Part shown: positions 1 to 64,000 of the stretch, in pieces | Position numbering within the stretch: position 1 is the stretch's first letter | Layout of the letters: each line of letters opens with the position of its first letter | Source: Zeus faber | Lineage: Eukaryota; Chordata; Actinopteri; Zeiformes; Zeidae | Direction of reading: 5' to 3' | NCBI GenBank assembly: GCA_960531495.1 | Contig: OY482850.1 | Span: forward strand, 3,307,084-3,371,083 | Length of the DNA: 64,000 bases | Made by a program: the position numbers and the translations under genes | The notes under the pieces: model-generated | The model's input: the letters and a program-made list of their open reading frames with translations, nothing else | Databases searched by the model: none | What the model was told of the DNA's origin: nothing

Positions 1-299
1 TGCAATAAATGGCATTTTTGGTGCAACCTGAGTCTTCCTTTTTGCTTCCCTCCTTCGATACGTCCTCACCCCTGGCCAAGCTGGAAATGGAGATCTGGCT
101 GTGGGCTGCGGTCCATGGTCCCTCTGTGAGACAAGTCTACTATAATCATTGGGCTCCTCAGAGTTAGATATGGAGGTGGTGAAGAACTCAACATCCTGCT
201 GGATGGCCCTTGATCCTCACACCCGTCAAGTCCAATCCCCCTCCAGCCTGGCCACTCCCCACCTTGTTATATGCGGTCAACTTTTTCCTTCGCAGAATT
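1..299. other. leader DNA before a gypsy gag relic
   Basis: No gene is recognised. An AATAAA-like motif lies near the very start, and the stretch runs into the gag relic that begins near 300. It could be the 5' LTR or leader of that element, but no matching second LTR is visible, so this is only a guess. Confidence 0.3.
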
Positions 300-1420
300 G
301 TCTGGCAACATGGACCCCGCAGAGATGGAGAGATTAAAGCAGGCGTTATCATCTCAAGGAGCTCATGTCGGGCAACATGAAAAAGCACTTAAAGAGATTA
401 TTGACACACTTCGCAAACTTTCCAGTGTGACTCCTCCAGTTCCTCATCCTGCTCCAGGTTTTCCAGCCACTCAGCCCAGCCATTCCCGAGAACCATTAAT
501 TCCCACTCATGTCAGGTACTCAGGAGTTTTAGGGTCTTGTAGTCAATTCCTTCATCAGTGTTCCCTTGTGTTTGATTTGCAGCCTGTTACTTACTCCTCC
601 AACAAATCTAAGATCGCTACATTTTGTTCCCCTATTGATTATATGCTCAAAGGGGTGGAATGTTACAATAATATTATTTGCTACAATACTGTATGAGGTT
701 GTTGTCAGAGAACGTATCGGCTTGGGCCGTGGCCATGGCTAATAGTCACTCGCCTATCTGTCATTCCTTTCTGTCGTTTGAGGCTGAGATGCATAAAGTG
801 TTTGATCACCTGTTACAAGGGGTGGAAGCCAGTAACTGGCTCCTCTCCTTATGTCAGGGCTCATATTCTGTGGATGAAGGATGAGGCTCACTCCTGTCGA
901 ACGTCAACGTCATCTCCGCCAGAGGCTCTGCATGTATTGCAGCCAGGCTGGTCACATCATTGCAAACTGCCCCAATCTGCCCAGAAGAGCAGGCTCATCA
1001 GCCATATGGGGGACGCTGGCGAGCCATTCAGTACATTTGCTGTTTCCCCCTCCACCAAACGCTTTCAGCTGATGCACTGTGTCTTGGTCGCAAGTTTCCT
1101 TACCTCTCCAAGTTTTAGTGGACTCTGGTTTCGGATGACAATTTTGTTGATTCTGATTTTGTTTCCTCTTCCAATTTACCCACCTCTTCGCAAGTTTAAG
1201 GAGGTTTTCGTGGTTGACGGAAAGCTCCTCGCCTGTGTCAGTCACCGTAAAGCTCCAGTGTCACTGCTTCTGTCTGGTATTCATCAGGAAACCTTGTTAT
1301 ACATCATATCGTCATCCACTTCACCGCTTGTGTAAGGTTTTCCCTGATTAAAGCTTCACAACCCACACAAACTGGCTATCCACATCAATAACTAATTGGA
1401 GTCCATTTTTGCTTTGGGGT
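300..1420 (+). pseudogene. Ty3/gypsy gag-protease relic
   Basis: This is the decayed capsid and protease part of an LTR retrotransposon. The gag reading starts at 310 with MDPAEMERLKQ and has a proline-rich linker after about 50 residues. A zinc knuckle of form C-x2-C-x4-H-x4-C lies at about 932-973 (CMYC then GH then NC), typical of nucleocapsid. The retropepsin active-site box VDSG is at 1118-1129, and a frame change follows directly, since DDNFVDSDF reads in another frame from 1134. Protease-like sequence such as SLLLSGIHQET continues to about 1420. The gag frame is also split by an unrelated insertion near 620-702. No reverse transcriptase follows; the next sequence is a LINE tail on the other strand. 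Stops, frame changes and the insertion make it non-functional. Confidence 0.85.
620..690 (+). repeat. 70-bp block, copy 1 (inside gag relic)
   Basis: About 70 bp starting TTTTGTTCCCCTATTG and ending near CTACAATACTGTAT. It is almost the same as a block at 5067-5136. Here it interrupts gag between the KSKIA-like and LSENVSAW-like parts of the capsid, so it is an insertion. Its class is unknown. Confidence 0.75.
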
Positions 1421-1689
1421 CCAACCAAAAACTAAACCCGAACAAAAAGGACTTCCTGGGTTTCCCACTGGATTTTACCAGACATCAAGGGCTAGTTTTT
1501 TTCTGATAACTATAGGTTAACAGGTTATATGTAGGCATACTGTTTATTTCTTGTGTAGTCAAGTCAAGTCACACTTTATTTATAGAGCGCATTTCATACC
1601 AGGGCAACACAATGCGCTTTACAAAGAGATCCAAAAAAGAAAGAGAGAACATAGTTGTCAGCCGGTCATTACAAAAGAATGCCCCTGAA

Positions 1690-3720
1690 ACAACAGCAAC
1701 AACAAGAGCAACAACAAAGACAACAAAAACAACAATAAAAGCGATTCCAACCACAGTGGCAGCAACAGCAACAGAAAACAACACCAGCAGCAACAACAAC
1801 ACCAGCAACCTACATGCAAAGACGTCACCGGAACCGGAAGTGGTAGCTCTCACCGGAACTGGAAAGGTCACTCAGGTTAGAGATGGTTAACTCGAGGTAT
1901 AAGGTTACGTTAAGTTGAGGTATAAGGTAAGCGAGAGTTAAGTTTAGGTATAAGGTTAGTAGCAGCAACGACAACACCAGTTAAGGTATAAGGTTAGCGG
2001 CACCAACAACCAGCAGCAGCAGCAACGACAACACCAGCAGTGTCAATAGCAGCAGCAGACAACAGCAAAAACAGCAACAGCAACAGGGCACAAGCAAAGA
2101 CGTCACCGGGACCAGAAGTGGTAGCTCTCACCGGAACCAGAAATCTCCTCATCTGTATTGAGTCAACCGTGTGTACCATCTCATCTCAACGAAGTAAAGC
2201 ACAGCAAAGACGTCACCGGAAGTGGTAGCCCTTACCGGAAATGGAAATTTCAACTGTGTGCACCATCTCATCTTAATCCAGTCACGGTCCTTTAATAAGT
2301 GACCCTAAGTTAAGGGTCAAGTTTCCAAACAGACCTCGGGAGGGAGATCCTTTTGACTCTCTCTCTCCAAAAACACACCCTTCTTATGATGCTCTAAGTG
2401 TAATATCACAACAGAAACAACCACAGCAACAGAAATAGCAGCAACATCAACACCAGCAGCAACAACAGCAAAACCAAGCAGGAGCAACAACAGCAATGCA
2501 CACGCAAAGGCCTCACTGGAACCGGAAATGGTAGCTCTCACCAAAACCGGAAAAGTCACTCAGGTTAGAAATGTTCGAGATGTTGAGTTGAGGTACAAAG
2601 TTAGAGCATTTTAAATTAGGGTATAAGGTCAGAGATGGTTAAGTTTAAGTATAAGGTTAGCAGCAGCAACGACAACACCAGTTAAGGTATAAGGTTAGCA
2701 GCACCAACACCACCAGCAGCAATGACAACATTAGCGGCTACTGTACCAGCAGCAACAGAATGAACCGGATGTGGTAGCTCTCGCCGGAACCAGAAATCTC
2801 ATCTGTATTGAGTCAACAGTTCTCAGGGAAGCAACGCACAGCAAAGATGTCACCGGAACCGGAAGTGGCAGCCCTCACCAGACACTGAGATTTCAACTGT
2901 GTGCACCATCTCTCATCTAAATCCAGTAAAGGTGGATGGTTAGGTTTAGGTATAAGGTTAGCAGCAGCAACGACAATACCAGCAGAAATAATAGCAGCAA
3001 CAGAAAACCGCAGCAGCAATAGTAGCAGCAACAGCGCACAAGCGAAGACGTCACCGGAACCGGAAGTGGTAGCTGTCACCGAAACCAGAAATCTCCTCAT
3101 CTGTATTGAGTCAACAGTGTGTACCATCTCATCTAAACGAAGTTACGCAGAGCAAAGACGTCACTGGAACCGAAAGTGGTAGCCCTCACCGGAAACGGGA
3201 ATTTCAACTCTGTGCACTGTCTCATCTTAATCCAGTCCCTTAATTAGCGTCCCTAAATTACGGGTCATTCTTACCTCGGGATGGAGATCCTTTTGACTCT
3301 CTCTTCGAAGACACACCCTTCTTATTATCCTCTCACTGAAATATCACAACAGAAACTACAACAACAGCAACAGAAATAGCAGTAGTAGCAGCAGCAGCCA
3401 CAAAACAACAACAGAAGCAACAACATCAACTCCAGCAGCAGCAACAAACAACAACAGCAAAAAAAAGAAAAGAAAAAAAAGACAACAGCAACACACACGC
3501 ACACGCACACGCAAAGAAGTCACCAGAACCGGAAGTGGTAGTTCTCACCGGAACCGGAGAACTCACTCATGTTAGAGACGGTTACATTGAGGTATAAGGT
3601 TAGAGGTGTTTAAGTTAGGGTATAGGGTAAGAGATGCTTAATTTTAGCCATAAGGTAAGCGAGGGTTAAGTTTAGGTATAAGGTTAGCAGTAGCCACAGC
3701 ACCAGCACCAATAACACAGA
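1690..3720 (-). repeat. higher-order repeat 3' UTR of LINE copy A
   Basis: A two-kb block built from a repeating unit of roughly 0.7 kb. Landmarks recur in order: the phrase AGGTATAAGGTTAG (near 1951, 2651, 2950 and 3676), CAG/CAA-rich runs, a pyrimidine-poor segment around AAGGATCTCC, and the box GACGTCACCGGAACCGGAAGTGG or variants of it. That box or a diverged copy is seen near 1821, 2099, 2209, 2511, 2760, 2847, 3048, 3154 and 3513. Short ORFs rich in Gln, Asn, Thr and Ala here come only from the trinucleotide runs and are not genes. Copy B carries about one unit of the same repeat. Confidence 0.85.
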
Positions 3721-3734
3721 CAGACAGTCATAGA

Positions 3735-4550
3735 TTCTAGCGAACAGCAAGGTTTTTAACCTGCTTTTAAAAGTATTCAGTGTGGGGGCCTCTCTCAGGT
3801 CCCTCGGCAGGGTGTTCCATTTACTTAGGCCATAGATACAGAAGGCAGCTTCTCCTGCTTTAGAGTTGGTACAAGATAGTTAAAAGACCACTGCCTCTGG
3901 ACCTGAGAGTTCTTGCTGGTTTGTGTATAATTAGCATTTATTTTATATACTGAGGTACAAGACCATTTATAGCTTTATATACAAGTAGCAGAATCTTAAA
4001 ATCAATTCTAGTTTTGACGGGGAGCCAATGTAGAGATCTAAGAACAGGTGTGATGTGTTCAAACTTTTTTGTCCCAGTGAGAACGCGTGCAGCCGCATTT
4101 TGGATTTACTGTAGCCGCTGCACAGCTGACTTTGGGAGGCCGATGAATAGGCCATTACAGTTGTCCAATCTACTCGTTATGAATGCATGGATTCATTTTT
4201 CGTCTGCTTTTCACAGGAAGCCTCTTAATTTTGTAGTGTTTTTTTCGATGGGAGAAGGCTGATTTTGTGATGTGATTTATATGGCTCTTAAAATTTAGAT
4301 CACTGTCTATGATTACACCTAGATTTTTAGCTTCATTCCTGCTCTCCAGGGAGAGAGAACTAAGATGAGCTGCAATTTTTTGTCTTTGAGCCTTTGCACC
4401 ATGGATGAGTATTTCTGTTTTGTCTTTGGTCAGTTGTAAAAAGTTCTTTGACATCCATGCATTAATATCATTAATACACTGAGTGAGAGAGTGTATGGGG
4501 AGTAGGTCATCGGGAGATAGGGACATGTACAGTTGTGAATCGTCTGCAGT
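3735..4550 (-). pseudogene. LINE ORF2 (reverse transcriptase) C-terminal relic, copy A
   Basis: Minus-strand translation gives the end of an L2-like reverse transcriptase and the region after it. The box ADDSQL survives at the left of the deletion joint (4533-4550). It is followed by SLSPDDLLPIHSLTQCIND, then by WMSKNFLQLTKDKTEIL and NLGVIIDSDL, which are standard in the thumb region of this clade. Further on come a SRLD/NGLF-like stretch and, near 3800, the motif for LRDLREAPTL-type C-termini. Several frame changes and stops separate these blocks. The upstream half of the protein is deleted. Confidence 0.85.
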
Positions 4551-4702
4551 TCATCAAACAGTTCATCCTTCTTCTTAATGTCCTCACGCAGGTTTTGGAT
4601 GTCTTTGAAGACCGACTTCTCTAGAGCGCTGAGCCTGTCGACCAGGCGCAAACAGTTCCCACAATCCGCAGAGGTAGGCATCGATGCCGGCATAGTTAGC
4701 AA
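4551..4702 (-). pseudogene. LINE ORF1 N-terminal fragment
   Basis: About 50 codons from an ATG at 4702: MLTMPASMPTSADCGNC, then a charged stretch (ALEKSVFKDIQNLREDIKK) likely to form a coiled coil. This looks like the beginning of a LINE ORF1 protein (nucleic-acid binding, assembling the RNP). It is cut after about residue 52 and fused to ORF2 sequence. The role is inferred from position and composition, not from a clear domain. Confidence 0.55.
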
Positions 4703-4901
4703 TATGCTAACAGGCTAGCTCGCATTAGCTGAACGCTAGCCAAGCGCTAGCCAAGCCAGAGTCCACGTTCCAAAATCCAAAAAGACAGTTTAGGCGAGGG
4801 TCAAGCCAGGAAAAAGTAGGTATATCACAGTGTAAAAAATCCGAGATCCGTAATCCAAAATCAGGTAGTTTGGGAAGTGATTCAAAGAAGTAGCACAAAC
4901 A

Positions 4902-4938
4902 CAATAGACGTTACCGGAACCGGAAGTGGTAGCTGTAA
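4902..4938 (-). promoter_or_regulatory. ETS/CRE-like box in LINE 5' leader
   Basis: On the plus strand the site reads AGACGTTACCGGAACCGG followed by AAGTGGTAGC. It has two GGAA cores in tandem beside a CRE-like ACGTY. It lies at the 5' border of copy A. Nearly the same box is repeated many times in the 3' UTRs of copies A and B. A LINE needs an internal promoter at this position, so a promoter role is plausible but inferred. Confidence 0.5.
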
Positions 4939-4940
4939 CG

Positions 4941-5390
4941 ATCATTCATTATATTGCATTTGTTCCTGCTTTATTCTTAGTACATACATTTACATGTATC
5001 TATTGTTTGATTGGTTTGAGGTTTTGTTCGTGTTTTGAGATTGGTTGTGATGTGCTTTACCTATAAATTTTGTTCCTCTATTGATTATATGCTCAAAGGG
5101 ATGGAATGTTACAATATTATTCGCTACAATACTGTATTATTGTATGACCATATAAACAAACAGTGGTGTGACACTCTTTAACGCACAAACTCTGTAGGCT
5201 CGTCACAATAAAAAAACAATTCCAGTCCCCCTATTGCCTGTTACATTGTGACAAACCCCTTCCCATGTCACAATGGAGCTTGCCTCTGCGACAACCCTTG
5301 ACCAAGAACTAATTTGTCTCTCTCATCTCATCTCATGTTTTAGTATTCAATAACCCGTATTTTTCATGGTAACAAGACCACCTGCTGGCT
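4941..5390. other. spacer with 70-bp block copy 2
   Basis: No gene. The interval starts TGTAACGATC and a near-matching CCTGTTACA lies near 5249, so a small solo LTR or similar element of about 310 bp is possible. No clear target duplication is seen. The 70-bp block shared with the gag relic is at 5067-5136. Confidence 0.35.
5067..5136 (+). repeat. 70-bp block, copy 2
   Basis: It starts TTTTGTTCCTCTATTG and ends CTACAATACTGTAT. It differs from copy 1 at 620-690 by a few substitutions and a 3-bp gap. It lies just outside LINE copy A and is embedded in a longer AT-rich stretch that copy 1 does not have. Confidence 0.75.
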
Positions 5391-5399
5391 GGATATGGG

Positions 5400-5880
5400 A
5401 GTGCTCTTCTCCTAGTTTATCGCGAACCCCAGGTCCGTGAGGTGAGCAATCACAAGCCTGGTTTGAGCGACTGCTAGCTCCATGGAGGGAGCTAGGATCA
5501 GGAGGTCATCACGATATGGCAGGATCGTGACACCCTGACAATGCAGCAGAGCAGTTTAACGCAGTGGGAAAACACCCGCGGAGCAAGCTTGTAGCCGAAC
5601 GGTACTTTTGTGTACTTGTCGGCCACCCCCAGAAAGGTGAAACGGAGGAACCTCCTGTGTTTCGGTGCTATCGGGTCGTGGAAGTAGGCGTCCTTTAAGT
5701 CGATGCTTGCACAAAACATCTTCATGGTGAGCATGTGGAATGGCCGAGTAACTATGTGGCGATTCAGTGTGCGACGATCCAAGACCAGACACACACCTCC
5801 TGTACGCTTCGGGACCAGGAAGCAAATTCAATAAAACCCTCTGTTCCGAAGTTCCGTGGGTACCACCATCATGGCTCCAA
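5400..5880 (-). pseudogene. DIRS-type reverse transcriptase relic
   Basis: The minus strand gives fingers and palm of a tyrosine-recombinase retrotransposon (DIRS group) reverse transcriptase. In order: GFY then FLVPKRTGG, LVLDRRTLNRHI, ASIDLKDAYFHDPI, FLRFTFLGVADKYTKVPFG and LAPRVFSHCV. After one frame change comes PYRDDLLILAPS, the catalytic box with Y-x-D-D as YRDD, then LGFAIN and a stop where Trp is usual. A stop also breaks the region before FLVPK. No recombinase or terminal repeats are seen, so it is a short dead fragment. The LNR / IDLKDAYFH combination makes DIRS much more likely than gypsy. Confidence 0.85.
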
Positions 5881-6370
5881 AGCTAAGAAGAGCTGCTATC
5901 TCTGTGTCAGAGCTGCAGCCTTCTCTGGTGATGGATGGATGGTGGATGGATAGTGATATTACTTCCTCTTAAAACAAATGCAATACTTTCTTTCATCCTA
6001 GCATTCATTTTGAAATGGAACTCAATTACACAATCTCTATTGAAAATGTGGAACCTTGGAAGAAACGGACGACGATAGACTGAATGGAACAAAACAACAT
6101 TGTGTGTGTGTGTGTGTGTGTTGCGAAGGCGGTCATAAGCGGAGGCTGATTTTTATTTGTTTGTTTACCTGGGCTCTTCAAGGTTAAAGACCACCTGGCC
6201 TACGTCATCGGGACACAGCAAGCGCTTGGTGTCTTCAAACACCTTCTGTCTGTCGGGGGAGAGAGAGAGGAGAGAGAGAAAATTTGAATTTAAAAATGAT
6301 AAAACTATTTATATACGTATATATATTATATACTTTTTAAATAAATTGTAAAAAGATATATATAGATATA
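5881..6370. other. spacer with TG repeat
   Basis: No gene seen. A (TG)n run lies at 6102-6121, and AT-rich sequence at 6300-6370 leads to the TA target of the Tc1 element. Confidence 0.6.
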
Positions 6371-6516
6371 CAGTGGGGCAAAAAAGTATTTAGTCAGCCA
6401 CCAATTGTGCAAGTTCTCCCACTTAAAAAGATGAGAGAGGCCTGTTATTTTCATCATAGGTACACTTCGACTATGAGAGACAAAATGAGAAAAAAAAATC
6501 CAGAAAATCACATTGT
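6371..6516 (+). repeat. Tc1 left inverted terminal repeat
   Basis: Begins CAGTGGGGCAAAAAAGTATT. It matches the complement of 7830-7975 almost throughout, with small A-run differences. TA lies just outside at 6369-6370. Confidence 0.92.
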
Positions 6517-6586
6517 CTTATTTTTAAAGAATTTATTTGCAAATTATGGTGGGAAATAAGTATTTGGTCAATAACAAAAGTTCATC

Positions 6587-7609
6587 TCAATACTTTGTTA
6601 TATACCCTTTGTTTGCAATGACAGAGGTCAAACGTTTTCTGTAAGTCTTCACAAGGTTTTCACACACTGTTGCTGGTATTTTGGCCCATTCCTCCATGCA
6701 GATCTCCTCTAGAGCAGTGATGTTTTGGGGCTGTCGCTGGGCAACACAGACTTTCAACTCCCTCCAAAGATTTTCTGTGGGGTTGAGATCAGGAGACTGG
6801 CTAGGCCACTCCAGGACCTTGAAATGCTTCTAACGAAGCCACTCCTTCGTTGCCCGGGCGGTGTGTTTGGGATCATTGTCATGCTGAAAGACCCAGCCAC
6901 GTTTCATCTTCAATGCCCTTGCTGATGGAAGGAGGTTTTCACTCAAAATCTCACGAAACATGGCCCCATTCATTCTTTCCTTTACACGGATCAGTCGTCC
7001 TGGTCCCTTTGCAGAAAAACAGCCCCAAAGCATGACGTTCCACCCCCATGCTTCACAGTAGGTATGGTGTTCTTTGGATGCAACTCAGCTTTCTTTCTCC
7101 TCCAAACACGAGAAGTTGAGTTTTTACCAAAAAGTTATATTTCTGGTTTCATCTGACCATATAACATTCTCCCAATCCTCTTCTGGATCATACAAATACT
7201 CTCTAGCAAACTTCAGACGGGCCTGGACATGTACTGGCTTAAGCAGGGGGACACGTCTGGCACTGCAGGATTTGAGTCCCTGGCGGCGTAGTGTGTTACT
7301 GATGGTAGCCTTTGTTACTTTGGTCCCAGCTCTCTGCAGGTCATTCACTAGGTCCCCCTGTTTTGTTCTGGGATGTTTGCTCACCGTTCTTGTGATCATT
7401 TTGACCCCACGGGGTGAGATCTTGCGTGGAGCCCCAGATCGAGGGAGATTATCAGTGGTCTTGTATGTCTTCCATTTTCTAATAATTGCTCCCACAGTTG
7501 ATTTCTTCACAACAAGCTGCTTACCTATTGCAGATTCAGTCTTCCCAGCCTGGTGCAGGTCTATTATTTTGTTTCTGGTGTCCTTTGACAGCTCTTTGGT
7601 CTTGGCCAT
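6587..7609 (-). pseudogene. Tc1 transposase, disabled
   Basis: The start ATG is at 7609 ([14 protein letters not shown]) and the natural stop at 6587-6589, about 340 codons, the usual Tc1 length. An N-terminal helix-turn-helix includes [15 protein letters not shown]; then comes the PRSGAPRK hook-like linker and a second DNA-binding part. DDE motifs are the first Asp in VIWSDET (near 7150), the second in [10 protein letters not shown] (near 6870), and the Glu in NPTENLW (codon 6773-6775). The gene is dead: a frame change near 7125 gives an early stop, a second one near 7035 restores the frame, and a TAG sits at 6830-6832 just after KEWLR. The three acidic residues themselves are still present. 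Confidence 0.93.
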
Positions 7610-7829
7610 AGTGGAGTTTGGAGTGTGACTGTTTGAGGTTGTGGACAGGTGTCTTTTAGACTGATAACGAGTTCAAAAAGGTGCCATTAATACAGGTAAG
7701 GAGTGGAGGACAGAGGAGCCTCTTAAAGAAAAAGTTACAGGTCTGTGAAAGCCAGAAATCTTGCTTGTTTGTAGGTGACCAAATACTTATTTTACCGAGG
7801 AATTTACCAATTAATTCATAAAAAATCCT

Positions 7830-7975
7830 ACAATGTGATTTCCTGGATTATTTCCCCCCATTCTGTCTCTCATAGTCGAAGTGTACCTATGATGAAAATT
7901 ACAGGCCTCTCTCATCTTTTTAAGTGGGAGAACTTGCACAATTGGTGGCTGACTAAATACTTTTTTGCCCCACTA
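7830..7975 (-). repeat. Tc1 right inverted terminal repeat
   Basis: Complement of the left repeat. The outermost base is A (7975) where G would pair with the left end. TA follows at 7976-7977. Confidence 0.92.
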
Positions 7976-7977
7976 TA

Positions 7978-9335
7978 TAACATATATATTTTTTGCTTTA
8001 CATGCTTTACTGGAACGAAGAAACAACACATATATTTGCTTTGGCAAAGAAAACTGTAAATAAGAATTTTGAATATTTCTTTCACATTTTTCATAATAAT
8101 AGTAATGATTAAATCAATAAATCTAATCAGTAAATAAAAAATAATCAATGTAGCAGTTAACAGTCAACTTGTACAGACCACAGAAAAAGAGAGAGAAATA
8201 TAGAATAGAGAGAAAGAAAAAACATGTCTTTAAACCGAAACCTTCTGTGGCTTTTGAAACAGCTTTTGCAATTATGAACCATCATATTCTGCAACAATTC
8301 ACCTGCTGCTAACAAAGGGAAAAGGCTATTTTTCCTTGTTTTTTTTCATAGCATAAAAACTACAAATGACTGAGCATCCTCTTTGCGTGTACAGAATTTG
8401 AGTCTGAGGATTTTTAATGGAAATATTGACATGATCAGCCAACCAATTACTAAAAACGAATCATATCAGCAAGAGCCCAGGGGAAAATTTGGTGAGATGA
8501 GGGGAAATGAAGCATTTTAAGTATGATTTAACTTTCAGTTTCCCACACAAAAAATAGGCCACACATTTATTCAACTGATTTAATCAACGGTTGGATTAAA
8601 CAAAATGCTTTTAAAAATAATTTCCATGTCCAGTTGTTTACAATTATGTCCCCTGACTGGAGACCTCCCGGGGAACTAGAGATGGGAAAAAATGTTTTTC
8701 TATGATAATGGTGCACTATAATGTGCTGCAAAACGGCGTGAAACTAGGCTGTATCTCAGATAGGCACAGATAGGCCATAATTATGGACAGAATACCACTG
8801 AGATTTTACTTCTCTGTTTGACCCTCGCCTGCAGCTGCGATTTGAAGCATAGGAACAAACCCAACAACAGCAAATGTTAAGGTACAAAGCTACAGTAAGC
8901 GCAAGGTACTTGTTAATATTGTGCATGACTCTGCAACTCTGTGATGTGTCTCATTTTCTGCAGGACGGTTTTCCACGAGAAAAAAAACAAACAAGAACAC
9001 AATCATGTTATTTTTCATTTCTGGGGAACCTGAATATTATAGGATTTTCGTTGGTGTGTGTGTATAATTTTAAACCACTAGAGGGGGCATTCGTCAATCA
9101 CATAGATTCATCACAACTACCGTCAATGCCAAGTGATCCAACCAACTATTCCCCATCTTGTCAACACTAGACGGATGTTATATATAGGTTGAATGATAGG
9201 TTTGCATTTTTCGCATTGTAAAAAGATTTTGTCACCTGGCACCAGTGAAGCACCATCCCACCCATATGCTCTACTGCAGTAAAATCAAATCTAAAATACT
9301 TGTGGAGGAAAGAACAGTAATCCAGTAATATCCGC
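7978..9335. other. AT-rich unique DNA
   Basis: No gene, RNA or repeat family is recognised in this stretch. A 98-codon frame at 8874-9170 has no recognisable motif and ordinary non-coding composition. Confidence 0.6.
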
Positions 9336-9338
9336 TTA

Positions 9339-9547
9339 AGCTGCTTTCACACATGCACTCAGGACAATGTCTGGATAATGTCCGGACCTGATTATCGGGA
9401 CATTGTCCGGAGTTACCCTTTCACACATGTAGCTCAAAACTTGAGATTTTCCGTGTCAGACACGTTTACACTACCTGTTCACACATACAGCTCATCAGGT
9501 TAATGTCTGGATAATTCCAGGGTTGCAGTCTGTGTGTGAAAGCAGCT
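9339..9547. mobile_element. 209-bp MITE with TTA target duplication
   Basis: Perfect 15-bp inverted ends (AGCTGCTTTCACACA at 9339 and its complement ending at 9547) are flanked on both sides by TTA (9336-9338 and 9548-9550). The inside holds repeated GTCTGGATAATGTC / GACATTGTCCGG motifs, also partly inverted. A 3-bp TTA duplication fits PIF/Harbinger-type elements, but no transposase is present and the terminal sequence alone does not prove the superfamily. Confidence 0.85.
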
Positions 9548-9550
9548 TTA

Positions 9551-9985
9551 GTCAGGTGGGTATCTTGATACGCGAACCAAAGTAAAAATGTTGTCGCCTT
9601 GTTCCTTATATTCATTATTTAAATCCGACACAACAAAAATCTAATTATAATAAAAATGATACAGGTACTCCTCACTTAATGACCTACCTGTTTAATGACC
9701 GTACAGACCAACGACCAGCTCTCTGACCAGTCGATATTGTACGTTATGTACACTACCGCAGAGTGCGGTGCGCACTGCGTGCACAGCATCTCAGTGCCAT
9801 CTCATTGCGCATTACCCTTTATATACTATATACACTGTATATACTATATATACTTTATATACACTATATACACTATATACTGTATACTATATACACATCA
9901 CAACATATGTAGTTTGATAACATATTGAGGCCATCACCTTGATTAATCTGCTCAGTCTAACTTGTAGAAGGGTGGTGCAGTGATG
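9551..9985. other. spacer with TA-rich tract
   Basis: No gene. A degenerate TATATACT tract lies at about 9821-9895. Confidence 0.6.
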
Positions 9986-9989
9986 TAGT

Positions 9990-10600
9990 AGCTGTCTACC
10001 CTTGTAGTGCTAATGAGGCTTAATAAGTAGGCACGAGCCATTCTTGTATGGACCCAACAGTGGAAATCAGGCCTAATGATGGTTTCCTGGTTAATGTTTT
10101 CCATTTTAGTCTTGGAATAAACCGGGGTAGACAAAAAAGCAGAGGACCTATTAAGCAGTAAGCCACCCTTTGTCTTCAGAACAACTCCAAACCTTCTTGG
10201 AAGGTCATAAAAGTCTGGAACTTTACTGTATATAGTGGAAGATTGCACCATTCTTTGAGAGGTTCTTTGGATGAAGGAAGTTGAAATGTACTTTGCACTC
10301 TTCCCTCCAAAACATCCCATAAAGGTTTAATGATGTTCAGTTCAGGTAATTGAGAAGGATAGGGGAGGTGTTAATTTATTTTAGTGGTGTGTATTGGGGG
10401 AATTAGCATTCTGGAATATATAAAGATCATGAGGGAACAGTGTTTAAGCCATACGGTGCACCTGGCCTCTAAATACTTGACACAATATGACCGTGCAGAG
10501 CGAATATTGGACCCACTGGATCCCACAAGATGGCTCCTCATACCATTATGGATCCCCCACCCTGTTTAGCAGTTGGCAATTTTGATTATGGGTTGAAATC
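9990..10600 (-). pseudogene. Tc1/mariner transposase relic
   Basis: Minus-strand reading gives the C-terminal half of a Tc1-type transposase in several frames. From 10575 downward there is a GGGSIMVWG-like stretch and WDPVGPIFALHGH. A degraded equivalent of the second-Asp segment follows (YIPEC then QYTPLK). Near 10330 is PELNIIKPLWDVLEGRV, where the third catalytic residue, normally Glu, is Lys. Then come a SSKEPLKEW segment and KGGLLL near 10160. The N-terminal half and clear inverted repeats are not found. It is old and inactive. Confidence 0.7.
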
Positions 10601-10689
10601 AAGTCAAATTTATTTAAATCACCCTAATCACAGTAAAGCCCACATTTCATATAGAAATCTCATCCCCTAGCTTTAACTTCCACCCGGGG

Positions 10690-12080
10690 GGGGGAAGTTA
10701 TATGCAGAATGGTCAATCCTACCAAAAGATCCAAGGTTTTTAGTCACCTGAAACAGCTTAACTCTGACATAGTCTTTTTGCAGGAGACTCATATTAGACA
10801 TAGAGATCATCATAGGCTCCGGTCTCGGGGTTGATCTGAATTGTGTGTTTTACCCGATGTTAGATCCTTCCAGTCCTTAAATGTTTGTCTAAATCTTTCT
10901 CTGATCTCATAACCCAGACCGGTGGGTTGACCCCTGGAGACTTTATAATCCCTCGGCCAAATACTACTCTCAACTCATGTGTTGTTTCATGACCCAGGGT
11001 GGTTGGTTGACCCTTTGAATTTGTAATTCCTAGGCCATAAAGTTCTCTTACTTTTCCCAGGTACATCAGTCACATTCAAGAATAGATTATTTCTTCATAG
11101 ATAATAGTCTCAACTCGTGTCTTGTTTCCTCTGATTTCTCAAGCATTCTAATATCTGATCATGCACCATTATTTCTTGATATTCAGTTACCTACACATAA
11201 ATCACCACCCCCCCACCCCCCCCTTTGGACCTCTAAATTCTTATTGTTGGCAGATAAAACATTCTGTAAATTTGTTTAAAAATCTATCTATGAATTTCTC
11301 TCTTTTAATCAAAATGAATCTACATCTTACTCATTCATTTGGGAGTTGCTGAAATCCTTTCTCTGAGGACAGATAATTTCACAGTCCTCCTATTCTAATG
11401 AAAAACACAATACCAGGCTTACAGAACTTACATCTGCTATTAGTAGCCTTGATCAAGAATGCACATCCGAGCGTCTTAATCTTCGGATGGAGTTCGATCT
11501 TATTTCTACCAGAAAGAAAGCAAATCGATTACTGACACACCAGCTGAAACGTCAGTCCACCTCACATCTTATACTGTACCTCAAATCAATAATGAATCTA
11601 ACATAACTGATACGGATCCTGTTAAAATGAATGCCACATTTAAATAATTGTATTCTTCCCTGTACAAATCAGAATTTTGATTATGATATTGATTCTGACC
11701 GTGCAAAAGAATGCATCACTTTCCGTCGAAGAATTACAATTTTCAATTAAAACAATACGATCTAATAAATCTCCAAATCTGTGAGCTGTAGCAGAAAAAA
11801 ATTGATTCTCAAACACCTTTTTTTTCTCGGCCTGAACACTGCGAAGGTTGTGGGTGTGCATCTATTGCGAACATTTTGTCAACTGAATCAACTGAATCCA
11901 ATCCACTGTGTATTCAACATAGATTCAGTGTAGCTTTGCCCCTTCCCCCAACTGGTTCAAGTGTTTACCGCTTCTCAGATGAGTAAGGCTTCAACAGAAC
12001 TATTCATGAAATTCATTCTGCTCCCACAGCCGAAGCTGAGGCTCTTACCTCTCACCTTATCTTGCTGTAATAAAGGTCAT
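10690..12080 (+). pseudogene. L1/Tx1-like LINE endonuclease and RT-front relic
   Basis: Plus-strand reading gives an apurinic-like endonuclease start, MVNPTKRSKVFSHLKQLN then DIVFLQETHIRHRDHH, with the catalytic QETH Glu. Later come SRIDYFFIDNS and SDHAPLFLDIQ (about 11156-11190), the SDH box that ends the domain. The linker ELTSAISSLDQE and RKKANRLLTHQL follow, then an ATFK then YSSLYKSEF-like stretch before the polymerase. Many stops and frame changes are present. The middle (10890-11060) contains two similar stretches around ACCCAG(A/G)(C/G), possibly a local duplication. Nothing of the RT palm is recognised. Endonuclease type and order fit the L1/Tx1 group of fish. Confidence 0.75.
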
Positions 12081-12611
12081 TAATAAAGATCTCTTTCTTC
12101 GTTTTTTTTTCAAATGGATCTTTTATCTCTGAAATATGTGACATATATAATTGATTTGTATATGTTGTGGCTGTTTACAGCGGTGCCCTTGTAAAAGTCC
12201 TACACATAAAAAATCTTCCACAGCACTCAGATGGTTATCTCAACTGAAAACAAATGGGTTAATCCCAGCCACACGCCACCTGTGCAAACAGTGTTTTGGC
12301 ATTGCAGTGTAAAAATCTCCGAGCTAGGGATGTGCTTGCGGGACCCGCCCCCCCCAACCCCCCCCCAACTGTGTGAGTATTTGCCATCTCATCTCTCCAA
12401 GTTTGCTAACAGACAAAAACCTCAGCAGAGCAATGGCAGCTCTTTCTCCTGCCTCCCTCTCTCTCTCTCTCTCCCCCCTCCCTCTCTGCCTCATTGCCTC
12501 TCCCTTTCTTTGACCCACTTATTCTGCTTCACTTCCATCTTTATCCTTCTTCCCAGTATATCAGACTGGGGTACTCAATCTGTCCCCTGGTTTCTCACTT
12601 TCTCTTTGTGA
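12081..12611. other. spacer, C- and CT-rich
   Basis: No gene. C-rich runs at 12343-12367 and CT repeats at 12456-12490 create proline- and serine-rich frames without support. Confidence 0.6.
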
Positions 12612-13165
12612 CCTCTACACTCACTGGCTGACTCAGAGACTCACTAACTGAGTTGTGCCGGACTCAGTTCCTGACTGACTGGCTCAGAGACAAATTTACT
12701 GACTGACTGACTGACTGATTGACTGACTAACTCAATCTCTGCAACTAAATAACTGTTAACTCAACAACTGACTGACTCACTTAGTAACTGACTGACTTAC
12801 TGACTGACTCAATCACTGACTTAGTCACTGACTCTCTTGACTGACTGACATACTGACTGACTGACTGGCTCAACGACCCACTGCCTCAATTGCTGATTGA
12901 CTGGCTTAAAGACTCGCTGGTACACTGACTGGCCAACTGACTGACTGACTCAGTCAGAAACCAACTGACTCAATCACTGACTGAATGAAATAATCAATCA
13001 TGGACTGACTGACTAACTGACCTACTGACTTACTGGCTGAGTCACTCTCTCACTCACTCACTCACTCACTCACTCACTCACTCACTCACTCACTCACTCA
13101 CTCACTCACTCACTCACTCACCCAATCAATAACTGACTCAATCACTCACTTACTCATTGACTCAC
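12612..13165. repeat. degenerate CTGA/CTCA tetranucleotide array
   Basis: More than 500 bp of imperfect ACTG/GACT repeats with interspersed CAAT variants. It contains a nearly pure (CTCA)n run at about 13045-13120. This looks like an old, mutated tetranucleotide satellite with a younger expanded core. Confidence 0.9.
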
Positions 13166-13638
13166 ACTCACAATGTTTTAAATAAAGTATTTATGATTTC
13201 ATAATGTATTAAATTATTGTGTGTAATGATCTCATGCAAGTTCTACCCAGGAAAGAGACCGAGAAAAGAGAAGTAGTGGAGTAAAACTTGTAGAAAAAAT
13301 AAAACTAACACAAGTCAAACTCACAAGAGACAAGAGAAAATGAAAAAAAGAGCAGAAAAAAAAAATAAATAAATAGAACCGCACTCTGTGAAGATAACAA
13401 CAGCTTTTTGTCTTTTTAGTCCTTAAAGAAAAAAACGGTGCTGGATTATGGAACAAGCAGACGCAGAGGCACAGTCTGCCGAACAGAACTGTTCGGGTTA
13501 GAAAATGGACAGAGCTTGAACGTCTCTTGTATTAGGGCTCCTAATCTTATTCCACACGGACAATTTACTCACAAGTCGCCCTCACAAAATAGCCTGAACA
13601 TTAGTGTCATTAAGACTTTAAAAACGATTCCCTTTTTA
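13166..13638. other. spacer
   Basis: No gene or known repeat recognised. A-rich in 13300-13440. Confidence 0.6.
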
Positions 13639-13659
13639 AATATATATATATATATATAT
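13639..13659. repeat. (AT)n microsatellite
   Basis: About ten TA units. Confidence 0.9.
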
Positions 13660-13816
13660 CAGTGCAGACAGACCAGCAGCATAATTAGATAGAGTTCAGA
13701 GTGAAATTGCGTCTTTAACATTTTTAAATGTCAACGTCTGTTGGCCTCTTAAAAGTGCTGAGAAAATGTCTCGGAGGAGAAACATTAAAAAGGGCTCTCG
13801 CAAGAGACCCACACAG

Positions 13817-13939
<123 letters not shown>

Positions 13940-14175
13940 GGCACGAATGCATCCGCCTAGACAAATGCATATACAGATTATTGAAAATACAAACAGAAAA
14001 TATGTCATTGCCACCTGGAAAAAAACACACACACAGTAACAGGTGCAAACAATCGGGAATGTGGCACACACACTGACCCTGCTGGGAAGCACGAACATAT
14101 GGACTTGTAGCGATGTTGTTGTTCAGTTTCAATGTTGTTTAATCTCATATTTTTATGGAAATTTATAGAGGTACG

Positions 14176-14178
<3 letters not shown>

Positions 14179-14221
<43 letters not shown>

Positions 14222-14222
14222 A
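14179..14222. repeat. (AT)n microsatellite
   Basis: TA run with one TTTA break, just upstream of LINE copy B. Confidence 0.9.
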
Positions 14223-14285
14223 CTGCCCTAATGGCAAATACCAGTATTTTAAAGTTGATGTGAGCAGAAATTGGAAGCCGGGGAA

Positions 14286-15297
14286 TATTGGGTTCAACTA
14301 AATAGGGCAAAACCTACCTACAGGACAGGCAGTTCTTTGTGTCCCTTGGAGATTTTGTGTCTAACAAAGTGGATATTACATGTGGAGTGTCACAAAGTTC
14401 GATTCTGGGCCCATTATTGTTTAACCTCTATATGCTCCCACTTGCACATTTTGTAAAGAAACACAAAATAAAATTACCATAATTATGCAGATGACTCACA
14501 ACTGTGCATATCTCTATCTCCCGATGACTTACTCCCCATACACTCCCTCACTCAGTGTATTAATGATATAAATGCATGGATGTCAAATAACTTTTTACAA
14601 CTGACACAGATAAAACAGAAATACTCATCTTTAGTGCAAAGGCTCAAAGACAAAAAATTGAAGCTCATCTTAGTTCTCTGTCCCTGGAGGGCAAGAATGA
14701 AGCCAAAAATCTGGGTGTAATCATAGACGGCAATCTAAATCACATCACAAAATCAGCCTTCTACCATCTAAAATACATTTAAAAATGAAGAGGCTTCCTG
14801 TCAAAAGCAGACTCTGAGAAATTAACCCATGCATTCATAACGAGTAGATTGGACAACTGTAATGGCCTATTCACCGGCCTCCCAAAATCAGCTGTGCAGC
14901 GGCTACAGTAAATCCAAAATGTGGCCGCACACGTTCTCACTGGGACAAAAACAGTTTGAACATATCACACCTGTTCTTAGATCTCTACATTGGCTCCCCG
15001 GCCAAAACTAAATTTTTTTTTAAGATCCTGCTACTTGTATATAAAGCTATAAATGGCCTTGCACCTCAGTAAGAAAATGAAATGCTAATTATACACGAAC
15101 CAGCAAGAACTCGTAGGTCCATAGGCAGTGGTCTGTTAACTATCCCTTTGTACCAACTCTAAAGCAGGAGAAGCTGCCTTCTGTATCTATGCCCCAAGTA
15201 AATGGAACACCCTACCGAAGGACCTAAGAGAGGCCCCCACACTGAATACTTTTAAAAGCAGGTTAAAAACCTGGCTGTTAACTGCAGTCTATGACTG
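14286..15297 (+). pseudogene. LINE ORF2 reverse transcriptase relic, copy B
   Basis: The relic reads SNKVDITCGV then SQSSILGPLLFNLYMLPLAH (near 14363-14450); the usual PQGS turn is SQSS here. A one-base frame change precedes the catalytic box YADDSQL (near 14480-14505), so YADD itself is kept. SLSPDDLLPIHSLTQCIND, AWMSNNFLQL, NLGVIIDGNL and LDNCNGLFTGLPKSA follow with further frame changes. The end has PSKWNTLPKDLREAPTL and FKSRLKTW. The same order is seen in copies A and C, which helped place the frames. Confidence 0.87.
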
Positions 15298-15308
15298 ACC
15301 GACTGACG

Positions 15309-15351
<43 letters not shown>
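15309..15351. repeat. (TGTC)n microsatellite
   Basis: About ten TGTC units at the ORF2 / 3' UTR joint of copy B. Copy A has a short CAGACAGACAG at the same place (3717-3729), so the array grew from a seed in the element. Confidence 0.92.
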
Positions 15352-15359
15352 GTTGCTGG

Positions 15360-16560
15360 TGTTGTGGCTGCTGTTAACCTTGTACCTAAACTTAACCCTT
15401 GCTTACCTTTTAGCTAAAATTGAACATCTCTAACCTTATACCTCAACTTAACCATCTCTTACCGGAGTGACTCTGGTTCCGGTGAGAGCTACCACTTCCG
15501 GTTCCGGTGACGTCTTCACGTGTGTGTTGCTGTTGACTTTTTTGCGGTTGTATTTTATTGTTGTTGCTGCTGGAGTTGATGTTGCTGCTGCTGCTATTTC
15601 TCTTGCTGTTGTTGTTGTTTCTGTTGTGATATTACAGTGAGAGGATCATAAGGCCGGTGTGTTTTCGGAGAGAGAGAGAGTCAAAAGGATCTCCCTCCCG
15701 AGGTCTGAATGAAAACTTGACCTGTTATTTAGGGATGCTAATTAAAGGACTGTGACTAGATTAAGATGAGATGGTGCAAACAGTTGTAATTTCCGTTTCT
15801 GGTGAGGGCTACCACTTCCGGTTCCGGTGACGTCTTTTCTGTGCATTACTTCGTTGAGTTGAGATGGTACACACTGTTGACTCAATAGGGATGAGGAGAT
15901 TTCTGGTTCAGGTGAGAGCTACCACTCCCGGTCCCGGTGACATCTTCGCTTGTGCGCTATTTCTGTTGCTACTACTGTAACTGCTGCTATTGCTGCTGTT
16001 TTTGTTTCTGCTATTGTTGCTGCTGGTATAGTCGCCGCTGGTGTTGTCATTGCAGCTGGTGTTGTTGTTGGTGCTATATAACTTATACCTTAACTGGTGT
16101 TGTCGTTGCTGCTGCTAACCTTATACCTAAACTTAACCATCTCTGACCTTATTTCTTAACTTAACCTTCTCAAACATAATTCCTCAACATAACAATCCCT
16201 AAACTTTACGTAAACTTAACCATCTCTTACCTTAAACCTTAATTTAATCTCTTACATGTCTAACCTGAGTGACTTTTCCGGTCCTGGTGAGAGCTACCAC
16301 TTCCGGTTCCGATGAGGTCTTTGCGTGTGCGTTGCTGCTGTTGTTTTTAATGTTGTTTTGCTGTTGTTGCTGATGGTGTCGATGTTGCTGCTGCTGTTGT
16401 TGTTGTTTCTGTGGCTGTTGCTGCTGCTGCTGCTGTTTTTTTCTCTTGCTGCTGCTGTTGCTGTTGTTGCCACTGTGGTTGGACTCGCTTTTATTGTTGT
16501 TTTTATTGTCTTTGTTGTTGCTGTTGCTTTTATTGTTGCTGTTGTTTCAGGGGCATTCTT
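15360..16560 (+). repeat. repetitive 3' UTR of LINE copy B
   Basis: About one full and one partial copy of the unit that makes copy A's 3' UTR. The ETS/CRE-like box appears four times (near 15478, 15791, 15903 and 16279) as CACTTCCGGTTCCGGTGACGTC-type sequence or variants. CTG/TTG-rich runs and the phrase AACCTTATACCTMAACTTAACC separate the boxes. Valine/leucine-rich frames in this stretch come from the trinucleotide runs. Confidence 0.85.
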
Positions 16561-17302
16561 CAGTAATGACCAGCTGATAACTACGTTCTCTCTTTCTTTT
16601 TTGTATTTCTTTGTAAAGTGCATTGTGTTGCCCTGGTATGAAATGTGCTTTATAAATAAAGTGTGACTTGACTTGACTTGACTTGTGGAGGTGGAGCAGT
16701 CACATTTGGCAATGTTGGTGTTTCTCTGAGAATGTATTAGGTACTGCCTTCTGTCAAAATTTGATTGATGACCGTGACAAATTTGATTGATGACCCGGGA
16801 TTAATTTGAGAGGTCAAAAGGTCAAGGGGTGGGGCTTCCAGTGGAGCTGTCCTTTGAAGTGCACAAAGGATGCCCTTGTTCTATTTGATCTCTTTGATAT
16901 CTTTGATCTCTTTGAAGTCTCTGAAGTGAACATCTTGTATCCTTGATCCCAGTTGAGAGGTTGATATTACATGTTAATAGGCTACAGCTGTCCTTTGATC
17001 ACAAAGAAAGCAAAACATGTGTTTTCTTAATGACTATGTGATGTTTAAATGCCACCACCCCCACCCCACGTGATGACCTAATTAATAACCCCTTTGATCT
17101 TTCTTTGAAATTAAAATTTCTTGATGTGAAATATGGTTTCTTAATGACAACATGATGTTTAAAAACACCCCCTCTCACATGATGTCTGGCTCCACCGACC
17201 TGTTTAAACATGTCTCCAGGTCCCCAACCCCACCCCACCCCACATGGCATAAATTCCAATCTGTAGAACATTAAAAGCGGATAGAATACGGAAAACAACT
17301 AA

Positions 17303-17500
17303 ATGAAATCGGAATGTGAAGGAAAAGAGAACATACCTATGGTCCCTCCAAAGAAGCTGTTTTTACAATCCTGGATGAAGAATAGGATTGAAGAGCTGAC
17401 CTTATCCAACAGGGCTAAAGAAGGATTTGAGTTGAATTACAGAAAGCATGAAATACTGAAATCCACAGACTGGCGGGACAAAACTGACGTAACTGACTGA
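17303..17500 (+). CDS. orphan 65-codon ORF
   Basis: A short basic protein frame starting MKSECEGKENIPMVPPKK and ending before TGA at 17498. It contains WMKNRIEELTLSNRAKEGF, which could form a helix. Codon composition is less biased than the surrounding repeat DNA. A CATAAATT motif about 55 bp upstream could act as a TATA-like element. No family is recognised and no ribosomal context is available in a eukaryote, so it may be a chance frame or the remnant of an unknown mobile element. Confidence 0.2.
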   Translation: MKSECEGKENIPMVPPKKLFLQSWMKNRIEELTLSNRAKEGFELNYRKHEILKSTDWRDKTDVTD

Positions 17501-17589
17501 CGTCATCACGCCTGTTTTAAGATTCGTGCCCTAGCTTCTACTTAAGCAAGTAATCAGGTGCCCCGATGTGAGGGCACCTAATTACGTCA
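17498..17589. promoter_or_regulatory. paired CRE motifs around a hairpin
   Basis: TGACGTCATCACG begins at 17498 and TTACGTCATCATG at 17582. Between them AGGTGCCC (17556-17563) pairs with GGGCACCT (17572-17579) across an 8-base loop. Regulatory function is only suggested by the motif match. Confidence 0.3.
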
Positions 17590-17676
17590 TCATGCTACAA
17601 AAGAGGGCCGAGGACCCCTCTGCCAGCATTATGATACCTTTGACTGGACCTGAATTCAAGTATTTAAGACTGTGTA

Positions 17677-18018
17677 ATGTACATGGTTTTCAATGTAAAC
17701 TCTAATAATGTCCATTTTGGGGTTACCCCAGAACTGTGGATTAATGCTCGCCTACTGGAAATAGGAACAGATGTGAAAGCATGTGTTTCTGAACTTTGTT
17801 CTGGTCACCAGCTCCAGCCTTGCCACCTGGAAAAGCAATTAACAGCTAGATGTGAAACACCTCAACTGATCCACAGGAGAGCCACAAACTCGATGACAAA
17901 CTCGACCCCGTCTCTCCCCCGTCTCACTCTGATGGGCATGCACCTAACACTTCAAGGCATAATGCAGACCCTGGTTCATTTGGACACTTCGGGAAACAAC
18001 ATTTACATTTACATTTAG
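17677..18018 (+). CDS. orphan ORF cut by a LINE
   Basis: A frame starting MYMVFNVNSNNVHFGVTPEL, with a mixed, protein-like composition over about 100 codons. Its last codons run into the UnaL2-like fragment inserted at about 17990, so the native end is lost here. Without the insertion the frame would continue on the far side at about 18460. No family is recognised; this may be chance. Confidence 0.2.
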   Translation: MYMVFNVNSNNVHFGVTPELWINARLLEIGTDVKACVSELCSGHQLQPCHLEKQLTARCETPQLIHRRATNSMTNSTPSLPRLTLMGMHLTLQGIMQTLVHLDTSGNNIYIYI

Positions 18019-18459
18019 CAGACGCTTTTATCCAAAGCGACTTACAAGGGAGAATAACATTCAAGCTACATTGCGACAGAGATTAGTGTAACAACAACAT
18101 TTTTGTAACAATAAATACTGCAAGGTGGTGCTAAGTAATTGTAGGTTAGGACAGGAGGTACTCACTGAAGAGCTGGGTCTTCAGGTGCTTCTTAAAGACA
18201 GAGAGGGAGGTCCCCGCTCTGGTCATTTTTGGCAGCTCGTTCCACCAACGTGGAACTACAAATGAGAATAGCCTGGATTGCCGTGGCTGTATGGCCGGCA
18301 GAGCCAGGCGACGCTCATTTGATGAGCACAGCATCCGGGGGGCAACATGTGCTCTTACAAGAGCATTTAAGTAGGCGGGAGCATTCCCAGCAATCACTCT
18401 GTAGGCCAACAGGACATCACAACCTTTATTGTTTTACAGACAGGAAGAGAGGCTAGGCT
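17990..18459 (-). mobile_element. UnaL2-like LINE 3' fragment with target duplication
   Basis: The minus strand reads the C-terminus of an ORF2: YRVIAGNAPAYLNALVR, then PRWWNELPKMTRAGTSLSVF and KHLKTQLFSEYLL. A 3' UTR and the tail TGGATAAAAGCGTCTGC..AAATGTAAATGTAAATG follow. TGTAA-type terminal repeats and this stem-loop tail are typical of the eel UnaL2 group. The 11-bp word ATTTGGACACT lies on both sides (17979-17989 and 18460-18470) and looks like the target duplication, so the piece is a 5'-truncated insertion. Confidence 0.85.
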
Positions 18460-18915
18460 ATTTGGACACTCTACATTGCTTCCGTGTGTGTATTATATTT
18501 GTGTGAGCCGATGGGTGTCCTTTTTACGCCCTTTTTGAGCTGTGATGTTTTCCAGCCCCGGCCATCTTTACAGAATCGTATTTTGCCATTGTTTTCCATC
18601 ATGCAAAACAGCTGTTGTCTAGAGCTACTTCCACATCTGTCACTTTTCTCTACATACTTTGCTTTGGAATTAAAATTATAAATGCTATATTTTCATTACA
18701 TTCCCCTTATTACTTATTATTATTACCCTGATTAATAATACCATTAGACTATTATCCTTGATATAGTTTTTATTATAATTATTATTAGCAGTAGCAGTAG
18801 TAGTAGTAGTAGTAGTAGTAGAAATAGTTGTTGTCGTACTAATTGTATCACAGCCCATTATTGTTATTGTAAGAAGGAAAATTTGGAAAAAATGTCAGGA
18901 TTTTGAAGCCTAATA
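18460..18915. other. spacer with TAG repeat
   Basis: No gene. A (TAG)n run lies at 18786-18831. Confidence 0.6.
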
Positions 18916-20065
18916 TTATCTGGAAATCGAACTTCGGCATTACACACACACAAACGAACACAGTTTGCATTTTGTTTGAACCACGCTGTCACAAAAACAT
19001 TGTGGTTGAAGTTTCATCCAAATCGATCCACATACAGAGCAGATATGAGTGAAAAACCAACCAAATTTTGAGCGATTTTAAGACCAACTTGCCAGTACGC
19101 CAGTCCGAAATATGTCCAACCCGGCTAAAACTATCTGGAAGACATAAGTCGGCATTAGTTAGAAACACGGTTGAGGGGTCGTTTTAACGTAACAAGAATG
19201 AAACAAAGAGGTTTAAATCTAAAACAAATCGATCTACATACAGAGCATAAATATTCAATATTCAATACACGTCACACGTCTTGTTCGATCTGATGATCTG
19301 CTCGATTGATATTTTAAATCTGTGGTCCACATTACTTTGCCGGATTAATGAAAAAATGGATAGAAAATCCTTGAAACCCTTGAATGTCTACTGAACGTCC
19401 CTTGAAAGCACTGTAATGTGTGACTCAGTGATGGGTTCAAATTTCAAGGTGAAAAATAGAAGCCATGCTGTAGTATTACCCACAGAAATATCACACGTTT
19501 GTCGTATTTCATGGAAACGGAACTCACTGAGATAATAATCCAATTAAAAAACTGAACTCAACTTTATTAAATATTTAAGTAAATTACACTGCTATCCTAA
19601 ATACGTCATAATTGACGGAAACAACACACAACATCGACCATAACAGAAACTCTGGATGTACTTCACTGCAGAAAGGCTCTCCTTCAAAAATGAACCAGAT
19701 GAGAGTTACAGTAAGGCACTTTATGAAGTCATATTATTTACTAAAAATGTACAGATTCCGAGTGAGAATGTCCAGTTGGACCGAGCCATTCTGTACTTGT
19801 TCGACGTTACCAAACTATCGATTTACGTGTATATTTATACAGCTTCTTACCTGATAGATGTTAGATAATGTGTTTGATTCATATTTTAAATTTGTGGTCC
19901 ACATGTGGATTAATAAAAAAAATACAATAAACAGTAATCCACAGGGTACGTCACGGCATTCACTGGAAACCACTGAAATGTGTGACTGAGGGATGCGTTC
20001 AAAATCCAAGGAAGCATCGGAAGACTAGAAGCATGAAATGGAATTTACTTATGGAAACATACAAA
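18916..20065. repeat. unclassified duplicated segment
   Basis: Two sets of diverged direct repeats. AAATCGATCCACATACAGAGCA near 19019 recurs near 19226, together with upstream CGGCATTA words (18937 and 19152). A longer block at about 19309-19530 (TATTTTAAATCTGTGGTCCACA, then AATGTGTGACTCAGTGATG, then ATGGAAAC) recurs at about 19880-20056 in the same order. The copies are 0.2 kb and 0.56 kb apart. No protein or known element is recognised. Confidence 0.65.
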
Positions 20066-20082
20066 CACACACACACACACAC

Positions 20083-20127
<45 letters not shown>
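20065..20127. repeat. (AC)n microsatellite
   Basis: About 30 AC units with one GC break. It sits exactly where the 3' UTR of LINE copy C would be expected. Confidence 0.93.
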
Positions 20128-20129
<2 letters not shown>

Positions 20130-20139
20130 AGAAGTCAGA

Positions 20140-21560
20140 AGTCAGTCATAGACTGTAGTGAACAGCAAGGTTTTTAACCTACTTTTAAAAGTGCTCAGTG
20201 TGGGGGCCTCTCTCAGGTCCCTGGGTAGGGGAATCCATTTACTTGGGGCATAGATACAGAAGGCAGCCTCCCCTGCTTTAGAGTTGGTACGAGGGATAGT
20301 TAAAAGACCACTGCCTGTGGACCTGAGAGTTCTTGCTGGTCCCTGTATAATTAGCATTTATTTTATATACTGAGGTGCAAGGCCATTTATAGCTTTATAT
20401 ACAAGTAGCAGAATCTTAAAATCAATTGTAGTTCTAACAGGGAGCCAATGTAGAGATCTAAGAACAGGTGTGATGTTTTAGTCCCAGTGAGAACGCGTGC
20501 AGCCACATTTTGTAGCTGCTGCACAGGTGATTTCGGGAGGCCAGTGAATAGGCCATTACAGTAGTCCAATCTACTCATTATGAATGGATGGATTCATTTT
20601 TCAGAGTCTGCTTTGTACAAGAAGCCTCTTAATTTTGAAATGTTTTTTAGATGGTAGAAGGCTGATTTTGTGAAGTTATTGATATGGCTCTAAAACTTAG
20701 ATCGCCATCTATGATTACACCCAGATTTTTGGATTCATTCTTGTTCTCCAGGGACAGAGAACTGAGATGAGCTGCAATTTTCTGTCTTTGAGCCTTTGCA
20801 CCAAAGATGAGTATTTCTGTTTTGTCTTTGTTCAGTCGTAAAAAGTTATTTGACATCCATGCCTTGATATCATTAATACACTGAGTGAGGGAGTGTATGG
20901 GGAGTAGGCCATTGGGAGATAGGGACATGTGCAGTTGTGAATCATCTGCATAATTATAGTAATTTATTTTGTGTTTCTTTACAATATGTGCAAGTGGGAG
21001 CATATAGAGGTTAAACAATAATGGGCCCAGAATCGAACCTTGGGGCACTCCACATGTAATATCCACTTTGTTTGACACAAAAGGTAGGTAGGTTTTGAAC
21101 CAGTTAAGAACCAGGCCAGATAGGCCGACCCATTTTTTTATCTCGCTAATATAATCTGATGGTCAACAGTGTCAAAGGCAGCACTGAGATCCAGGAGCAG
21201 AAGAACAGTTTTTTAGCATCATTGTTTATGTACAGATCATCAAGAACCTTGATAAGTGCAGTTTATGTCCTATGGTGAGGTCGAAAGCCAGATTGATGTG
21301 TCTAAGAGGCTGTTTGAGGTTAGATAGTTGTTAAGCTGAAGGTAAACTGTTTTTTCAAGTATTTTGCTGAGGGATGGCAGGTTGGAAATGGGCCTGTAGT
21401 TGGCAATAACTGTTGCATCGAGATTGCTCTTCTACAGGAGTGGTTTAATGACAACTGTTTCAAATGCTGCAGGAAATATACCTGATTGAAGAGAGCCATT
21501 TAAAAATTCTAATACCTCATATGCTAGGCAGTTAAAAACTGTTTTAAAAAATGTGGTACA
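20140..21560 (-). pseudogene. L2-like LINE copy C, ORF2 relic
   Basis: This is the longest reverse transcriptase stretch of the family. From its 5' side on the minus strand: a KPLLKKSNLDA-type stretch with ANYRPISNLP (about 21440-21380), then LLLLDLSAAFDTVDH (near 21180). PQGSILGPLLFNLYMLPLAH follows, then NYADDSQLHMSLSPNGLL (near 20940), AWMSNNFLRLNKDKTEIL and NLGVIIDGDL. It continues with SRLDYCNGLFTGLPKS, PSKWIPLPRDLREAPTL and FKSRLKTLLF at 20142. Unlike copies A and B, the YADD box and PQGS are both in one frame, but frame changes near 21080, 20660 and 20380 break the gene. The 3' UTR and tail are absent; a CA array abuts the ORF end. Confidence 0.9.
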
Positions 21561-21599
21561 GAGAGGGTCCAGGCAGCAGGTGGAGGACCTGAGCTGACC

Positions 21600-21755
21600 A
21601 ACGACAACTCAACAGTGCCACACGCTTCCACGCTCTTATTTAAGCAGCCGATCCCTCATGCCCTACCTTTTTTGCTGCCTGGTTTGCTATGTTTGCTGTA
21701 CACCTCGCCGGGAGTGATAAGCAGTACAGCCCAGACCACAAACTCAAATGGTGCA
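21600..21755 (-). repeat. dispersed repeat X, copy 1
   Basis: On the minus strand it reads GTACTGCTTATCACTCCCGG and GGTGTACAGCAAACAT, then GGCAGCAAAAAAGGTAGGG, CGGCTGCTTAAATAAGAGCG and TTGAGTTGTC. These words return in the same order at 57985-58265, and the later ones at 37655-37830. It has no coding capacity, and its class is unknown. Confidence 0.65.
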
Positions 21756-21828
21756 TAATAAATAAACATAATAAATTTAAGAGTTACTAATTATTATCAG
21801 TGCTATTCTACTATATTCTACAGTGCTA

Positions 21829-21989
21829 TTTACCTCCTCTCCTAACCTACAATTACTTAGCACTACCTAGCAGTATTTATTGTTACACTAATGTCTCTGT
21901 CGCAATGTAGCTTGAATGTTATTCTCCCTTGTAAGTTGCTTTGGATAAAAGCGTCTGCTAAATGACTAAATGTAAATGTAAATGTATAA
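21829..21989 (+). mobile_element. UnaL2-like LINE tail
   Basis: The same tail as the element at 17990-18459, here on the plus strand: TGTAGCTTGAATGTTATTCTC, then GGATAAAAGCGTCTGC, ending in AAATGTAAATGTAAATG at about 21989. No ORF remains; only the 3' UTR and tail were inserted or kept. Confidence 0.8.
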
Positions 21990-22079
21990 TATATTATGTT
22001 TAATGCACATATTATGCCAGCATACTATAAAATACTTCCCACCACCTGCTAATACAGGGCTCACAGTTTAACATAGTCA

Positions 22080-22235
22080 GCTCTACTAGGGCTGCGTTTA
22101 TGTGTATATAGATTTTATTTGTATTTTTTTAATCTTTTTTTTTAACTTGCACTGGCCCTGTTCTGTCAGCAGAACAGTGCCAGTGCCCCCGCCCCAGGGA
22201 TCAATAAAGTGTTATCTTATCTCACTTGTTTAGGC
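22080..22235 (+). mobile_element. retroposon 3' tail with stem-loop
   Basis: A 16-bp hairpin (22150-22165 and 22170-22185, one mismatch, loop TCAG) is followed by GATCAATAAAGTGTTATCTTATCTC. A stem-loop before an A/T-rich AATAAAG..TATCT tail is usual for fish LINE or SINE ends. The family is not determined. Confidence 0.5.
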
Positions 22236-22490
22236 CCCATCTCTCACTTTCCTCTTCAATACAAACGCCAGCTCCTTGCCAAAAGACGTAACGGCTGCCC
22301 CTAACATCATAGAAAATCTGCAACACAACTTGAACTGACTTGAGGCCGCCTTCAAATTGGCATCTCTCCTTCAATAGCCAGCGTTCTTGGCTCCTAATCC
22401 AACATCATCCAATGTCAAATTCGGGCTGAACGCCGGCGCATCACGTTAAAAATGGTTTGTATGTGAGAGCTTGATGGAGAGTCATGGCCA

Positions 22491-22528
22491 GATAGATAGA
22501 GAGAGAGAGAAAGAGAGAGAGAGAGAGC
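22491..22528. repeat. (GA)n microsatellite
   Basis: GATA then GA repeats with one AAAG break. Confidence 0.9.
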
Positions 22529-22898
22529 AATTCAAAGCAAGATCCAATGTGTCCGAAAAACAGTAAATCGGCAGGGAGTGACAGAGCTGTGGGGTTATCA
22601 CCGCTGTCATACCTTGCTTAAAGAAGACAGATGGTGCGAGCAACAAGAAAGATTAAAAAAAAGGCAGAGAAAGAGAAATGCCACTCTAGGGAAAAAAGGG
22701 GAGATAAAATGAAAGCGAGGGGGAGAGTGAGAAAGAGAGCAGAATAAGAAAGAATAACACTCTGGGAGGACAATTTGAAGAGAAAAAAGGTGCAAGGCTA
22801 TCAGCGCTGTCACATATGGCTAGGAAAGGACAGATAGTGCGGTAAATGGGCAAGCGGGATGTATGGAGTGATGGGAAATCATAGAGGCTGAGACGAGG

Positions 22899-22901
<3 letters not shown>

Positions 22902-22956
<55 letters not shown>
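22902..22956. repeat. (GT)n microsatellite
   Basis: About 27 pure GT units. Confidence 0.95.
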
Positions 22957-22958
<2 letters not shown>

Positions 22959-25839
22959 ACTCAAGGCAGGGGGTTGCCATTACGAAAGGAGAGAAAGGGA
23001 CATTGAAAAACAAGTTATTGTAGATGGGGAGAAGATGAGAGGGTGAGAGAAAGCAAGAGAACAATGGTGGTGCTGGAGCAGTACTTTGGGCCAAATTTCT
23101 GTTTTTCACAGATTAGGGTGTTTGGAGGACAGCCACTTTTCCTTGGAAGTACAAAAAATGTATACTAGTTTGTCTTTCTAATGTCACATCATTTGCTGAT
23201 CTTTCATATAAATGTAGTCCCCCTCCTTCAACCCCCCTGTTTATGTACAAAGCAAATGTTGTTGAATCTGAAGATGAAGGAAGCTCCCTTAAAAACCATG
23301 GGAACTAGTCTCCCTTGTTTTCACCTTCGCCCCTAAACAAATACACAAAGAGTCCCCCTGCCCCTTGGTTTAGGGTCCAGAACAACAATAGCAATTGGGG
23401 ATTTGAAACAGTTTGGCTCACTTAGGTAATGTTTAGTGCGTCAACCCGTCACCAACCTTACAACTCAACCAACAGCTCCAGCTCCAGCTGGTCTGCAAGG
23501 AAGTTCATCTCAGTTCTCCAACGTCAACCCAACCAGCCCTGTTAGGCAAAAATTGCCGAGGAACGCATCATGTCTACAGGCGTTGTGTGCAGCACGTTGA
23601 CACAAGGCTCATGGACTTCATGTTAAAGTGATTTTCCCACAGCTTTTCTGCTTCAGCGCGTCCCTTCATCGTATCTGTTATCTTTCATTAGCCGCCAGCT
23701 ATTGCATTTGCTCTTGTGACTATTTTAAAGTAACGATAGAGTCCTATGGAAGTGTATATTCATTCCTCCCTCTGGTTATGCTTGACCTATTCATCTCCCA
23801 GTGTTTACTGATATAATTTAGTCAGAAGAACTATGCAGACATACGGTTAATGTATTCTGAGAAAGCGTTATTTCAATACATAGTCAAAGCGATTGTTAAA
23901 TCCAAGCAGATGAATCTTTTCTTTTATTATGAAGTTGTGTGTGCATTTTAATGTAAATCTGTCTCTCTTGTGCTGGCTTCAATTCCATACTCATTATTAA
24001 AATAATTCATTTCCATCTGAGACCAGCCTTTAAAACTATAAACTATTACAATGTCAATCCATGGTTAGTACACCCCAGTTAATTATTCTCATATACGCAT
24101 TTAGACCGACACATTCCCAAGTCTTACCATGTAATTTTGATGTATCAAAAGTATCAATCAAATGATACTTTTAGGCTAATTATGCAACATAAATGCATAT
24201 TTGATCCTTGTTGGCCACAAAACCCATACCTCCAACAGGTAACATTTCCACTACACACAAAGAAAGCGCAGCTCGGAACAGGTTTTCCATGTTTGCACCT
24301 GTAAACATGTAGGTGATAATATGTTCTTCAAACTGGCATACTCAAAACCTCATGTTGCAATCGATTACAGTCGTGATCGATCAAGATTTAACTTCACTTT
24401 CCCTGTTCAAATGACAGAGGAAGCAGCTGCAACCTGCTGCCAACCCTGCCTTTGAAACCGTGTTTTAAATTAATGTACTGGATATTCCGTCCATGGCTCA
24501 CAAGCAGAGCGGCTGCTTGCTTCCCCAAAATGCACTGCAGCCATACGGCTGGGAGCCGATGTTGCGCACAATTTTCAAAGTGCAAAAACTTAATGACTGT
24601 AACCTCCAAAATGATAGGTCTTGTGGGGTGTTCCCGGTATGCAGTGGTTAGAACTAGGCTTGGATGATTGGGCGAATGTATCGGCAACCAGCGATTGGCT
24701 GTCCATAGGCGGTTGTTCTTTTTGGGCAATTTTTGTCCTTCTATTTTGCTAATTTAATGACCTGTAAAGCGCAATTCAAAGTGTGCTGAATAGGAACTGG
24801 TATTCCACATCACCACTTTAACCACGCCCGATGCTTTTCTCCTCGTCTGGAGAAATCCTCAAAAACAAGAAATAAATCATCTGAAATCATCGGCAATCTG
24901 AAACAGGCTTTCTCATTTTCTTTCGTTCTTCGGTTCGGTTCAGTTCAGTTCAGATATTGTAGGAACAACGCGGCGGTGCAGAGCACACTCAGATACACCT
25001 GTTACCGGGGTAGGAGGGCCAGTGCTGCAAAGACAGACTGAGACAGTCTTTCTCCGGTTTAAAACCAAAATAATCCCAAATAGGATTGCAGAGGGAGAGG
25101 GAGACAGGGGCTCATGCAGAGGCGCATGCACCGCCCATGCTTAAAAAAACAAAACGCATCTGATTAAAAAGGGGCAGCATGGGGTCCATGGGGCATCAAG
25201 GGGCAAAGTTGCAGGTGCTCGGGCACTCCGCTTCCCCCCTGCACGTGCCTGCCCCTCTATATGAAAATCTTGTGATTATAATAGAGAAATATATAATAAA
25301 TATTATAGAGAACAATTTAGATTTCTTTTGTTTCCTTAGTTTCTTACTTGTATGGAAAATGAAAAACGTAAATCTAACTCAGAGAATTGGAGTGGAATTT
25401 TTTTTAAATTCCTCCTCCAGACAGCGGTGCACCTTGCGTGCACGCTGGTTCCCGGCTCCCATGCCGTGTTTTTATTTTAGATATATTTATTTTCGTTTGC
25501 TTCCCACATGTATGAAATACATTTTTAAACACAACTAAGGGACTGTCCCATTCTGTCCCATTCCAAAAAAAACCTGTTACCCCACTGTCTCATGCCGCGT
25601 CACACTGTCTCCCTGTTGCTTTCTGTTGCAATGGGACTGTGTGTTTTTGTGTAAATGGTTTACGTGTAAATAATAAATCCTGCACTTCTATAACGGGGAG
25701 ACCTCACTTGCCGCACATTACGTGCGTACATTGCATTATTGACATACCCTAGTTAGTACCTACTAAAAGTGGTCCGAGGAAAGATAACCGGTAAACTGAT
25801 GACAGGGTAATGGGCGCCCAAGGCTCATTAATGCATGTG

Positions 25840-26235
25840 GGGAGCTAAGGCTAGCCCGCCTGGCCCGATCCCACAGAAGAGCTACTCTAGCACAAATTGC
25901 TGAAAAAGTTAATACTGGCTATGATAGAAAGGTGTCGGAACACACAATGCATCACAGCTTGCTGTGTATGGGGTTGCCTAGCCACAGCCTAGTCAGAGTG
26001 CCCATGCTGACCCCTGTCCACTGCTGAAAGCGCCTACAATGGGCATGTGAGCGTCAGAGCTGGACCATGAAGCAATGAAAGAAGGTGGCCTGGCTTGATG
26101 AATCACATTGTCTTCTATTTCATGTGGCTGGCCGGGGTTAGGGTCCAATCTGATCGAGCATCTGTTGGATGTGCTGGAACGATAAGCCTGATCCATGGGA
26201 GCCCCACCTCACAACTTACAGGACTTAAAGTGGGA
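25840..26235 (+). pseudogene. internally deleted Tc1/mariner transposase
   Basis: Plus-strand reading, with stops, gives the second DNA-binding part (ARPGPIPQKSYSSTNC; then THNASQLAVYG) and the first catalytic box WLDESHCLLFHVAGR at about 26090-26135. It then jumps straight to SNLIEHLLDVLER, equivalent to the NPIEHLWDVLD box with the third catalytic Glu. MGAPPHNLQDLK follows. About 100 codons, including the second catalytic Asp, are missing at about 26140. The copy is dead but both neighbours of the joint are easily recognised. Confidence 0.8.
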
Positions 26236-27473
26236 GCCACTAAAAGAAGGCTGTCCAAGCCCTGTCTGCTGACAGTCGCGTAGCAACAGATTCCCAGTCA
26301 GTTCCCAGCTGATAACCATGCGGCTCCCAGTTGGCTGGGAGTCCCCTTCCTTCTGATGTGTCCTGACAGGGCATGTGTAATTCAAACTGTAAACACACTG
26401 ATTCATTCAACTGCAGTGTGTCATAATGAGATGGCGCTAACTTCACAAAAACACGTTCACATTTTAGAGCAAGATTTCAGTGGACCTGAGATATTTGAAC
26501 CCCGATCAAATGTCACCTTCAGAGTTCAACTGCTTTTTTTTGTCATATGAATAAGAACATGGTCTTTATGATTCTGAGATCTTATCTACATGTTGCACAG
26601 CTTTTCAATTTCAAAATAGAAGCTATTTTCTCTTTTTTCTTAGGTATATGTAATTATAGTTTCAAGTTTATTGTGAAATACTTGATAACAATACAAGCAT
26701 CATTACCAGTACTGGGATTCTTAGTTGAGAGAGCCAACTCAACTTTACATAAGAAGTAAAGTTAGGGCATAGTAGTGATTCAAAAAAACAGTATTTAAAA
26801 CATAATTTAAAGAGTATTTAAAATTAGTATTTAAAAACAATATTTCAGAAATCTAAAATGCAAAGAAGTGAGTTAATTAGTACAATTTATAAAAGGATTT
26901 ACCTAAAAGAAAGATAAAGTGTGATATAGAGAATAACAATAGTGATAGTGAATAGTGTCAACTTGATAGTAGAGATCTTAAATAGCCGTGGGCCGCAACA
27001 ACCGGGTGTAATATTGAATGGTAAGATAGACACTCGTTGTAAGACAAACACTGCAATGTACTACAAAGAGGTAACACAAAACAGGTACGCAATGCATTAA
27101 AGTGACTAGTGATAGATGATATAAACAGCAATTTCCTTCTTTTTAAAGTGGCCAAGTGTGTGGATTTATAGGTTCTAGTCTTTGGTCTTTTGATTTAAAA
27201 ATAAAGATCTTTAAACTATCAAACTATTTTACTTTAAATAATTGTGAAATATTGCAACAAATTTCTGCATTTGCACCTCTCTCTCAGAGAAACTGCCCCC
27301 CGCGCCCCCCCATTTAACAGATTAATTTAGCAAATTCCAAAAGCAACAAAGATAAATGAACCGAACACTTGTTTTTCAAATGTTAGCACCGTTTTTCAAC
27401 TTCTTGGTTTTTATTTACAAATTCATTTAATTATCCATTTTTTTTGAGCTGCATGCAATGATAAGTCAATGAA
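26236..27473. other. AT-rich DNA
   Basis: No gene or known repeat recognised. CAGTTCCCAGCTG-like words at 26290-26345 form weak inverted matches only. Confidence 0.55.
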
Positions 27474-27482
27474 AAGATGAGA

Positions 27483-27863
27483 ACCATGGCGGAATTGAGC
27501 GCTTCCAGGACACACGTCAAAGAGGGCAACGCTGCCCACATCAGTGTCCCACAAACAGTTTGGACCTCCAAATATTCGGAGCGAGCTAACTGGGAAGTCT
27601 TCCATGCCCAGTTCAAACTATTAGCACATGCATGGGCCTGGAATAATGAACAGAGGGCACTTCCACTGATGATTTGCTTAACTGACAATGCTTTATCGTG
27701 CCTTCTATTACTCAGCCCAGGAGAGACACAACTATGGGGCTTTAGTCGGGGCTCTGCACCGTCATTTTGGCGAAAATATGGGACAGAGTCTGCTGTGCTC
27801 CGAACTGAACAACCGGCGCAGACAGCCAAATTAATCATTATGGACATTGGCAAATTACATTGA
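27483..27863 (+). pseudogene. gypsy gag (capsid) relic
   Basis: Starts MAELSASRTHVKEG. Capsid-like blocks are WEVFHAQFKLLAHAWAW, LPLMICLTDNALSCLLLLS and EQPAQTAKLIIMDIGKL. It ends at a stop after codon 127; the later part of gag and the zinc knuckle are lost, since the next frame moves quickly to protease-like sequence. ATG choice: 27483 rather than 27477, because homologous proteins of this type begin close to it; this is uncertain. Confidence 0.75.
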
Positions 27864-28258
27864 GGGACTCACTCGTAGGACGTATGCACACGCCACCTGA
27901 CATACAAGGGGAGCTCTCCAGGGAACAATTCTTCCAAGCACCACTGACCGGGGAAAATACTGTGTGCCATCCAGTGTTGGTCACGACTGTTGAAGACCCC
28001 TGTATCCTCAGGTCGGCTATTTTGAGGGAGTTAGGTTGTGTCGTGGACTTTGGAAAAGGGATCATGCAGTTCCCTGGCGGCTGTACAATCCGCATAACCC
28101 CCAGGCCAATTTACCACACCCCATCTCCAGCTCTTACCGCAGTGATGTCAGTCATCAAGGATCCATTGGTCGCCGCTAGCGCGCACGCCACGGTAGAGCC
28201 TGCTCCCCCCCCTCACCCACCACACACTGGCACCCCACCTTGTCATGTGCCCCCCTGA
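27864..28258 (+). pseudogene. gypsy gag end / protease remnant
   Basis: An open frame from 27860 gives the last capsid words (YKG- or DIQGELSREQFFQAPL), then passes to PVLVTTVEDPCILRSA, LRELGCVVDFGKG and MQFPGGCTI. The latter are the segment between protease and reverse transcriptase. The protease active site (DTG type) is not present, so a deletion joins the two parts near 27960. A proline-rich linker follows to 28258. Confidence 0.7.
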
Positions 28259-29175
28259 GAACACGATCAGACCCCCTGAGACGAGGGAGGAAGGCAGACT
28301 GGCTGCTATTAGAGCACTATGGGGAAGGAACTGTGAGAGTCTTAGTTCAGAGGAACAGAACCAGCTGTGGGAGGTGTTGTCTGATTTAAAATACATTTTG
28401 CCCGAAGTGAAGACGACGTGGGTCACAGATCAAAACATCGTCAAATGGGATGCAAGGTCAATAAGGATGAGGGCCCGTCACCTTCCACTGGCCCGTAAGG
28501 TGGCAGCAGATCTAGCCCTGTTGGAGATGCAACAGGTAGGTATCATTGAACCCTCTGCAAGCCCCTGGGCCTCCCCAGTAATGATGGCCCCAAAGAAAAC
28601 ACAAGGGAGAGGTGTTGTGGGGATTTTAGGCCACTCAACGAGGTAACCAAGAAGGACGTGTACACCCTGCCTCGTATCGATGAAACACTGAATGCTGTGG
28701 CAGGGTCTTCGTGTTTTTCAGCTCTGGACCTATGAAGCGGCTACTGCAGGTGCCCCTTTCCCCTGTTGCCCGGCTCAAAACAGCATTCACCACAAATAAG
28801 GGTCTGTGGCAGTTTCGGGTACTCCCTTTTGGCCTATGCAATGCCCCCGCCACTTTTGAGAGGCTCATGGACCAGGTGTGTGTCGTATACATGGACAGCA
28901 TCCTGGTCCATGGAGGGTCTTTCCAAGCAGCTCTGGATACCCTGAGGTGCATCTTGGAAAGACTGGCAGCTGCTGGGATGAAGCTCCACCCACAAAAGTG
29001 TCGCTTCATGCAGAGAGAGATCACGTTCCTGGGTCACCAGCTCAGAGGGGAGGGAAACACAGTGACGAACAAGGTCCAGGCAGTGAAAGAGTGGCCCACC
29101 CCCACAGACATACGGCAGCTTAAGAGCTTCCTCGGACTAGCATCATACTGTCAGAGGTTTGTGAGGGGATTTTTC
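28245..29175 (+). pseudogene. gypsy reverse transcriptase, dead
   Basis: The N-part in the first frame has IRMRARHLPLARKVAADLAL and GIIEPSASPWASPVMMAPKK. It changes frame near 28635 (RPLNEVTKKDVYTLPRIDE, then FSALDL and stop) and again near 28730. The palm then reads AFTTNKGLWQFRVLPFGLCN and APATFERLMDQV. The catalytic box, usually YxDD, is YMDS at 28888-28899, so the last Asp is replaced, and sequence before it is shortened. FLGHQLRGEG and LKSFLGLASYCQRFV finish the domain and connection. Loss of Asp plus the frame changes leave it inactive. Confidence 0.88.
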
Positions 29176-29560
29176 TGTCTGACTGTTCCAGTCTTTTGCC
29201 TACTGCCAGAGGGCAGAGAGTTTGCATGGAGTGTCAGGCTGCTTTCAGTGCATTGCAAAGGGCCTTGGTGTTGGCCCCAGTACCCCCCCACCCCCCACCC
29301 CTGACCCTGCCCTACCCTTTATCCTGGACACAGATGCCAATAGCGTGGGCAACGGCGCAGTGCTGGGTCAGGTATGGCATGGCAGGGAGGAGAGAGTAGT
29401 GGCATACCATAGTAGGACATTCTCTAAAGCAGAACACAGCTACTGTGTCACTCGATGGGAGCTGCTTGCAGTAGTCTGCGCCATACTTCACTTTAAGTAG
29501 AGGCCTGCCGTTCACCGTGATGACCGATCACTCAGGAAGTTCGAGAGTGGGAACCGGGTC
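29176..29560 (+). pseudogene. gypsy RNase H relic
   Basis: The reading begins in one frame and moves to another near 29222. PFILDTDANSVGNGAVLGQV holds the first catalytic Asp, and VVAYHSRTFSKAEHSYCV with WELLAVVCAILHFK holds the Glu. A TAG follows HFK. FTVMTDHSG with the next Asp then appears in a different frame near 29512-29540, after which homology stops. Confidence 0.82.
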
Positions 29561-29654
29561 TATCAGAACAGGCAGCCGGAAACTTGCTCTAGGTTGTTGA
29601 TGCAGCAGAGTGGAGGCTGCGGCAGGGAGAGGACATGGACCTTAAGCCTGTGTT

Positions 29655-30928
29655 GTGTTGGGTGAAGGAGCAGAAGAAACCTCCATAGGTTGCAGCTACC
29701 TCACAAACCACCCAAGGGCTGTGGTCCGTGTTCGAGGCCCTACGTTTCCAAGATGGTGTATTGCAGAGGGAGTGGAAGGAGCCAGCTACAGGGGAAATAA
29801 GGTGGCAAGTGGGGGTACCCACAGCCCTAAAGTTAATAGTGCTCCACTCCATAGACGGGCCGCGAGGGACGGTCATTTTGGGGTGACCAAAACCCTCCGC
29901 CATCTGCACACGGGATTTTATTGGGGGCAACACAAAAGGGACGTGATATATTTTTCCCGCCACTGCGACAGCTGCACAGCTCAGAAGGGCCCCTTGGACC
30001 GATCAGAAGCCCACCTACAACAGTTCCCGGGGTGGGCTCAGTTCTGGGCCCATTTCCCCATACCAAAATAGGCAACAGGTACATCCCCACAGCCATGGAA
30101 TACTTCGCAAAATGTCCAGAGATGTACACTCTGCCAGACCAGTAGAAAGAGACCATATCAGGAGCTCTAGTCCAAGGCATGCTCAGTCGGTTTGGGACAA
30201 TTCACACTAACTAGAGTAGGAATTTTGAATCCTGTGTGTTCGCTGCCATGTGTGACAGATTAGGCTCTCGCAAAACCCGCACTGCATCCCTGCATCTTCA
30301 AAGTGATGGTCTCGTTGAAAGGTTCAATCGGACTGTGGCAGAGCAGCTCGTCATGGTCACAGCCAAACACCAGCAGGGATGGGACCAACACCTTCTCCTT
30401 GTCCTGATGGCTTACCGGTCTGCTGTCCAGGACTCAACATCCTGGACATCTCTTCGCCAGGAATCAGCTTCTGCAGAAGGAAGAAGAGGAGCTACGACAT
30501 TCGGGCCTAGGGGCGGCACTTCGGAACAGGGGAGTTTGTATGGGTGTATAGTCCCTAAAGGAAGAAAGGACGGTGTCCAAAACTTGACAGCAAGTGAGTG
30601 GGGCCCTGGAGAATCCTGGAAAGACTGGGGGGGTGGTGTACAGGGAGCATATGCCATCCAGGGGAAGGATCATAGCGCTCCGCCAGACAGAGCAGCCCCT
30701 TACCGGGGCACTGCAGTCCCCAGCCGAGCCATAGCCAAGTCAACTCCTCCCGCTGACACCCCTGAGAGAAGTGCCCCTACAACCCACAGTCAGTGACTGT
30801 TTCCTCTGCGCCCCAATCTCCCTCACCTCGGCACTCTGTTTGGTCTCCCGGTCCCGGGAACCTGAGAGCCTCCCACTGTGCACCAAGGCATAGGACGCCC
30901 CCCAGCCACCTGAGAGATTTGGTTTGAG
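29655..30928 (+). pseudogene. gypsy integrase relic
   Basis: The zinc-binding start is AARDGHFGVTKTLRHLHTGF, then YWGQHKRDV and HCDSCTAQKGP (HHCC type, 29859-30000). The first catalytic Asp (normally a VDVLGPFP-type box) is lost by a small deletion: the sequence reads GVGSVLGPFP. The second is changed: IHTN then a stop (Asn codon 30209-30211, TAG 30212-30214). The Glu is present in DGLVERFNRTVAEQL (near 30308-30352). AYRSAVQDSTSW follows, then degraded C-terminal sequence and a final RPPSHLRDLV with stop near 30928. Confidence 0.85.
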
Positions 30929-30969
30929 ACTGATGCCTGGGGGGCGTGGACTCTTTTGCACTTTATTTC

Positions 30970-31000
30970 AATAAATGTGTAATAATAAAAAAAAAAAAAA
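30970..31000 (+). terminator. poly(A) signal and A-tract after gypsy pol
   Basis: AATAAA at 30970-30975 and a 14-base A-run at 30987-31000, 12 bases apart. This looks like the cleaved, tailed end of an mRNA copied back into DNA. Confidence 0.55.
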
Positions 31001-31893
31001 GTCACAGTCTTGAGCAAGGAACTTTGTAAGGTGTGAGGATTTTAATCACATTGCATGCGTTGGAGACTTGTTATGGTTGTTAGAATGTGTTGTATGGCGG
31101 GCGGTTCCAAATCTCACGAGAAAGGGGGAGAGAAGATAGGGAGTGTTGGATGAATTGTGCACAGTTCTACGGGCATGTTATGGCCCGGACAAAGACCTGG
31201 AAGGAACAATAAACCCCAGTCAGTTATATCCACCGAGTGGGTTCTTCTGCTGATCAGAGCGTTATAATAGCATTTCATGTTAAAAAGGCTTGCTTGTCTT
31301 AGCAACATGCTCAGGACAACAGAATAAGAGCCAGAGCGGCTTCTTAATTGTGAAAATGCCATTAAATACATTTTGATAAAGAGTATTTTCTGTTTCTGTT
31401 CTCAATAATAAAATAATAGTAAGGCTATATTTCGATGCACTACATTTCAAATATAAGAATCATTCTTTTCTGTGAAATTTTAGAAAATACAGAAAACGAT
31501 TAATTCATCGTGGTTAATCACACAAATACCATGCGATTACTCACAATAAATTATTTTTATCATTTGGCAGCCCTTGTTTCTTCACAAAATAAGTTACATC
31601 ATAATTTGGGAGCAAGGACTGTGAATCCACGCTAATTTCTATATTTTTGCGAATTGAGACCCGCCCATTCTAGCCCATTTCTTGCCATTTTACAAAAAAA
31701 TGGTGTGGGCTGTAGAGTGAGGCTCAGACCATTGGATGTAATTACTATTTACAGAAATTAAAAGTGTTAAAATATCCATTTAAGGCATAAATATTATAAG
31801 ATATAAATAACTTTTCCACATTAATTTCAAAGCCCGATGCTTCCAATCCCGACAGCATACGTTAGCATGAGCTGTGTTAGCTTCCTGCGCTAC
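31001..31893. other. AT-rich DNA, probable agbl1 intron or 3' flank
   Basis: No coding sequence recognised on either strand. It lies directly after the last agbl1 exon seen. Confidence 0.6.
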
Positions 31894-32178
31894 CTCTGCA
31901 CTTTGGGTTTGCGCGGCGCCATCGGCTCCTGTCCCGGAAGAGGCAGGTGGCCCCAGAAGTCCGGGAAGGCCAGGATGCCGAATCCTGGGATGGACCTGGT
32001 TTGGGCGGCAGCGTGGCGGTACAGCCGGGGATCGTGGTGGGGGATGCACGTGCCGTGCCTCTCCAACAGTCGGTCTACCATGGTGCGGTGGTGTTCTTCC
32101 TCCTTTCCATCCTCCTCCTCCCCTCTCATGCTGTCTGTCTGCCGCCTTGCCTCCCTGTCACGTGGAGTGGCATCTGCC
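31894..32178 (-). CDS. agbl1: agbl1 exon: linker end and start of pre-catalytic block
   Basis: A 285-bp exon read 32178 to 31894. The acceptor is CTCCCAG just above 32178, and the donor is GTAGCG just below 31894, which is unusual and weak. Entry phase takes one base (completing AG+G = Arg), and two bases are left at the end. After an acidic stretch (MRGEEEDGKEEEHH) come TMVDRLLERHG, HHDPRLYRHAAAQTR and FGILAFPDFWGHLP, then KPKVQR. The AFPD-WGH and Q(P/E)M..K..VQR words are conserved just before the catalytic carboxypeptidase domain of CCP1 and CCP4. This is the most diagnostic exon of the set. No following exon is recognised between here and position 1, so the catalytic domain is probably outside the window or behind very long introns. 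Confidence 0.88.
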
Positions 32179-32734
32179 CTGGGAGGAGAGAGGCACCACA
32201 TATTTTGGTTTCTTATTAAAGTTATTATCAAGTTGAAAATAAACCAAACCTCCCAATCATTCTCAAAGGCACAACCCTCTCTGGCACTCCATCTCATATA
32301 TTGTATTTTTGTAGGCTGTATGGGAGGAGTCGGGGTATTACAAAACCCCTGGGACCGATCAGAGAAGACAGCTCAGGATTTTGTGTGGGCTTGGATATTT
32401 CGACTTTTGTCTACTTTTTGATACTGGTCGGCCTTTGCAGAAAAAACTAAATATCTTAGAAAGGTCACACCAGACGTGCAAACTGTTGGGAAATTTACAG
32501 ACAGCATTTCTGCATTTCCATCTGCTTTACATGTCGATTCAAATTAAAATCAATTTAAAGTTAAATCAAGTATAAGCCATAAACACAGGACAATATATAT
32601 TTAGCATTGCTTACCAAAATTAAATCTGTTCATGGTCAATCAGTTCATCAGGCCAGTTCAGTGGTGTAGTGTGAGTGTTAACTCTTTAATGACACAATAA
32701 CAATCATTTTATACATTTTCAATTTGGCAAATTT

Positions 32735-32777
32735 GTTTTGCCATGTTTTAACATATTATGTTAAAACATGGCAAAAC
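32735..32777. repeat. perfect 21-bp inverted repeat
   Basis: GTTTTGCCATGTTTTAACATA at 32735-32755, one central T, and its exact complement at 32757-32777. It is inside an agbl1 intron. Confidence 0.95.
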
Positions 32778-32810
32778 AGCAAATTGAGCTGCTGTGGCAC
32801 TGCCTCTCAT

Positions 32811-32854
32811 TATCTATCTATCTATCTGTCTGTATCTCATTATGTATCTATCTA
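32811..32854. repeat. (TATC)n, imperfect
   Basis: TATC units with TGTC and TCAT variants. Confidence 0.85.
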
Positions 32855-34434
32855 AATGCATACAAATATCTAAATTCCTTGAGGTATAAAGTCCCCACGC
32901 TCGATATCACTCCAAAAAATAAATGAATATACAACATGTAAACCATTAAATAAGAATCCATTAATCATTAGACAAGTAGTTGTCACAAAAAGACTAAACC
33001 AATTGTTGCACAAAAAAAAGCACAAATGGTAGAAAACATTCTGTTTCATAAAACAAGCAAACAATGTTCGAGGGAGGGTCAAAATGCATAGCGGAGCTAG
33101 TGGCAGAAAAATATCTGAGTGGGCTGGTGGGTTAAGATGAGTCAGAAGCGTAGGCTGGCAGATGCAGCGCAATATCAACCACGTAAAGAAGGACGGGTCA
33201 AGCACCTCTACAAGTGGAGAGTTAACTAGTGGAGCTGCACTGAATCCAAGATATTCATTGTGCATAAATCAATAACCATGGATTTATTTTTCTTTAACAC
33301 TTCAACTCAAAAAGCAAATTACTGTAACTTATCAGAATTCAAGTTTCTTTTCCAGCCGTCTCCTGCCAAATTCTAGAACTGAAAAGTTTGACTCTTTTTA
33401 GACATTCGGCTCCTTACGAGTGACTCAATAAAAACATTTGTTAAATTTCAGCAACTCCTGGTTTGTTTGATTCAGTCGGTTTAATGAGTAAGAAGTGTCG
33501 ATTCAGCTCTGAATAGTGACTCACAACTCACCAATGAATTACTCTTTTACCGGCACGACTCAGGACTCCCATGAAATTTAAAAGATGTGTTCGCTGCAAA
33601 TAAATTGTTTATGAGTCAGCACTGCACATGCAATTTTGTCAGCATTTTATTGCATAAGTACCTACTCTCGTCCTCCTATTTCAGGGTGTAGCAACACATT
33701 AGCATTTGCAGAACATTAGCAACACTATGGCAAACAGTGAAGACTACAGCCAAGACTACTGTAGGAGCTAGTGTGGAAAAAATGCAAAGTTAAAGTCAAA
33801 ATAACAGGCACTATCTTACAGTTTTTGAGGTGGAGGATTTTTCTTTTAGACTGCTGACTCACTCAATAGACTTGTTGTCAACAGAAGCAGAACATTTTTT
33901 TTCGTATTTGATGGCGAGTGGGCATTGCAGCTTGGACATTCGCACATCAGATTTTAAGAGCTTGATTGAAACTTCAAACTAAAAATAATGTCAGTTAATG
34001 GTAAAAAAAAAAAAAAAATGTATGGCAATGACTGAGGAACCAAGGAGAAAAACCATTAGAGAGCTCAAAAGCACCAAAAGACAAAACAACCTTTAAGCCT
34101 TTAAGTAGCAGGCATCTTACACACTGTGAATGACAGGCATTACCTGGAAGTGGTTGCTCAAGCATTATCCTACTGCACAACCAAAATGTTTACAAGCCAT
34201 TAAATGGACGATTGAGTTTTATTTTTATGAATTGACTCGTCTAGAATTGTGGGTTCGAGGCCATTGAGCGAGCTTTGATAAAATATGTCCATAATAGGTA
34301 AATCTAGATATTTCTTGATTTTTAAGTAAACTTTTAAATAGAAAAGCAGATTTTCAAAGGCTTTACTCAAATCATTATTAGTGTCATTTGATACATTTTA
34401 TTGGTTTTGGGGGAAGTGAGAAATGTCTTCTTAC

Positions 34435-34531
34435 CTTTCATCCTGGTTCTTGGTCCTGGACCCACAGGAAGGACTGCTGCTCAGGATGCGGCTGCGATTG
34501 TCTAAATCAAACCGCCCCAACTGGGAGGAAG
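34435..34531 (-). CDS. agbl1: agbl1 exon: linker
   Basis: A 97-bp exon. The acceptor is TTCTTCTACAG above 34531 and the donor GTAAG below 34435, both strong. It enters with two bases (G from the previous exon + CT = Ala) and leaves two (AG). The peptide includes SSQLGRFDLDNRSRILSSS then CGSRTKNQDE. No fold is recognised; it lies between the armadillo-like and catalytic parts, where CCP proteins vary most. It is assigned to the gene by the matching phases on both sides and not by motif. Confidence 0.8.
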
Positions 34532-35563
34532 CTGTAGAAGAATCATTATACAAAAACTAATTCATATAGCCACAATAAAAAAAAATAGAAAAAACACACT
34601 TTCAAAACATTTTCAGCATTATCTGAAATGCCTTTTAAGGATGTTTTAAGTGAATTAATATTGCAAATGTACCTCATTATCATGGACTGAAAATCAGGGA
34701 TAACCATCAGAGGAAGGCTAAGGTGTTTGTTTGTTTGTTTGTTTGTTTGTTTGTTTGTTTGTTTGTTTCAAACTCAGGAAATACTACTGCTAAATAATAT
34801 AGCTAGATTCTGAGAAAAAAAAAAACCTTGTTTAGACTTGGTTATACTTTGTGGTGGATGAAAATGTGAACATTTTAAAAATAAACATCTGCTTACATAG
34901 CTAGCTCTAATGGAACAATATTTCATTTGCTGCACATAATATGCTGTGATGCATTTTACAAGACATTTGGGTCTTGAATTGAGGCTCCGTCCATTTGGAG
35001 CTCTGTTGCAACTGTGACTCATGGACTCCAGAAGCCCAGCTTGTTTACTGTCTTAAAAGTGTACTTTTAAGACTGTTTACTGAAAACAACACATCTTTAA
35101 GGCAAAAAGAAACTGGAACGCCAATATTGTTCAATATCTCATGTAACTGTACTCGTCATGGATTTCATGATGTCTCTTTGAGAAAACAACTGGCGTGTAC
35201 AGTATTGTGCAATGTATAAAAAGGAAGAAGCTAATCATGATATCATCGTCATCAATCATTCACATAATGCCAATCAGATCACATTCACCAAGTTAGGAAG
35301 CCAGGCCCATGTCTTGAGCTTATTTTGCTTGACAAAAGTCCACTCATGAATATTAATGAGGGCCAGACCACGCCCTCTTAATTCTGGAGACGCTCGAGAG
35401 TCGTTAAGGATGAAACGATCCAAAACATAAGATCAGTCATTTACAAATAAATTGCACAACAATTTTTAATGCCATGTTCAATGTCGATTGATGGACAATA
35501 GTTTAACCGGATTGATCACTTCAGTTTGATCAAAATGTATCAATGAAGACTTAAAGCTCAAAC
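34532..35563. other. agbl1 intron (1.03 kb)
   Basis: Contains (GTTT)n at 34725-34768 and a short palindrome at 35042-35082. No other feature is seen. Confidence 0.7.
34725..34768. repeat. (GTTT)n microsatellite
   Basis: Eleven GTTT units. Confidence 0.95.
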
Positions 35564-35774
35564 CTCCTGTGGAGCTCTGCGGTTCCAGGGGTGTTCCCAG
35601 GAAGTAGACAGGAGAATCAGGAGAGCTGTCATTTCTCGTTTTCTCTCTCTTGGAAAAGTGAGGATGGGAGTTGCTCAGGAACACAGCCTCATCATCTGAT
35701 GATGATGACGACGACGAGGAAAGTGGGTAGGACGTAGTTGCATTCTCCTCTGGTTCCGAGCTGGACTCCAGCTC
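35564..35774 (-). CDS. agbl1: agbl1 exon: acidic Ser-rich linker
   Basis: A 211-bp exon, phase 0 at entry, one base left at exit. The acceptor is TTGCTTCTCCCAG and the donor GTTTGAG. The peptide starts ELESSSEPEENATTSYPL and has a run of about eight serines encoded by TCG/TCA repeats (35695-35718), then DDEAVFLSNSHPHFSKREK and DSPVYFLGTPLEPQSS. Composition predicts a disordered, phosphorylatable linker. The FQ-EL joint with the previous exon matches the FEEL-type joint expected for CCP4. The serine run on the genome strand is a GATGATGATGACGACG tract and may vary in length. Confidence 0.88.
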
Positions 35775-37044
35775 CTGGGAGAAGCAAATGAGCCTAGTGA
35801 ATAGATTTTAAACCTTCAAAATTCCCATCTGAACATCAGCACATTTTATTTATTTTTTGTTAATAGCTTCCTGCTCATGGCAAATAGTAAAAAAGCATAT
35901 AACCTGACAAATAGTGCACATTTCTTACTTGTGAAAGAATACCATGTTTGTATCTGTAAGTGGAACAGTCATGGAGAATATATAAATGAATGATTTTTTA
36001 AATATGTTTTGGGCTCCTGGTAGCTGTTGGGTTTTTGAATTGACAAAATAATAAATCAGACTCAGAGTTTGTGCTGAAAAATGGTTCCTTGCATGAGGTG
36101 CAAGACAGCTTATTGGTAAACAAAGGCTTAAACCCGGAAACGAACACCATACATCTTCAAAATAATAAATAATCATCGAGGTATTAAAATGGCCTTTCAT
36201 TGATAATTTATTTAAGGTAATTCATTGATATAATTTTGCATTCGCTGTTCACAATGCTTGGATAATTTAAGTAACACTGATCTATAAATCCCACAGATTA
36301 AAAAAAAGTTAGTTAGAGTTAGGTATCGATTACCCAAAAGTGTCTTTTTATTCATTGTAATTTAATTAATGCTCATTTTTTTAAGCATAATTAAACAAAA
36401 TGTACAAGCATGACAGAGGAAAAGAAGAAAACAAAAAATGACTGTTCCTTTACAGTATACTTGCAATAACTTTTTTTGCATTAACATATTTGTGTAATGT
36501 GGCAATACATTTAAGGAAAAAAATTGAGGACCCTTAAAGAACAGCACGTATAGGCGCAACAAAATTAGGCTGATTCTGATCATCAAACGTAAAGGTCTAA
36601 AAGTTCCATCTACTTAGGTTTTTTCAGATGAACAGCATTTTTAATTTGACACAATTATCGACGATCACATATACTGTGATACTTATATAATGAAACAAGT
36701 GAAAAGGGCATTTTAATGTCACGAGGCACAAGTGAAATATTTGTTTTTTTTAGGTGTTTTGTACCATCGCTCCCGACTGTTTGGTGCCGACAACAAAAAT
36801 AGGTGAAATTCGAGTAAGCTGATCACGTCAACAGAGGAACCTGTAACTAATGTCCGTCATATTTCAAATGTTAAGAAGCAGCAATGTGATCTGATTGCAG
36901 TCAATGAGTCATATCAAGACACAGGCATAGATTACAGAGGTGGGAAAAAAAGATATGTATATATATACAGTAAATAGTTTTGTTTAATCAGGTTGTGTTT
37001 TCAAGAGAGACATGAGAAGAAATTGTGTGGAAATATGCTGTATA

Positions 37045-37047
<3 letters not shown>

Positions 37048-37082
<35 letters not shown>
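37048..37082. repeat. (AT)n microsatellite
   Basis: About 17 AT units. Confidence 0.93.
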
Positions 37083-37089
<7 letters not shown>

Positions 37090-37654
37090 AAGTATAGATT
37101 AATATACTATCAATCTATCTTTATCAGTATCTACCCCCATATATATTAAACACAATTGATGCAATTGTCACACAGAACAGAATCAGAATCGTCTTTTTTG
37201 CCAAGTTTACTCATACGAGGAATTTCTCTTGGTGTTTGGTGCATCAAATCAATAAAAATAGTGAGAGATAATAAGAAAGTAAAATGCAAGTACTGCAGGT
37301 CAAGAAACATAAATGTAAAACAGAACAATAGGAAAACAATATGTAAAATATATAAGAATATGTAAAATAAGGCATTTTTTTGTTAATAGAGAGCTGTACA
37401 ATTTATACAGGAATGTGAAAATATGAAGTATAACAGTCTGTGCAATGTGCATGGATATTACTCAAGAAGAATGAAGAATGTGCATTAATCTAATTGACAT
37501 AACATATCAATTCAATTAATGTGGAGATGTGGTGACATTAATTTAACGTGTAGTCTCTATGGGGCCATGGTAAGAGTCAGTGTCACAGAACTGAATCGCA
37601 GTTCTGATGGACGACTACATTAGATTTACTTTAATATTATCTTTACTCATATTG

Positions 37655-37830
37655 AAATAGGAGTGATGAGCTTGAATCCCGCGCAAAACAACACAACAAG
37701 CAAGCAGGCGGCAAAAAAGGAATCAAAGCAGGTAGAGCTGGAAGAATTGGCTGCTTCAATAGGCTGACGCGTAAGGATGGGAAAGCATGTAGCGCTGCCA
37801 AGTTGTCTGACAGAACTAGCTCCGTAAGCT
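37655..37830 (+). repeat. dispersed repeat X, copy 2
   Basis: Shares, in order, GGCGGCAAAAAAGG, CAGGTAGAGCTGG, ATTGGCTGCTTCAATAG, then TTGTCTGACAGAACTAGCTCC with copy 3 at 57985-58265, and the first three with copy 1. The left third, present in copies 1 and 3, is missing. Confidence 0.65.
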
Positions 37831-38153
37831 GCATATCATTTCACACACTCGTCTGAACAGCCACACGAGTGGTTAAAAATGTGACAAATTAAAGAATTTG
37901 AAATAATCCTGAGAAATGAATAGATCTAACGCCTTTACTGTACTTTGCAGTACATTCTAATAATAAGGTGCATAAAACCAGTCTTCACCAGTTCAGTGTC
38001 GGTATGAGGAACATTAAGAGCTAAAATGTATTAAAGAACTTTACAATTCTACACTTTATAAGAGACTCTTTGTTTTGTTCTCTATTGTTCTCAAAATGGG
38101 ATCATTTTATTTCAGTTTTGGGGTGGTGCTGGAGGGAGTGGGGTCACAGACAT

Positions 38154-38188
38154 GCACACAAACACACACGCACACACATGCACGCACG

Positions 38189-38249
<61 letters not shown>
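38154..38249. repeat. (AC)n microsatellite
   Basis: ACGC-interrupted on the left, pure from about 38192. Confidence 0.95.
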
Positions 38250-38252
<3 letters not shown>

Positions 38253-38932
38253 ATGTCGTTCCTGGAGCATGTATGGGTCATGTATCTTCCTTACGACACT
38301 GTGACAGGTACGACCACTAGGGGAATCAAACTCGGTGCCTTTTCGATTTCGGGGATCATCCTCTCTAACCGTGTCAGTACCTCTCCAACATTTTCCTGCC
38401 AGGAAAATATCTAGGATAGGATTTTGCTTTGTTTTAAGACACCCCCCCCCCACAACTGTACAACTTCACAGTTTCTATGACTCAAATTTGGACGGCGCAT
38501 TATCTAAATGTTAGCTCGAATGCAACGCTAATCATAGCGGGATACCATAGCATTCATCACGAGCTTGCTGATGACGGCATCCTGACTTTTATGGCGGGGA
38601 AACGCTGTCATGGACCGAGGGACTCGTTCATTACCCGCCATCTGTTACTGTCAAAACCACGACAAGTGCATGTTATTGCTGTCTTTGACACACACTCTCT
38701 CCTGCTCTCTCTCCCTCTTCCTTCCTCCCTCTCTTTCCTAAATCATGTCTACCTTTGATAATAGCCATGTAAGTCATTTTGGTAATTACCATGTGTGATA
38801 TTAGGACTCAGTCCTTCTCTCTTAACCTCTCGCTTGTCTTTTCCTCTGTCACTCCATTCCTCGCCATCCTTATCAGGCACGGTGACCTCCGGTAACAGCC
38901 CTGTACAGTCACGATGATGGTTGCCATGTTGG

Positions 38933-38990
38933 ATATATATATATATATATATATATTCTTCTATATATATTCTCTCTCTTATATATATTC
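38933..38990. repeat. AT-rich simple repeat
   Basis: (AT)n broken by TTCT words. Confidence 0.85.
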
Positions 38991-39455
38991 TTCTCTTACC
39001 TCCCAGTCATTTTTCTTTAGATTTTCCAGATGAAACATCAAAACATCTATAATTCATTTGCTTGTTTTGCTAGTGACCGCGCGGTCAATCGGCCAGAAAA
39101 TGAAGGTGTCCAAACGCTGACATATTAAGTCACACAGCACGTGTCCTCAAACTCAAACACATCAAACCTGACTCAACAGGCAAAACTAGGAAAGATCGAT
39201 TTCAATACGGCACGGTCATTAGGGGATGATACACTCACTCATTTTATTCTAAGGTATCGCTCGTTTACGTTAATAAACACGCCGGTGTATATGACAGCTC
39301 ATATAATTGGTGCGTCCGTTATTACCTACAGTTTCGCCATATATTCCAGGGGGGTGAAACATGTTCAGTTTATCATTAGTTCAGTTTATCACATTATCAG
39401 TTCACAAACTATTCTCAGCAAAATATATATACTGTAATGGTAATTGTCTGTAAAG

Positions 39456-40336
39456 CAGGGATCTCAAACTACCAGCCCAGAGGACAGATCCGGCCTGTGA
39501 GGCAATTTCACATGACCCCCACATTTTGAGAATTTATTTAATTATTGTTATTTACATTTTTTTTTTTTCACGTTTAGATTTTTTGCCTAGTCTTCTATTT
39601 AAATTTTCTAGCAAGGTTGCAAAATCAGAGCATAAAAATTGGACCAACAGCGCCACACCTGACACCTTACACCAGGGCTGGACCCAACTCAGAAAAGAAT
39701 ACAAGTATATTGGGTTTCAATGTTGATTTAGACCACATTATCATACTGAAGTGCAATATGAACATATTTAGGGTTTAAATCTTTGCGGTGTATGACTCCC
39801 ACCATCTCTTTTAATCTTAAAACAAATATGTCTATTCACCAGTAATGAAATGGGCAGTCTCCGCACATGCGGCTCATCTGCATCAGCTAGTTCTCTAAGA
39901 ATAAACACAAGCTACATTTTTATTTTATAATTCCCTTTATTGTATGAATTCAATATTGTAATATACAACCATAAAGTTTTTGTAAGATTCTATTATGTTT
40001 TATTGTGTTATTGTAATGCACTTTGAAAATTGAAAATATTCTCCACAATGAATTTTAATAAGTAAGAACTTAGATCCAGACTGGGTGATGCACATCTACA
40101 AGGCATTCTGAGGTGTTCCACTGCCAGCTCCCTCAAAGCAAATGTGGCTCATCTGTCTCAGGAGAAGCAAAAGTTGAGCAAAATGTGCTTTGAAGACTGT
40201 ATATAGTTTATTGTAATTATAGTTAATTATAGTTAATTATATTTATTGTGATATTTTTTGCCGAGTATCCAAGTGGACCCCTAGGAGAGAAGAACCTGGC
40301 CAGTGGCCCAAAGGTCATTTGAGTTTGAGATCCCTG
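39456..40336. mobile_element. non-autonomous hAT-like element, 881 bp
   Basis: Perfect 15-bp terminal inverted repeats (CAGGGATCTCAAACT at 39456 and its complement ending at 40336). The flanking 8-bp words are CTGTAAAG (39448-39455) and GTGTAAAG (40337-40344), which differ only in the first base; this is the length of a hAT duplication. The inside is AT-rich, with a short stretch (40080-40190) that may come from a transposase but is not clear enough to translate. It lies in an agbl1 intron. Confidence 0.85.
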
Positions 40337-43300
40337 GTGTAAAGCAACGCACTAATGTTCACCACCACAAATTCCTTCCTTGTAGTCCTTATACCTCAAA
40401 ATTCCGTGTTAAGCAACACTTTACCAAGATACACTCGTTGAACCCAGTATTTACACTATCAGAGCACATCTTAGAGCAATATGAACGAATCTTCACTCAA
40501 CACGCAATTCAGCCTTTAAATGGGCTGAAAACGCCTTTTCGGCCAAGTGCACATACTTTTATGAAAATACTCAAAACATGAGAATAACATCTTGATCATA
40601 CCTCAAACTGCCTGGCAGACAACACTTTAGCTCGATACATGAGCTGAACCCAGTATTTTACACTATTTGAGCATATTTTGAACAGCAAAATGAATTCATC
40701 TTTCGCTCATCGTGCCATTTCAATTGAATGTAAATGTATTTGAAATGATGGCAAATGTCCATCTTTGTATAAAAGTGGCCAGCATAACCGAGAAAGCTGA
40801 AAGGTGTCGTAAAATCCTAACACCTAAAACTGCAATTTGGTTGGCGGTGGTACACCAGATAGACCATCAATTTACTTCCTTCCTCCTGTGTCACTCATTC
40901 AGACGGCTGGTACTCCACATTTGTCTCCAAGCCATGAGGGGCTGTGAAGCTCTGCAGCTCCGTTAGATAACTGTCAACATTTACAAACAATCTTGAAAAC
41001 AGGAAAAGCTGAGCTCCCTCTGTCTATTTGTCCTTCCCTCCCTGAATCACCCCTCTTTCATAAACAGCGAGCACTCATCTGTTTTTCTCAATCAAGTTTT
41101 GTGTAATAATCCCAATACAATCCTTAAAGGCCACTAGAAGGCAAGCACTAGAAGCCACAAGAACACCCTGGACAATACTTCCCAATACCCTGCCATGGCA
41201 TTTATCAAGTGCTCGACAACAGCCAGCCGATTAGTGTTATATCTTGCTTATTGGAAGAAAATATATTTTAAAGAGAAGTCAGATCTCAGAAGTCGAGGCT
41301 TATAACATATATGTACTTAGATTTCACACCAGCATCACATAAAAATCTGGAGCAGATATACAAAATGTTTGCGTAGGCCGGTGTCTCCCAAGATTTTTTC
41401 TTCCAGGAGGCCCATTTTTTACAATGAATTAATCCCACGGCACACCACTATCCCGTTGACCAATAAAAACGTCAGAAATATGTATAACTGTGCTGATGAT
41501 TATAGCCGACTAATAGCGATGCAAGACTCAATTCGTTCGTAACGGATGAATCACTAAAATGACTCAGGAGTCAATCCAGCAAAAGAGTGGGTGAGCGAGT
41601 GGACTCACAAACTGAAAATACAAGTGAGAGGCTGCATTTCAAATGGAGCTCGGCTTCATCCAGCTGCAAGGGGCGGCGCTACGACCAGCGACGAGCTCAC
41701 GACAAGGAAAGTTGAGCAGATTTCAACTTCATGCAAATGAACAGCGAAGCTCTCAATGTTCTTGATCCTTGGAAAATGGACGCACGGACCTCTGCATCAT
41801 TGATTATGATTACGGCACACCCAGCAAGCTCTCATGACACACTAGTGTGCCGCCACGCAGCCGTAGGAAAAAACTGGTGTGGGCTACACTTGCGAAATTG
41901 TGCGAATTTGCTGCATTTCAGTAGTTCTGTTTTGCACCGCAGCAAAATTAATTGCACCCAGAAACGTCAATGTCCTCCTTCAGAGCATTTACAAAGCGCA
42001 TGCAAAAAACTTTCTGGTAGTTTCATGTTCTATGTCTTTGCACCAGGAATTGTTTGCACTCAGCATCACCCCTAGAAATGATCACCCCACCCTGACTTGG
42101 AGTGATCAATGGTGCAAGTCATTTCAAGTGATCTCATCTTCAGGGGAAAAAGGAATGTACAAAATCTGGAATATTACATGTTGTAGTCTCTGGATATGGG
42201 CCATGGTCCAGTGAACATCTAAAATACCAGTGTATGATGGAGAGTCACAGCTCTATCTCTGCAAAATCGCATTTTCTGGAAAAAATAATCAACTGTCAAG
42301 GAGCAACACGTTATCATCTTACAAAACCTGTAATCCCCTATAGTCTCCAAATCAAAGTGCAGTGGGAACATTTACAAAATACAAAATAAATGACTTTAAA
42401 ATGAAATAACCTAGTAGAATACATATGTACTCATATTCCATAACAATAATTCCATAATAACTACCTTGAAACAGATTCAATTTTTGTGTAAAAGCAAAAT
42501 AAAAAAAAAAGAGGCAAGGTCTGAGTAATGTCACGATGGGGCTATAGGGTGCAATTCTTCACTAGCTCCAAGCTCTGCAGATCAGCCTTTTACAACGTTG
42601 CGTGTTGCATAAAGTACATAGTGACAGGCACATTGTAACACATTGGGGCTAAAACATTTTAGCCCCTTAATTTGAATACATTCATTCCATTGGTTGAATA
42701 AATAGAAGCGGCGCATGCAAGAAGAACGCTACAGAGTGATGGATCAGTGAGCTACATAATGTTATACTTCAGGACTTCTTTGCAATGTTTACACCGACAA
42801 TTTGCACAAAATCCAAACAAAATATTTATATATATTAAAAAAAACTGCACTTACTACAATAGATATACATACATTTAACACATTTTATTTCACTGCTCTT
42901 TTCTAGTTATTCAGATCCTTCGCTCAGGACTTCTTTGTAATGTTTGCAGCAGTTCTTTAAATTTCCCCTGGTGGTTTGGGGACAGTGCCCCCTGTCTTTC
43001 AGGAGAATATCACAACAGCATCTACACAGATTCCATTTACCAAAGATTTGACACGGAGGTGTGGCTACGCCCGATTACCAGAGTCCCAACCGGAAATCTT
43101 GCGTGATCATCTTTAGGGTAAACAAACATGGCAGTGGAGGGGCTAGAATAAGAAAAACAATGGACAACATGGACATGTTGCAGTGCGAGCTTTATATTTT
43201 GCAGAGTTCGCATTTGCCGCTATGGCTGCTGTTTTGTTTAAAACATCTTACGTTTCCATCTACTTGGCTCACAATTGGCTAACAGTCTTTCGCACATGAC

Positions 43301-43357
43301 AGTCCACAGACCGTGGTCTAAATCGATGAAGCCATTTCCTAGCAGATCGAGGAAGTA
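40337..43357. other. agbl1 intron, middle part
   Basis: No exon recognised. At about 41380-41900 the words GGTGTCTCCCA and CACGGCACACCACTATCCCG resemble another fish hAT-type element, but ends and duplication are not clear. Confidence 0.5.
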
Positions 43358-44640
43358 AGGCAAGGCAAGTTTATTTATATAACACATTTCAACAACAAGG
43401 CAATTCAAAATGATTTACATAAAACTTAAAAAGCATTAAGACCAAGTGCCAAGAGAATGCATAAAGTAAAAAAATATGTAATATATAAACACATTGTAAA
43501 AGGAAAAACACGTTGAGATCCCTGCTGTAAAGCAACGCACCAATGTTCACCGCCACAAATTCCTTTTGCCCTAAACCATTCTGTCCCTTATAAACCAACA
43601 GTAGTATTTTGAAATAAATTCTTTGACAGACAGGAAGCCATTGTAAGGATTTGAGAACTGGAGTTTTATGAGCTACTTCCTTGGTCTTAGTGAGGACTCG
43701 AACAGCAGCGTTCTGAATCAACTGCAGCTGTCTGATCAAGCTTTTAGGGAGACCTGCAAAGATTCCTTTACAGTAGTCTAGTCTACTAGAGAGGAATGCA
43801 TTGGACAAGTTTTTCAAAATTCTGCTGAGTGTTCTTAAGGTGATAGTAAGCTGACTTTATAATTGTTATAATGTGGCTGCTGAAATTTAAGTCAGAGTCC
43901 AAGACTACACCAAGATTTCTGGCTTGGTTTGTGCTTTTTAACATTACCGATTGAACCTGAGCGCTGACTTTTAGTCGTTCTTCCTTGGCTCCAAAAACAA
44001 TTACTTCGGTTTTGTTTTTGTTTAATTGGAGAAAATTCTGGCACATCCAATTGTTGATTTGTTCAATGCACTTGCTCAGTGATTGTATTGGATCATAGTC
44101 CCTTGGTGATATGGTTATGTAAATTTGTGTTGTCTGCGTAATTATAGTAACATATTTAGTTGTTTTCCATAATCTGAGCCAGTGTGAGCATGTAGATGTT
44201 GAACAGAAGAGGCCCAAGAATGGAGCGTTGTGGAACTCTGCATGTAATTTTTGTCCGCTCAGATGTGTAAAAACCTACAGACACAAAGTTGTCCCTGTCC
44301 TTTAAGTAGGATTAAAACCAGTTAAGTACTGTGCCAGAAAGTCCTACTCAGTTTTCCAGTCGGTCTAATAATATGTTGTGGTCAACCGTGTTAAATGCAG
44401 CACTGAGATCCAGAAATGCTCAGACTGAAATTCTGCCACGATCTGTGTTTAGATGAATGTCATTGAATACCTTAACAAGAGCAGTCTCAGTGCTGCCGTG
44501 TGGTCAAAATCCTGACTGGAAGACATTAAAACAGTTGTGTAGTGCCAAGAAATTGTTCAGCTGTTGAAAAACAGCTTTTTCAATGATTTTACTTAAAAAT
44601 GGGTTTGATATAGGCCTATAATTGTTCATTAGTGACGTGT
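43358..44640 (-). pseudogene. L2-like LINE, second subfamily (copy D)
   Basis: The minus strand gives the back half of ORF2 and a short 3' UTR. Blocks are: a FNAVFLDLSAAF-like stretch, degraded (44400 region), and LYMLTLAQIME (about 44200-44160). NYADNTNLHNHI-type sequence with a damaged catalytic box follows, then WMCQNFLQLNKNKTEVIVFG and NLGVVLDSDL (44040-43870). The end has AFLSSRLDYCKGIFAGLPKS, AAVRVLTKTKEVAHKTPVL and SLQWLPVCQRIYFKILLLVY (43800-43590). The tail reads on the plus strand as GGCAAGGCAAGTTTATTTATAT (43360-43381), a tail different from that of copies A and B. The gene is frame-shifted and truncated at its 5' end. Confidence 0.87.
43513..43565 (+). repeat. 53-bp copy of a hAT end plus its flank
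   Basis: TTGAGATCCCTG (the hAT terminus), then CTGTAAAGCAACGCAC and AATGTTCACCGCCACAAAT. The same sequence is at 40325-40377, with three or four differences, where it spans the right end of the hAT element and its flank. Here no hAT body is attached and the block sits inside the LINE copy D 3' region. Confidence 0.85.
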
Positions 44641-44963
44641 CTAATAACACTGATAACATACCTCACACCACAGGATAATCTGGCAGGATAATCTTTAATC
44701 AAATCAAATCTTTTTTAGAGCCAGACAGCTGATCGCCTGTCAGACACACGTCAAAGACCATTTTGTCCCAAACCAAAGAGCATTATGGACCGTCATGTGA
44801 GCACTTGGAGATGGAATCGATTTGATCAAATTCGATTCAGATATCATCAGTGGTGATATCGTCGAGGCAGGATGGCCGCCAACACTAACTAAACACAAAA
44901 ATTCTAGCAGTAAAATATGTATGCTACATGAAATACCAACTTACACACACAGACAAAATATAC
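44641..44963. other. agbl1 intron end
   Basis: No feature beyond the approach to the donor of the exon above. Confidence 0.6.
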
Positions 44964-45080
44964 CTGAAAGTCATGAGTGAGTTCAGGACAGAGCCTGTTG
45001 TACTGTGCCAGGAGCTCTTTGGGTCGGTCTGGATCGGGGCGGCTGCGAAGCTTGTTCAGGTCTGTCTCCAAATCGTCATC
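44964..45080 (-). CDS. agbl1: agbl1 exon: acidic DDDLETD segment
   Basis: A 117-bp exon, exactly 39 codons, phase 0 on both sides. The acceptor is GTGATTGAAG and the donor GTATAT. It encodes DDDLETDLNKLRSRPDPDRP then KELLAQYNRLCPELTHDFQ. The DD(D/I)LETD-NKL word followed by a helical segment is shared by CCP1 and CCP4. The DRP and QY words after it favour CCP4 (agbl1) over CCP1 (agtpbp1), as far as I recall the family. It follows the previous exon in frame (KDY-DDD). Confidence 0.9.
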
Positions 45081-45640
45081 CTTCAATCACACACATACAC
45101 ACACGTTTTATTTCAAACATGTTTCATTTTTGTGAGCTGTGTTCGGTGCCCATACTGGTTTGCCGATGTCGAAATTTAAACTCAAAAAATCCTGGATCCT
45201 TTGTGTCCCATAATCAGAGTTTTTGTTGATTAGGTGAATAACCATGAAATAACTACAACTGGCTGTCCAGGTGGTAAGAGCCTGGATCATATTACACAAT
45301 ATCCAGGGTTTGTACACTCTTGAAAGATGGAAAATCAGTTTGATGGATTTTTTTTGGTCACTTTTGTCACATTACCTTTTCAAGCCTAGAAACGTTTTGA
45401 TTAGATTTAATTGACGTCAACGTTTAGTTGATTTGATTGGCGACAATCAGATAGAGACCTAGTGGTTGCTGAGAAAGGACACAGGTTGTATGTACTGTGC
45501 GAAAGTGTCAATTTTCTGTTTTTCCAGCCCTAGAAATGCATTCACATTCGAAGTCGGCAGAAAAGAGTGATTACATTTCTCAATATTTGACCTGGACAAA
45601 CTGTGAATGTTGTCAATCTGCCTACACACGGGACACTTAC
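45081..45640. other. agbl1 intron (560 bp)
   Basis: Nothing else recognised. Confidence 0.7.
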
Positions 45641-45711
45641 ATAGTCCTTGTTCTCTGCTTCCTGGTTCTCGTCATCTTCTTCATCGTCACTGTCCTCCTT
45701 ACAGCTCTCAT
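45641..45711 (-). CDS. agbl1: agbl1 exon: short acidic linker
   Basis: A 71-bp exon. The acceptor is TTACTTGTCCAG and the donor GTAAGT (consensus). Two bases (AT) complete the G left by the previous exon, giving Asp. The peptide is ESCKEDSDDEEDDENQEAEN then KDY. The acidic run is usual in CCP1/CCP4 at this place. A frame on the other strand across this exon is longer but is only the complement. Confidence 0.88.
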
Positions 45712-47599
45712 CTGGACAAGTAAACGTAGATGTGATGCAAATAGAGTACTTGTACATATATATGTATACATATATATACTGTATATATATATATGTATGT
45801 ATATATTCATATATATGTATATTTATATATGTATATATATATATATATGTATATATATGTACAGTATAAGTAATTCATATAAATAATAAATAAATATATA
45901 TATATATATATATAAATATATATATAATTTATATGAAAACTCTATAGCGGCCATGGTCAGGCATCATCAAGCATGCTGTTCTGTATTCACCTGTTGTCCA
46001 ATGTCACAATTTTATTTACTCTCAATTTTCGTGATTGAATGTCGCACATAAGCAACATCATGACACATGAAAGATAACTATTTAGTATCTACTACTTCAT
46101 GGACAGCGGATCAATCAAATTGAAAAATTAAATAGCTCAAATATGTATGTATTTCTTATTTTCCACAGTGAGGTATTTATTCTGCAGTCATTGGTAACAG
46201 AGGATGTAGTGATATCAAGAGTGGGGCCTCTATACCTCAAGTGAAAATAAACATTACATTTAAATAGAAAACAAAATGCTGCCAATAAACCTTTTAACAT
46301 TTAGATTAAACATACGTCCATGTATTAACCGATTTACACTCTTTGAATTATGTGAAAACCCCACGAACTTTGCAGAGATATTTTATTTGACATGCATAAC
46401 ACGAGTAGAAATTCAAACTAATTGAAATTGAAATCATTTGAAAAAACATGTAAGAAGAAACGTCTGCAGTTCTGGGGGAAAACTTGATCAAAAATGTATC
46501 CTCTCAAGTTTTAACTTGTTTAACTCGAGTTTTACATAACATTTTACACTAGGTTTGGGTTGAACCTTTTGCCATTCTTATCGGGTGTAATATTAAATGC
46601 AGTCAATTTACCATTTAAAGTTCTGGGAACACACTTAAATCATGCACTGTCCACGGTATATTATCCTTAATACTACCACAGTATTCATTCTACGTGCTTT
46701 CACAAAAAATGGCTAATTATTTGTACATTATACAGCAAATTATAGCTTTTATTTGTATCATACAGTATTGTACCAAATACAATCCAAAGGTAAATATCAA
46801 TGTCTCTCTGTTTCTTTCAGTCTCTCTCAGCCAGGCTGAAAATTGTTGCCAAGGTAATCATAAATAAACCCTTTGGAGTGGCCATGAGTCAGATATTGAA
46901 GGTCAGCCAGGAACATCCGGTCCTTGGCTTTATGCAGTCTGCTGTATAGACAGCCACAGAAGGGAGGCCGTCGTACTGTGGGTGTTCTTTTATCAATGAG
47001 AGGTGGCGTAGAATTAGCAAGTGAACTGGCAAGGTTTTTGCTATACTAGCTCTGTGGGAAATTTGTACCACCATGAGCTTGTATGATCATAAAATAAAGA
47101 TGGGTCTAAGGACAAGGATGAGAAAGAAGAAAATAATAAAGAAAGATCCCTATAATCCTCCTCAACCCTATTGTAAAGAGAATTAATCCCCACTCAACTA
47201 AACATCATTCAAATGTCCCATCTAGGATAATTTTGGTAATTTTGCAAGTCTTTGCTCCTGGTTCTTGACTAAGAAGTATTTAAACAACCAGTTGGCAATT
47301 AATATATTCTTTTGGCTTTGCAAACATTGTAACATTTTAACCGGTAGCTAGCGGAAAAGGAGAAACACTAGGTTTTGGTTGACCGGTAAGGTAAGTGAGG
47401 TTTGAATAAAACAAGTAATCAGTCTTCCTACAGATGAGAAGTTAAGGCCCTCCCATTGCGGTGCCAGAACAAAAATCTCCAGCTTAACATTAGTAACTTA
47501 AAGCATCTCTAAGAGAAACTGAACTATAAGACTTCCCCAAATAAGTTCAACGTATCTTCTCTCGTCTCTTGGTGTCACCGTTGCTGAGTTACACACACA
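45712..47599. other. agbl1 intron (first 1.9 kb of 2.98 kb)
   Basis: A long AT/ATGT simple repeat at 45754-45918; the rest is AT-rich with no recognised feature. Confidence 0.65.
45754..45918. repeat. AT/ATGT simple repeat
   Basis: TATA and TATG units for about 165 bp. Tyr/Ile-rich frames through it are spurious. Confidence 0.92.
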
Positions 47600-48570
47600 C
47601 AGCACTTACACCAGCTTTGTGGTGTTGGGAGCCGAACAATTATTTTTCATATCTGAGGTGCTTATTTCTCATATCGTAGTGCTTCATGATGACTGCGATG
47701 GCCTTTCCAAAACCTTCACCCATCTTTCCTGGATGTACGTCATGGTGGATTTCCAGGTATGCTTTGGGTCATTGTCTTGCTGCAATACTCAACCTCTCTT
47801 CAACTTCAATGTCTTGACCGATTGTCTTGACTGTTAAACATAGTCCTCTATAATGTTTTGATATTTGACAGAATCTGTTCTTCCTTCCAAATTGACAATA
47901 TTTCCTGTATCACAGCTGTATCACAGCCACACAAGCCCAAAGCATCATGGATCCACCTCTATCATTGGCAGTTGAAAAGTGTTCTTCTCTAGAAATGCTT
48001 CACCGTTCATTCCCATAAACATACCTTCCTTGCTTGAAGCCAAAAAGTTCATTTTTGGTTTTGTCAGTCCAAAGCACATTGTACAACAGCCTTCAGGCCT
48101 TATTTTGTGTCTTCTGGTGACTCTGCCATGGATGTTTTTGTTGGCTAAAGTATGTTGAATTGCATGTCATATTAACTAGACCTGTGTCTGCTACTGTTTT
48201 CTCCAGCTCTTTTGTTTTTTGCGGTGATGTGTGGGTTGTTCTGAACATTTCTCACCAGGTTTCGGGCTGGTTTATCTGGAATCTATCATGGTCTTCCAGA
48301 CCATGGCTTTACTTGAACTGTTCCATTCACCTTTGTATACTGTATTTTCTGAAGATGTTTCTGACAATTTAAATTAATACATTAAAAAGTTTGAAGTGTT
48401 TTCTAGCCACCGCAGTCTGATAGTTTAGGATGCACAGAGTGACCTCGGATTAAATATTTCAATTCTGGAATTAAATTCCCCTGACATTGAAAAAATAAAT
48501 CACTTTATCATATTTTAAAAAGAAACAATGAATTACAGAAGGGTTCACAAACTTTTGCACAATTATCTTG
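47600..48570 (-). pseudogene. Tc1-like transposase relic in agbl1 intron
   Basis: The minus strand reads, from about 48090 down, WTDKTKNELFGFKQGRYVYG, where the usual WTDET has Lys after Asp. GGSMMLWACVAV and, near 47790, LQQDNDPKHTWKSTMTYIQE hold the second catalytic Asp. RWVKVLERPSQS follows; the third-acid region is lost. A possible right end (GGGTTCACAAACTTTTGCAC, 48541-48560) resembles Tc1 termini of fish. No matching left end is found. Many stops are present. Confidence 0.8.
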
Positions 48571-48695
48571 CTTTCAACTTTGAAGGAATGTGTCAGACCA
48601 TGGTGCCCAAAACTTTGCATCCCACATTACCGGTATCCGTGCCTTCCTTCGTTCATTATCAGTCTATGTGTAAAATCTTACAGAATCTGATATAC

Positions 48696-48861
48696 CTGGT
48701 ACCAAATGAACATTGGGGTTTGTGTCTGGCCTTCCAGGAAGAGGAAATAAGTAGACTGACTGATCAGATGTCAGTGGCAAAGGAGTTCTTGGATGACACT
48801 TCCTCATTAGCTGGACTGAAAGCTCCACCAGTGATTCCAGGCCATTATTAAACACACAGGT
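48696..48861 (-). CDS. agbl1: agbl1 exon: end of armadillo-like region
   Basis: A 166-bp exon. The acceptor is TGTTTACAG and the donor GTATATC. Entry phase is 0, with one base (G) left. The peptide is TCVFNNGLESLVELSVQLMR then KCHPRTPLPLTSDQSVYLF and PLPGRPDTNPNVHLVP. The MRKC-P-(N/T)PLPL word is conserved in CCP1/CCP4. It is the last helical repeat before the acidic linker and continues in frame from the exon at 49031. Confidence 0.92.
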
Positions 48862-48926
48862 CTGTAAACAAACAAGAAAAAATGAATAAGACAAATAAGC
48901 AAGATGGATGATAGATAGATAGAAAA

Positions 48927-48991
<65 letters not shown>

Positions 48992-49030
48992 AAGATTGAT
49001 TGATTGATATAGAGACTTACGCAGACTAAC
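48862..49030. other. short agbl1 intron (169 bp) filled by GATA array
   Basis: GT at the exon above (GTTAGT) and a T-rich acceptor below. About half of its length is the (GATA)n array at 48908-48990. Confidence 0.9.
48908..48990. repeat. (GATA)n microsatellite
   Basis: About 18 GATA units with one AAAA break on the left and a TTGATTGATTGA end on the right. Confidence 0.96.
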
Positions 49031-49239
49031 CTGGGTAGTTTGAAACAGAAGTCGAATCCCTCCACTGGAAACAAGAGCCTGTCTGCCTGCAGCACTGTGA
49101 GTCGCCTGATGGAGGCATCGCAACAACGCCTTGCGGATTTCTACGGCAATGTACTCTGTATCGTTGCTGTGCCAGTCCTCGTAAAGTCGCAACAGGCCAG
49201 AGATAAAACCCTTTGACACCGCTGAGCGCACATTGGCCT
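49031..49239 (-). CDS. agbl1: agbl1 (cytosolic carboxypeptidase 4) exon: armadillo-like repeat
   Basis: CCP4 is an M14-type metallocarboxypeptidase of the cytosol. Known members of its group shorten polyglutamate side chains and C-terminal glutamates of tubulin and other proteins. This is the most 5' exon recognised here (209 bp). The acceptor is GCCCTCCCAG and the donor GTTAGT. Two bases (AG) complete a codon left by an upstream exon not found in the window. The peptide reads ANVRSAVSKGFISGLLRLYE, then DWHSNDTEYIAVEIRKALL and GRQALVSSGGIRLLFQTTQ. The DWHSxDT and GR-A----G---L---TQ words match the armadillo-like helices of CCP1/CCP4, with CCP4 closer. Exons from here run toward lower coordinates. 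The alternative is agtpbp1, but the short linker exons argue against it. Confidence 0.85.
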
Positions 49240-49626
49240 CTGGGAGGGCAAGAGATGAAAGCGGAAAAAGGAAACTTAAGTCAAGTCAGTACACAGAGAT
49301 GAGTTGTAAACTACACCGTTAAATGCTGTTTTCTTAATCAAATCAGGACAAAGGTATGGAGATACTTTTGATTAAGCTGCCACAGCCATCTGTAGTGTCA
49401 TATTTTCCTATTTAAATCTGATTGAACGATCTGTCAATACAATAAAATCAGATAGGAAGATGCTTATTCATGCTGGGAAGCCACTTCACATGCACCTACC
49501 AATGCTGTCCTGCATTTTCCTCTGTTAAATATTTTGAACAGAAAAGTAAATGTGCAACACTGGAAAGTACATAAATGATGCAAATTCCCATATCTATATC
49601 TTACTCTTTTACACACACATGCATGC

Positions 49627-49629
49627 ACG

Positions 49630-49669
<40 letters not shown>
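49627..49669. repeat. (AC)n microsatellite
   Basis: ACGC start, then pure AC. Confidence 0.93.
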
Positions 49670-49670
<1 letters not shown>

Positions 49671-50868
49671 CCATATCATGGAGAAATCTACCAATCATGC
49701 ATTTTGCTTTGCATTTGTCTTAAATGTCATAATAGAGATTGTAGAGAATAGACAACATTTATAACTTTTGGTGCATCTTAATATGAAACGCAAATGTGCA
49801 AATATGTGCAACTTCAAAACATCAGACAGCTCCCCATTTTAAGATATACAAGTCTGGTCTTGTTAGATATAAAACCCATCGGCTGGGAGCATTGCCAAGA
49901 TGGTGCCTAAGTGAACCGACTGCTCTCAAAGTGACTTTGGTTATGAGGTCCGACCCTCCTCTCACAGGCCCGATTAAATTAAGAGCCACACTTTCTCATG
50001 AAGCCTTAATTGAGTCAAGTGTGCAAGAATAGAGCTAAAGCGATACATCAAGGACAGTGGAACTCGAGTACTGGACCCAGAAAAACGATATAGCGGCAAG
50101 ACTATAGATCGCTATAGAGAATAGGTTATTGCGTCTCCTCCCATATTAGCCATTCCAATTGAAGCACAAAATCTCTCTATGAAACATTTGGGTATGAACT
50201 CAAATGCATAAGAGATGCAGAATTATCAAAACAGCAACCATCTTTGTTTCACAGAATTAATAGAATGCACAGAAACAGGAAGTTAGCCCCAGAGGCAATA
50301 TACTATATCATGTGCAGTAGGCCATTATGGATCACTTGGTATGAATACGATTTCATACCCAGAAAGGTACAAATCCCCCCCGCCTAAATAAATCTCCTCA
50401 ACTGCTGCAACGGAAGTAATTCTAAATCGACAGACTAATTTGAGAGTCTGAAATGATGTATCTTATTTTTTATGCTATAATTCACATTCACATAACTTAA
50501 GCAACCCGTGCTATATATTGAAATAAAACTGTTATAACACTGTAAACTCTGTAATAACTTAGTAAGTACATAGTAATAACATATATTTTTTTTTACCCTG
50601 TATACCTGTACCAATAATCTATCCTTTCCATGCAATTGTATTTGGATATTCTGCTCTGTATTTTTGTATAGTTAGTATAGTATGTCGATTTTTATTTAAT
50701 TGTATTATGATGATTTTTTTCGGACTGTTAAGCTTTTATTTCAACGCTAATTGTTTGTAGAGAAACGGCAGAATAAAGTCATTCTGATTAGCTTAGTCAT
50801 TCTGATTCCATCTAAAAACAAAATCCTTCAATGTTTGTACTCAACTCAGTATCAGCTGACTATCAGTT

Positions 50869-50902
50869 GAGTCTTACAATTGGCACCTCAATTGTAAGAC
50901 TC
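50869..50902. repeat. perfect 14-bp inverted repeat, 6-base loop
   Basis: GAGTCTTACAATTG (50869-50882), loop GCACCT, and its exact complement (50889-50902). Confidence 0.95.
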
Positions 50903-52937
50903 GAAAAAAATGGTTGATCGATGTTACCAAAGAATAAACTGAACCCCTGCAATAAACTTGTCTGCATAAATCATTAGCCTTTGGATGCATTTTGTTTTGG
51001 TAACTATCCTTCCATGTAGTTACCCTGACCTTATCCACACTAAACCCAAATTCAAACGTAACCACCTTGAATCTTAGACCTACTTTTTACCATCTTTGAC
51101 CAAAATGGCTAAATGTCTAAGATTCGGGGAGTATGATTACCAATTGACTCAATTATAAAATTGATATAAACTTTCAGTTAATAGATTTGACTTATTTACT
51201 TGTTTACACTGAGTTCAGTATCGACTCTGGACTATCCAAATAAAGTGTAACAAAAATAATCATATTCTCGAGCTGGGGGGGAAAAACAATATACCACAGC
51301 ATATTTTACAGTCTAAATTTTCGCATTGCGAGATTGCCTCCTGGAGAAGAGAGTTCATGCAAGTTGGGAGATTTAATGCTGTGATATTGAAATTGAAACC
51401 GTCTGGCAATTTCCACGACAAAAGCAATATACTGTACATCTTGCACTCTTTCACCAAACCGGTTTAAATTCAGCCCCATAGCAGGTGGTCTGATGTGGGA
51501 GATATCAAATTTCTGCAACACACAGTTTTCAATTGTGGTCTAAGCTGAGCCTAACAATCTAAAACAGGGAAACAATTTTACTTGACTTAAAAGTCAATTG
51601 GTGCATTTACATGCACTTGAATAAGCCGGTCATTATTGAGTTAAGGCAATACTCTAACTATTGCAACTGAAATACTTTTTTTCTGAATGCTGTATATAGT
51701 TCTGTACTTTTTATTTAATTATTAAAAAAAAGCAATTCACTACATGCTTTAGATCACGAATGTATGTATGTGCCAAATAAATCTTTTAAATCTTTGAATC
51801 TTGAATCACTAATGTGCAGAGTTACTCTATTTGAAAAAGATACCTCCTCCCCAGCCGAGAAAATGGATTACCAGTTTAATGACACAGGGCCTCTACAGAC
51901 GCTCAAATAATCTCGCAATGACCTTTAAGTGGAATGCACACGTGCACACTGACGCAAATCCAGAAAACACCCCAAAATACAAATGCATAACTTATTTTTT
52001 GCCAACACTCTTCTTCAAAGTGTCCACATCTTTTTTCTTTTTTTTTCCTCCCACGTTCTATTCATATGACCTTTAAAATATTCATCGGCCTGATAGCTTC
52101 CAGTATAAGCTGTAGTGCATTTATATCTAGTATTAATGGGCTCCGTAGGGTTTGAGCTACCATAGAGTGCCCTGATCTATACAACACGCTCTACGGGAAA
52201 TAAAATCCTGAATCTTGGCAGTGCTCGTGAATCCCATGTTGGAAATCTTTTTTTTTCTAGACAGATCACTCATTATTAGTAACAGTTAAGAAGGCCACAT
52301 GCAAATGCATACTATTGTATAGATATAAACATTTATTGTATAAATGTTACCGATGCATTAACCTGCAATATTTAACTCTATGTATACAGTATATGTATAC
52401 AGTGTATATATGCTGCATATATATATATATACACATACACAGTACATCTACATAGGAATAGAAACTACAAGATATAAGGGTTTCATATAATACTGCAGAA
52501 ATACTATGAAATAGTCTTTAAAATATAGAAAGATGTCTTTAAAGAAAATCGAAATGTTTTGCCTTGTTTTGTATGTTTTCTCGTTGTATACATATTTTCC
52601 CAAAACTAACTCAACAATCTTTCAAAAACAATTCTTGGCTCAATTTTTTTTACATTGTTGTTAAAATCAAACATTTCCATCAAATATCTTGTTCTCTTTC
52701 TTTGTTGCTCTTTTTGTTTTTATTTCCCGCTGTGAAAATAAACAGTGGCAAAACGCAGTCAAATGGTCACAGGAGACACCCGTAGCTTTTGTGTCACCGT
52801 GAAGAATGTTTTCATGAGGATTTCAAATGCCTAAAGGCATAATTAATAAAGCTGATGGGGATGTGAGCACACCCCACATACACATACAGACGGAAGTGGT
52901 GTCTGGGGCAAATATACAGAAGACTGTGCTGATTAAT

Positions 52938-52943
52938 TGTGTG

Positions 52944-52983
<40 letters not shown>
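52938..52983. repeat. (GT)n microsatellite
   Basis: GT units with one CG break. Confidence 0.93.
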
Positions 52984-52985
<2 letters not shown>

Positions 52986-53125
52986 TGTAATAGCATCGTC
53001 TCTGACAATGGCCATTACATCAGCCCAAAACGAACTCCCTTTTAAAGCCTGAAATTTACATAGCGCCAATACAAACACACACACACCAACATCTTTTTTT
53101 CACCTTCTCCATCTTCCTCTCTCTC

Positions 53126-53127
53126 AG

Positions 53128-53160
<33 letters not shown>

Positions 53161-53167
53161 GACAGTC

Positions 53168-53204
<37 letters not shown>

Positions 53205-53225
53205 CACACACACACACATACACAC

Positions 53226-53270
<45 letters not shown>
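53126..53270. repeat. compound (CA)n-(CAGA)n-(CA)n
   Basis: CA run, then about 13 CAGA units, then CA with two small breaks; 145 bp in all. Confidence 0.95.
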
Positions 53271-53271
<1 letters not shown>

Positions 53272-54690
53272 GTGCAGAGATCATTAGAAGTAGAGAAATT
53301 TGCTATGCGGTTGCTTCAAAGGGCCTGTTCTAAGAATGAGTAGTACATGAAAACTTAAGCTCACAGCATATTAAGTACTTTCCAATTGCACATGAATCAT
53401 TTGCCCAGAGTAGGCAAAAGTAAATCACTGAAAAATCTCCAACAGAAATAATCTTATCTTTAAATACTCAGAAAAAATAAGGACACATTTGTACTCTGTT
53501 AGATAAGGCTGCAATTCATGGAAATAAACTGAAATGTGAGAATTAAGGGAGATGATGTTTATGATTGCAGCAATATGGTTGACCAACATCATTTTTATTG
53601 GGAAATATGAACCTCTTTTCTGTCTTGGAACATTCTACCATCAAATCAAATAAATCATTCTAACCTAACAAATTGCATTTCCTTCACGTCATGGACAGGC
53701 AGCTTTGAAAAAAGAAAAGGCCAAATAAACTTTGATTTTCAGCAAATCTATGTCCCCGGCATTCCTATTTATTTTACACACCATTAACTTGCAGTACAGC
53801 AGGGGATAGCTTGGTTCCGAATGGCTTCCTTGTCAGCATTTCTCATGGAAAAGATCCGTGGCTGGCCACAGTAAAAAATGAAAAAATGAAAAAAATGGAT
53901 GCAGTGTCTGCGATGTCACCCATTGGTTTCTGAAGAGACAGCCTCGAGGTTGGGTTGGGAAGCAGAGCCAGACCTTCCAAATTTGAAACCAACCAATTTT
54001 CCCTCCAAAACTAAACTGTTGCTTTAAGTGACATCATAAAGAGCAAGTCACATCATTTAAGCCTTCAGAGGACAAAAGATGGTAAATTATGATATTATTT
54101 GATGTTTTATAATGTTTGATGAGGTCTGTCAACTGATACTTACTATATTCATGTTTTTAATCTACTTTTAATAAGTGAGTATTTTATTTTTTATTTTTTT
54201 TTGTGTGTGTGGCCATTTTAGGATGGGTTTTCCACCCTTCCACCACAAGTAATGCATGTGTAATGGATGATTAAAAAATAAGGCTGTTGAGCCTGAGGTG
54301 GGGAAAAATGTATATGGGTGCATTTTTTTCAGCCCAGAAGCGATAAAAACCATGAAAAAGCAATTTTCATGGAATATGGAAAAACTCTTTAATATTTATA
54401 TGGATATCTTGTTAGCTTATACCATTTTACACCAAAATTTGTGGATTTACAAACAAATTTTGGGTGACTGACACCTTTCCCATTGCCAGGTGAAATGCAG
54501 TTTTTTTCAAGTGTGTCACGTTCGACATCTCGAACACGTGGGAAAAAGGGCGTGTAATGGTTCCAGTGTGATTGGGAAACAAAACAGCAACTTAAACAAA
54601 CAACAACATGAAACTGTAAAACATGAAAAAAAAGTATTTTGAGCCGGTCAAAATAATCTGATATTTCTGTCTATTAATGCGGCAATGTCT
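53271..54690. other. AT-rich unique DNA
   Basis: No gene or known repeat recognised. Confidence 0.6.
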
Positions 54691-55440
54691 GAAACTCCCA
54701 ACGCGCATCGTGTCGCGCCAGTAAAGGGGCCAAAATGAGCGGGCCGACCCGGGTGTCCTCTTCACATCAGAGCCGATCGGAGGTGGAGCCAAATTCAAAC
54801 CTGCTGAGCACACTCTGCTACGTGGATGGGCACTCGGCGCTCACGCCGGGTGGGGCATCTGGTTGGCTGCGGTGGGGCGGTTCTCGTGGGTGGGCATGGG
54901 GGTCCCACCGGCTCACCTGCGGGGCGGGCGGTTTGGGGGGGGATGACGGTCTGTCGGCCCGCGGCCGGGATCCGGTCCTGCATTCCGTGCCTGGTGCCCG
55001 CAGCCCAGGTTCTGTGGCTGCAGCTGCGTCTTGTGCCTGCACCTGTTTGGGTGTATGTGTGCGCCCCTGGGGTGCGGGGTCTCCTCGTGCTCCCTGGGAC
55101 TGGGTTATGCTCCTCGGTCCGGGCGTGGGGGTTACTCCACGGCCCTCTGGCTTCTCTGGAGGCCTGGGGGTCTTCTGTGGCCGCAGGGAAGGGTGCTTGA
55201 GGCTTTCCTGCAGCCGTAAGGTGTCTACAAGGCTGCGGAGCTCGGGGGGGGGGGGGGGCTTCGGGGACCTTTCTGCTTGGAGGCGCCAGGACATAATACC
55301 GACCTTATATACCAGACCCAATTGGGATAAGTCATGTACACTCACCGGTGGACACCATACACAGACACACACACACCCACACACACACATAAAGGTGGTC
55401 CTATCACACACACACACACACGCACACACCACCACACCTG
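54691..55440. other. GC-rich segment of uncertain origin
   Basis: An abrupt rise in G+C between AT-rich flanks, with poly-G at 55243-55258 and CA-rich words at 55360-55440. Long frames exist on both strands (302 codons plus, 258 codons minus) only because GC-rich DNA has few stops. The end has ATTGGGATAAGTCATGTACAC, which reads like an interspersed-element end, but no family is assigned. Confidence 0.4.
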
Positions 55441-56496
55441 CTTGGGGTGCACCCAGCTCCCTCCTGGTTGCATTCCTCTCCTTTCCTCCCTCATTTACTG
55501 CCATAACTATGACAGGAAGAGGCCACGTGACCAGTTGCAGTTTTCCTGGACCTAATTCACTGTTTTTCAATACATGTTGTCGTCCAGTGTTCATATTTTT
55601 GTGTAAATGCTGTTTGGTTCTATGTTTATTTGTCTCACCGTAGTGATTCTCCCCCTCTTGGAGTCGTGATCAGTTGTTTACAGACTCAAACATGATAAAT
55701 AGTTCTCCAAAGAGGGGGGTTGGTGGTGGTTCTCTTTAACCAAAAACTGTGCTCTTGTCATTCTACAGCTCATCCATAGGACAGAGTTATTGCAGCAGTT
55801 CTTGATGATTTAAGAATGAATAAAGAGTTGAATTGCAGGTTGAGAAATTGAACTCTACTTGCAGACTAACTCTGTCCTAGATGCAATGGCATACAAATAC
55901 TTTTTGTTGTATGCCCAGCATGCTGAAAGCACAAGTTGAAAGAACAACAACAACAAAAAAAACTGTTTATTGCAGGGTCATTTGACCCGGGACTGAGACC
56001 TGGGTTTTTCCTTGTTAGCGGGGGTTACCGGGTTTTTGGTGAGGTGGGAAAGGGGAATAACACAATGGCATTTGTTGTGCATTTCAATCAAACTCGTGAA
56101 TGTCATTTGGTGTGACTTGTCCTGAACATGGCTAGAACTTTAAACATTTATATAAAAAACATAAATAATTCAAATGTACATCCATAATCATATACAATAT
56201 TTCACAGATGTCTATGTATATAAACAGAAGTTGACATTTAAGTTATATAACATTTTTAAGAGTTACATATTAACTCCAGAAGTTCAACTAAATAAAAACA
56301 GTTTTAAAACATAAAAAACATTACATTTTGTCCCTAAATGCTATATCCACTGATGTGACACAATATTGTTATTTAAATACAGGCATTTGCCGTTTTTGAT
56401 TGAAACAGCACAATTTTATCAGGAAGGACAGTACAGAAGACATTTATAAGGCACATACGTTTTTAGTTATTATTTAAAATTTTCACTTTTCTAGCA

Positions 56497-56532
56497 TTGG
56501 CACTTGAAAGGCAATTGCCTTTCAAGTGCCAA
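56497..56532. repeat. perfect 36-bp palindrome
   Basis: TTGGCACTTGAAAGGCAA followed directly by its exact complement, no loop. Downstream, AAAGTGCCAAA-type words repeat three more times to 56575. Confidence 0.96.
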
Positions 56533-56903
56533 AAGTGCCAAACTTTTGCCAAAAGTGCCAAAAGTACTGAAACACCCAATCATCAAGATTTTCCTCAAAA
56601 TGCTAAAATCCCTATTTAATTTAAGCACAATACTTCTACCATAAGTATTGTACACAACACCCAATACCAATTCCCTCTGAAGTCAGGTTAGGGTTAGGGT
56701 TCCCCAGTCATCACCAGTTGACATGTGGGATGGTTCTAGGTTTATTTTTTTTTCTTCGTGGAAGTCATATGGTTGCATGCTAAAGAGTTTAAACTATTCA
56801 AAAATATATGTGGTTTTCATTTTTGTTTTACCAGTTATAGATATTAGTGATTCATTTTTATTCTAAACTCTACATCAAATTTGTTCTCCAGTGTGACATG
56901 AAA

Positions 56904-56957
56904 GTAAATAAATAAAAAATAAAAAATAAATAAATAAAATAAATAAAATAAAAATAA
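56904..56957. repeat. AAATA simple repeat
   Basis: AAATA/AAAT units. Confidence 0.85.
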
Positions 56958-57984
56958 ATCTATTTCCATATAAATGGTGATTTATATTTCAAAAACTTCC
57001 CATTCCACCTCATTAAAGAGCTTTCCACAATGGCTTCAATATTCGGACGTAACGGTTGCCGCTTGCAGCTGGCCCAAAAAGCAGTGGATGGGCGGGAGCG
57101 ACAGGTGTCCTAGTTATTTGAATATTTTTACGTTACACTTGCACTCTCCCAGTTTCCATACAATATCTGTGTGGAACAAAACCTTGAGACAAATACATTA
57201 CAGTCAGACTAGATTCAGTGACATTATCGTCCTGTTAACGGTTTGGGATTCATCAGGAAAGCTGCGCTTAGAAGTGTGGGTTTGAAATGACAGCTCTGCC
57301 CCTATAGGTTAATATTGACATAATTGCCGCCTTTATGTTGGTTACAAACATCGCATTAGCAGATCAAAGGCAAGCACTGAAGCGTGCTCATTTCTGCTGT
57401 TCTGGTTCATCGGTGGAACACGATGCCCTTGATGTTCTGAGCAAATTGGCACTTTGACATGGAAGCCGGCACAATACTGCATAAATCATAAACAGCTTAG
57501 AGCTCTCTGAAAACTCATGACGCTGCGGGTTGCTGGAGATTGCGCGACCAGGGGACCAGCTCCCCTGAATATGCCGCACCCCGGAACTAAATTCTACACA
57601 TAGGACAAAAAATTACGAGATCAATTCAAGCTTTTTTGTCAGGGTGGTTGTTTTAGTTGACCCATACCTATAAGTCCCATGCATGGCTTTGGCCTATTTT
57701 CTGCTTAATTTTTTTGGCCCCAGTCCCCGTCACCAGCCTGGCTGATGAATTCTTTAAATGTTGCTGTCAGTCGCGCTAGCTTATTAAAATTGTATTCATT
57801 TATACGAAAAGGACTCTCTGGGAAGATCTGACCTTTTCTTTTTTTTGCCAATTTAGGGGCAGCTTTCCTGGAGAGCAAAACGGTGCCTCAGTAATTGGTG
57901 AGCGACACAAAAATCACAGTTCTGACAGACAAGTCTTAGATTTTATTTGGAATTACATTTATTTACTTAGCCTAGTTGGAGTTT

Positions 57985-58265
57985 TGGCGTCTGGGCTTTA
58001 CTGCTTATCACTCCCGGCCAGGTGTACAGAAAACATAGGAATACTTAATGAGCTCGAAATATTGGAGTGATTGGCATGAATCTGCCCACTGGAGTAGAGC
58101 CCGACAGGTGGATGCAGGGGAGGTGGTGGGAGCGCAGCAACACAGCAAGCAATGCAGGTAGGGCAAGCGGGATTGGCTGCTTTAATAGCCCAGCCCATGA
58201 ACGTGTCTAAGTGCGTGGTGCCGTCCAGTTGTCCGACAGAACTAGCTCCACAAGTTATGCCTCTT
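57985..58265 (+). repeat. dispersed repeat X, copy 3
   Basis: The longest copy. It has TTACTGCTTATCACTCCCGG and GGTGTACAGAAAACATAG, an insert of about 90 bp, then CAGGTAGGGCAAGCGGG, ATTGGCTGCTTTAATAG and GTTGTCCGACAGAACTAGCTC. It combines the parts split between copies 1 and 2. Confidence 0.65.
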
Positions 58266-58619
58266 TTATGACGAGCTCAGTCAAAGAAGTGTTTTTTATG
58301 TTTTAATGGTCACACCGCTGGCGACGGGACTGCAGCATGAGGCCTAGTCGCTCTCACTTCGGCGCCAGGTCTCCGCGTCCGCTGGCGTTTGTGGGCGTTG
58401 CGGCTCAAAATCGTCTGGCTGTTTTGGGCACGCCAAACATTGCAAACCTTTCTCCCTTTCCATATTTAATATACTGAAAATTATATCCACAGATGCTGCC
58501 CTGTGTAATTTTATTTGATTAAAATAAAGCATTGTCCTTGTTGGAGAAACATAACGTTACGTGTTCTTTATTTTATGAATAGTTTAAGTGACGTTTTTCA
58601 AAAAAATTAAAATAAAATA
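58266..58619. other. spacer
   Basis: No gene recognised. Confidence 0.6.
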
Positions 58620-58870
58620 GCCCTATCATGAACAATTTCGCAGTGGTCCAGGGATCCATTTTCCAAGAATCAGCACCATTGAAAGCGCACCCTCCTATCG
58701 GCTGTTGCCCGTCGCTAGACGCTGTGGTTTATCGGCGTATGCAACTACGAGCGCAGCGGCGACTGCGGCGAGCGGCTGCACTTCGCGGCGCTGGAAGGCT
58801 CCACACAGAGCGCCGTTTGTCTGCTGCCGCGCAGCTGAGAATCAAAGGGAATGCATTAGCGTCTTGCCAG
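58620..58870. promoter_or_regulatory. CpG-dense segment, possible promoter
   Basis: About 21 CpG within 58687-58840, far above the CpG-poor surroundings. It holds GCGCAGCGGCGACTGCGGCG-type sequence. It is followed by purine-rich repeats. A first exon or promoter is plausible: agbl1 lies on the minus strand 9.4 kb away, and a neighbouring gene could start on the plus strand. No TATA box or coding start is convincing. Confidence 0.4.
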
Positions 58871-58876
58871 ACTCAA

Positions 58877-58925
58877 AGGGAAGGAGGAGGAGGAGGTGGA
58901 GGTGGAGGTGGAGGGAGGGAGGGAG
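58877..58925. repeat. GGA/GGT purine repeat
   Basis: GGA and GGT units for about 50 bp; makes a polyglycine frame only. Confidence 0.9.
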
Positions 58926-59074
58926 TGCATGTTTAAAGATGCCGGAGAGGAGAGGAGAGGGGGATGGCAGAGAGGGTAGGAGGCGTCACGGGCCGGTAGG
59001 AAAACGTGAGGGGAAGGGAGATGAAGGAAGAGAGAGAGAGGGGAGGAAGGAGCGAACCGAGGGGAATTGAGGGG

Positions 59075-59075
<1 letters not shown>

Positions 59076-59112
<37 letters not shown>
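59076..59112. repeat. (GT)n microsatellite
   Basis: About 18 GT units. Confidence 0.95.
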
Positions 59113-59113
<1 letters not shown>

Positions 59114-59499
59114 TCAGCGACAGCTCGGCAGTGTACATTTCAATCGCGAGGTTGGCGGTGTTGTGTACGCAAGAGTGAGCGATAGCAACTAAAAGGTGTG
59201 GGTGTGGGTGGGGGGTTGTAAGCCTGTTTGAGGGCGCGTGTGTGTGCGCGCATGCGTGCCCATCCAATACAATACATGACAGAGGAATGAAGACACCCAG
59301 TGTGTGTGTGTGTGAGAGAGAGAGAGAGACATACACGTTGCGTCGCAACAGGTGCTGTGCATGTCAAAGCAACCAAAGCCGCAAGGTTTGAAAATGTAGC
59401 AACACTGACCCCTGAAGGCCGTTCCGTCCCACTGCAGTATGCAAGCTCCGTGTCAGTCTTACATAACCACAACTTAGCATAGCATCCGCCTACTAACAC

Positions 59500-59533
<34 letters not shown>

Positions 59534-60318
59534 CCTGGTAGAGGAAAACAACCAACTTATATAATTATGAGCCGAAAGTGAACCGAAGAATTAATTTTAC
59601 AATGAGGCTGGGCTGTAATGGCTCAAACCCAATCCTATAGTTCTTTGTGTGTGTTTGCAGTTGTTTTTGTTTATTTTTCAAATGATATGGCTTTTTCTAA
59701 CATTATGATTTAGTCATTTGCTCATTTAAAAAAATCAATAATAATTTTATTGCTCGTCTCACAGATGCGCTGCACTCAACACACACATGTTGGAGTGGTG
59801 GCTGGAGAAATTCAGCCTGCATTTCTCCCATCTTAGCCGTCCTAACTCCAGGGGGCAGCCGGGAGCAGTGAGCAGCCTTCACTACTCATTGCCCGGGGAC
59901 CAATTCCAGGTGGTAGATCCATGTTATGGTCAGGGACAGCACAGGAGAGTGTTCTGCGTGTTTTTAATTGGGGTCCTTTTTTTGTTGAAGGACATATTGG
60001 CACATATGCATATACACACCAACACAGTAAAATATTTGCACTGTCTCAACTCTGACAAGGTCACGTGATAGCACTGCAGACTACATAATGGACTACTACT
60101 GATTGCGTCATCATTGCACAACATCAAACCTACCATTTGTAAATACCCAAGATCCACCGGCTGCCATTTTTGCTATTCACTGGACTATTTGACCGGACTT
60201 TAACTGAAGGAATTTACCCAAACTCTGACAGTCTGTACACACGCATTTTATGTCATTTACCACATAGTCAATCAATCATTTGTGTCATCTTTGATCAGAA
60301 GGTTTGATTTCATGGTTC
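59113..60318. other. mixed unique DNA with GA repeats
   Basis: GA runs at 59313-59330 and 59500-59533. No gene recognised; a frame at 59787-60068 has no motif. Confidence 0.55.
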
Positions 60319-61620
60319 TCATGGTCCACTGTTTCTTTCCTTTTTTTTGAGTTGTTCATATCTTCTTTCTCCACTCCATCTCTTTATGTCATCTAGCCAC
60401 CTTATGCGTGGTCTTCCCGCTCCTTGTTTTCCTTCAATCATCCTTTCAAAAACCCTCATCATCAGCTTTCCACTGGACCGTCTCAGGATGTGCCCCGCAA
60501 ACTCAAACTTTCTCTCTGCAATCTTCTTCATAAAATACCTGTCTTCTCCTACCAGTTCCAGAACCTTTTCATTTGACAGAAATCTTCTCCAGCTGACTTT
60601 GAGCATTTTCCTGTAGCACCATATCTTTTTCTTTACTGTTATGTTGACGTTGCTTCTCAGAAGTTATGTCCAAAAAAGCCATTTTTGCTTGTCCAATTCT
60701 GCATTGAATTTCCTATAGACATCTTCCATCTTCATAGATTCAACTCCCAAGTATTTGTATTTTCTCCCCGAAGGTTTTATGAAAAGCCCCGGATCTGAAA
60801 TAGCCCCACAGGGCCAGCTCTTCGCCCTATCTCTCCCTCTCTCACGGTGCGCCAGCAATGGTGAGCCTGCGCTCCGATGGTACCGACTGTGCCCATGCCG
60901 CGCCAGCGGCGGGGTGCCAAAACAGTGTGTTTTTATTTTAGAAATAGGATATTTTATTTTACGCTGTTTACCCCCTACCCCCACATTGACAGTTTGCCTA
61001 GCGCGGTAAAATGGCTGGAGCCTGCTTGGGCTAAGCCACTGATGTCTTTGCATTCTAGCAACACCCCTGCTCCCAAGCCTGAGTTACAACTTCTAACATT
61101 TCTTGGAGTTCTTGCTCATCTTCTGCCAGAAGAACTGTATTGTCAGCCTACCTGATGTTTGTCAAGCTCTCCCCATTTATCTCTTCTCTTGTATTGCTTC
61201 TCCGATCATCCTTTCCATGTATAAATTGAGGAGAATTGGAGATAAAATACATCCATATCCTACACCTCTTAAGATGTCTACTTCTTCTGTTTCTCCATTT
61301 TTCCATAACGACAGCTGCTTTCTGCTTCTAATATGGATTTTCTGTTATTCTTATTATTTATATTATTTCATGTGCCGGAATTCCTTCTTCTTTCAGCATC
61401 TCAATTAGTTGCTCTTAGTTTACGCGATCAAAAGCCTTGATAGTCTATGAACACCATGTAAACTTTTTTGTTGTTTGGTTGTTTCTCCAATTGTTCTTAG
61501 TATGAAGATGCCATCTCTTGTTCCTTTTCCTTTTCTATAACTCAGCTGGTATTCTGAAATCCTGCTATCAATGCTATTGGCTTTTCTTCTGTTGATTTTA
61601 TGCATCAATATCTTGGACCC
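60319..61620 (-). pseudogene. non-LTR retrotransposon RT relic
   Basis: Minus-strand reading from 61600 down: YQLSYRKGKGTRDGIFILRT, then MVFIDYQG-like sequence with an AFDRV-type word (61440 region), GCILSPILLNLYMERMIGEA (61260-61190) and the catalytic box. The last reads stop-A-D-N (61139-61150) where YADD is expected. VLLAEDEQELQEML, YKYLGVESMKMEDVYRKFN (60750-60690) and, near the end, LKVSWRRFLSNEKVLELVG and EFAGHILRRSSG with GAGRPRIRWLDDIKRW (60560-60360) follow. The loss of Tyr and the second Asp plus frame changes make it dead. A GC-rich stretch at about 60780-61020 interrupts it between the RT and the YKYLG word. The C-terminal words fit endonuclease-RT elements, possibly of the RTE group; this is not certain. 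Confidence 0.8.
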
Positions 61621-64000
61621 ATGACTTATAATACAGCCTCTGCTCTTAACACACTTGAGTTTTTTTCACTTTCTGTAGAGGAATGAAATTGCTTTTCAGA
61701 ATAATGATTCCCACATAGTGTTTGACAAAAAATAAAACATAGACACATCAAAAGAAAAACAGTAACAAAAGTTTTTCTCCTTTCATGTTGTACATTGACT
61801 TAAATATGTTTGTATCGCCATGTATGTGGCATGAGGGAGCTGTATTTACTCCCTCATAATTCAGATGAAAAGCCCTTGCATTTAAGTTTAGTATGATTGT
61901 CTTTTGAATTATGAATTTATGTATGTAGTATTTGTCTGCGGAACTTTGGACAAATACATTTGCTTCGGATTTATTTAGGAAGCATTATAATTTTTTAAAC
62001 AATCATGGCTCTGCACTTTGTAAATAGATACCTTGCAAAGGAAACACTGTAAAACAGCTCTGAACCAAATGGTTTTTACATCCATACCCAACAACTGGAA
62101 AATAACAAATCACAGGGACACGCATGGATTTTTTTCGTACAGAAGTGCAAACCGATTTGCTGATTGCAGCTTCAAAATGGCCCGCAGATCATTGTTGCGG
62201 GTAATTAATAATTAGGCTGTTGCTGTATCAGGCAGCATTTCAGAAATGTCTTGTTGGGGGCGCGCACTGATTGCATCCGCACTGCCCTTTCCCTCTGCTG
62301 TGGAGGGACAGAGCTACTCGTGTGGGGGAGACAAGGCCTTGCCAGTGTGAATCCATCCACTCGTCCTCTAAAGAGAGTCAATTCACAGCCTAATTAACAT
62401 GTTAGCCATAACGAGCACGGTAAGCCAAACAGAGGTCATTGTGGCCCTGGCTCGAGTTCAATGACAAAGTGGGTGCGAAAGTTGATAGCGCATATGCCTT
62501 ATCTTAACCAAATGGCCAAAGCATGATTGTGTAATAACGCTTCTCTACACTCAAAGTGAAGCCAGTATTGAGCGAAGTATTACCCAACCAAAAAAATATG
62601 GACAGAATCAACCCTGTTGAGTCTTGTGATAATTCAGAGTTTACAATGTGAACCTGCCAGTTAATTAATCAAGGACTCTGTAATGGACAAAACAGAACAA
62701 AAATCTGACTGGCCATTTAACATGGCAGTAATATGGAATCCTGATATTGCGCCAAAGCTCCAGCTTTCAGTGGCCCTGCGAGCCATGGTCATCAATGTTA
62801 GCTAGCTATGCTATCGCTTGGCTAACGGCTAACAAGCTGGACAGTGTTTAATTTACATTGTTGCCTGCAATGGCAGTCATGGGCTAGTTTGTTTTTATTA
62901 GCGACACATCAGCACATCAGGTGCTAAGCGCAAGCAATCCAAATCCACTTGTAACATACTTGTTGATATGCTGTTATTTACCTTTACAGTTGTCCGGCCA
63001 AGCAAATCCTTGTTTAAATTGTCATTTAAATACAGCTTTAGTGCATTAATCAACACCGCCCTGACTAGTTTAAAATTTTGGTAAATATTTTATGAAGTAG
63101 GAATCACTAAACTATAATTATTATATTATAATAATATATAATAATATATAATAGATAATAATAATATATTATAATTATATTATAATTATTATTTCTCACC
63201 TTAGATTAATTTAACCCTAGTTGATTAAGTTAAATTAAAGACACAATTAAAGATGCTTGTAGATGTGAGTGGTTCGCTATTTACCAATTTAACATCAAAA
63301 GATTACATGACATTGGGCGCTTAAAAAATAAAAGTAATTTGCAACAGAAGATCGATTGTGATACAATTCACAACCGCTTGCCGTGCTCCGTTCCTCCAAA
63401 TAAGACAACTAAAAACAGTGTTGGGATGGGGCACAGAGGAACAGGGCACGACTCCAAGTCTCCGTCCCATAAGGGATGGGTATCGTTAAGATTTTAACGG
63501 TACTACTACTCTTATTGATACTGCTTATCGATCCAGTACTTTAACGGTACTCTTAACTGTTCTTTTTCATTTTTTTAAGAGAAAAACTGAAACAAATTAA
63601 GAGCAGAATCAACACTGCCTTATTTTCTGCACATTGCTCATGGAGAGGGGGCAATCAGGGTGCAATCTGCACTCACTGTGCCATTGTAACTCAGAGCAGG
63701 GTCTCCTTGTGCCTGTGTGAGAGCCAGGCAGAGGGAGGTGACCCTGCCCACCTCACGTCTATTTCCATTCCGGCAGTGAAGCAGGAGAGAGAGAGAGAGG
63801 AGAGATGTCCATTCTGATAATGGTGAAAATGCTTCTTAGACAAATATATGCAGTGTTCAGGGCAAATTGATCCATTTCAGAGTTTTACTAAAAGAGAATG
63901 ATACAAGGAAACAATTTTTGACCTGACATGGCCTTGGCTTATTTTCTGTGAAGAACATTAAAGTAAAAAGTAATTGAGTTCACATACAGTAATTTCCGGA
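61621..64000. other. AT-rich unique DNA to window end
   Basis: No gene recognised on either strand. AT simple repeat at 63111-63193. A segment at 63470-63560 repeats TTTTAACGGTAC / TTTAACGGTAC and may be an old transposon end. Short GA run at 63789-63804. Confidence 0.55.
63111..63193. repeat. AT-rich simple repeat
   Basis: TTATAATAATAT-type units. Confidence 0.88.

Follow-up and report, generated by a model that had tools for sequence, protein, structure and literature searches.

The window (the whole 64,000-nucleotide stretch of Zeus faber DNA analysed here) contains three copies of one retrotransposon, A, B and C, whose ORF2 sequences are about 90-91% identical to each other. The element that carries the array described below is a LINE with two ORFs, identified as such by an endonuclease domain in ORF2 (Pfam PF14529, E 1.8e-7, in genomic copy L009; L-numbers denote genomic copies throughout) and a reverse transcriptase (RT) domain (PF00078, E 1.7e-13, in genomic copy L020, and also present in window copy C). 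A PDB search with one RT fragment returned no relative. The ORF1 pieces of L009 and L020 contain motif-like stretches with 0 Pfam matches, which may be a coiled coil and an SGNH-like esterase; by its motifs the LINE is putatively of CR1/L2 type. Its copies end 3′ in short TGACT direct repeats instead of poly(A), as in CR1/L2-type LINEs, and an Rfam scan of the copy B tail (16480-16720, E<=10) found no LINE-tail family and two chance-level matches only. The three copies are laid out as follows:

1555..4940, minus strand: LINE copy A, internally deleted; 5′ terminus at about 4934-4940, 3′ tail end at about 1555
4907..4934, minus strand: 5′-terminal box of copy A (GCTACCACTTCCGGTTCCGGTAACGTC); family homology begins at -6 of the core box
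4545..4693, minus strand: start of copy A ORF1 (MPASMPTSADCGNCLRLVDRL...), fused to ORF2 at about 4545 by an internal deletion at GCAGA; translation compared by eye with L020 and L023
3720..4545, minus strand: C-terminal part of copy A ORF2 (RT), decayed; identity with copies B and C is about 90-91%
14286..16685, plus strand: LINE copy B, 5′ truncated in the RT
20136..21620, minus strand: LINE copy C, ORF2 with RVT_1, then (GT)n; box array absent; left limit (about 21620) set by eye

The GT repeat of copy C is followed by unrelated DNA. A 58-bp direct repeat (93%) flanks copy A at 618-675 and 5064-5121. Elsewhere in the window, a presumably Ty3/gypsy-like pol remnant occupies 28400-30960, with RVT_1 in the frame 28684-29304. 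In L009, an open frame, presumably transposase-like, breaks into the LINE ORF2 at about 5926-6436 of the reverse complement.

Boxes are arrayed in the LINE 3′ UTR

The 3′ UTR spans about 3720 down to 1555 on the minus strand in copy A and about 15290-16680 on the plus strand in copy B. The initial annotation described it as a higher-order repeat with two or three boxes per unit, and self-comparison together with a unit alignment bears this out: the unit of ~0.7 kb, said to recur two to three times in A and to occur about once in B, is present as two full units and a partial one in A and as one in B, and units are 82-85% identical to each other. What is repeated is a two-box module, [TTTCCGGTTCCGGTGAGAGCTAC][CACTTCCGGTTCCGGTGACGTC], arranged in the two copies as follows:

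2956..3690, minus strand: copy A 3′ UTR unit 1; 28-bp repeats, box 1 (3537-3516), CTG/TTG tract, spacer, box 2 (3178-3157), box 3 (3068-3047)
2664..2955, minus strand: copy A partial unit; box 2867-2846 and a degenerate box at about 2771-2750
2006..2663, minus strand: copy A 3′ UTR unit 2; boxes 2530-2509, 2230-2209 (6 bp lost) and 2120-2099
1821..1842, minus strand: copy A terminal box, placed after 28-bp repeats
1555..1640, minus strand: copy A 3′ tail of TGACT direct repeats
15371..16319, plus strand: copy B array; boxes 15493-15514, 15813-15834, 15923-15944 and 16298-16319

Copy B thus reads, in its first half, 28-bp repeats, box 1, CTG/TTG tract, spacer, box 2 and box 3 and, in its second half, CTG/TTG tract, 28-bp repeats, box 4, CTG/TTG tract and 3′ tail; copy A has this order plus one further unit and a partial one. 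At least nine boxes had been counted in the 3′ UTR of A and four in that of B. We recover nine in A, including one that lacks 6 bp and one that is degenerate, and four in B, while scanning more strictly, with a 30-mer and at most 8 mismatches, yields eight in A and again four in B, with 0 matches in the 47 kb of other window DNA. Searched with the pattern CCGGAACCGGAAG and up to 2 mismatches, the window gives 17 matches vs 0.37 expected, a number reached by 0 of 100 shuffles. The 16 matches in A and B all have the same orientation relative to the LINE, and the one at 30845, in the Ty3/gypsy-like DNA, was judged to be chance.

Part of the LINE family carries the array

The exact 22-bp box occurs 398 times in the source genome of 803 Mb and 153 contigs (198 forward, 200 reverse), vs 0 for a reversed control, and 0 times in public collections of viral and prokaryote sequences, in which an animal element is not expected. 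We sampled array-bearing copies from the best 40 of 1253 candidates scored with the terminal 3′ UTR of copy A, of which 20 stretches of about 9.9 kb were taken; together with A and B these make 22 array-bearing copies, 21 of them independent, with L028 duplicating L027. Three equal-scoring copies stand at about 8.41, 8.53 and 8.75 Mb of contig C20, and two of them, L027 and L028, resemble a segmental duplication. Within this best-scored sample, the array holds 2-10 boxes per copy and is followed by the tail in 22 of 22 copies, and the end of ORF2 is recognised upstream of it in 13. The 3′ UTR measures 1252-2623 bp in 12 of these 13; in the thirteenth, L017, 6.4 kb lie between the ORF2 end and the tail. 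The ~28 bp directly after the tail differ in each of the 22 copies, L027/L028 excepted, and the listed LINE copies are spread over many contigs. The array therefore lies inside the LINE, between ORF2 and a common tail in copies with differing flanks, as had been proposed, and is not a separate satellite that merely flanks the copies, which the initial annotation had named as the alternative.

Sampling by ORF2 (best 40 of 885 candidates scored, 3′ sides of 20 taken) gave 17 of 20 copies with 2-10 boxes, and the tail is visible in 12 of these 17 within the 2.75 kb read. In the other three (L068, L081 and L085), ORF2 is followed by a GT repeat and boxes are absent, as in window copy C, and the common tail was matched in two of the three. 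Genomic copies that lack the unit, the other contrary case foreseen at the outset, were thus encountered in three of the 20 and in copy C, and not in the other 17; the array is a trait of part of the LINE family, not of all of it. L081 (86-303) has a compact, array-less 3′ UTR, about 215 bp long and ending in the common tail, which constitutes a second 3′ UTR form of the family, and comparison by eye indicates that the array replaces the stretch from the stop-codon repeat to the last ~85 bp of the 3′ UTR. The single stretch examined for the 5′ end of such a short-form copy (L088) contained no LINE.

The box is the 5′ terminus of the LINE

A further box lies at the 5′ terminus of copy A (4928-4907), with a 34-bp match to the box. 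From a search with 4560-4940 we took 39 of the best 40 among 410 candidates and added copy A, giving 40 5′ ends. In this best-scored sample, 33 of 40 begin at -24 to +19 relative to the core box and seven further in, and 0 of 40 reach beyond -24, though the yardstick continued into 3′ UTR sequence. Over the 74 bp upstream of -28, the 40 ends show no match at E<=0.01 to each other or to four 3′ UTRs, and because this upstream sequence is unrelated among them, the two-box module is a real 5′ terminus. The box is thus the LINE’s own 5′ terminus, a point absent from the initial annotation. The two-box module of the 3′ UTR recurs in the longest 5′ ends, and the first ~46 bp of the LINE form a tandem pair of boxes that are, as judged from their sequence, of ETS type.

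The left edge of the rear module is nearly the same. Three classes of 3′ module agree with each other from about -25 to +26 and are at chance level outside (agreement of 0.13 at -34..-30, 0.47 at -29..-25 and 0.27-0.33 after +26), and this decay at about -25 places the left edge of the 3′ module within a few bases of the LINE 5′ end. Beyond the box, similarity to the 5′ UTR is found only in class 2, for which 13 of 2000 shuffles are as good, vs 1405 and 1674 for the other two classes.

Front and rear modules differ at the second base of the heptamer, where 27 of the 29 5′ modules that can be read have A and 186 of the 195 3′ boxes have G (L028, the duplicate of L027, and L075, with 8 boxes, were left out of this comparison). 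TAACGTC is found in 19 of the 29 5′ modules and TGACGTC in 0, so that in this comparison the intact CRE-like heptamer TGACGTC is confined to 3′ boxes. The near-fixed A/G difference implies that the 5′ and 3′ sets of modules have been separate for some time, and it contradicts an ongoing exchange between the two ends.

After insertion, boxes and surrounding array decay alike

CTTCCGG is kept in 119 of the 195 3′ boxes, TGACGTC in 113 and both in 68; among the best-scored 5′ ends, CTTCCGG is present in 15 of 40. Agreement with the majority base is 0.947 in core-box columns (one half-box included) vs 0.949 outside them (L028 left out), and terminal 3′ UTR regions agree with the majority at about 95%. 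Between units, boxes are 85-89% identical vs 80-84% for the remainder. Post-insertion decay of the boxes resembles that of the rest of the array, and we set aside purifying selection on the boxes, for which neither the comparison between units nor that after insertion gives a clear conservation excess. The majority box does not match the exact cooperative ETS-CRE overlap motif, given in the consulted part of a published study as CCGGAAGTGACGTCAC with GT common to both parts (PMC4555227): its ETS and CRE parts stand in reverse order (CACTTCCGGTTCCGGTGACGTC), and TAACGTC is the majority form at the 5′ end. The enhancer-like character given to the boxes in the initial annotation is putative.

The initial annotation held that the 3′ UTR expands and contracts as a satellite. 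Box number does vary from 2 to 10 across insertions; however, among 114 box segments from 21 copies (L028 left out), 112 have their nearest relative in another copy, so that the arrays look to have come down from source elements. A new expansion in every copy was rejected accordingly, as a within-copy nearest relative was found for 2 of 114 segments, one of which (L014) is an artefact of overlapping segments. Judged from these sequence relationships, the array structure looks to be inherited from source elements, with the number of units changing over time.

Seven copies lack a full LINE upstream. Three of these UTR-only candidates (L011, L015 and L026) were set aside, as their left edges run into other sequence, and of the four with clean left edges, one, L013, starts at a module. 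The left edge of this UTR-only insertion lies about 1405 bp before the tail end, at a 3′ UTR module, where full-length LINEs begin; this one case in four is to be read against a -19..+26 band around modules that covers 15% of the 3′ UTR.

Discussion

A LINE promoter must lie within the element’s own transcript, as is established for L1. Since the LINE must carry its promoter in its transcript, and the two-box module stands at the start of the element, the module would most likely be the internal promoter of the LINE and set its start site, and may bind factors. We favour, with a probability of roughly 0.58, this promoter reading, in which a full-length array-bearing LINE carries one promoter-like module in front and 2-10 sense-oriented rear copies of it behind the coding region, in the manner of HeT-A. 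In part of the family, the array stands in place of the middle of the short 3′ UTR, its units being sets of two or three sense-oriented copies of the 5′ module, parted by CTG/TTG tracts, 28-bp repeats and spacers; the order in which the two 3′ UTR forms arose and the direction in which the module was copied are inferred. Since the 3′ copies are oriented like the 5′ module and start at almost the same edge, sense promoters in the 3′ UTR, for which HeT-A and TAHRE are the precedent, are the natural reading. Their most likely effect would be to fire sense and to help or enhance transcription of the element, to its putative benefit. If this is true, hundreds of ETS-type promoter-like modules are scattered through one genome.

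The rear modules may also yield short tail-bearing RNAs that are inserted by the LINE’s own RT, and L013, one of the four clean cases, has the form that retrotransposition of a 3′-initiated RNA would be expected to produce. A more far-reaching version, which we consider doubtful, is that evolution has taken this dispersed vertebrate LINE towards an LTR-like layout, in which 3′ UTR copies of its start-site promoter would fire sense and boost the element, and its own RT would reinsert short tail-bearing RNAs as SINE-like pieces that start at a module, as L013 may show.

The 3′ UTR could instead be inert and hypervariable, the 5′-terminal sequence having once been copied in through a template jump or a recombination event and duplicated afterwards together with simple repeats, so that the boxes are passengers that play no transcriptional part there. 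The boxes show little or no conservation excess and many of them are damaged, array-less copies with the same tail indicate that the array was not needed for their insertion, and plant Ogre elements provide a parallel in the hypervariable tandem repeats of their 3′ UTRs (part of PMC7004042). However, copies with the array are frequent (17 of 20 when best-scored copies are sampled by ORF2), and the same module occurs in one orientation in three unrelated array contexts, so we regard inertness as possible, if on the whole unlikely. It is far less probable that the boxes work at the RNA level, serving there for structure or protein binding, and not as sites in DNA. Their presence at both RNA ends in equal orientation would fit such a role, but five module segments show no gain in folding over dinucleotide shuffles (z of -0.23 to 0.24), which led us to reject RNA structure as the reason for the boxes, and the Rfam matches in the copy B tail are the two chance-level ones noted above.

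Capture by the LINE of an independent genomic satellite, which would also be the source of its 5′ end, would account for the higher-order organisation and for the 398 exact boxes genome-wide, whose surroundings were read for a minority. Yet the array occupies one place in the element, and the left edge of the module lies near the LINE 5′ terminus. Across the 20 loci, each about 9.9 kb long, all boxes outside the 3′ UTR region (taken as the last 4 kb before the tail where the ORF2 end is missing) are 5′-terminal. Long element-free tandem arrays were absent from these 20 loci as well, and we deem a captured satellite very improbable.

A LINE with a promoter-like module at its front and sense copies at its rear, our preferred reading, resembles several known systems in part. 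At the human L1 5′ end, YY1 dictates the site of transcription initiation, according to the sections consulted of one report (PMC11602158), which provides a model for the 5′ module described here. Mouse L1 5′ UTR monomers are likewise tandem units whose number varies between copies, and are promoters as presented in the portions consulted of three sources (PMC6454616, PMC9022269, PMC11602158); the LINE differs from them in having its multiple copies in the 3′ UTR, about two boxes at the 5′ end, and an ETS-like sequence. Dictyostelium TRE5-A is, like this LINE, a non-LTR element with a module gained at its 3′ end, and part of the relevant study describes this C-module as a promoter and the relative TRE5-B as being without it (PMC4559204). 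However, the same account has the C-module producing antisense RNA and treats it as different from the plus-strand A-module (PMC4559204), whereas the modules of the LINE are sense-oriented and match its 5′ end. Plant Ogre, in contrast, is an LTR element, and the consulted portion of its description does not present its 3′ UTR repeats as promoter copies and reports them also as long free satellites (PMC7004042), of which the LINE loci that we read contain none. Among titles and abstract openings from a limited open-access library, Repbase not included, none described a vertebrate LINE that repeats its 5′ end in its 3′ UTR.

The two ends of Drosophila TART are linked by its perfect non-terminal repeats. 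These repeats are mentioned in the consulted sections of a review that also reports that HeT-A and TAHRE have sense promoters in their 5′ and 3′ UTRs alike and likens HeT-A to a form midway between the non-LTR and LTR classes of element (PMC5537684). The origin of LTR elements from non-LTR elements is an old question, for which HeT-A has been proposed as an intermediate (PMC5537684, in part), and in the present case an array-bearing LINE stands beside array-less relatives with the same ORF2 and tail, so that two layouts can be compared within one family. Unlike the telomeric elements HeT-A, TAHRE and TART, this LINE is dispersed over many contigs and not arranged in head-to-tail telomeric arrays, an arrangement contradicted in the fetched copies by stretches after the tail that differ and by unrelated upstream flanks, and the module that it repeats, at about 46 bp, is short and occurs 2-10 times. 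With these Drosophila telomeric non-LTR retrotransposons it shares an unusually long 3′ UTR (PMC5537684, in part) and, as in an element of the HeT-A type, one sequence stands both at its 5′ end and, sense-oriented, in its 3′ UTR, where its promoter activity is putative.
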